Shown here piece after piece: positions 1-32,586 of a DNA stretch of 32,586 nt (positions are counted from its first letter, which is position 1; every line of letters starts with the position of its first letter). Below the pieces are notes generated by a model. The model made no database searches and was not told the DNA's origin. It saw only the letters and a list, made by a program, of their open reading frames with translations. Source of the DNA: Halanaerobiaceae bacterium (GTDB lineage Bacteria; Bacillota; Halanaerobiia; Halanaerobiales; Halarsenatibacteraceae); NCBI GenBank assembly GCA_007134885.1, contig SLJX01000068.1:1-32586 (forward strand). Direction: 5' to 3'. The translations under genes were made by a program, and so were the position numbers.

Positions 1-101
1 AATTATTTTTTTCACCCAATGGATGAAAAAACACATTGAACAAAAATGTTGCAATAACAGCTTAGAGATAGCTATAACGATTAGTCTATGAATAATTCAG
101 G

Positions 102-130
102 TTGAAATTATTTATTTTATTGTTTATAAT
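102..130 (+). promoter_or_regulatory. Sigma-A-type promoter for the small ORF and ABC exporter
   Basis: A -35 box TTGAAA at 102-107 and a perfect -10 box TATAAT at 125-130 are separated by exactly 17 nt in AT-rich DNA. It lies about 100 nt upstream of the small ORF at 239. A weaker second possibility, TTGCAA (49-54) with TATAAC (73-78) and an 18-nt spacer, lies just upstream. No other convincing promoter was found before the ABC genes, so transcription of those genes probably starts here. Confidence 0.7.
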
Positions 131-238
131 ATGTTTATGTTTAAAATGATATTTAAATATTTTGCTGTAATTCTTTAACTGGTTAAAGCAAATAACAGCA
201 AAGAAAAAATAAAGTTTAAAGAAAGGAGGGACGCTGGA

Positions 239-454
239 ATGATTTTCTATCAGGAGTTAGGGATGAGAGATATTAATATAAAAATTGACAGACTGCTTGA
301 TCTATTATTTATACCCATAGCGGTCCTAACTCTTACCCCAGGAATAATTATGCCTGATGATAGTATGCCTGAAGTTAATGTATTTGAATTCACAAGCTCT
401 GATAGTTTATCATATGCAGCGGCCCTCGGAGATAATATAATTTTGAGTGCCTGA
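239..454 (+). CDS. Small ORF, 71 aa, possible leader peptide or exported peptide
   Basis: I do not recognise this protein. The ATG at 239 has an excellent Shine-Dalgarno site (AGGAGGG at 224-230, 8-nt spacer). A second in-frame ATG at 263 has its own site (AGGAG at 252-256, 6-nt spacer), so two products of 71 and 63 residues are possible. The middle has a hydrophobic stretch (about residues 19-38, LLDLLFIPIAVLTLTPGI) and the C-terminal half is acidic and polar with no cysteine. It has its own consensus promoter and is followed by an intrinsic terminator. It lies directly upstream of a heterodimeric ABC exporter, the position occupied by the bmrB leader ORF in Bacillus subtilis bmrBCD. Being a regulatory leader is inference; being the exported substrate is the alternative. 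Confidence 0.6.
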   Translation: MIFYQELGMRDINIKIDRLLDLLFIPIAVLTLTPGIIMPDDSMPEVNVFEFTSSDSLSYAAALGDNIILSA

Positions 455-503
455 TTGACTGCCCCCTCAGCAAGTTCAATCGGCGTCTCAAATATATTAT
501 ACT

Positions 504-532
504 AAACTGCGGGTTGCTCCCGCAGTTTTTTT
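504..532 (+). terminator. Intrinsic terminator after the small ORF
   Basis: A perfect 10-bp stem (AAACTGCGGG at 504-513 with CCCGCAGTTT at 519-528) closes a 5-nt loop and runs straight into a T tract. It lies 50 nt past the small ORF stop and upstream of the ABC genes. With no clear promoter between it and 644, readthrough would control exporter expression. Confidence 0.9.
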
Positions 533-589
533 AGTAAGCTTATTATATCCTGTCTGCAAACAGACTGGCGATGAGCTTATTCTGATGAC

Positions 590-618
590 AAGGCCGCGGG
601 AATTTTGCGGCCTTTTTT
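590..618 (+). terminator. Second intrinsic terminator just before the ABC exporter
   Basis: The stem AAGGCCGC (590-597) pairs with GCGGCCTT (607-614) around a 9-nt loop and is followed by a T run to 618. It ends only 25 nt before the ATG at 644. Its GCGGG at 596-600 could instead pair with CCCGC (519-523) in the first terminator, so mutually exclusive folds are conceivable. Confidence 0.8.
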
Positions 619-643
619 ATTTTGCCTGAAAGTGGTGAAAAAC

Positions 644-2431
644 ATGAATACAATTATGACAGCCTTTAATTACATGAAAACAATGAAACTAAAATATCTG
701 GCAGCGGTTCTAGCAGTAGGAATTTCCACTATATTTTTGCTGCTGGTTCCCCTGGTAATTAGGATAACAATAGATTCTGTTATCGGCACTGAACCATTAA
801 ACCTGCCAGGTCTGGCAGAAGGGTTTTCCCAGCTGACCGGAGGTAGAGAATACTGGATTACCAGCCTCTGGCTGCCGGCCCTTTTGATAATTATTTTAAC
901 TCTGTTTCGGGGATTATTCCTTTACTGGAAGGGCAGATGGGCAGCTGAAGCAGCCGAAGAGATGGCCCGCAATTTACGGGATGAGCTCTTTCAGCATCTG
1001 CAGTATTTAAGTTTTTCCTATCATGTTAACAAAGATACCGGTGATCTGATTCAGCGCTGTACCTCTGACCTGGAAACTGTGCGGCGATTTTTTGCCGTTC
1101 AGCTGGTGGAGGTTGGCAGGGCGATATTTATGCTGGGAATTATTGCCGGGATCATGTTTTATCTGGATCCTTTTATGACTGGGATTTCTCTGCTGGTGGT
1201 ACCGGTTATCTTTCTCTTTTCCTATATCTTCTTTCACCGGGTCAGGGTGGCCTTTCGGGCTGCTGATGAAGCCGAGGCTGAACTTTCCACGTTTTTACAG
1301 GAGAACCTGACAGGTGTCAGGGTAGTTAAGGCTTTTGCCCGTCAACCGGAGGAGGTTAAAACCTTCATTGCTAAAAACTGCCGCCACAGAGATCTCACCT
1401 TTAGATTAATCAGGCTGCTGGCCTATTTTTGGTCCTTTTCGGATTTTATCTGCTTTCTGCAGATCGGACTGGTTTTGTTGGTAGGTACTCAGCGGGCTGC
1501 CGCCGGTCAGCTTACCCTCGGAACCCTGGTGGTTTTCGTAACCTATGAAGGAATGCTGCTCTGGCCAGTTCGGCAGGCCGGCAGGATTTTAACCGATCTG
1601 GGCAAATCCCAGGTGGCTGTTGAAAGGATGCAGCAGATCCTCAATGAACCCCGGGAAGATTTCAGACAGCTGGGGCTTCAGAAACAGATACGGGGAAGAA
1701 TTGAAGTTCGCAATCTCAGCTTTAACTACCAGCCCGGTGAACCGGTTCTGGAGAATATTTCCTTTACCGTTCAGCCGGGAGAAACTCTGGGGATTCTCGG
1801 TTCCACCGGTTCTGGCAAGAGCACCCTGACCTATCTGCTGACCCGACTCTATGACTATCAGCAGGGTTCAATTAAAATAGATGGTCGGGAGCTAAAGGAG
1901 TATGATCGGGGCTGGATCAGACAGCAGATTGGTTTGATTCTTCAGGAACCCTATCTCTTTGCCCGTAGTATCAAAGATAATATTGCTCTGGCCGCCCCGG
2001 AGGTTGAGTCCTCTGAGCTGGAGAGAGCAGCTGAAATTGCAGCTGTCCATGAAGTAGTCTCTGAATTTGATAGGGGTTATCTGACTGAAGTGGGGGAACG
2101 AGGAGTCTCCCTCTCCGGGGGTCAGAAACAGAGGCTGTCCATTGCCAGAACTCTGGTAAGAAACTGCCCGGTAATGATCTTTGATGATTCTCTCAGTGCC
2201 GTCGATACCAAAACCGATCTCAGAATCAGACAGGCACTTAAAAATAATTATGCTGATCTGACAAAAATAATAATTTCTCACCGTATCAGCACTCTGGCTT
2301 CTTCGGATCAGATTCTGGTGCTGGAACAGGGGAAAATTGTTCAGCTGGGGACTCATCAGGAGCTTATTAAGGAACCGGGTATCTACCGCCGGACCTGGCA
2401 GCTGCAGAATGAAGAAGAGATAGTAAGTTAA
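644..2431 (+). CDS. Heterodimeric ABC exporter, subunit with the degenerate ATP site
   Basis: This is an ABC half-exporter of 595 aa: an N-terminal transmembrane domain (about residues 1-330) and a C-terminal nucleotide-binding domain. Walker A GSTGSGKST is at 386-394, the signature LSGGQ at 490-494, Walker B VMIFD at 510-514 and the H-loop His at 546. The residue after Walker B is Asp515 (IFDDSLSAVDT) rather than the catalytic Glu, as known for the BmrC/TM287 class. Its partner follows 16 nt downstream. ATG 644 was chosen over an upstream TTG at 605, which lies inside the terminator; AGTGGTG precedes the ATG. The substrate is probably a drug, lipid or peptide, but specificity cannot be read from sequence. 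Expression probably depends on readthrough of two upstream terminators. Confidence 0.93.
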   Translation: MNTIMTAFNYMKTMKLKYLAAVLAVGISTIFLLLVPLVIRITIDSVIGTEPLNLPGLAEGFSQLTGGREYWITSLWLPALLIIILTLFRGLFLYWKGRWAAEAAEEMARNLRDELFQHLQYLSFSYHVNKDTGDLIQRCTSDLETVRRFFAVQLVEVGRAIFMLGIIAGIMFYLDPFMTGISLLVVPVIFLFSYIFFHRVRVAFRAADEAEAELSTFLQENLTGVRVVKAFARQPEEVKTFIAKNCRHRDLTFRLIRLLAYFWSFSDFICFLQIGLVLLVGTQRAAAGQLTLGTLVVFVTYEGMLLWPVRQAGRILTDLGKSQVAVERMQQILNEPREDFRQLGLQKQIRGRIEVRNLSFNYQPGEPVLENISFTVQPGETLGILGSTGSGKSTLTYLLTRLYDYQQGSIKIDGRELKEYDRGWIRQQIGLILQEPYLFARSIKDNIALAAPEVESSELERAAEIAAVHEVVSEFDRGYLTEVGERGVSLSGGQKQRLSIARTLVRNCPVMIFDDSLSAVDTKTDLRIRQALKNNYADLTKIIISHRISTLASSDQILVLEQGKIVQLGTHQELIKEPGIYRRTWQLQNEEEIVS

Positions 2432-2447
2432 GATAGGAGTGATCAGG

Positions 2448-4286
2448 ATGCAAACCATGCAGGAAGAAACCTATAACAAAAAAATCAATCTAGATCTCTG
2501 GAAGGAGATCATAAAATACAGCCTACCCAATAAAAAAATATTACTGGGACTGGCAGCGGTCATGCTGCTGGTAGCCGGAGTGGATGCCGTGCTGCCGCTC
2601 ATGACACGCTATGCAATCGATAATTTTGTTGTCCCCAATCAACTGGAGGGATTCAGGGGTTTTGCTCTGGTGTATTTTCTAATTATTTCCCTGCAGGCTT
2701 TAAATATCTTTCTCTTTATTTATCTGGCCGGCAGGCTGGAGACAGATATTGCCTGTGATATCCGCCAGGCAGCCTTTGAGAAGCTTCAGCTGCTCCCGCT
2801 TGCCTACTATGATAAGAGACCGGTTGGCTGGTTGATGGCCCGGTTGACCTCCGATATCCACAGGTTGAGCAGTGTCATTTCCTGGGGAGTGGTTGATCTG
2901 GTCTGGGGCGGCAGCATGATGGTCACAATAATGGGGATAATGCTGATTTTAAATTTTCGCCTGGCTTTAATTACCCTGTCAGTGGTACCTCTCCTGATCC
3001 TGATCAGTCTTTACTTTCAGAAGAAAATTCTGGGAGAATTCAGGCTGGTCCGGAAGTTAAACTCCAGAATAACTGGAGCCTTTAATGAAAGCATCAGTGG
3101 AGCCCTAACCAGCAAAACCCTGGTGAGAGAAGAAGATAACTCCAGAGAGTTTGCTGATCTCACGGCAAGCATGAAAGCTTCTTCGGTTAGAGCTGCAATT
3201 TTTTCAGCTCTTTTTATGCCGCTGGTTCTCTCTTTGAGCAGTATAGGGACGGGTCTGGCTCTCTGGCGGGGAGGCTCGGCAGTTTTCCAGGGCCTTATAA
3301 CCTATGGCACACTGGTAGCTTTCGTTAACTACACCATTCAGTTTTTTGAGCCAGTGCGGGAGTTAGCCCGGATTTTTGCCGAACTGCAGTCAGCTCAGGC
3401 AGCCGGAGAGCGGGTATTATCTCTAATAGATACCAAACCGGAAATTACTGATACTGAAGAGGTTTCAGCCCGGTTCGGCACTATTTTACAGCCCGACCGC
3501 ACAAACTGGCCTGGTTTTAAGGGACGGGTGCAGTTTCGGGGGATTGATTTCTCCTATCAGACTGAGGAGCCGATCTTGGAAAACTTTAATCTCGAGGTAG
3601 ACCCCGGAGAAAAAATTGCCCTGGTTGGAGAAACCGGTTCCGGCAAAAGCACAATAGTAAATCTGCTCTGCCGATTTTATGAGCCGGTTTCCGGGCAAAT
3701 TTTGCTGGATGGCATTGACTACCGCTGTCGTTCCCAGAGCTGGCTGCAGTCCCATCTCGGCTATGTCCTTCAGGACCCTCATCTATTTAGCGGTACCATA
3801 GCTGATAATATCAGGTTTGCCAGACCTTCAGCCTCTGAAGCACAGATAAAAAAAGCGGCCCGGCTGGTTCAGGCTGACAGCTTTATTGTCAGACTCCCCC
3901 GGGGTTATCAGACAGAGGTGGGCGAAGGCGGCGATCTGCTCTCCACCGGGCAGAAGCAGCTTATTTCATTTGCCCGGGCAATTTTAAATGACCCGGTTCT
4001 TTTTGTTCTCGATGAAGCTACCTCATCAATTGATACCGAGATGGAAATTATAATACAAAAAGCAGTAGATCAGGTTCTGGCCGGGAGGACCAGTTTCATC
4101 ATAGCCCATAGATTATCTACGATTAAGCATGCCGATCGAATCCTGGTATTATCCGGGGGAAAGATTAGAGAAATTGGCAGTCATTTGGAGCTGTTAGAAC
4201 GGAAAGGATATTATTATGAGCTGTATCAGAATCAGTTTGTCGGTAGGAATTTTGAGGAAAATCTTAAATTTAAAGTTGGCAGTTAG
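2448..4286 (+). CDS. Heterodimeric ABC exporter, subunit with the canonical ATP site
   Basis: This 612-aa half-exporter has a transmembrane domain and a C-terminal ATPase: Walker A GETGSGKST at 394-402, signature LSTGQ at 498-502, Walker B ending Asp522 with the canonical catalytic Glu523 (LDEATSSIDTE), and H-loop His554. The signature departs from LSGGQ and would contribute to the partner's degenerate site, while the partner's intact LSGGQ would complete this subunit's catalytic site. This matches the established asymmetry of heterodimers such as BmrCD and TM287/288. A GTG at 2439 is in frame, but ATG 2448 is preferred because AGGAG (2435-2439) lies 8 nt before it. The short linker between Walker B and D-loop is ordinary. 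Confidence 0.93.
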   Translation: MQTMQEETYNKKINLDLWKEIIKYSLPNKKILLGLAAVMLLVAGVDAVLPLMTRYAIDNFVVPNQLEGFRGFALVYFLIISLQALNIFLFIYLAGRLETDIACDIRQAAFEKLQLLPLAYYDKRPVGWLMARLTSDIHRLSSVISWGVVDLVWGGSMMVTIMGIMLILNFRLALITLSVVPLLILISLYFQKKILGEFRLVRKLNSRITGAFNESISGALTSKTLVREEDNSREFADLTASMKASSVRAAIFSALFMPLVLSLSSIGTGLALWRGGSAVFQGLITYGTLVAFVNYTIQFFEPVRELARIFAELQSAQAAGERVLSLIDTKPEITDTEEVSARFGTILQPDRTNWPGFKGRVQFRGIDFSYQTEEPILENFNLEVDPGEKIALVGETGSGKSTIVNLLCRFYEPVSGQILLDGIDYRCRSQSWLQSHLGYVLQDPHLFSGTIADNIRFARPSASEAQIKKAARLVQADSFIVRLPRGYQTEVGEGGDLLSTGQKQLISFARAILNDPVLFVLDEATSSIDTEMEIIIQKAVDQVLAGRTSFIIAHRLSTIKHADRILVLSGGKIREIGSHLELLERKGYYYELYQNQFVGRNFEENLKFKVGS

Positions 4287-4315
4287 TTTCAACTCCGAAG
4301 TGGGGAGGAATGACA

Positions 4316-4513
4316 TTGAAAATAATCTCGTTTAAAGTCCAGGAAAAGTTGAATTTTTCTTTAACTATAGAATACGGTAAAAAAGGCAAACTTCTTCATT
4401 TAATAGGCTGGCAGAAATATTTATTGATAATTTTTGACAGCCGTGATCTCTCAGGGCTGGAAGAACAGAATCTTTATATTTCTGGCAGCAGGAAACTGGA
4501 GATGTTTGTTTGA
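4316..4513 (+). CDS. Small hypothetical protein, 65 aa
   Basis: I do not recognise this protein. It begins 29 nt after the exporter and is probably cotranscribed with it. The ATG at 4310 sits only 1 nt from a strong GGGGAGG (4302-4308), whereas the in-frame TTG at 4316 is 7 nt away. The TTG start (MKIISFKVQEKLNFS...) is therefore preferred. The product is mixed charged and hydrophobic with no cysteine, and the central WQKYLLIIFDS could be a beta strand. It shows no signal peptide or clear membrane segment. A role with the exporter is only suggested by position. Confidence 0.55.
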   Translation: MKIISFKVQEKLNFSLTIEYGKKGKLLHLIGWQKYLLIIFDSRDLSGLEEQNLYISGSRKLEMFV

Positions 4514-4529
4514 TTCAGGCCCCAGAACA

Positions 4530-4558
4530 TTGAAATTTTTCAGGATAGATAGTAAGAT
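4530..4558 (+). promoter_or_regulatory. Candidate promoter for the Cys-rich small protein
   Basis: TTGAAA (4530-4535) and TAAGAT (4553-4558) are separated by 17 nt, in the 91-nt gap before the next gene. The boxes are near consensus, but start-site evidence is lacking. Confidence 0.45.
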
Positions 4559-4604
4559 TATACTGAAAAAGTACAGATAATAACATCTGGGAGGTGGTGA
4601 GAGA

Positions 4605-4802
4605 ATGCCGGAGTGTTCTGAAATGGAGAATAACCTTGATTATTGCAGCTGCACCTATGAACCCTGTCCTCGCAAGGGTAACTGCTGTGCCTGTATTCAA
4701 TACCATAATAATAAAGGAGAAGTTCCGGGCTGTCTTTTTGATGAAAAGGCAGAAAAAACCTATAATAGATCCCGGAAATACTTTCTGCAGACTCAAAGTT
4801 AA
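4605..4802 (+). CDS. Cys-rich DUF6485-type small protein, 65 aa
   Basis: The product contains eight cysteines; seven lie in a block at about residues 14-43 arranged as CSC-x4-C-x4-CCAC, plus one in PGCLF. The pattern 'CxCTYEPCxRKGxCCxCixYH' followed by 'PGCLF' is what I recall for the DUF6485 family of small anaerobe proteins; the function is unknown and metal (probably zinc or Fe-S) binding is inferred. ATG 4605 has a very strong GGGAGGTGGTGA upstream. It is followed 10 nt later by a strong terminator, so it is probably a single-gene unit with its own promoter, or the last gene of the exporter operon. Confidence 0.8.
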   Translation: MPECSEMENNLDYCSCTYEPCPRKGNCCACIQYHNNKGEVPGCLFDEKAEKTYNRSRKYFLQTQS

Positions 4803-4810
4803 CCGACTGG

Positions 4811-4845
4811 AAAAACCCCGGGAATTCCCGGGGTTTAATTTTTCT
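4811..4845. terminator. Bidirectional intrinsic terminator between convergent operons
   Basis: A perfect 10-bp GC-rich stem, AAACCCCGGG (4813-4822) with CCCGGGGTTT (4827-4836), closes an AATT loop. On the plus strand it is followed by TTTAATTTTT. On the minus strand the run of A's at 4811-4815 reads as TTTTT. It lies between the DUF6485 gene (plus) and the HAD gene (minus, ending 4890), so it can serve both. Confidence 0.9.
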
Positions 4846-4889
4846 TCAAATTTTATTTCTGAACTCCGGAAGGGCTGGATTTTTTAAAT

Positions 4890-5360
4890 TTAACCCCGCA
4901 GGCTGCCCTTAAGTCCCCGGGGGTTATCCAGCAACTCAAAGACTTCAGCGATTCCCGGGCAGATTAAATCTGCCGAGCGGTATAGCTCTGCAGCCATTCC
5001 TTCACCACCTAAAACAGCAATGCCCAGGGTGGCTTCCTGCAGCATGGCGGTGTCATTTCTGCCATTTCCGATAGCCAGAACCTCCCTGGAATTTAGACTT
5101 TTCACAAAATCTTCTTTATCCTTCCGTCCCTGGCTGCCAGAGATAATTTTTACCTTGACAGAACTGCCGGCAAAGGTCTGGCTCACCGTTCCATAGGTAT
5201 CAGCGGTGACAACATATACTTCAAAATAGCCTGCCAGCTTCTTGAGCTTTTTCAGTATTTCTGGTCTGATTTCTCCCTGGAAGGCCAGGGTGCCGTTATA
5301 ATCAAAGACAATTTTTTCTATGGAGAGATCTTTAAAACCCGGTATATCAATTTTCAACAT
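4890..5360 (-). CDS. HAD-superfamily hydrolase, soluble P-type-ATPase-like (COG4087 type)
   Basis: The 156-aa product has the HAD core: motif I FDYNGT with the nucleophilic Asp, motif II VVTAD with Thr, a Lys in the middle (KDKEDF) and motif III AIGNGRNDTAML. No cap domain is visible. The FDYNGT and GNGRND signatures resemble the phosphatase domain of P-type ATPases, as in COG4087. The substrate is unknown; phosphatase activity is a family inference. The ATG at 5360 is chosen because AGGAGG lies about 9 nt upstream on the minus strand; the open frame extends to 5483, but that portion overlaps the desaturase gene. It overlaps the upstream desaturase by 14 nt, implying translational coupling as the last gene of a three-gene minus operon. 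Confidence 0.85.
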   Translation of the reverse strand: MLKIDIPGFKDLSIEKIVFDYNGTLAFQGEIRPEILKKLKKLAGYFEVYVVTADTYGTVSQTFAGSSVKVKIISGSQGRKDKEDFVKSLNSREVLAIGNGRNDTAMLQEATLGIAVLGGEGMAAELYRSADLICPGIAEVFELLDNPRGLKGSLRG

Positions 5361-6858
5361 GAGAGTTTTCCTCCTGAGAGATAATTTTATCAGCAGCCTG
5401 CTGGCCGGAAAGAACCACCATGGGCAGCCCCCCGCCGGGATTAACAGTACTGCCGGCAAAGAAAAGATTATCGTACTTTTCACATTTTTTGGACGCCTTC
5501 AATCCCCTGTTTTTATCCATATCAGCCACCACCCCGTAAAGCGAACCCCGATTGGAGAAATATAAAGCTTCCATATCCTCCGGCAGCAAAACTTTTCTGC
5601 AGATTATATTATCCCGCAGGTTTTTCAGAGCCATATTTTCCAGTTTTTTTAAAATTCTTTCCTCAAATTCTTCATATTCCTCCGGACTGAAGGGCTCTTT
5701 TTGAAGGTAGGGTACGTGAACTAAAATTTTTAAGTATTGCTGCCCTTCAGATTTTCTCCGGGAGTTTGTTTGCGATGGTGCGGTTAGATAGATCGTGGGA
5801 TCTTCAGGTAGACTGTAATTTTTGAAGACTGACCGGTAATTATTCCGGGGATTGCTGGAAAAAAACAGATTGTGATGAGCCAGATGGGGATAGCTTTTAT
5901 CAACTCCGAGGTGAAGGGCATAACCCGAGCAGCTTGGTTCATACCGGGAAAACTGACTGAGAAATTCTTCATCTTCCCCGGTTATTTTTTTATAGAAAGG
6001 TATTACCTCCATATTAGAGAGGAAATAATCAGCTGAAAAATGAGAGTCCCTATCCGTGCTTACAGCTGAAATTTTATTTTTGCTGATATCCGCAGCAGTA
6101 ACCTGATGGCGGAAGTAAAATTTAACTCCAAGTTCTCGAGCCAGCAGATAGACTGCCCGGGCCAGATTTTGCATTCCACCCGAAACCTGCCACAGGCCAA
6201 ATTCATGCTGAACATGAGGGAGAAGATTCATGACAGCAGGGGCCCGGTAAGGTGAAGAACCAATATATCTGCTGAAAGAATTGAGGATAGTTCTCATATA
6301 GGGGTTGCTGATATATCTGAAAACCACATCACTCATGGAGAGAAAGACATCCAAACCGCGAAAGGTTTTAAACAGCCCATAGTGCTTTATTATTTCTTTA
6401 CTGGTATCAAGCCCTAATTTTATATAACCTTCTCTGATCTTATCAAACATTTGCTGGCTGTAATTAAGGTAATCTTTCAGCGTATTAATATCTTTCTTTC
6501 CCAGTTCCGGATTTTTCTGCTGGGTAGATTCTATCCGGGAGTAGATGTCAATTTTTGTACCATCGCTGAAAAAAGACCGCCATTCCAAAGGTAGGCGCTG
6601 CAGACTGACATAGTGATGAAAATTTTTCCCGGTTGTCTTAAATAGTTCTTCGAAAACTTCTGGCATGGTCAGCAGGGAGGGGCCAAGTTCGAAATTGAAT
6701 TCAGAGGTTTTATAACTGTTTACTTTGCCGCCAAAATGACTGTTTTTTTCCAGCAGGGTAACCTGAAAACCGGCGGTCCTAAGACTGATGGCGGCTGACA
6801 TTCCGGCAAGACCGGCTCCTATAATAACTGCAGATTTATTATTAATCAGTTTTTTCAC
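5347..6858 (-). CDS. CrtI/CrtN-type phytoene desaturase family FAD oxidoreductase
   Basis: This 503-aa flavoprotein has an N-terminal dinucleotide fold (VIIGAGLAGMSAA, residues 11-23) and the acidic end of the second strand (LLEKNSHFGGK). The C-terminal family signature is FFAGSTVNPGGGLPMVVLSG, close to the end. This is the carotenoid desaturase/isomerase family, which oxidises or isomerises C30/C40 polyenes at the membrane. No phytoene or diapophytoene synthase is visible nearby, so the substrate is uncertain; other members act on different polyisoprenoids. The start is ambiguous: GTG 6858 overlaps its own GGAGG (6862-6858), so initiation may be a few codons downstream, with CTG at 6849 spaced 8 nt away. 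It lies 13 nt after the methyltransferase-like gene. Confidence 0.88.
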   Translation of the reverse strand: MKKLINNKSAVIIGAGLAGMSAAISLRTAGFQVTLLEKNSHFGGKVNSYKTSEFNFELGPSLLTMPEVFEELFKTTGKNFHHYVSLQRLPLEWRSFFSDGTKIDIYSRIESTQQKNPELGKKDINTLKDYLNYSQQMFDKIREGYIKLGLDTSKEIIKHYGLFKTFRGLDVFLSMSDVVFRYISNPYMRTILNSFSRYIGSSPYRAPAVMNLLPHVQHEFGLWQVSGGMQNLARAVYLLARELGVKFYFRHQVTAADISKNKISAVSTDRDSHFSADYFLSNMEVIPFYKKITGEDEEFLSQFSRYEPSCSGYALHLGVDKSYPHLAHHNLFFSSNPRNNYRSVFKNYSLPEDPTIYLTAPSQTNSRRKSEGQQYLKILVHVPYLQKEPFSPEEYEEFEERILKKLENMALKNLRDNIICRKVLLPEDMEALYFSNRGSLYGVVADMDKNRGLKASKKCEKYDNLFFAGSTVNPGGGLPMVVLSGQQAADKIISQEENSHVEN

Positions 6859-6871
6859 CTCCAGCGGCGGA

Positions 6872-7453
6872 TTAATAAATAAAGGGAATTAAACGATAGC
6901 GATCTTTGCCCCAGTTGGTATATTTCTTCCCCAGAGCCTTGGCTATTTTCCTTTCCTCAATCAGAACTCTTTTTCTTATTGCCCAGGTCATTAAGATGCC
7001 TCCTAGAAACAGGCCCGGCAGACTGCCAAAATAAAGGGGAACTCCCAGTGTTAGGAGCAGCAATCCCAGATAGAGTGGGTGGCGGAGGATACGATAGGGC
7101 CCAGAACTGACCAGTTCCTGTCCTTCCTGGGCAGCAACACCTCTGGCAAAATATATTCCCAGCAGATAGGAGCACCAGTACCTCAGTGCCAGTCCGGAGA
7201 AATAGACAGCTATACCCAGGATTTGAATCAACCTGCCGGGAAATCCTGAAATAACACCAAAATCAACTATAGTAAAAATTATGGTAACCAGGATGGTAGT
7301 TAGAATGGCTCCTAGAATTAATTTAAAGCTCTGACTGCTGGCATCCTGGCGTCTGGCTCCGGTTGAGGGAAAGATGCGAAATTCCAGCCACCAGAGCAGT
7401 GTAATTAGAATAAAAGCAATACTGTGCCAGGAAAAATCAAAGATAGCACCCAT
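6872..7453 (-). CDS. Isoprenylcysteine carboxyl methyltransferase-like membrane protein
   Basis: The 193-aa product is a multi-pass membrane protein with about five hydrophobic segments. It carries the ICMT/PEMT-family cofactor region near residues 117-135, GPYRILRHPLYLGLLLL, and a downstream RVLIEERKIAKALGKKY containing the conserved acidic pair. Members methylate carboxyl groups of prenylated substrates or phospholipid amines with S-adenosylmethionine; many bacterial members are uncharacterised. ATG 7453 has GAGG about 8 nt upstream. It is the first gene of the minus operon with the desaturase and HAD genes, suggesting modification of an isoprenoid or lipid. No clear promoter was seen upstream on the minus strand. 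Confidence 0.85.
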   Translation of the reverse strand: MGAIFDFSWHSIAFILITLLWWLEFRIFPSTGARRQDASSQSFKLILGAILTTILVTIIFTIVDFGVISGFPGRLIQILGIAVYFSGLALRYWCSYLLGIYFARGVAAQEGQELVSSGPYRILRHPLYLGLLLLTLGVPLYFGSLPGLFLGGILMTWAIRKRVLIEERKIAKALGKKYTNWGKDRYRLIPFIY

Positions 7454-7517
7454 CTTTTTACCTCTTTCCTGCCCTTTGAGAATAATATGGTTAAAAACTG
7501 GAGATTTAGCAGTTTTT

Positions 7518-7546
7518 TTGATACAATGAATGAGAGAATAAAATAT
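7518..7546 (+). promoter_or_regulatory. Weak candidate promoter for the cofactor operon
   Basis: TTGATA (7518-7523) is followed by TAAAAT (7539-7544, 15-nt spacer) or AAATAT (7541-7546, 17-nt spacer). Neither fit is ideal. It lies about 55-80 nt upstream of the riboswitch candidate, a sensible distance. The 7454-7599 stretch also holds a weak A/T inverted repeat (7493-7517) and otherwise nothing recognisable. Confidence 0.3.
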
Positions 7547-7599
7547 CTGTTTAAAATTATGAGTCTTCGAGCCTTCAGTCCCGAAATTAATTGGTAAGC

Positions 7600-7673
7600 A
7601 GTCTGGACTGTCTGGCCGACAGGGCCGGCCGGGAAACCGCCGAGCCTCCCATTACTGGAAAGGAGACCAGATT
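7600..7673 (+). ncRNA. Probable molybdenum/tungsten cofactor riboswitch (MOCO RNA motif)
   Basis: The leader of the cofactor operon carries the segment GAAACCGCCGAGCCTCCC (7633-7650), then ATTACTGG and AGGAGACC (7661-7668). These match my recollection of the conserved core of the MOCO RNA motif. The ends close by pairing AGTCTGG (7600-7606) with CCAGATT (7667-7673), 7 bp including one wobble. Inside is a 5-bp hairpin CTGTC/GACAG (7608-7622). The downstream genes make the cofactor, as expected of a feedback riboswitch. Ligand (Mo versus W form) cannot be assigned by eye. Confidence 0.72.
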
Positions 7674-7681
7674 TTGCTTTC

Positions 7682-7715
7682 CGGTACCCTGCTGCAGGTA
7701 CCGATTTATCTTTTT
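7682..7715 (+). terminator. Hairpin plus T-tract downstream of the riboswitch candidate
   Basis: CGGTAC (7682-7687), with a one-base bulge, CTG and a 3-nt loop, pairs with CAG and GTACCG ending at 7703. ATTTATCTTTTT follows (7704-7715). It begins 9 nt after the riboswitch core, so it could be a transcription-terminating expression platform. The T tract is interrupted and a few bases away, so this is a moderate call. The remaining 7716-7841 leader shows nothing else that I recognise. Confidence 0.45.
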
Positions 7716-7841
7716 AAGGGCTGGTTTACAGGATATGTTCTGCCTGTTATTTACCTTATTTCAAGAAAAAATAACAATAATCCTGCAGGAATATTGAAAA
7801 ATATTGAGAATTTGCTCTAGTAGGGAAGGAAGTTGATATAT

Positions 7842-8444
7842 ATGGAAACAATTGCTTTAACCGGCCGGCCGGAGGGCAGCGGACGGACAAAACTTGGCGT
7901 TATGCTGACCAATAACCTTAGGTGTGGAATAGGCATCTTAAAAGGTGAAATCAAGGATTCAGGCTCGGCCATGGTAACCGATGATCATAACATAATGCGA
8001 GCCGAATCTCCCGAAATTTCCCCCTATCTGAATTCCGGTGCAGCTCAGATTATTTATCTTTCCTCCACAATGTCAGAGTTAAATTCAACTCTGGAAAAGG
8101 CCTATAAAATGCTAGCGGAAGATATAGATTATCTGCTGGTGGAGGGCAATGAAATTGCAGAATATATTAATCCCGGTCTTATTATTTATGTCAGTGAGGG
8201 AGAACCTTTAGATAGTGCTGTAGAGAAAGTGCGGCGGGAAGCCCAGCTGATAGTAGATTATGTGGAACTGCAAAATAATAAGGATTTAACTGATCTAAAA
8301 TTTACTCTACCCGGCGATGAAATTAGCTGTTACCGGGCCCAGCTTATCAGTGACCTACTGGGTTTTGGTTACGGAGAATTTGGTAGAAAATTAAACAGGG
8401 AGAGCATCAAGGTACGCCACTGTCAGCTAGGTTTATTTAAATAA
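7842..8444 (+). CDS. MobB-like P-loop-fold protein with altered Walker A
   Basis: The 200-aa product resembles the SIMIBI-type P-loop fold of MobB. It starts with beta-strand METIALTG and a loop GRPEGSGRT (residues 8-16), where Arg15 occupies the position of the Walker A lysine. Downstream are SPEISPYLNSGAAQIIYLSS and YLLVEGN, positionally like MobB's later strands. The C-terminus (about 160-200, ending in VRHCQLGLF) is a small helical domain whose closing CQLGxF I recall from other molybdopterin-linked proteins. It is the first gene after the riboswitch. ATG 7842 is preferred over TTG 7833 because AAGGA (7826-7830) is 11 nt rather than 2 nt away. A role in nucleotide addition or metal/cofactor sensing is inferred; conventional GTPase activity is doubtful. 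Confidence 0.6.
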   Translation: METIALTGRPEGSGRTKLGVMLTNNLRCGIGILKGEIKDSGSAMVTDDHNIMRAESPEISPYLNSGAAQIIYLSSTMSELNSTLEKAYKMLAEDIDYLLVEGNEIAEYINPGLIIYVSEGEPLDSAVEKVRREAQLIVDYVELQNNKDLTDLKFTLPGDEISCYRAQLISDLLGFGYGEFGRKLNRESIKVRHCQLGLFK

Positions 8445-8463
8445 CGGAAGGAACGGGAAATTT

Positions 8464-9780
8464 ATGACTAAAGAATTTTTACAGTTAAAAACCAGCCAGG
8501 AACTGGCTGATATTCTTAAAGATTATGTGAGACCCTTTCATCAGCAGCAGAAACTAATGGTGGATTTGAAAGAGGCCTGGAGGCGGATTTTGGCAGAGAC
8601 CCTTAAGGCCGGGGAAGATCTGCCTCCTTTTTCCCGTTCGGCAGTTGATGGTTATGCAGCCCTGGCTGAAGATACCTATGGTGCGGGGCCTGATCTTCCG
8701 GTTTATCTTGATGTTATCGGTGAAGTGGAAATGGGAAAGAGCACCTCCCTGGAACTGAACCGGGGAGAGGTTGCTGCCATTCCCACCGGAGGAATGCTGC
8801 CCCGGGGGGCGGACTGCTGTATAATGATTGAAGACACGGAAAAGATCCCCGATGGCCGGATTGAAGTAATGTCAGATTATGCTCCCGGTCAGCATGTTAT
8901 CCATCAGGGAGATGACATTAAAGCTGAATCCGTGCTACTTGAAGCCGGCAGTAAACTAGGGGCCCCTGAAATAGGAGCCCTGGCAGGCCTGGGATATTAC
9001 CGGGTTCCGGTATTTCCTGCTCTTGAAGCCGCTGTTATTTCAACCGGGAATGAACTTATTTCACCGGATGAAGAACGCCGGCCGGGAGAGATCAGGGATA
9101 TTAACAGCTATGCTCTGGGAGCCTTGTTGGAGGAATGGGGGCATAAACCCCGGCTTTACGGAATCGTTGAAGACAGCCGTCAGGCACTTCTCCGGGCTTT
9201 AGAAGAATGTCGGAAAAGTGACCTGATTCTGCTTTCGGGGGGCAGTTCGGTTGGAGTTAAAGACCTTTCCATAGATGTTATCAATCAGACTGGCAGTCCC
9301 GGAGTTGTGCTTCATGGTTTGGCGGTGAAGCCGGGCAAACCCACAATTCTTGGATTTCTGAAAGAAACACCGGTGCTGGGACTTCCAGGAAATCCGGCCT
9401 CTGCCCTGGTAATTGCCAGTCTGATTATTCCTGCTCTAATCAGGTTAATCCGGGGTCTTTCTCTGCCTTCTAAAAAAGAAGTTTACCTGACAGCAATTAC
9501 TGCCCGACTGGAGCAGCCCATTTCCTCAGCTCCGGGCCGGGAGGAATTTTTTCCGGTGGCTTTATCACGGATGAATAATGGCAGGGAAAAAGATGTGATT
9601 ATCGGGGCCAGACCGATCGCTGGCAAATCCAATTTAATAACAACCCTGGTGGAGTCAGCAGGATTGGTAAGGATTGCTGCTGGGCAGGAGGGTTTGCCTG
9701 CTGGTTCTTCGGTGGAGGTTATTCCTCTTACCGGGGAGAGGGGACTTTTATTTAGAAAGGAAATAGATAAAGATGGCTGA
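8464..9780 (+). CDS. moeA: Molybdopterin molybdotransferase MoeA
   Basis: This 438-aa protein inserts the metal (Mo, or W in tungsten users) into adenylylated molybdopterin. Family signatures are visible: PPFSRSAVDGYA (54-65), GDDI in the linker, STGNEL, the nucleotide-binding loop SGGSSVGVKD, KPGKPTILG and GLPGNPASA, followed by the C-terminal beta domain. Length is normal for MoeA. ATG 8464 has GGAAGGAA upstream. It begins 19 nt after the MobB-like gene and its last 8 nt overlap a second MoeA-type gene. Two different MoeA proteins in one operon suggest division of labour, perhaps between metals; this is inference. Confidence 0.95.
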   Translation: MTKEFLQLKTSQELADILKDYVRPFHQQQKLMVDLKEAWRRILAETLKAGEDLPPFSRSAVDGYAALAEDTYGAGPDLPVYLDVIGEVEMGKSTSLELNRGEVAAIPTGGMLPRGADCCIMIEDTEKIPDGRIEVMSDYAPGQHVIHQGDDIKAESVLLEAGSKLGAPEIGALAGLGYYRVPVFPALEAAVISTGNELISPDEERRPGEIRDINSYALGALLEEWGHKPRLYGIVEDSRQALLRALEECRKSDLILLSGGSSVGVKDLSIDVINQTGSPGVVLHGLAVKPGKPTILGFLKETPVLGLPGNPASALVIASLIIPALIRLIRGLSLPSKKEVYLTAITARLEQPISSAPGREEFFPVALSRMNNGREKDVIIGARPIAGKSNLITTLVESAGLVRIAAGQEGLPAGSSVEVIPLTGERGLLFRKEIDKDG

Positions 9781-11743
9781 GAGAAATGTATATCTTGATA
9801 AAAAGGATCTGGCAGCGGCCCGAAAACTCTGGCAGCAGTTTTATCAACAGCTTCACCGGATCCGGGAAAATATTGCTGTCCAGGAAGCAGCAGCACGGAT
9901 CAGTGCTGCTGCAGTTAGAGCTAAAAGATCTGCGCCCCATTTTAATGCTGCCGCCATGGATGGCATTGCAGTTAAGGCAGAGCAGACCCGGGGAGTGAAC
10001 GAAAGAAATCCCGGAATTCTTGAAATTTCCCGGAGTTGTCAGGAAGTTAATACTGGTGATCCCCTGCCTCAGGGCTATAATGCCGTGATCAAGATTGAGG
10101 ATGTCGAACTGCTGGAGGATAACCAGGTCCGCATCTTCAGTGCAGCAGCCCCCTGGCAGCATGTCAGAACAATCGGTGAAAGCGTCCTCAGAGGTGAGCA
10201 GCTGATAACCACCGGACAGCGGCTGAAAGAATATCACATTGGGGCTCTGCTGGAGGCAGGCATCAGGGAAATAGAAGTTTACAAAACTCCCCGGCTGGGA
10301 CTGCTGGCCACCGGAGATGAAATTATTCCACCCGAAAAGGAGCCGGATTTGGGAGAGATAGTTGATTTTAATTCTGCTATGATTTCCAGCTGGTGCAAGC
10401 AGAATGAAATTGAAGTTGATTTTGCCGGCATTATCCCTGATGACCGTGACAGAATTTCAGCTGAGATCAACGCTCTGGTGGAAACCACTGATTTAATTAT
10501 TATCATAGCCGGTTCCTCAGCCGGCAAAAAGGATTTTACTCCCGGGATTGTGGCCGATAAGGGAGAGGTTATTCTGCATGGAGTCGATATAGCTCCCGGC
10601 AAACCAGTTCTGCTGGGCAGTATCAATGAAACTCCGGTGATAGGACTGCCCGGTTATCCCCTTTCCTGTTTGCTGGATTTTCATATCTTTGCCGTGCCGG
10701 CAGTCAGCTGGCTGGCAGGCCGCCAGCAGGAATACCGGAATAAGATTACCGCCAGGATAAAGAGGAAGATTAGTTCCCGTCCCGGCCGGCTGGAATTTCT
10801 CAGGGCCAACCTTTATTATCCTGAGCCTCAGGAGGAATCTTCTGGCACCAACTCTAACGGGGATAGACCGGTGGCAGTACCACGGAGTCGGGGGGCCGCA
10901 GCTATGAAATCCATCCTTCAGGCCGATGGTTTGCTGCTGGTGCCGGCCGACCGGGAGGGTTTGAGTCCGGGAGAGGAGGCCGAAATAATTTTGCTGGAAA
11001 GGGAGCAGGATATCAAAGAGGGATTGCTGCTGCTGGGCAGCAATGACCCACTATTGGAGACCCTGCAACAGGAACTTCGGCTGCTGGATAACCCGGTGCA
11101 GTTGAAGATTCAATCCCGGGGCAGCCAGGCCGGCCTTCATGCTTTGGTCCGGGGAGAATGTCAGCTGGCCACCTCCCACCTGCTGGATCCAGATAGCGGT
11201 GATTATAACCTTCCCTATCTCCGGCAGATAGCCCGGGAAAAATACTGTCTGCTGACCCTGGCCTGGAGGGAGCAGGGTCTCTTGGTGGCCCGGGGTAACC
11301 CCTGTAAGATTGAAGGTTTATCCAATCTGGCAGATGACGAAATCTCTTTTATCAACCGTCAGCGGGGGGCCGGAACCAGGATCCTGCTGGATCATCAGCT
11401 GAGCAGGCGAGGAATTGAGCCTGCTGAGATCAGCGGCTATCAGCGGGAGGAATATACCCATGCCGCGGTGGCTCAGGCTGTAGCAGCCGGCACTGCCGAT
11501 GTCGGCCTGGGAATCAAGGCGATGGCCGAAGCCTTTGAGCTGGACTTTGTGCCCCTGACCAGGGAAAGATTTGAAGTGATTTTCCCGGCCCGCCTGGAAA
11601 ACAGCAGAGCAGTTGCCAGACTTAAGGAAGTAATTTTAAGTTCTGATTTTCAGGATAGTTTGAAAAATAGATCCGGTTATCAGCCTGCCGGAGATTCTCA
11701 GATAAGATATCTTAAACCCCGGAGGGATAATAATGGGAATTGA
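9773..11743 (+). CDS. MoeA-PBP fusion molybdopterin biosynthesis protein
   Basis: This 656-aa protein joins a MoeA module (about residues 1-410) to a periplasmic-binding-protein-like domain (about 415-650) of the type found in MoeA/LysR-substrate fusions. The MoeA part keeps variant motifs: APHFNAAAMDGIAV (54-67), LLATGDEI, IAGSSAGKKDFT and GLPGYPLSC. The PBP part has LLLLGSNDPLLETLQQEL, GSQAGLHALVRGECQLATSHLL split over the domain, and RQRGAGTRILLDHQL. There is no signal peptide, so it acts in the cytoplasm, and the PBP domain may sense oxyanion or cofactor. It overlaps moeA by 8 nt and moaA by 11 nt, implying translational coupling. The metal preference cannot be read directly. Confidence 0.92.
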   Translation: MAERNVYLDKKDLAAARKLWQQFYQQLHRIRENIAVQEAAARISAAAVRAKRSAPHFNAAAMDGIAVKAEQTRGVNERNPGILEISRSCQEVNTGDPLPQGYNAVIKIEDVELLEDNQVRIFSAAAPWQHVRTIGESVLRGEQLITTGQRLKEYHIGALLEAGIREIEVYKTPRLGLLATGDEIIPPEKEPDLGEIVDFNSAMISSWCKQNEIEVDFAGIIPDDRDRISAEINALVETTDLIIIIAGSSAGKKDFTPGIVADKGEVILHGVDIAPGKPVLLGSINETPVIGLPGYPLSCLLDFHIFAVPAVSWLAGRQQEYRNKITARIKRKISSRPGRLEFLRANLYYPEPQEESSGTNSNGDRPVAVPRSRGAAAMKSILQADGLLLVPADREGLSPGEEAEIILLEREQDIKEGLLLLGSNDPLLETLQQELRLLDNPVQLKIQSRGSQAGLHALVRGECQLATSHLLDPDSGDYNLPYLRQIAREKYCLLTLAWREQGLLVARGNPCKIEGLSNLADDEISFINRQRGAGTRILLDHQLSRRGIEPAEISGYQREEYTHAAVAQAVAAGTADVGLGIKAMAEAFELDFVPLTRERFEVIFPARLENSRAVARLKEVILSSDFQDSLKNRSGYQPAGDSQIRYLKPRRDNNGN

Positions 11744-12713
11744 AGCCAGCTGTAACCGTCAGATTAATTATCTCAGGATTTCAATTACCGACCGCTGTAA
11801 TCTGCGCTGCCGTTACTGCATGCCTCCAGAAGGGGTGGAATATAAAAGCCATGATGATATTATGCGTTATGAAGAGGTTGAAAGATTTGCCAGGGTGGCT
11901 CTGGAAGCCGGGATTGACAGATTCAGATTGACCGGGGGGGAGCCCCTGGTGCGCAGGGGTGTCCTGAAACTGGTTGAATCTTTAGCACGCCTGCCCGGCC
12001 TGAACGAGCTTAGCATGACCTCAAACGGTTATTATCTGGAAGATCGGGCCTATGAATTAAAACAGGCCGGACTGGACAGAATTAATATCAGTCTTGACAC
12101 CCTGAAAGCAGAGAGATTTAAAAAAATTACTCGGGTAGATGGACTGGACCGGGTCAGGCGGGGAATTGATAGAGCTCGAAAGGTCGGTTTGAATCCCGTA
12201 AAAATTAATGTGGTGATTATCAGAGATTTTAATGATGATGAAATTCTGGATTTTGTTAATCTGAGCCGGAAAGAAGGCCTCCAGGTCAGGTTTATTGAAT
12301 TGATGCCCTTGAATGGCGAAAGCAAAGAGAGACAGAAGGATTATCTGCCCACAGCTGAGATTATTACCAGAATTAAGCAGGCTGGCTATCAGCTAAAACC
12401 GCTGGATATAATCGGCTCCGGCCCTGCCCGCAACTACGAAATTGTCGGAGGAGAGGGCAGACTGGGCTTTATTTCTCCTTTAAGCCATAATTTTTGCAGC
12501 AGCTGCAATAGGCTGAGATTGACGGCCGATGGTTATTTAAAGCCCTGTCTTGCTGAAGACAGAGAATTCAAACTTTATGATGAAGCAGGCAGGCTTCTTT
12601 CTCAGGAGAATCTGGCAAAGATTCTGGCTCAGGCCTGCCGGGTTAAACCAGCTGCTCATAGTTTAACAAAAGAACAGCAGCTTGCCAGAAATATGTCCCA
12701 GATCGGGGGCTAA
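11733..12713 (+). CDS. moaA: GTP 3',8-cyclase MoaA (radical SAM)
   Basis: This 326-aa radical SAM enzyme starts pyranopterin synthesis by converting GTP to 3',8-cyclo-GTP. The SAM cluster motif is Cys22-Cys26-Cys29 (CNLRCRYC). The C-terminal GTP-binding [4Fe-4S] site is in NFCSSCNRLRLTADGYLKPC. The SAM-binding RLTGGEPL and the C-terminal diglycine (QIGG) required for activity are present. Length is typical. ATG 11733 has GGAGGG upstream and overlaps the MoeA-PBP gene by 11 nt. The next enzyme, MoaC, follows 16 nt later, so the first two pathway steps are coexpressed. Confidence 0.97.
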   Translation: MGIEASCNRQINYLRISITDRCNLRCRYCMPPEGVEYKSHDDIMRYEEVERFARVALEAGIDRFRLTGGEPLVRRGVLKLVESLARLPGLNELSMTSNGYYLEDRAYELKQAGLDRINISLDTLKAERFKKITRVDGLDRVRRGIDRARKVGLNPVKINVVIIRDFNDDEILDFVNLSRKEGLQVRFIELMPLNGESKERQKDYLPTAEIITRIKQAGYQLKPLDIIGSGPARNYEIVGGEGRLGFISPLSHNFCSSCNRLRLTADGYLKPCLAEDREFKLYDEAGRLLSQENLAKILAQACRVKPAAHSLTKEQQLARNMSQIGG

Positions 12714-12729
12714 CAGGGGGGATAAAACA

Positions 12730-13698
12730 TTGGAGAATAAACTCACTCATCTCACAGAATCAGGAGAGGCAAAGATGGTTGATATCTCAGACAAGGAAAC
12801 AACCAGGAGAACAGCAGTGGCAGCAGGAGAGATCAGCATGCAACCGGCAACCTTAAGGCAGATAGAGGCCGGAGAAATTGAGAAGGGTGCAGTCCTGCAG
12901 ACTGCCCGGCTGGCCGGCATTATGGCCGCTAAAAAAACCCCGGATTTAATTCCACTCTGCCATCAGATTCTTCTCAGCAAGGTTGACCTCAGCTTTGAAG
13001 TTGTTAAACCGGATACCATCAGAATTCGCTGTCTGGCCAGAACCACCTATACCACCGGAGTCGAAATGGAAGCTCTCCAGGGGGTAAGCTCAGCAGCTCT
13101 GACAATCTATGATATGTGCAAGGCAGTTGATAAAACCATGAAAATTTCTGAAATTTGCCTGCTGGAAAAAACAGGAGGACAATCCGGAGATATTAGCCAG
13201 GAGAATTTACCCCGTTATCGGGGTCAGGTCATTGCAGTAGCGCTAAGTGAGGAGAAGGGAACCGTGAAAAAACCCCTGCCGGTTATTGAACTTGAGAAAA
13301 ATCTGGGAGTTAAAAATGATGCCCATGCCGGAGACTGGCACCGTCAGGTCAGCCTGCTGGCTGAAGAAAGTATCAGTAAAATGCGGAATAAAGCAGGCTC
13401 TCAGGCTGCTATGATTGGTTATGGAGATTTTGCTGAAAATATTACTACCAGGGGCCTTGAACTTCACAACCTTCCGGTGGGAAGCAGGTTATACCTGGGA
13501 AGCAAGGTGCTGCTGGAGGTAACCCAGATCGGAAAGGAATGTCATTCCGGCTGTGCCATCGCTCAAACTGTGGGAGAATGTATTATGCCCCGGGAGGGTA
13601 TCTTTGCCCGGGTGCTGGAGGGCGGCAGAGTCAGACCGGGAATGAAAATTCTGGCAGAGGAGGTTTCAGCCGGTGAAAATAGCGATTCTTACAGTTAG
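12730..13698 (+). CDS. moaC: MoaC-MOSC fusion (cyclic pyranopterin monophosphate synthase)
   Basis: The 322-aa protein fuses MoaC (about 1-155) to a MOSC domain (about 163-310). MoaC, acting after MoaA, forms cyclic pyranopterin monophosphate. Its motifs are MVDISDKE, LCHQI (76-80) and MEALQGVSSAALTIYDMCK, with Asp128 and Lys131 at the known catalytic positions. The MOSC part contains VSLLAEESI, GDFAENITTRGL and the conserved cysteine Cys271 (KECHSGCAI), where family members bind pterin or sulfur. A TTG start at 12730 is chosen because GGGGGG (12716-12721) is 8 nt away; the frame extends upstream into moaA. MoaC-MOSC fusions are known in clostridia. Its last 26 nt overlap mogA. Confidence 0.93.
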   Translation: MENKLTHLTESGEAKMVDISDKETTRRTAVAAGEISMQPATLRQIEAGEIEKGAVLQTARLAGIMAAKKTPDLIPLCHQILLSKVDLSFEVVKPDTIRIRCLARTTYTTGVEMEALQGVSSAALTIYDMCKAVDKTMKISEICLLEKTGGQSGDISQENLPRYRGQVIAVALSEEKGTVKKPLPVIELEKNLGVKNDAHAGDWHRQVSLLAEESISKMRNKAGSQAAMIGYGDFAENITTRGLELHNLPVGSRLYLGSKVLLEVTQIGKECHSGCAIAQTVGECIMPREGIFARVLEGGRVRPGMKILAEEVSAGENSDSYS

Positions 13699-14152
13699 TG
13701 ATAAAGGCTCACAGGGCCTCCGGGAGGATGCTAGTGGCCCGGTTATCAAAGAAATATTTACTGACCGGGGTGATGAGGTAGTTTTTTATGAGGTTATCCC
13801 CGATGAGAAAGAGGTTATCAGCGAAAAACTGCGGGAGCTGGCCGATAATGAAAGGGCTGATTTGCTTGTCACCACAGGGGGAACTGGCTTTGCTCCCCGG
13901 GATGTTACTCCGGAAGCAACCGGAGAGGTAATAGACCGGGAAGTTCCAGGTCTGGGTGAAAAAATGCGGGCTGAAACAGCTAAATATACTGAACTGGCCT
14001 ATCTTTCCCGGGCAAAGGCTGGACTGCGCCATCAGAGTCTGATTTTAAATCTTCCTGGCAGTCCCAAGGCAGTCAGAGAGTGTCTTGCTACTGTGATTGA
14101 TATTATCCCTCATGGAATTTCGGTTCTGCAGGGTGAGATAACCGAGCATTAA
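13673..14152 (+). CDS. mogA: Molybdopterin adenylyltransferase MogA/MoaB
   Basis: This 159-aa protein activates molybdopterin by adenylylation, preparing it for MoeA. The MPT-binding loop is TTGGTG (67-72), followed by FAPRDVTPEA; LPGSP (127-131) is the second conserved loop. DASGP near the N-terminus also fits the family. Length matches bacterial MoaB/MogA. The GTG start at 13673 lies within the MoaC-MOSC frame (26-nt overlap) with GAGGAGG about 9 nt upstream. It is the last gene of the cofactor operon; no hairpin terminator is seen before the AOR promoter, so readthrough is possible. MogA and MoaB paralogs cannot be separated by eye. Confidence 0.95.
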   Translation: MKIAILTVSDKGSQGLREDASGPVIKEIFTDRGDEVVFYEVIPDEKEVISEKLRELADNERADLLVTTGGTGFAPRDVTPEATGEVIDREVPGLGEKMRAETAKYTELAYLSRAKAGLRHQSLILNLPGSPKAVRECLATVIDIIPHGISVLQGEITEH

Positions 14153-14180
14153 GAATTATTTTTTATTCACTCCCCGGGTA

Positions 14181-14209
14181 TTGACATTGAGGCTTAAATA
14201 TTTTATCTT
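14181..14209 (+). promoter_or_regulatory. Sigma-A-type promoter for the AOR operon
   Basis: A perfect TTGACA (14181-14186) is followed after 17 nt by TATCTT (14204-14209), 93 nt before the AOR start. The leader between (14210-14301) is AT-rich with no recognisable hairpin. This gives AOR transcription independent of the upstream cofactor operon. Confidence 0.65.
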
Positions 14210-14301
14210 GTAGTTGGCATTGTTAAACAGATACCTTCCCTGATTATTTTTATAAATAAATTTTTATTTTAATTTAACTGCTGCTGGAAAGGAAAATTGT
14301 T

Positions 14302-16116
14302 ATGCCGGGTTGGATGGGAAAAATTTTATATATTGATTTAAGCAGTAAAGAGCATCAGATCTTGGAATCCGGGGAAGACTTTTATCATAAATTTCTGGGA
14401 GGACGAGGGCTGGGAGCCAGGCTGCTTTTTAAATTCCTGGAAACTCCTCACACCGAACCCCTTTCCTCCAGAAATACACTGGTTTTTTCCACCGGGCCTC
14501 TGACAGCAACTGTGGTACCTACCACAGGCCGGATGACCCTCACTACCAGATCGCCTTTGACGGGAACTATTTTTGATTCTAATGCCGGAGGTTACTGGGG
14601 ACCGGCTCTGAAAGGAGCAGGATATGATGCTCTGGTTATCACGGGGAAAGCCGAAACCTTGACCAGACTGGAGATTAACGAAAACAGCATTAAATTTGTT
14701 AACTGTCCGGAACTCTCCGGCTGGAATAACAGCCGAACCTGGGAGCATTTAGACCAGAAGCTGCCTGAATATCAGCATGTCTATATCGGTCCCGCCGGAG
14801 AAAATCAGGTTTATTTTGCCTCGGTCTCGGTGGGAAAAAATCGCACCCTGGGACGAGGCGGCATGGGGGCTGTTTTAGGCAGTAAAAATTTAAAGGCAGT
14901 TTCTCTGAAAGGATCCCGGCAGCCTGGTGTGGCTGACAGAAAGAGGACGGAAAAAATCAAAGAGAAATCTTTAACCTGGCTGGAAAACAGCCCCCTGACT
15001 GCCAGCAGGCTGGAAGAGATGGGGACCTCCATGCTGGTTAATCTAATCAACGAGGCCGGGGTTTTACCCACCAGAAATTTTCAGGAAACCCAGTTTGCCG
15101 GGGCGGACAGCATTTCCGGAGAGAGCCTGAGAGACCGGATGGAAGCCAGTTCTGGCAGTTGCTTTAACTGTCCTATTGCCTGTGCCCGCCAAATAATTGG
15201 CCCGGAAGGCGAGCAGGCCGGGCCCGAATATGAGACAATAGGTCTGCTGGGTTCTAATCTGGGAATTTCTGACCCGGAACTTATAGCAAAGTTTAATCAG
15301 CTCTGTAATGAACTGGGCCTGGATACCATCTCTACCGGCTCGGTAATTGCCTGTTTAATGGAACTGGTTGACAGGGGATACTTTGATTATCAAATATCCT
15401 TTGCCAGTGCCGAGGGGCTGGCTGATTTGATTGAAGATATTGCCCGGCGTCGGGGTCTAGGAGACAGACTGGCCCGGGGATCCTTGAGATTTGCCAGGGA
15501 AGCCGGTCATCCTGAGCTGGCCATGCAGGTTAAGGGTCTTGATATTCCGGCCTTTGATCCCCGGGGAATGAAGGGCCAGGGATTGGGCTATATTACCTCC
15601 AACCGTGGCGCCTGTCATCTCAGAGCCAACATGCTGAATATTGAGCTCCTTGGGCTACCGGAAAGAATAGACCGCTTTACTGAAGAGGGGAAAGCCGCCC
15701 TTTTGATCCAGCAGCAGGATCTCAATGCAATTCTGGATTCACTGATTGTCTGTAAATTCACCCTTTTTGCCCTAGCAGAGGGCTTTTATCGGGAAATGCT
15801 GGAAGCTGTCACCGGAGTTAGTTTTCCGGAAAAAGAGTTTTATGCTATCGGGGAAAGAATCTGGAATCTGGAAAAAATTTTTAATCTGGCAGTCGGCTTC
15901 CAGCGTTGCGATGACAGCCTGCCACTTCGCTTTAAGGTTGAAGGGGGCAGCGGTCCTCTGGCCGGAGAAATAGTGGAGGAAGAGAAAATGTTAGAGGATT
16001 ATTATCGGATAAGAGGCTGGAACTTTTCGGGAATCCCTGTAGATGAAACTCTATCCAGATTAGAACTTAGGGAATTTAAGCACTATTTTTTGGGAAGTGA
16101 TATTAATGACAGCTGA
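14302..16116 (+). CDS. aor: Aldehyde:ferredoxin oxidoreductase, tungsten type
   Basis: This 604-aa cytoplasmic enzyme of the AOR family oxidises aldehydes to acids with ferredoxin as acceptor, using a tungsten bis-pyranopterin and one [4Fe-4S] cluster. Cluster ligands are Cys287, Cys290, Cys294 (CFNCPIAC) and Cys484 (IVCKF), almost the same numbers as in Pyrococcus furiosus AOR. Pterin contacts appear in GRGGMGAVLGSKNLKAV and near 425-440 (DPRGMKGQGLGY, SNRGACH). Length is normal. ATG 14302 has GGAAAGGAAA upstream. Its stop overlaps the MoaD-like gene by 11 nt, a common AOR-sulfur-carrier pairing. It probably supplies or regenerates reduced ferredoxin for Rnf, by inference. Substrate specificity is unknown. 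Confidence 0.95.
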   Translation: MPGWMGKILYIDLSSKEHQILESGEDFYHKFLGGRGLGARLLFKFLETPHTEPLSSRNTLVFSTGPLTATVVPTTGRMTLTTRSPLTGTIFDSNAGGYWGPALKGAGYDALVITGKAETLTRLEINENSIKFVNCPELSGWNNSRTWEHLDQKLPEYQHVYIGPAGENQVYFASVSVGKNRTLGRGGMGAVLGSKNLKAVSLKGSRQPGVADRKRTEKIKEKSLTWLENSPLTASRLEEMGTSMLVNLINEAGVLPTRNFQETQFAGADSISGESLRDRMEASSGSCFNCPIACARQIIGPEGEQAGPEYETIGLLGSNLGISDPELIAKFNQLCNELGLDTISTGSVIACLMELVDRGYFDYQISFASAEGLADLIEDIARRRGLGDRLARGSLRFAREAGHPELAMQVKGLDIPAFDPRGMKGQGLGYITSNRGACHLRANMLNIELLGLPERIDRFTEEGKAALLIQQQDLNAILDSLIVCKFTLFALAEGFYREMLEAVTGVSFPEKEFYAIGERIWNLEKIFNLAVGFQRCDDSLPLRFKVEGGSGPLAGEIVEEEKMLEDYYRIRGWNFSGIPVDETLSRLELREFKHYFLGSDINDS

Positions 16117-16348
16117 AATAACTGTCAATCTTTACGGAGGTCTGGAGAGATACAGTCCTGAAGGCTTAAGGAAGGGCAACAGGGTTCCCGGGGATCAGGT
16201 TAATACCGTAAGAGAGGTGCTGGATTATTTTGAGATACCCCGGGAGGAAGCCCGAATAATATTGGTGGATGGCCATCATGCCAGCCTTGAAGACCAGGTG
16301 AATCCCGGTAAAGTTATCAGTATTTTTCCTCTGGTCGGTGGAGGTTAA
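16106..16348 (+). CDS. moaD: MoaD/ThiS-like ubiquitin-fold sulfur carrier
   Basis: The 80-aa product has the beta-grasp outline (ITVNLYGGLERY ... REVLDYF ... IILVDGHHASLEDQ ... VISIFPLVGGG) and ends in a Gly-Gly-Gly tail. The C-terminal glycine of this family becomes a thiocarboxylate that donates sulfur to molybdopterin. ATG 16106 is chosen over GTG 16097 because GGGAAG (16092-16097) lies 8 nt upstream. It overlaps the AOR gene and a strong AAAGGAGG for the next gene covers its stop. Neither MoaE nor an activating MoeB-like enzyme is in the window, so these must be elsewhere. The name moaD is used for function class; a carrier dedicated to the tungsten cofactor is possible. Confidence 0.85.
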   Translation: MTAEITVNLYGGLERYSPEGLRKGNRVPGDQVNTVREVLDYFEIPREEARIILVDGHHASLEDQVNPGKVISIFPLVGGG

Positions 16349-16360
16349 AGGAGGTTTAGT

Positions 16361-18727
16361 ATGCGTGGATTTCATGAAAAAAAACTGGATAGAGAGCCGC
16401 TTTTTAAAGTTCATCCCTGGTATGTGATCGAAGAAGACTTTGATCCGGCTAATAATCACCGTAATGAAGCCATATTTTCTCTGGGCAACGGTCATTTAGG
16501 AATGAGGGGCACCCTGGAAGAAGATTACAGCGGACCACCCAGCACTTCTACCCCCGGTTTTTACATAAATGGAGTTTATGATTCCGAGGATATAATATAC
16601 GGAGAAGAGGCCCCTAATCTCCCCAAATACAGCCAGACAATTGTTAACCTGATGGACTGGACCGGAATTAATCTTTTCCTTGAGGAGGAAAAACTTGATC
16701 TCCTGACAGGCAGGGTTCTGGATTATCAGCGAATTCTTGATATGCGCAGCGGTGTTCTCCGGAGGAAATTTGTCTGGCTGAGTCCGGAAAGACGGGAAAT
16801 AGAGGTCGAAATTCTCCGGCTGATATCCCAGGCAAATAAACATCTGGCCCTGATAGATTATCAGCTTAGACCTTTAAATTTTAAGGGCAAAGTACGGCTT
16901 GTCTCCAGCGTAGATGGCAAGACCGGCAATCTTCATCATTTCCGCAAGAAGCGCACCATGTCGGTCAGCAGCGCCGGTTTTGCTAATAATCGCAGCTACA
17001 TGATACAGCAGGCTTCACGGAGTGGAATTGATGTGGCTGGAGCCTTTAAACATGACCTGGAACTTCCGGCTGATACCAGACTCACCCAGGATAATTTTGT
17101 CATAGATGAGGAGATTGTGGAGGAATTTTCCTTTAACGTTAGGCCAGATCAGAATTACCGGCTGACTAAATTTGCCGCCTTCTACAATTCCCGGGAAACC
17201 CGGAGGGACAGGATTCTAAATCAGGCCATGACCGGAGTAAATCGAAGTTTTAATCAGGGAGTCAAAAAATTAAAGACTTCCCAGAAAAAATATATGGAGG
17301 ATTTCTGGCAGGACTTCGATATCTTTATTCGTGGCGATGCCTCCCTTCAGCAGGCCCTGCGTTTTAATGCCTTTCAGCTGATGCAGTCCACTGGACGGGA
17401 CAGCCAGACCAGCGTGGCCGCTAAGGGTTTGACAGGGGAGTTTTATGAAGGCCATTATTTCTGGGATACTGAAACCTACATAGTTCCCTTTTATCTTTTT
17501 AACAGGCCGGAACTGGCCCGCAACCTGCTGGAATACAGATATAACATCCTGGAAGAGGCCCGCCAGAATGCCAGCCGGGTCAGAGTTCAAGGTGCACTAT
17601 TTCCCTGGAGAACGATTAACGGCAAGGAAGCCTCGGGATTTTTTATGGGATCCACTGTGCAGTTTCACATTGATGCCGATATTGCCTATGCTATCTATCT
17701 TTATGTTACTGCCACTGAAGACTATGAATTTCTCTATGATAAGGGGGCTGAAATTCTGGTAGAGACAGCCCGGATGTGGGTCAGCCGGGGTGATTATGTT
17801 GAGGACTGCGGAGGAGAATTTTATTTGAATGAAGTCTGCGGTCCCGATGAATATAAACCGGGTGTAAATAATAACTGCTTCACCAATTACCTGGCTCGCT
17901 TCAATCTGATCTTTGCCCGAGATACCATTGTCAGAATGGAGGAGGAAGCTCCTGATAAATTCAATCAACTGGTGAAGAAGATAGATTTAAGCCAGGCCGA
18001 GGTTAACGACTGGATGAAGGCTGCTAAAAGAATGTATCTTCCCTATGATGAAGACCTGGAGATTCATCCCCAGGATGATTCCTTCCTTTGCAAGAAGCAG
18101 ATCGATATTGAAGAGGAGATACCCCACAGTGAACTACCTCTGGCTAATAACTGGCACCCTCTGACAATCTGGAGATATCAACTTATCAAACAGGCCGATG
18201 TTATTCTCCTGATGTTAATTCTGGGTGATCAGTTTTCGCTGGAGGAAAAGAAGAACAACTATGATTTTTATGAGCCCAAAACCACCCATGATTCTTCGCT
18301 TTCACCTTCAGTTTATAGTATCATTGCTTCTGAAATAGGATATCTGGAAGAGGCCTATAATTATTTCATCCAGACAGCCCGGCTGGATCTGGATGATTTT
18401 AATGAGAACACCTATCAGGGTCTTCACACTGCCGGGCTGGGCAGTGCCTGGATGACAGTAGTTTATGGTTTTGCCGGCATGAGAAATTATCATGGTTCCA
18501 TAAGCTTTAAACCCTATCTGCCCGAGCAGCTGGAAAGTTATCAGTTTACTATTTATTTTAAAAGCCGGCATCTCAGAGTTAAAGTTACCAAAGAGGGAGC
18601 AGGATACCGGATTTTGACAGGAAAAGCACTGGAAATAGAACACTGCGGTGAGGTTGTTGAGCTGGAGTCCTGCTGCGAAAAAATAATGCCTCTGAGAGAT
18701 TTCAGCAAACTGCCCTGGAAGGAATAA
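16361..18727 (+). CDS. Glycoside hydrolase family 65 disaccharide phosphorylase
   Basis: This 788-aa protein is a GH65 inverting phosphorylase, which splits an alpha-linked disaccharide with phosphate to beta-glucose 1-phosphate plus glucose or another sugar. The active-site region YEGHYFWDTE is at 362-371. The general acid is probably Glu497 in VCGPDEYKPGVNNN, equivalent to Glu487 of Lactobacillus maltose phosphorylase. Phosphate-binding motifs KQADVILLMLILGDQF and TTHDSSLSPSVYS are downstream. Length fits maltose, trehalose and kojibiose phosphorylases; I cannot choose among them. It starts 12 nt after moaD with AAAGGAGG and probably shares the AOR operon. No beta-phosphoglucomutase is adjacent, so the rest of the pathway lies elsewhere. 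Confidence 0.92.
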   Translation: MRGFHEKKLDREPLFKVHPWYVIEEDFDPANNHRNEAIFSLGNGHLGMRGTLEEDYSGPPSTSTPGFYINGVYDSEDIIYGEEAPNLPKYSQTIVNLMDWTGINLFLEEEKLDLLTGRVLDYQRILDMRSGVLRRKFVWLSPERREIEVEILRLISQANKHLALIDYQLRPLNFKGKVRLVSSVDGKTGNLHHFRKKRTMSVSSAGFANNRSYMIQQASRSGIDVAGAFKHDLELPADTRLTQDNFVIDEEIVEEFSFNVRPDQNYRLTKFAAFYNSRETRRDRILNQAMTGVNRSFNQGVKKLKTSQKKYMEDFWQDFDIFIRGDASLQQALRFNAFQLMQSTGRDSQTSVAAKGLTGEFYEGHYFWDTETYIVPFYLFNRPELARNLLEYRYNILEEARQNASRVRVQGALFPWRTINGKEASGFFMGSTVQFHIDADIAYAIYLYVTATEDYEFLYDKGAEILVETARMWVSRGDYVEDCGGEFYLNEVCGPDEYKPGVNNNCFTNYLARFNLIFARDTIVRMEEEAPDKFNQLVKKIDLSQAEVNDWMKAAKRMYLPYDEDLEIHPQDDSFLCKKQIDIEEEIPHSELPLANNWHPLTIWRYQLIKQADVILLMLILGDQFSLEEKKNNYDFYEPKTTHDSSLSPSVYSIIASEIGYLEEAYNYFIQTARLDLDDFNENTYQGLHTAGLGSAWMTVVYGFAGMRNYHGSISFKPYLPEQLESYQFTIYFKSRHLRVKVTKEGAGYRILTGKALEIEHCGEVVELESCCEKIMPLRDFSKLPWKE

Positions 18728-18729
18728 GA

Positions 18730-19632
18730 ATGTTTAAGAACTTTGATCTTGATAAAAACATATATTTTATCCTGGCCGGGGGTATTTTTGTTATTTCCTT
18801 TGCCGGAATTTTTGTAGCCCTATCTGATGCCCCTCCGCTAATTATAGCTTTTTACCGGATGTTTCTGAGTGTGGTTATTTTAACTCCGACCTTTATTCTG
18901 CGTAGGGACTGTCATCTTTCTCTTTTTAAGGATTTGAGACCGGTGGTAGTAGGATTTTTTCTGGCCATTCATTTTATCCTCTGGGTTTCGGCTTTTGAAT
19001 ATACCGCTGTGGCCAATGCCGTGATTTTTATAGCTTTACAGCCTATTTTTACCCTGTTGTTTGAAGCGATCTGGGCCCGGGAGGATCTCAGGCCGGGCTT
19101 AATGATAGGTGTTCTGCTGGCGGTTACCGGTAGTTTTATTGTGGGGATGGGGGATCTGGGCAATCTCTTTGCCAATGTTTTTGGTGATACCCTGGCGGCG
19201 CTGGCAGCTTTTTTTGCCGGTCTCTATCTCTTTTCCGGCCGCAGTCTCCGCCGGGAACTGGACTATTTCCCCTATATTTATATAGTCTACAGCTATGCCT
19301 CTTTATTTCTGGTGTTAGGTGTCCTGATTTCCGGGACTTCCTTTACCGGTTACGGTACCAGCAACTGGCTTTATTTTATCGGACTGGCTGCCGGGCCTAC
19401 GGTAATTGGTCATTCTGTTTTAAATCTGGCAGTCCGCTTTGTACCTGCCACTCTGGTCTCGGTTGCCATCATTGGAGAACCTATTCTGACCACCATTCTG
19501 GCCTGGATTCTGCTGGGAGACAGGATAACCATTCTGACCTTTGTGGGCGGAGCAATGATCCTTTCCGGAGTTGTTTATACCATGCTGAAGCAGTCTCGAA
19601 GAGCCGCTACCACTCCTCCCCGGGAACATTAA
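18730..19632 (+). CDS. EamA/DMT-superfamily transporter
   Basis: The 300-aa product is almost entirely hydrophobic with about ten transmembrane segments in two EamA repeats. The first repeat ends near GSFIVGMGDLG and the second contains FVPATLVSVAIIGEPILTTILAWILLGD, the classic conserved region. The family moves amino acids, nucleosides, sugars or metabolites across the inner membrane; the substrate is not predictable. The start is 2 nt after the phosphorylase stop with GGAAGGAA overlapping that gene, so it is cotranscribed. A sugar or polyol link to the phosphorylase is a reasonable but unproven inference. The C-terminus is basic and cytoplasmic. Confidence 0.9.
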   Translation: MFKNFDLDKNIYFILAGGIFVISFAGIFVALSDAPPLIIAFYRMFLSVVILTPTFILRRDCHLSLFKDLRPVVVGFFLAIHFILWVSAFEYTAVANAVIFIALQPIFTLLFEAIWAREDLRPGLMIGVLLAVTGSFIVGMGDLGNLFANVFGDTLAALAAFFAGLYLFSGRSLRRELDYFPYIYIVYSYASLFLVLGVLISGTSFTGYGTSNWLYFIGLAAGPTVIGHSVLNLAVRFVPATLVSVAIIGEPILTTILAWILLGDRITILTFVGGAMILSGVVYTMLKQSRRAATTPPREH

Positions 19633-19718
19633 AAGCAAATACTGTCTATTAGCTCAAAACAATGACTGAGATGGAATTCTTGATAGACTATTTGTTTCCA
19701 CCAGGAAAGGAAGAAAAA

Positions 19719-20642
19719 ATGACTGAAGAAATAAAAGGAAAAAGAGAGAGACAGCAAGAGCCGAACAGCGATTATTTAATTCGGGCAATTACCGGAGATC
19801 GCCAGATTCGCGCCATAGCAGTTAAAACAACCGGTTTAGTTGAGGAAGCCCGGATGATTCAACAGACTTCTCCTCTGGCAAGTGCTGCCCTGGGTCGAAC
19901 ACTGACCGGAGCTTTGATGGTGGCCTCTCTATTGAAATCGGGAAAAGAGATTTCTCTGCTGTTTCAGGGAGATGGCCCGCTGGAGAAAATCGTTGCTGAA
20001 GCCGATCTCAATGGCAGCGTTCGTGGTTATGTTAAAAATCCTCGTGCCAATCTGCCCATGGATCAGGAGGGTAAGCTGGCTGTATCCCGGGGAATAGGCA
20101 GGGGCACCCTGATTGTCAGAAAGGATCTGGGCTTAAAGGAACCCTATGAGGGCCAGGTCCCCCTCGTCAGCGGGGAGATAGGAGAAGATCTGACTTATTA
20201 TTTTACCAAATCCGAACAGACACCTTCCTCGGTGGGAGTCGGTGTTCTGGTCAATACCGATCTTTCCATAGCAGCAGCCGGTGGTTTTTTAATTCAACTT
20301 TTCCCTGAAGCAGAAGATGATTCTGTTTCCCGGCTGGAGAAAAATATTGAGGCAATCAAATCGGTCAGCAGTTTGATAAAGCAGGGTATGAGCCCGGAAG
20401 ATCTACTCTCGGAGGTGCTGGAGGGTCTGGAGTTTCGTATTATGGAAAGCAAAAAGGTGCAGTACAGCTGCCGCTGCAGTCGGGAGAGGGTGGCAGCCCT
20501 GCTGGAAGGACTGGATCCTGAAGAAATCAAGCAGACTCTAGATGAACAGGGAAAGATTGAGGTCGGCTGTCATTTTTGCAATGAAAGTTATGAGTTTTCG
20601 GCTGAGGATATAGAAAAACTTGAACTGGACTCTGATAATTAG
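19719..20642 (+). CDS. hslO: Redox-regulated chaperone Hsp33
   Basis: The 307-aa product is an Hsp33 holdase, which is turned on when oxidation releases its zinc. The zinc ligands are Cys251 and Cys253 (YSCRCSRER) with Cys284 and Cys287 (VGCHFCNESY). The core region AITGDRQIRAIAVKTTGLVEEAR and GVLVNTDLSIAAAGGFLIQLFP match the family. The start at ATG 19719 is preferred over ATG 19662 because AAAGGAAG lies just upstream, while 19662 has no ribosome site. The N-terminal extension (EEIKGKRERQQEPN) is short and charged. It may be monocistronic; no convincing promoter was seen in the 86-nt gap upstream. Confidence 0.95.
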   Translation: MTEEIKGKRERQQEPNSDYLIRAITGDRQIRAIAVKTTGLVEEARMIQQTSPLASAALGRTLTGALMVASLLKSGKEISLLFQGDGPLEKIVAEADLNGSVRGYVKNPRANLPMDQEGKLAVSRGIGRGTLIVRKDLGLKEPYEGQVPLVSGEIGEDLTYYFTKSEQTPSSVGVGVLVNTDLSIAAAGGFLIQLFPEAEDDSVSRLEKNIEAIKSVSSLIKQGMSPEDLLSEVLEGLEFRIMESKKVQYSCRCSRERVAALLEGLDPEEIKQTLDEQGKIEVGCHFCNESYEFSAEDIEKLELDSDN

Positions 20643-20659
20643 TAAAATAGTAATTAAAT

Positions 20660-20688
20660 TTGCGATTAATTTCATGACCAAACATAAA
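20660..20688 (+). promoter_or_regulatory. Candidate promoter for transketolase
   Basis: TTGCGA (20660-20665) and CATAAA (20683-20688) are separated by 17 nt within the short gap upstream of the GTG start at 20726. Both boxes deviate from consensus, so this is tentative. Confidence 0.4.
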
Positions 20689-20725
20689 GTTCAATTATTA
20701 AAAACTTGTCAGGGAGGGATTTTTT

Positions 20726-22699
20726 GTGATAAATAGAGCAGCAAATATAGTTAAAGGACTGGCAGCAGATGCTGTAGAAGCAGCCAGTTCCGGACATCCC
20801 GGAATGCCAATAGGCTGTGCTGAAATCGGAACTTTATTATTCAGTGAGGTGCTCAATCATAATCCTGAGGCTCCGGAGTGGCCGGACCGGGATAGATTCG
20901 TTCTCTCCAATGGACATGGTTCCATGCTGTTATATTCTCACTTGCATTTATCAGGTTATGAGCTGTCGCTGGAGGATCTAAAAAATTTCCGCCAGCTGGG
21001 TTATCCCACTCCCGGCCATCCGGAATATGGTGACACTCCGGGGGTGGAAACTACCACTGGACCTCTGGGTCAGGGTTTTGCCAATGCTGTAGGTATGGCG
21101 ATTGCCGAAAGGATGCTGGCAGCAACTTACAACCGTCCGAACTATGAAATATTTGATCACTACACCTACACAATGGCCGGGGATGGTTGTATGATGGAGG
21201 GAGTCACCAGCGAAGCAGCTTCGCTGGCCGGTCATCTGGGGCTGGGGAAGTTAATTGCCATTTATGATTCCAATGATATTTCAATCGAAGGCAGTACCGA
21301 GCTGGCCTTTACTGAGGATGTAGCGGCTCGCTTTAGAGCCTATAACTGGCAGGTTATAGCTGAGGTTGACGGACACAGCCTGGCAGAGATGCGCTCTGCC
21401 CTTAAAAAGGCTAAGGCTGAGCAGGACAGGCCAACTTTGATTGTGGCACGAACTAAGATTGCCCATGGTGCCCCCAGCAAGGAGGGTAGCGCCTCTGCTC
21501 ACGGTGCCCCCTTGGGTGAGGATGAAGTTCGAGGCCTGAAGCGAAATATTGGGCTGCCGCCGGAGGAGAAGTTTTATATTCCCGAAGAGGTCCGGGATTT
21601 TTGGCAGGAAAGAATGGCAGCCAAAAAGCAGAAATATCAGGACTGGCAGCAGCTTTTTCAGGACTGGCAGCAGCAGTTTCCCGAATTATATATGGAATGG
21701 CAGCGGGCTAAGAATCTTGAGCTGCCAGGGGATTTGGAAGAAAAAATAGCTGAGCTGGATTTCCCCGAAGAGATTGCCACCCGTAAGGCCAGCGGAAAGG
21801 TTCTGGAGCTTCTAGCCGAAAAACTCCCCTATCTTTGCGGGGGTTCGGCCGATCTGGCACCTTCTACCAAAACTTATCTGGAGGGCAAAGGTGAGATCCA
21901 GAGAGGACAGTTTGCCGGCCAGAATTTCCGTTTTGGTGTCAGGGAACATGCTATGGGGGCAGTGGTTAATGGCCTGGCACTGCATGGGGGTCTGAGACCT
22001 TTTGCTGCTACCTTTCTGATCTTCTCTGATTACATGCGGCCAGCGGTCAGGCTGGCAGCCATTATGCAGCAGCCGGTTATTTATGTTTACACCCACGATT
22101 CAATCTTTATTGGAGAGGATGGTCCCACTCATCAGCCAGTTGAGCAGCTGGAGTCTCTGCGACTGATACCCGGCTTTAAAGTGCTTCGCCCGGCAGACGG
22201 TGAAGAAACAGCCCGGGCCTGGCTGACTGCCCTGGAAAACAAAAATGGGCCAACAGCCTTAATTCTAACCAGACAGGGGCTGCCAGCTTTGAAGAAGGAT
22301 AATCCGGTGGATATGAAACGGGGTGGCTATGTTATCAGAAAAGCAGAGAAGCCGGCGGTGATAATGCTGGCCAGTGGCAGTGAAGTTTCTCTGGCAGTGG
22401 CAGCGGCAGAAGAGCTTGAGCAGAAAGATATCAGCTGCCGGGTAATTTCTGTTCCTGATCGGGAAAACTTTACCGCTAATCTGGCTGATAATAATGCCGG
22501 ACCGCTTAAACCTCAGTCAGCCCTCAGGGTGGTTTTGGAAGCCGGAGTTGACCGGGGCTGGCATCAGTTTCTGGGCTCCCAGGATCTTAGTTTTTCAGTG
22601 GAAGAATTTGGAGCCAGCGGACCGGGAGAAGAGGTTGGTCGGCACTTTGGTTTAGCTGCTGGAAATATTGCCGAAGAGATAAAAAATTATCTGGCATAG
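20726..22699 (+). CDS. tkt: Transketolase
   Basis: This 657-aa thiamine-diphosphate enzyme transfers two-carbon units in the non-oxidative pentose phosphate pathway. The ThDP motif starts at GDG 152-154 (AGDGCMMEG) and ends near YDSND. The catalytic Glu407 sits in FRFGVREHAMGA. Substrate-contact motifs SSGHPGMPIG, GHGSMLLYSHLHLSGY and TTGPLGQGFANAVGMA are intact. GTG 20726 has GGGAGGG (20712-20718) 7 nt upstream. One oddity is a duplicated DWQQ unit in the linker (about residues 305-324, QDWQQLFQDWQQQF) encoded by two identical 15-nt blocks. Length and domain order are otherwise normal. Confidence 0.97.
   Translation: MINRAANIVKGLAADAVEAASSGHPGMPIGCAEIGTLLFSEVLNHNPEAPEWPDRDRFVLSNGHGSMLLYSHLHLSGYELSLEDLKNFRQLGYPTPGHPEYGDTPGVETTTGPLGQGFANAVGMAIAERMLAATYNRPNYEIFDHYTYTMAGDGCMMEGVTSEAASLAGHLGLGKLIAIYDSNDISIEGSTELAFTEDVAARFRAYNWQVIAEVDGHSLAEMRSALKKAKAEQDRPTLIVARTKIAHGAPSKEGSASAHGAPLGEDEVRGLKRNIGLPPEEKFYIPEEVRDFWQERMAAKKQKYQDWQQLFQDWQQQFPELYMEWQRAKNLELPGDLEEKIAELDFPEEIATRKASGKVLELLAEKLPYLCGGSADLAPSTKTYLEGKGEIQRGQFAGQNFRFGVREHAMGAVVNGLALHGGLRPFAATFLIFSDYMRPAVRLAAIMQQPVIYVYTHDSIFIGEDGPTHQPVEQLESLRLIPGFKVLRPADGEETARAWLTALENKNGPTALILTRQGLPALKKDNPVDMKRGGYVIRKAEKPAVIMLASGSEVSLAVAAAEELEQKDISCRVISVPDRENFTANLADNNAGPLKPQSALRVVLEAGVDRGWHQFLGSQDLSFSVEEFGASGPGEEVGRHFGLAAGNIAEEIKNYLA
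21638..21673 (+). repeat. Direct repeat inside transketolase, 21-nt period
   Basis: CAGGACTGGCAGCAG occurs at 21638-21652 and again at 21659-21673, 21 nt apart, in frame. It encodes the repeated QDWQQ in the linker between the ThDP domain and the pyrimidine domain. The identical DNA suggests a recent tandem duplication or slippage; functional impact is probably minor. Confidence 0.85.
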
Positions 22700-22762
22700 G
22701 TAATAAGCTAGCTTACCGAGCCAGACGGTTCATAATTTATGTTTTTCAGGAGGTAATTAGTT

Positions 22763-24733
22763 ATGTTCAGGGATAAAACAAGACAAGGGTCAGGGACAGC
22801 AGTCCTGCTGACAGCAGCACTGATAATTGTTCTGCTGACTGCTGCCAGTCTTCAAGCTGAAGTCACTCCGGTTTATCCTTCCCGAGTACGGGAAAGTGAA
22901 ATGCTTGATTATCCTGAGCTTCCTCTTCTGGAGGCAGAGCTTGATGAGGAAGAGATAGAAAAAATGCAGCTGGTGCTGGATGGAATTTTCTCTCAGCAGC
23001 TGGAAGAACATGATATACCAGGCCTGGCAGCAGTAGTTGTTAAAGACGGTGAAACTGTTTACAGCCAGGGTCTGGGCTATGCCAGCCTTAAGGAAAGAGA
23101 GTCCTTTGATCCGGCTGAGCATTTAGTTCGTCCCGGCTCGGTGGGCAAGATCTTCACCTGGATTGCTGTCATTCAGCAGGTGGAGGCTGGAGAACTTGAT
23201 CTCTACCGGGATGTTAACCAGTATCTTCCCGAACCCCACCGCCTTAATCCTCCTGGAAATAATTATGTTACTCTGCGGGATCTTATGACTCATAGTGCCG
23301 GTTTTGAAGATCGCATGGTGGGAATATTGAGTGATCCCGAGGCTGACCTTAGAAGTCTGGAAGATTATATTGCCGGTGATGGTCCCGCTCTGATCCGTCC
23401 TCCGGGAGAGGTTGCTGCCTATTCCAATTTCGGCACCACTCTGGCTGGTTATCTGGTGGAACTTGTGTCCGGGATGTCCTATATAGATTATCTGGAGGAA
23501 AATATTTTCCAGCCCCTTAATATGGAAAGCAGTACCGTCCGTCAGCCTCTGCCGGAAAATCTGGAAGAAAGAATGAGCCGGGGATATAACCTTGAGAATG
23601 GCAAATTTATCCCGGGTGATTTTGAGGTATTCCAGGAATATCCGGCCGGAGGCCATACAGTATCTCCTGCTGATATGTCCAGACTGCTGACCTTTTTGCT
23701 GGCTGAAGAGGGAAGTGAAGAGGAAGAGATATTGAGCCTGGAGTATCGGCAAAAGCTGCTGGAAATTCTTTTTCGGCAGCATCCCGAGACAGTTGGGCTC
23801 AGCCATGGACTGATGGAGTATGACCTTTTCGGGGAAGAAATTTTCTGGCATGGGGGAGATACCAGGCTTTTTCACAGCGGACTCTTTCTTCTTCCGGACC
23901 GCAGCACCGGAATTTTTGTAACTTATAACGGTCCCGGGGGAACCTTTGCCCGGTTGGAACTGCTGCGGGCTCTAGGCCGGGCCTACTGGAATCTGGATTA
24001 TCAGATACTGTCTCAGGCAGAGGATGTTGATCTTGGGGAATATACCGGAAATTACTTTTCCACCCGAAGATCCCAAACAACTCCCGAAAAACTACTGGCG
24101 GTTCTGAATCAGGTTGAGATCAGCTCTGATGATGATCATCTGCTGGTTTCCAGTTATCAGGACAGAGCCTATTATCCCCTGGAGAGGGATGTCTTTATCA
24201 GCCAGACCGGCGGCGATTATCTTTACTTTACCCGGGATGGCGATGACAGGGTTGAGATGATGTTTGAGGGCAATAATCCGATAGAAGCCTATGAAAAACA
24301 GCCCTGGCATCAGAATTATCTGCTCCATTCTGGTATTGTGCTGCTGGCTCTGCTGAGCTATATTCTTACCCTGCTGGTAAATATTCACCGGTTATTTAAG
24401 GGAAGTAGAGATTCGAGACTGTCAACCCGCTCCAGAATTCCTTCTTGGCCGGGAATTGCTCTGGCTCTACTGGGATTAATTTTTCTGGGTCTGCAGGTAC
24501 TTATTATTTACCAGCTGCTTGAGGCTCCCTACGGCTGGCCTGGCCTCATGGGCCTGGCAGGACTTCTGCCAGTAGTCATGCTGCTTTTGATCATTAAAAT
24601 TATCTATCAGCTGATTAGGAAAGGTCCTCTGGCCCGGGGTTTTATCACTCAGCTTCTGCTGATAATAATTTCTCTGAGCTTTATTCTCGTTCTCTATAAT
24701 TATAACTTCATAGGCTTCGGGGTGTTTTTTTAG
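22763..24733 (+). CDS. Serine beta-lactamase-fold hydrolase with C-terminal membrane domain
   Basis: The 656-aa product begins with a signal or anchor sequence (TAVLLTAALIIVLLTAASLQA) and then carries a class C beta-lactamase/DD-peptidase-like domain. Catalytic motifs are Ser126-x-x-Lys129 (SVGK), Tyr220-Ser-Asn (YSN) and His363-Gly-Gly (HGG, in place of KTG). About residues 515-656 form four hydrophobic segments. The active domain would face outside, with the last segments in the membrane. Such proteins include peptidases, esterases and D-aminopeptidases; the substrate is unknown. ATG 22763 has AGGAGG 7-8 nt upstream. It stands between transketolase and a VOC gene with no clear operon link. 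It is longer than simple beta-lactamases (about 380 aa) because of the tail. Confidence 0.85.
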   Translation: MFRDKTRQGSGTAVLLTAALIIVLLTAASLQAEVTPVYPSRVRESEMLDYPELPLLEAELDEEEIEKMQLVLDGIFSQQLEEHDIPGLAAVVVKDGETVYSQGLGYASLKERESFDPAEHLVRPGSVGKIFTWIAVIQQVEAGELDLYRDVNQYLPEPHRLNPPGNNYVTLRDLMTHSAGFEDRMVGILSDPEADLRSLEDYIAGDGPALIRPPGEVAAYSNFGTTLAGYLVELVSGMSYIDYLEENIFQPLNMESSTVRQPLPENLEERMSRGYNLENGKFIPGDFEVFQEYPAGGHTVSPADMSRLLTFLLAEEGSEEEEILSLEYRQKLLEILFRQHPETVGLSHGLMEYDLFGEEIFWHGGDTRLFHSGLFLLPDRSTGIFVTYNGPGGTFARLELLRALGRAYWNLDYQILSQAEDVDLGEYTGNYFSTRRSQTTPEKLLAVLNQVEISSDDDHLLVSSYQDRAYYPLERDVFISQTGGDYLYFTRDGDDRVEMMFEGNNPIEAYEKQPWHQNYLLHSGIVLLALLSYILTLLVNIHRLFKGSRDSRLSTRSRIPSWPGIALALLGLIFLGLQVLIIYQLLEAPYGWPGLMGLAGLLPVVMLLLIIKIIYQLIRKGPLARGFITQLLLIIISLSFILVLYNYNFIGFGVFF

Positions 24734-24840
24734 TTAACTCGATAAATTATTATTCAGGCAGGATAGAGGTAATAATTATAGAATAATTACTTAAAGATTA
24801 GGTGATATTTATTAAATTGGTGGGTTCAGGAGGTAAAAAA

Positions 24841-25203
24841 ATGAATTTTTCGGGAAGTATAATATTTTTTGGTTGCCGGGATCTTGACAGCATCAGGAAT
24901 TTTTATGGGGGGTTTCTTGATTTTGATTTATATAAAGACCAGGGCAGCTGCTTGATATATAAGCTGCCCGGAGGTAACTACCTGGGTTACTGTCAGCATT
25001 TGGAAAAGAAGGCTGCTGACAGGAGCCCGATAATAACCCTGCTCTGTGAAACTCAGAAAGAAGTTGATGAGTTTTATCATTATTTTAAGAACGCTGATAG
25101 ACCGACAGATCAGCCCCCAAAAGTTAATGAAAAGTTTAATTTATATCATTTTTTTGCCCGGGATCCCGAAGGATATACCCTGGAAATTCAGTGTTTTCTC
25201 TAA
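24841..25203 (+). CDS. Glyoxalase/bleomycin-resistance (VOC) family protein
   Basis: The 120-aa product has the VOC outline: FFGCRDLDSIRNFYGGFLDF at the N-terminus and DPEGYTLEIQCF at the C-terminus, with two beta-alpha-beta-beta-beta halves. Glu in LEIQ is the usual C-terminal metal ligand. Most metal-binding positions in the N-terminal half are unclear, so the activity (glyoxalase, dioxygenase or antibiotic binding) cannot be named. ATG 24841 is chosen over 24802 because AGGAGG lies directly upstream. The 107-nt gap before it shows AT-rich sequence without a clear promoter. It is convergent with the minus-strand gene at 25225, 21 nt away. Confidence 0.8.
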   Translation: MNFSGSIIFFGCRDLDSIRNFYGGFLDFDLYKDQGSCLIYKLPGGNYLGYCQHLEKKAADRSPIITLLCETQKEVDEFYHYFKNADRPTDQPPKVNEKFNLYHFFARDPEGYTLEIQCFL

Positions 25204-25224
25204 CAGACAAATTATATCGGAAAC

Positions 25225-25653
25225 TTAAATAATATATCCTGACAGAAGTCCGATAACCAGGCCCAGCAGTATCCCAGCTATAATTTCAAAGGGAGTATGA
25301 CCAATAAGTTCTTTAAGTTCCTCCTTGATCAGCTCTTTGTTTTCTTCCAGTCGTGATAAATCCAGCTCTCTGATCAATCTGTTTAAAACATTGGCCTGCT
25401 TGCCCACTGCTCTTCTTACCCCACCGGCATCATAAATGGTTATCAGGGCAAAAACTGCTGTTATGGCGAAAATATCTGAGTCTAAACCGTGCCTGAGGGC
25501 AATTACTGTTGTCAGGCAGGTAACAAAAGCTGAATGTGAACTGGGCATTCCCCCGGATCCGATAATCCGGGAAAACCGGGGAGGAAAGGAATTAAAAACC
25601 TTTAGTATTTGGGCAAAAACCAGGGCTAGAAGTGCTGCGGGCAAGGGAGCCAT
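25225..25653 (-). CDS. Divergent PAP2 family membrane protein (DUF212/YuiD type)
   Basis: The 142-aa product has about four membrane segments and the divergent-PAP2 motifs: GGMPSSHSAFVT (about 34-45), YDAGGVRRAVGKQA with conserved Asp and Arg, and GHTPFEIIAGILLG near the end. PAP2 enzymes remove phosphate from lipids or undecaprenyl pyrophosphate; this divergent branch has no firmly assigned substrate. ATG 25653 has GAGGTGAT about 7 nt upstream. It is a single minus-strand gene among plus-strand genes, convergent with the VOC gene and divergent from folC. Confidence 0.87.
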   Translation of the reverse strand: MAPLPAALLALVFAQILKVFNSFPPRFSRIIGSGGMPSSHSAFVTCLTTVIALRHGLDSDIFAITAVFALITIYDAGGVRRAVGKQANVLNRLIRELDLSRLEENKELIKEELKELIGHTPFEIIAGILLGLVIGLLSGYII

Positions 25654-25849
25654 TTGCGATCACCTCAAAATAATATATTTTTTAATCTGGAAAACAAGAG
25701 ATATAACTGATTTGCATTAATAACCACTCTATAACAGCAGGTCACTGGCACAGCAGTTTTAAGCAGTGTAAGGTTTTTTGTTTTCTACTGGGTATTTTGC
25801 TTCCTAAACTAAAGAACTTTTATTTTTATATCTTTTACGCTATATTAGT

Positions 25850-25877
25850 ATTATATCAGATTTTTTTCCCAGTTAAA
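25850..25877 (-). promoter_or_regulatory. Candidate promoter for the divergent PAP2 gene
   Basis: Read on the minus strand, TTTAAC (25877-25872) and TATAAT (25855-25850) are 16 nt apart. The -10 box is perfect and the -35 weak. It lies about 200 nt before the gene start. The rest of the 295-nt gap 25654-25948 is AT-rich; a plus-strand pair TTGCTT (25797-25802) and TATTTT (25821-25826) might serve folC but is weaker. Confidence 0.35.
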
Positions 25878-25948
25878 CTAAATTTGCTATTACCGGCTGT
25901 GACAGTAACGATTCAACAGCAGATAAATCAAACAAAGCAGGTGAAAAT

Positions 25949-27301
25949 ATGGCCGATCCGGTACAGTATTTAAATTCGCTGCCAATGTTTGGCAGCGGAG
26001 AAGGATTTAAACCGGGACTGGAAAGGATAGCAAGACTACTTGATTCTACCGGTTATAAAGAAGACAATTTGAAATTCATACATGTAGCAGGGAGCAATGG
26101 CAAAGGTTCTGTTATTGCCATACTGGATTCAATTTTTTCCCGGGCTGGTTTTTCAGTTGGCAGATATATTTCACCTCACATCATCGATTTTAGCGAAAGA
26201 ATTAAATATGCTGGAAAATTTATCAGCCGGGAGGAACTTAAATCTCTGGTGGCTGAGATCAGACCCCTGATGGAGCAGCAGGCACTCTGGCAGGATATCG
26301 GCACCCCCACCTTTTTCGAGGTGGTAACGGCCGCTGCTCTTCTTTATTTTTCGCGAAAAGAACCTGATCTGGTTTTGCTGGAGACAGGCCTGGGAGGCAG
26401 GCTGGATGCCACTAATATTATATCCAGTCCGGTGGCAGCAGTAATTACCACGATTGATCTGGAACACACCCAATATCTGGGAAATACCCTGGCAAAAATA
26501 GCCCGGGAGAAAGCGGGAATAATTAAACCTGATTCTCTGGTTATTACGGGAGAAAAGAAGCAGGAGCCCCTCCGGGTAATTGAAGAAGTTGCCCGGGAAA
26601 ATAGAGCCAGGCTTTTTTACAGTAGCCAATTTTTTCAGATTAGTCTCCGGGAGCAGAGCCTTGAGGGACAGAGCTTTGAATTTGTCAGAGGGACAGCGGG
26701 ATCTTACTTTGCTGAATTGGCTGACATTTATTGTTCCCGGAAGCTTTTTCTGTCTTTAAATGGCAGATGTCAGTTGGAGAATGCCAGGCTGGCCTGTGCC
26801 ATCACCGCCCTGCTGCAGGAAAAATTTCCCGTCAGTAGGAGTGCTGTAGCAGCCGGACTGGCGGCTACCAGCTGGCCCGGGAGGCTGGAGGTGGTAAGAA
26901 GCTCTCCTCCGGTGATCATTGACGGCAGCCACACCCCGGCAGGCATGGAATATCTGGTGGAATTTTTACAGGACAACTTTTCCCGGGATGAAAGGATAAC
27001 TATCATTCTGGCGGTGCTGCGGGGTAAGGATTTAAATAAAATTATTGATGTTCTGGACTTTCGCCAGGAGAAGCTGAAAATTATCCTTACCAGCAGTAAA
27101 GCCAGCCGGGCCTTCAATCCCCGGGAAAAGGCTCAAAACTGGAGTGAAAAAGTAACTCTTGATCCTGATACTTCTCTCTGGCAGCTAACAAAAGATTGTT
27201 TGAAAAAACAGCAGGAGGATGAGGTGCTTTGTCTTACCGGTTCTCTTTATAATCTGCTGGAAATCAGAAGTGATTTAATAAAACTAATTGCAGAGCAGTA
27301 A
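25949..27301 (+). CDS. folC: Dihydrofolate synthase / folylpolyglutamate synthase FolC
   Basis: The 450-aa Mur-ligase-family enzyme adds glutamate to dihydropteroate and folates using ATP. The P-loop VAGSNGKGS is at residues 46-54. LLETGLGGRLDATNI is the folate-family signature that follows. The C-terminal ligase domain has DGSHTP (325-330) with the conserved Asp and His, in place of the commoner DGAHNP. Length is normal. ATG 25949 has AGGTGA upstream. It is followed 24 nt later by the SPOR gene, so the two may be cotranscribed. Cytoplasmic folate and one-carbon metabolism is the expected role. Confidence 0.95.
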   Translation: MADPVQYLNSLPMFGSGEGFKPGLERIARLLDSTGYKEDNLKFIHVAGSNGKGSVIAILDSIFSRAGFSVGRYISPHIIDFSERIKYAGKFISREELKSLVAEIRPLMEQQALWQDIGTPTFFEVVTAAALLYFSRKEPDLVLLETGLGGRLDATNIISSPVAAVITTIDLEHTQYLGNTLAKIAREKAGIIKPDSLVITGEKKQEPLRVIEEVARENRARLFYSSQFFQISLREQSLEGQSFEFVRGTAGSYFAELADIYCSRKLFLSLNGRCQLENARLACAITALLQEKFPVSRSAVAAGLAATSWPGRLEVVRSSPPVIIDGSHTPAGMEYLVEFLQDNFSRDERITIILAVLRGKDLNKIIDVLDFRQEKLKIILTSSKASRAFNPREKAQNWSEKVTLDPDTSLWQLTKDCLKKQQEDEVLCLTGSLYNLLEIRSDLIKLIAEQ

Positions 27302-27325
27302 AATTTTCTTCCGGGAGGTGAAAGC

Positions 27326-27901
27326 ATGGGCAAAAGAACAGCAAGAAACAGGGAGAATAAAAGTAGATTCAGGTTCATAATTTTTCTGATTGTGGCCTCC
27401 ATGCTGGCTGTTTTTATAGGCTTTCAGCTGGGCAATGTTTTCTTTGCCAGACAAATGGGAAGAAATTCTGACAGTGAGGAGATTTATGAGGCGGTTCCTG
27501 AAGAGATAGAGGAGGAGGTTTCAGTTTCTGAAGAGGATGGTGTTCCCGAGGAAACTGTTCCGGAAGCAGATGAAATAACACCTGATCCCATAGAAGAAGC
27601 CCCGGAACCGGAGGAAGAGGTTCCTCTGGACGATGCTGCTCCGGAAGAAGAGTTGGAAGAAATTGAGGAGCAGGAAGAACCAGAAACTTTCACCTATTAC
27701 GTTCAAGTAGGTTCTTTTAGTGACCGCAATAATGCTTTGAATTATGCTGAAACTATTGAAGCGGATGGTTTTGAGGTTGAGGTTGCTGAAACTGAGCCCT
27801 ACCGGGTCCTGGTTTTAGGGGGAAACAGCAGAGAGGAAGCCGAAGAAGTGGAAGTTGAATTGAGGGATCTGGGTTATGAAACTTTTATTTTCAGCCGATA
27901 A
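27326..27901 (+). CDS. SPOR-domain membrane protein
   Basis: The 191-aa protein has a basic start (MGKRTARNRENKSRFR), one membrane segment (about 17-38, FIIFLIVASMLAVFIGFQLG), a long Glu/Pro-rich acidic linker (about 50-120) and a C-terminal SPOR domain (about 122-190, YYVQVGSFSDRNNALNY to ETFIFSR). SPOR domains bind denuded peptidoglycan at septa or during sporulation, so it is likely a bitopic envelope protein with its SPOR domain outside. The acidity of the linker fits a halophile or simply a spacer. ATG 27326 has GGGAGGTGA upstream. Its specific role is unknown. Confidence 0.88.
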   Translation: MGKRTARNRENKSRFRFIIFLIVASMLAVFIGFQLGNVFFARQMGRNSDSEEIYEAVPEEIEEEVSVSEEDGVPEETVPEADEITPDPIEEAPEPEEEVPLDDAAPEEELEEIEEQEEPETFTYYVQVGSFSDRNNALNYAETIEADGFEVEVAETEPYRVLVLGGNSREEAEEVEVELRDLGYETFIFSR

Positions 27902-27908
27902 CTGTACC

Positions 27909-27992
27909 CCCGGTACACCTGGAGTATAAAAGAAAGCAATCTTGGACAGATGGAGTATAAGAGAAAGTAATCCTGTACAAGAGTGTACCGGG
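27909..27992. repeat. Composite inverted/direct repeat element upstream of rnf
   Basis: Perfect 10-bp inverted repeats CCCGGTACAC (27909-27918) and GTGTACCGGG (27983-27992) flank two direct repeats: 27920-27950 (31 nt) and 27951-27982 (32 nt), both starting TGGAGTATAA, with about 26 shared positions. A third degenerate copy (ATATAAGAGAGCAATCTGG, 27998-28016) follows. A nested TGTACC/GGTACA hairpin occupies 27903-27917. The element lies between the SPOR gene and the rnf promoter. Its role is unknown: operator array, structured RNA or a small mobile remnant are all possible. Confidence 0.75.
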
Positions 27993-28060
27993 TATTTATA
28001 TAAGAGAGCAATCTGGTTTGGTGCTATCGAACTGAGAGGGATTGAAAAAACTAACCCTGC

Positions 28061-28089
28061 TTGTTATTTAAATAATTATGTTTTATAAT
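28061..28089 (+). promoter_or_regulatory. Sigma-A-type promoter for the rnf operon
   Basis: TTGTTA (28061-28066) is followed by a perfect TATAAT (28084-28089) after exactly 17 nt, leaving about 50 nt of leader before rnfC. The gap 27902-28146 otherwise holds the repeat element listed separately. Confidence 0.7.
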
Positions 28090-28146
28090 AGTTATTGAGT
28101 AATTTTTTTGCAGTAAAATTCTTTTTGCTATCTAGGGGTGATATTA

Positions 28147-29481
28147 TTGTCAGTTGCAACATTTAAAAAGGGAGTTCATCCACCCTATAACAAACTATAC
28201 TCCAGCAATAAGGAAATTCAGCAGATCCCTCAGCCTGATGAGATTATAATTCCCCTGCAGCAGCATATTGGGGCTCCTCTGGAACCTGTTGTCAAGCGGA
28301 AGGATCAGGTTAAAAGAGGTCAGCTGCTGGCTGATACTGATAGTTTTGTTGCTGCTCCCGTCCATGCTTCCCTGGCCGGCGAGGTGACAGCTGTGGAAAA
28401 GGTCCCCTCATCTCAGGGAGGGCGGGTTTTGGCTGTTAGAATTAAACCGGGAGAGGATCAAGAGGAAGAACTGGCTGAGACCCCCGGGGGAGAGCTTGAG
28501 GAGGTTTCTCCGGATGAAATCAGGCAGGCAGTCCGTCAGGCCGGGATAGCCGGCATGGGAGGCGCCATGTTTCCCACCCATGTTAAGCTGGTAGTCCCCG
28601 AAGGTAAGAACATTGATCATTTGATCATTAATGGAGCTGAATGCGAACCCTACCTGACAGTTGATCATCGAATTATGCTGGAAAGAAGCGAGCAGATTGT
28701 TGATGGTCTGCGATATTTAATGAAGGCCACCGGGGCAGAGAAGGGTCTGATTGGAATTGAGGATAACAAGCCTGATGCTCTTAAAGCTATGAAATCTGCT
28801 GCAGCTGAGTTTGATAATATTGAAGTCCGTGCTACTGAGACCAAGTACCCCCAGGGCGGAGAAAAGATGTTGATTAAAGCATTGCTGGGCCGTGATGTTC
28901 CTGTGGGAGGTCTGCCCCTGGATATTGGGGTGGTTGTCAATAATGTGGCAACAGCAGCGGCAGTGACTGCTGCTGTCCGAAAAGGCCGCCCTCTGATTGA
29001 TAGGCCACTGACAGTTACCGGAGAAGGAGTTAATAATCCTGGCAATTTTGAGGTGCCTCTTGGCACTCCAGTGGGAGATGTAATTAAAGCGGCTGGAGGT
29101 TTTGCTGGTGAACCGGGCAAGGTAATTCTGGGAGGACCGATGATGGGTCAGGCTCAAGCCAGCCTGGATGTTCCGGTAGTCAAAGGAACCTCAGGTATTC
29201 TGGTTCTTCCTCGCAGTCAGCTGGAAAAATACTCTCCTGCTCCCTGCATTAACTGTGCCCGCTGTGTTGATGTCTGTCCCATGTATCTGGTGCCTACCAG
29301 GCTGGAAAAACTGGCCCAGCAGGAAAAGCTTGATAAACTGGAAGAGTATCAGGTAATGAACTGCATAGAATGCGGCTCCTGCTCCTATATCTGTCCGGCC
29401 CAGAGACCGCTGGTTCATTACATTAGAGTGGGAAAAGCCGCTGTAACTGCCCGAAATAAGTCAGAGCAAGGAGGATCATAA
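28147..29481 (+). CDS. rnfC: Electron transport complex subunit RnfC
   Basis: RnfC (444 aa) is the peripheral subunit thought to accept NAD(H) and to carry two [4Fe-4S] clusters. The flavin/NADH region contains GIAGMGGAMFPTHVK. Two ferredoxin motifs are Cys367-370-373-377 (CINCARCVDVC) and Cys406-409-412-416 (CIECGSCSYIC). The N-terminal biotinyl/lipoyl-like part (PVHASLAGEVTAVE) is typical. Starts GTG 28138 and TTG 28147 are both in frame; TTG is preferred because AGGGGTGAT (28134-28142) sits just before it. It is the first gene of a tight rnfCDGEAB operon, the order of acetogens and other clostridia. Confidence 0.96.
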   Translation: MSVATFKKGVHPPYNKLYSSNKEIQQIPQPDEIIIPLQQHIGAPLEPVVKRKDQVKRGQLLADTDSFVAAPVHASLAGEVTAVEKVPSSQGGRVLAVRIKPGEDQEEELAETPGGELEEVSPDEIRQAVRQAGIAGMGGAMFPTHVKLVVPEGKNIDHLIINGAECEPYLTVDHRIMLERSEQIVDGLRYLMKATGAEKGLIGIEDNKPDALKAMKSAAAEFDNIEVRATETKYPQGGEKMLIKALLGRDVPVGGLPLDIGVVVNNVATAAAVTAAVRKGRPLIDRPLTVTGEGVNNPGNFEVPLGTPVGDVIKAAGGFAGEPGKVILGGPMMGQAQASLDVPVVKGTSGILVLPRSQLEKYSPAPCINCARCVDVCPMYLVPTRLEKLAQQEKLDKLEEYQVMNCIECGSCSYICPAQRPLVHYIRVGKAAVTARNKSEQGGS

Positions 29482-30393
29482 ATGCAGAGTCAGGAATTGG
29501 TTGTCACATCATCCCCCCACCTTAGAGAAAGGACTTCAGTAGCTGAAATAATGTGGACGGTTAATTTCTCACTGGTTCCGGTTATGCTAGCAGCCAGTTA
29601 TATCTTTGGACTGCGGGCTCTGGCGATAATTGCCGTCGGCATTATCAGCTGCGCTCTAACCGAATACATATTTCTCCGAGCTAGGAATAAGGAGGTAACT
29701 CTTTCCGATGGCAGCGCCGTGGTTACCGGGATCCTGCTGGCCCTGACCATGCCTCCGACAATTCCCCTCTGGGTGGTAGCAATTGCAGCAGTGGTTGCCA
29801 TATCCCTGGGTAAACAGGTTTTTGGCGGCCTGGGAAATAATCCCTTCAATCCTGCCCTGATCGGTCGGGCTTTTGTCACCGCTGCCTATCCGGTTTTAAT
29901 TACTACCTGGACATTTGATGGTCAAACAGCCGCCACACCCTTAAATTTAAAAATGATGGAAGGAGAAATCACCCCCTACTGGAATTTGTTTATTGGTAAT
30001 ATTCCCGGCTCTCTGGGTGAAACCTCTGCTTTTTTGATTTTGCTGGGAGCAGCTTTGCTTATCTATAAAGGCTATCTGAACTGGAGGATTCCTGCCGGAA
30101 TGCTCTCCACGGTTTTTCTGTTAACCTGGTTGATGGGTCAAGATCCCGTCTTTCATCTCCTGGCCGGCAGCCTGCTGCTGGGTGCCTTTTATTACGCCAC
30201 CGATATGGTGACAACACCGGTTACCACCCGCGGGCGCTGGATTTTTGGAGTGGGTGTCGGTATTTTTGTGGTTATTATCCGGCTCTGGGGTGGTTATCCT
30301 GAGGGAGTTATGTATTCCATTCTGCTGATGAATATGACCGTACCTTTAATAAATCGATTTACCCGACCTCGCAGTCTGGGAGAGGTGAAATAA
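29482..30393 (+). CDS. rnfD: Electron transport complex subunit RnfD
   Basis: This 303-aa integral membrane protein is the NqrB-related Rnf subunit, carrying covalent FMN through a threonine. A likely attachment site is Thr152 in GQTAATPLNL, aligned with the SGATPL motif of NqrB/RnfD. LGNNPFNPALIGRAFVTAAYP and YYATDMVTTPVTTRGR are family signatures. Eight to ten membrane segments are apparent. The ATG directly follows the rnfC stop with AAGGAGG upstream, so translation is coupled. Ion specificity (Na+ versus H+) cannot be told from this subunit. Confidence 0.96.
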   Translation: MQSQELVVTSSPHLRERTSVAEIMWTVNFSLVPVMLAASYIFGLRALAIIAVGIISCALTEYIFLRARNKEVTLSDGSAVVTGILLALTMPPTIPLWVVAIAAVVAISLGKQVFGGLGNNPFNPALIGRAFVTAAYPVLITTWTFDGQTAATPLNLKMMEGEITPYWNLFIGNIPGSLGETSAFLILLGAALLIYKGYLNWRIPAGMLSTVFLLTWLMGQDPVFHLLAGSLLLGAFYYATDMVTTPVTTRGRWIFGVGVGIFVVIIRLWGGYPEGVMYSILLMNMTVPLINRFTRPRSLGEVK

Positions 30394-30960
30394 ATGGCTG
30401 AAAAAAATAATTCAATAGCCAGGCTGATTATTACCCTGACGATAATTGGAGCTCTGGGTGCTCTGTTTCTGGCTGGAGTCTATGAGTGGACCATACCCCA
30501 TATTTTAGAACATGAAGCCCGGGCCCGGGAGAGGGCCATTATGGAGGTGCTGCCTGAAGTTGATTATTATGAAGAGGCCACCCATAATGATCGAATTTTT
30601 TATGAAGGCTACGATGAAAATGACAATTTTGTGGGAGTAGCAGTTTCTCTCCGGGGTGGAGGCTATGCCGGCGAAATAGAGATAATGATCGGCTCAGATC
30701 CCTATGCCCGGGAAATAATCAATATTTTTATCTTAAATCATCAGGAAACCCCGGGGTTGGGTGCCCGGATCACCGAAGAGGAGTTCCGGGAAAACTTTGA
30801 GAATGCACCTTTCAGCGAACTGGAGATTGTCCGTCGTACCCCGGAGGAGCCTCAGGAAATAGAGGCCATTGCTGGAGCAACCATGTCAGTTGAAGCAGTA
30901 AAAAATATTGTATCCCGGGTTGGGGATGTTATCAGTGAACATTACGGGGGTGGCAGTTAA
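30394..30960 (+). CDS. rnfG: Electron transport complex subunit RnfG
   Basis: The 188-aa protein has one N-terminal membrane segment (LIITLTIIGALGALFLAGVY) and an extracytoplasmic FMN-binding domain. FMN is linked by a phosphoester to Thr in the S/TGATxS/T motif; here the motif is AGATMS with Thr163. The serine/threonine of the first motif position is Ala, which is tolerated. YAGEIEIMIG and HQETPGLGARI are also conserved. It starts directly after rnfD (stop and start adjoin) and its stop overlaps rnfE by one base (TAATG). Confidence 0.95.
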   Translation: MAEKNNSIARLIITLTIIGALGALFLAGVYEWTIPHILEHEARARERAIMEVLPEVDYYEEATHNDRIFYEGYDENDNFVGVAVSLRGGGYAGEIEIMIGSDPYAREIINIFILNHQETPGLGARITEEEFRENFENAPFSELEIVRRTPEEPQEIEAIAGATMSVEAVKNIVSRVGDVISEHYGGGS

Positions 30961-31568
30961 TGGCTAGATATTTTGCAATTTTTAAAAATGGTCTCTGGAA
31001 TGAAAACCCCATATTCAAATTGATCATCGGTCTCTGTCCCACCCTGGCAGTGACCAATACAGTGGTCAACGGTTTCGCCATGGGTATGGCCACCGGGTTT
31101 GTTTTGATATCCTCCGAAATCGTCATTTCTCTAATTAAAAAGTTTATTCCTAATGATGTGAGAATACCTAGTTTTATTTTGATTATCGTTACTTTTGTTA
31201 CCTTCACAGATTATTTTCTGGGAGCTTTTTTCCCGGAGATAGCAGATGCCCTGGCCCTCTTCATTCCTCTGATTGTGGTTAACTGTTTGATTTTGGGGCG
31301 CCAGGAAGCCTTTGCCTCCCGCAACCCCACCCGCCGAGCTATCTTTGATGCTGTGGGTATGACAGTAGGTTTTACCTGGGTGCTGGTGGTTTTGAGCGCC
31401 ATCCGGGAGCTCTTTGGTTTTGGTACCCTGGCTGGAGTTGATATTTTTGGTGCCGGGTATACCAATATGATTATTATGATCCTGCCGGGCGGTGCCTTTT
31501 TAACCCTGGGTGTTCTGGTAGGAGTTCTTAATCTTCTGGATAGAAAGGTGGGGTCTGATAATGGATAA
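30960..31568 (+). CDS. rnfE: Electron transport complex subunit RnfE
   Basis: RnfE (202 aa) is a six-segment membrane protein related to NqrD. Cys26 (IGLCPTLAVTN) and Cys109 (VVNCLILG) match cysteines which, in Rnf/Nqr structures, coordinate a membrane iron-sulfur cluster together with RnfA. Its ATG overlaps the stop codon of rnfG, and its own end overlaps rnfA by 8 nt. It belongs to the ion-translocating core. All expected segments are present with no disruption. Confidence 0.96.
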   Translation: MARYFAIFKNGLWNENPIFKLIIGLCPTLAVTNTVVNGFAMGMATGFVLISSEIVISLIKKFIPNDVRIPSFILIIVTFVTFTDYFLGAFFPEIADALALFIPLIVVNCLILGRQEAFASRNPTRRAIFDAVGMTVGFTWVLVVLSAIRELFGFGTLAGVDIFGAGYTNMIIMILPGGAFLTLGVLVGVLNLLDRKVGSDNG

Positions 31569-32151
31569 CCTCCAGTACCTGCTGCTGCTTTTTATCAGTA
31601 CAGTTTTAATAAATAACTTTGTTTTGATTCAGTTTCTGGGCATCTGTCCCTTCCTCGGGGTCTCCCGTCACGTAGAAACAGCCTTTAGCATGGGACTGGC
31701 TGCCACCTTTGTTATGACCATGACAGCCTTTGCAACTTACTTTATCAATACCTTTATTCTGGTAGCCTTAAATCTGGAATTTTTGCGTTACATGTCCTTT
31801 ATTATTGTAATAGCCTCGCTGGTCCAGTTTGTGGAGATGTTCATAAAGAAAGTCAGCCCGGTGCTTTACAAAGCCCTGGGAATTTATCTGCCGCTGATTA
31901 CCACCAACTGTGCCATCATGGGAATGGCTCTTTTGATTCCCATGAATGATTATAATTTTATCGAAAGTATTATATTTGGTTTTGGCGCGGGAGTCGGCTT
32001 CACCCTGGCAATTGTCCTGATTGCCGGGTTGAGAGAGGAAGCCCAGTACGGCGATGTTCCTCGGGACCTTCAGGGGATGCCGATTACCCTCATCCTGGCA
32101 GGCCTGATGGCTCTGGCCTTTATGGGCTTTGCCGGTCTGGCGATGGTTTGA
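31561..32151 (+). CDS. rnfA: Electron transport complex subunit RnfA
   Basis: RnfA (196 aa) is the NqrE-related six-segment membrane partner of RnfE. The N-terminus NNFVLIQFLGICPFLGVSR carries Cys29 and TTNCAIMG carries Cys117, the likely Fe-S ligands shared with RnfE. GFGAGVGFTLAIVLIAGLREE is also characteristic. It overlaps rnfE by 8 nt and is followed by a 34-nt gap, with GGAGGTG serving rnfB. Length is normal. Confidence 0.96.
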   Translation: MDNLQYLLLLFISTVLINNFVLIQFLGICPFLGVSRHVETAFSMGLAATFVMTMTAFATYFINTFILVALNLEFLRYMSFIIVIASLVQFVEMFIKKVSPVLYKALGIYLPLITTNCAIMGMALLIPMNDYNFIESIIFGFGAGVGFTLAIVLIAGLREEAQYGDVPRDLQGMPITLILAGLMALAFMGFAGLAMV

Positions 32152-32185
32152 GCTTGCTGGTTAAACAATCTGGAGGTGTCAATTA

Positions 32186-32586
32186 ATGGATTCGATCTTT
32201 CTTTATGCTTTTCTGAGCATGGGAGGCCTGGCGGCTTTTCTGGCTGCCGGCCTGGGATTTGCCTCCCGCACCTTTTATGTAGAAAAGGATCCCCGGGTTG
32301 AGGAGGCTAATGAGATTCTGCCAGGAGCTAATTGTGGGGCCTGCGGTTATGCCGGCTGTGAAAATTTTGCTGAAGCCGTGGTCCAGGGAGAAACTCCGGT
32401 TGTCGGTTGCCCGGTAGGTGGAGAAGAGGTGGCAGAGAAACTGGCCGAGCTGCTGGGGGCTGAAGCCGAGACTTCCGAAAAACAGATTGCCCGTCTTCTT
32501 TGTAAGGGGGGGCGGCAGGAGACAGCCAAGAATGCCAGTTACCGGGGGATTGAAAGCTGTGTGGCTGCTAGTGCCGTAGGTCTGGC
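32186..32586 (+). CDS. rnfB: Electron transport complex subunit RnfB (partial, truncated by the window end)
   Basis: The open frame starts at ATG 32186 with TGGAGGTG (32171-32178) 7 nt upstream and runs to the end of the window, so the stop codon is not seen. The visible 133 residues show one N-terminal membrane segment (IFLYAFLSMGGLAAFLAAGLGFA). They then show the RnfB Fe-S motif LPGANCGACGYAGC with a further Cys in GCPVGG, and later cysteines at LCKGG and ESCVAA. RnfB takes electrons from ferredoxin through its clusters. The ferredoxin-type domains of the second half lie beyond the edge. It completes the C-D-G-E-A-B order. Confidence 0.95.
   Translation, partial: MDSIFLYAFLSMGGLAAFLAAGLGFASRTFYVEKDPRVEEANEILPGANCGACGYAGCENFAEAVVQGETPVVGCPVGGEEVAEKLAELLGAEAETSEKQIARLLCKGGRQETAKNASYRGIESCVAASAVGL

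Follow-up and report, generated by a model that had tools for sequence, protein, structure and literature searches.

In Bacillus subtilis, the bmrB leader controls bmrCD through an anti-antiterminator, an antiterminator and a terminator, a logic that has been shown experimentally (Reilman et al. 2014, PMC4191407). Ribosome-targeting antibiotics induce the system, and mutation of the bmrB start codon abolishes the induction (PMC4191407). An earlier note on the 32,586-nt stretch of DNA analysed here (the window), which belongs to a 2.3-Mb genome assembly of a Halanaerobiaceae bacterium, had suggested that a small ORF and two terminators ahead of an ABC exporter form an attenuation layout like that of bmrB. 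The layout proved to be conserved, with covarying alternative pairings and poorly conserved amino acids in the ORF; however, the key switch strand was found to be 417–429 and not the one that had been named. On comparative and folding evidence, we consider it probable that the exporter operon is controlled by this leader, acting as a transcription attenuator that senses ribosomes.

Organization of the leader and the exporter operon

All the features listed previously, namely the promoter, the ORF, the terminators T1 and T2 and an exporter gene pair beginning at 644, are present in the window (Table 1). The near-consensus promoter is 97% identical in the congeners G003 and G002. T1 begins 49 nt past the ORF stop codon, and its 10-bp stem (-16 kcal/mol) is 100% conserved in three congeners; T2, which is 90–97% conserved among congeners, ends 29 nt before the exporter ATG. 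The absence of an internal promoter was borne out by a consensus scan, which found no sigma-70-type site with at least 9 of 12 matches on the + strand at 454–620. The sole nearby site of this type (626–654) overlaps the exporter start codon, and since the end of T2 is so close to the ATG, there is no room for a further promoter after T2.

Table 1. Features of the leader and the exporter operon (positions in the window).
Feature	Position	Strand	Basis or remark
Sigma-70-type promoter, TTGAAA-17-TATAAT	102–130	+	consensus scan, 11/12 matches
seg1 (GAGGGaCGCUG), leader ORF Shine-Dalgarno region	226–236	+	pairs with 417–427
Leader ORF, 71 codons	239–454	+	preceded by AAAGGAGGG; also present in G003 and G002
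seg2, switch segment in the ORF end, CAGCGGCCCUCGG	417–429	+	pairs with seg1 or seg3
Hairpin H1, across the ORF stop codon	442–492	+	-20 kcal/mol, z -4.4
Terminator T1 (seg3 507–518, seg4 518–529)	504–532	+	stem 504–528, U-tract to 532
Hairpin H3 between T1 and T2	534–580	+	in the loop of the 4:5 pairing
Terminator T2 (seg5 590–601, seg6 607–614)	590–618	+	stem 590–614, U-tract to 618
Exporter subunit 1, ABC_membrane and ABC_tran, degenerate Walker B FDDSLSAVD	644–2431	+	Pfam
Exporter subunit 2, ABC_membrane and ABC_tran, canonical DEATSSID, divergent signature LSTGQ	2448–4286	+	Pfam, sequence

The folding energy of RNA 440–645 was 6 sd below dinucleotide shuffles, and that of RNA 137–645 was 8 sd below them. 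The minimum free energy structure of the whole leader already includes the seg1:seg2 pairing. A riboswitch or other known RNA was considered and rejected: in Rfam searches at the gathering score and with E<=10, nothing in the leader matched beyond chance level, and at the gathering score neither the window leader nor those of 16 related loci hit any family.

A degenerate and a canonical half-transporter together form the usual asymmetric heterodimer, and the FDDSLSAVD motif of subunit 1 is invariant in 16 orthologs. There was no sign that BmrCD is the closest relative of the exporter: the matches of subunit 2 to PDB chain 6raf_A (1e-118) and to TM288 (3e-114) are better than its match to YheH/BmrD (1e-99), and subunit 1 is nearest to Sav1866 among bacterial half-transporters. 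Judged by its sequence, the exporter is of the general heterodimeric multidrug type.

Several other elements were observed in and around the operon. The 5' UTR of the leader contains a palindrome, CTTTAACTGGTTAAAG, at 173–188, nested in TTTGCTGT...ACAGCAAA; it is a possible operator, and its outer part is missing in G002. In several relatives, a gene for a Fur/PerR-family regulator ends directly upstream of the leader promoter (989–1471 in locus L052, and likewise ahead of the G002 and G005 leaders), and this regulator may control the promoter. The window contig starts where relatives carry that gene. Downstream of the exporter lies a 65-aa Cys-rich ORF (DUF6485, 4605–4802, +), which is followed by a strong terminator-like site (4813–4836). 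Further on, a Moco (molybdenum-cofactor) riboswitch (7553–7681, +, 50.3 bits) precedes an apparent molybdopterin gene cluster at about 7.8–16 kb.

Leaders in related genomes

Recognisable DNA similarity to the leader was limited to the two congeners G003 and G002. Orthologs of subunit 1 were found in 19 genomes of the class, the window genome included, with 52–93% identity. The search of relatives for a small ORF with terminators before the exporter pair, proposed in the earlier note, succeeded in 18 of these 19: a promoter, a strong Shine-Dalgarno sequence, a short ORF (28–71 aa), T1 and T2 follow one another in the same order. The G054 ortholog has no leader within 600 nt, and the leader of G006 is located about 0.6 kb further upstream of the exporter. 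In several orthologs, at least 100 nt separate the last terminator from the exporter, where a separate promoter could fit.

A wider collection yielded 80 named loci, ten of which were inspected in detail. Five of the ten have the tandem-terminator form (L074 and L075 from Fervidicella, L077 from Soehngenia, L081 from Tissierellia and L089 from Clostridium tetanomorphum), and the remaining five, L086, L092, L093, L110 and L114, have a single terminator. L151 repeats L077.

We also performed a predictive scan of 59 class genomes with a pattern of seg1 and seg2, GGTCGTG...CACGRCCT. A reversed-pattern control gave a background of about the same order as the pattern matches, and matches were accepted only with a start codon, terminators and a 2:3 match. 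The pattern recovered seven known leaders and three unseen ones with a start codon and a terminator (G006, G029:C81 and G013); in the latter three, the 5' arm of T1, which the pattern does not use, matches seg2 (p 0.001–0.003). In a wider sample of the phylum, the same pattern gave no further convincing leader of that sequence type.

Two of the new leaders stand before other genes. In G029:C81 (L166), a second copy of the leader, comprising the ORF, T1 and T2, precedes a gene for a GNAT-type acetyltransferase, which has weak NCBIfam matches only and is a candidate for a resistance gene under shared control. The leader of this type in G013:C19 (L160) has one terminator and is situated about 0.4 kb upstream of a gene for an ABC solute-binding protein; the G013 genome has no close exporter ortholog at the cut-off used.

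Alternative pairings of the switch segment

Both the Shine-Dalgarno region (seg1) and the 5' arm of T1 (seg3) are complementary to one segment near the end of the ORF (seg2), and these complementarities would provide a terminator, an antiterminator and an anti-antiterminator. In the window leader, the 1:2 duplex (226–236 with 417–427, CAGCGGCCCUC) comprises 10 bp and one A.G mismatch. The 2:3 duplex, in which the partner of seg2 is the 5' arm and loop of T1, runs from A418-U518 to C425-G511 and then from C427-G509 to G429-C507. Hairpin H1 sits in the loop of this pairing, and a similar fold is found in G002 despite changes. The comparison supports the pairing of the ORF 3' end (417–429) with the T1 5' arm as the putative primary antiterminator.

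The letters of the three strands differ between lineages. In most other families, seg2 is ACACGACCUGUG, which encodes TRPV, its Shine-Dalgarno partner is AGGUCGUGU and its T1 partner is CACAGGUNGUGU. Written as strand triplets, the segments are AGGUCGUGU/ACACGACCU/AGGUNGUGU in most families, GAGGGACGC/GCGGCCCUC/GCGGGUUGC in the window leader, GGUCGUAAA/UUUAUGACC/GGUUAUAAA in G058, GGUUGUACA/UGUACAACC/AGGUGUACA in Fervidicella and GGCUGCAAA/UUUGCGGCC/GGCUGCAAA in L092. In lineages where all three strands have changed, the strands still match one another.

The significance of these matches was assessed with ORFs and terminators that had been picked without reference to the pairings tested. In a joint test against dinucleotide shuffles of the ORF, which required a summed duplex energy as low as that observed and overlapping ORF segments, the window leader gave p = 0.0013. 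Among 27 curated leaders, one ORF segment was targeted by both duplexes in 26, and p <= 0.01 was reached in 25. The poor fits to the switch design were L114, which fails the joint test (p 0.15), and L110, whose duplexes do not overlap. Fisher's combination gave p of about 6e-13 with one leader for each of eight sequence types and about 9e-11 with the worst member of each type, values that serve as guides only, the loci being related. Permutation of partners among the 27 loci yielded z -7.6 for 1:2 and z -8.3 for 2:3; when swaps were made between sequence types, the distinct types agreed, and the common type was confounded. A cruder statistic, the number of paired bases in ungapped 9-mers, gave p 0.28 for the window leader and an overall Fisher p of 0.0045; with its unweighted pairs it is saturated and weak, and the energy-based test was preferred. 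What the comparison demonstrates is the elements, their alternative complementarity and the conservation of that complementarity.

The second terminator

The earlier note had pointed to an alternative pairing of CCCGC (519–523) with GCGGG (596–600). Both motifs are present and able to pair, and they form the core of a longer complementarity between seg4 (518–529), the 3' arm of T1, and seg5 (590–601), the 5' arm of T2. As the main switch this pairing was rejected: it cannot stop T1, for the T2 arm is transcribed after T1 is complete. At most, the proposed pair would serve as a follow-up step directed at T2.

Such a relay, in which 4:5 would break T2, is plausible and draws support from comparison. 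Mere similarity of T1 and T2 would make the mirror pairing 3:6 equally good, and it was therefore used as a control: 4:5 is stronger than 3:6 in 19 of 22 loci (mean -15.1 vs -11.9 kcal/mol, Wilcoxon p 0.0008). Partner permutation gave z -5.5 for 4:5, and the signal survives permutation within one stem type (z -3.7). The switch segment itself prefers T1, with 2:3 beating 2:5 in 22/22 loci. Given 2:3, P(4:5) is at least 0.8 in 19 of 22 loci before the 3' arm of T2 has been made. Hairpin H3, located in the 4:5 loop, is just 56% identical to its counterpart in G002, its stem being kept through paired changes (z -4.5, -3.1 and -4.2 in three congeners).

A variant of the proposed mechanism, which shares part of our confidence in it, retains the T1 attenuator as described and regards T2 as a mere back-up of similar sequence, with no relay. 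The complementarity of seg4 and seg5 follows in part from the similarity of the stems, the five Clostridia leaders with one terminator do without a second, and in L089 the T2 shares no stem with T1. Moreover, once the 3' arm of T2 has been made, T2 is favoured over 4:5 at equilibrium in most loci. The excess of 4:5 over the mirror pairing and its persistence within one stem type stand against this variant, which we regard as a serious possibility while leaning towards the relay.

The leader ORF and its peptide

The well-initiated ORF described earlier is retained in both congeners, with amino acid identities of 89% and 63%. Its pN/pS is 0.37–0.63, compared with 0.10–0.12 for the exporter (4–6 times higher; G003 and G002). 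Between the window genome and G002, the ORF body is 75% identical, T1 100% and T2 94%. A one-base deletion inside seg2 in G002 alters the reading frame and the stop codon, and the RNA beyond it stays conserved. This congener comparison indicates that the ORF is kept open and that the RNA pairing matters, whereas the peptide matters little. At the orthologous loci, the peptides (21 to 71 aa) share almost no sequence, and the stretch that they conserve best (TRPV or ARPV in other families) falls on the RNA pairing segment.

These data bear on the possibility that an ordinary small gene is present here, for instance one for a peptide secreted by the exporter, whose transcript ends at T1 and T2, the exporter being expressed from its own promoter or by leaky readthrough. 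The ORF does look translated, is weakly conserved in the genus and has a hydrophobic middle. However, the divergence of the peptides, the elevated pN/pS and the tracking of RNA pairing by the conserved part are at odds with such a gene, as are the promoter-free 454–620 region and the position of T2 so near the exporter ATG; we find this explanation unlikely. The exported-substrate role that the earlier note had offered as its alternative appears disfavoured on the same grounds.

The second codon specifies Ile in 18 of 30 leaders (27 curated and three de novo), the peptides being otherwise unrelated. The start-proximal uORF of vmlR reads MIN (PMC9226507), and the resemblance is a lead only.

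Ribosome position and the proposed mechanism

The nascent transcript of the window leader was folded with a 33-nt ribosome footprint excluded. When the ribosome was absent or placed on codons 12–40, P(1:2) was 0.99 and T1 followed. With the P-site on codons 1, 3 and 5, P(2:3) reached 0.97, 0.97 and 0.92 once seg3 had emerged, and 0.95, 0.88 and 0.00 five bases later. A ribosome on codons 58–65 covered seg2, no 2:3 was formed and T1 appeared. The model thus predicts antitermination only with a ribosome on about the first five codons. Across the 27 loci, a ribosome on the start codon gave P(2:3) >= 0.8 in 22, and one on seg2 gave zero. The leader is accordingly modelled as a predicted sensor for ribosomes held at or just past initiation.

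At equilibrium, with seg1 covered and T1 complete, T1 prevailed (P 0.86 vs 0.07 for 2:3), and 2:3 with 5:6 was favoured over 2:3 with 4:5 by about 2–5 kcal/mol. Because T1 wins at equilibrium even with seg1 covered, we infer that the ON state must be kinetic. Kinetic antitermination is usual for attenuators.

The leader has a translatable ORF with a ribosome-binding site between promoter and terminator, and comparison and folding indicate a mutually exclusive terminator and antiterminator between which ribosome position decides. In the OFF state of the proposed attenuator, seg1 would pair with seg2, or a ribosome translating the ORF end would cover seg2; T1 (3:4) and then T2 (5:6) would form, and transcription would stop. 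In the ON state, a ribosome kept on the opening codons would cover seg1 and leave seg2 free to take the 5' arm of T1 (2:3) before T1 can form. The released 3' arm of T1 (seg4) would in turn take the 5' arm of T2 (4:5). With 2:3 and then 4:5 in place, both terminators would fail and the exporter would be transcribed. Most likely, we infer, the switch is induced by an inhibitor under which ribosomes stall on the start codon or immediately past it.

The alternative pairings do not by themselves identify the sensor, and the same switch might be read by a protein or a small ligand able to expose or mask seg2, with translation of the ORF incidental; however, in every case seg1 is the Shine-Dalgarno region of an ORF and seg2 is found near the end of the same ORF, a placement that makes sense only if ribosomes act on both, and no ligand-binding domain or Rfam match was found, so that we judge such a sensor improbable, even more so than the small gene.

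Returning to the ribosome-sensing attenuator, we tentatively extend it, with confidence just short of even, to a six-strand relay: a ribosome at the start codon would free the strand complementary to the Shine-Dalgarno sequence, T1 would be disarmed and its freed arm would disarm T2. Such leaders might represent a widespread, undescribed class of RNA in Halanaerobiales-type bacteria and Clostridia, in control of multidrug exporters and of one or more further candidate resistance genes.

Comparison with known leaders

The window leader is best filed with ribosome-mediated attenuation of the bmrB/vmlR type. Its sequence is not obviously related to bmrB, which was compared by its published description. 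Like bmrB, it combines a small translated ORF, a terminator, an antiterminator and a predicted anti-antiterminator with a heterodimeric multidrug ABC exporter (PMC4191407); in both, the anti-antiterminator overlaps the antiterminator, which in the window leader is due to the sharing of seg2 by 1:2 and 2:3. The two systems differ in that bmrB has a single terminator inside the coding region, whereas the window leader has two past the stop codon, neither lying within the leader coding sequence. In addition, all three bmrB structures lie in nt 60–162, away from the Shine-Dalgarno sequence (PMC4191407), whereas the anti-antiterminator strand of the window leader is the Shine-Dalgarno region itself.

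In the vmlR leader of B. subtilis, as proposed here, a ribosome stalled at the start of a uORF blocks the anti-antiterminator, the antiterminator forms and an intrinsic terminator fails; vmlR differs in its three-codon uORF, single terminator, added translation attenuation and ABC-F gene in place of an exporter (PMC9226507). The toiL uORF of Escherichia coli is similar as a multipurpose sensor of several ribosome-targeting antibiotics, with tetracycline stalling at the start codon, but it controls translation and Rho-dependent termination and not tandem intrinsic terminators (PMC12121999). The rimP-leader of Gammaproteobacteria shares tandem terminators, with CCCG...CGGG motifs of inverse order in some species; it precedes another gene, and the parts of that report available to us do not describe a leader ORF or relay (Naville and Gautheret 2010, PMC2965389). 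A literature search, whose coverage left out most subscription journals, found no description of a leader such as this one.

The design is conserved from the class of the window genome to Clostridia while letters and peptide change. Since both keep changing, it is the pairing and not the sequence that defines the design, which would explain why sequence-based catalogues miss such leaders. With the Shine-Dalgarno strand serving as anti-antiterminator, the predicted sensor is one for ribosomes arrested during initiation or on the earliest codons, and the pair of terminators hints at tighter control, a single event lifting both stops. Compared with bmrB, vmlR and toiL, the leader differs in its Shine-Dalgarno anti-antiterminator, its terminators past the stop codon, its tandem T2 with a coevolved 4:5 pairing and its seemingly unrelated sequence.
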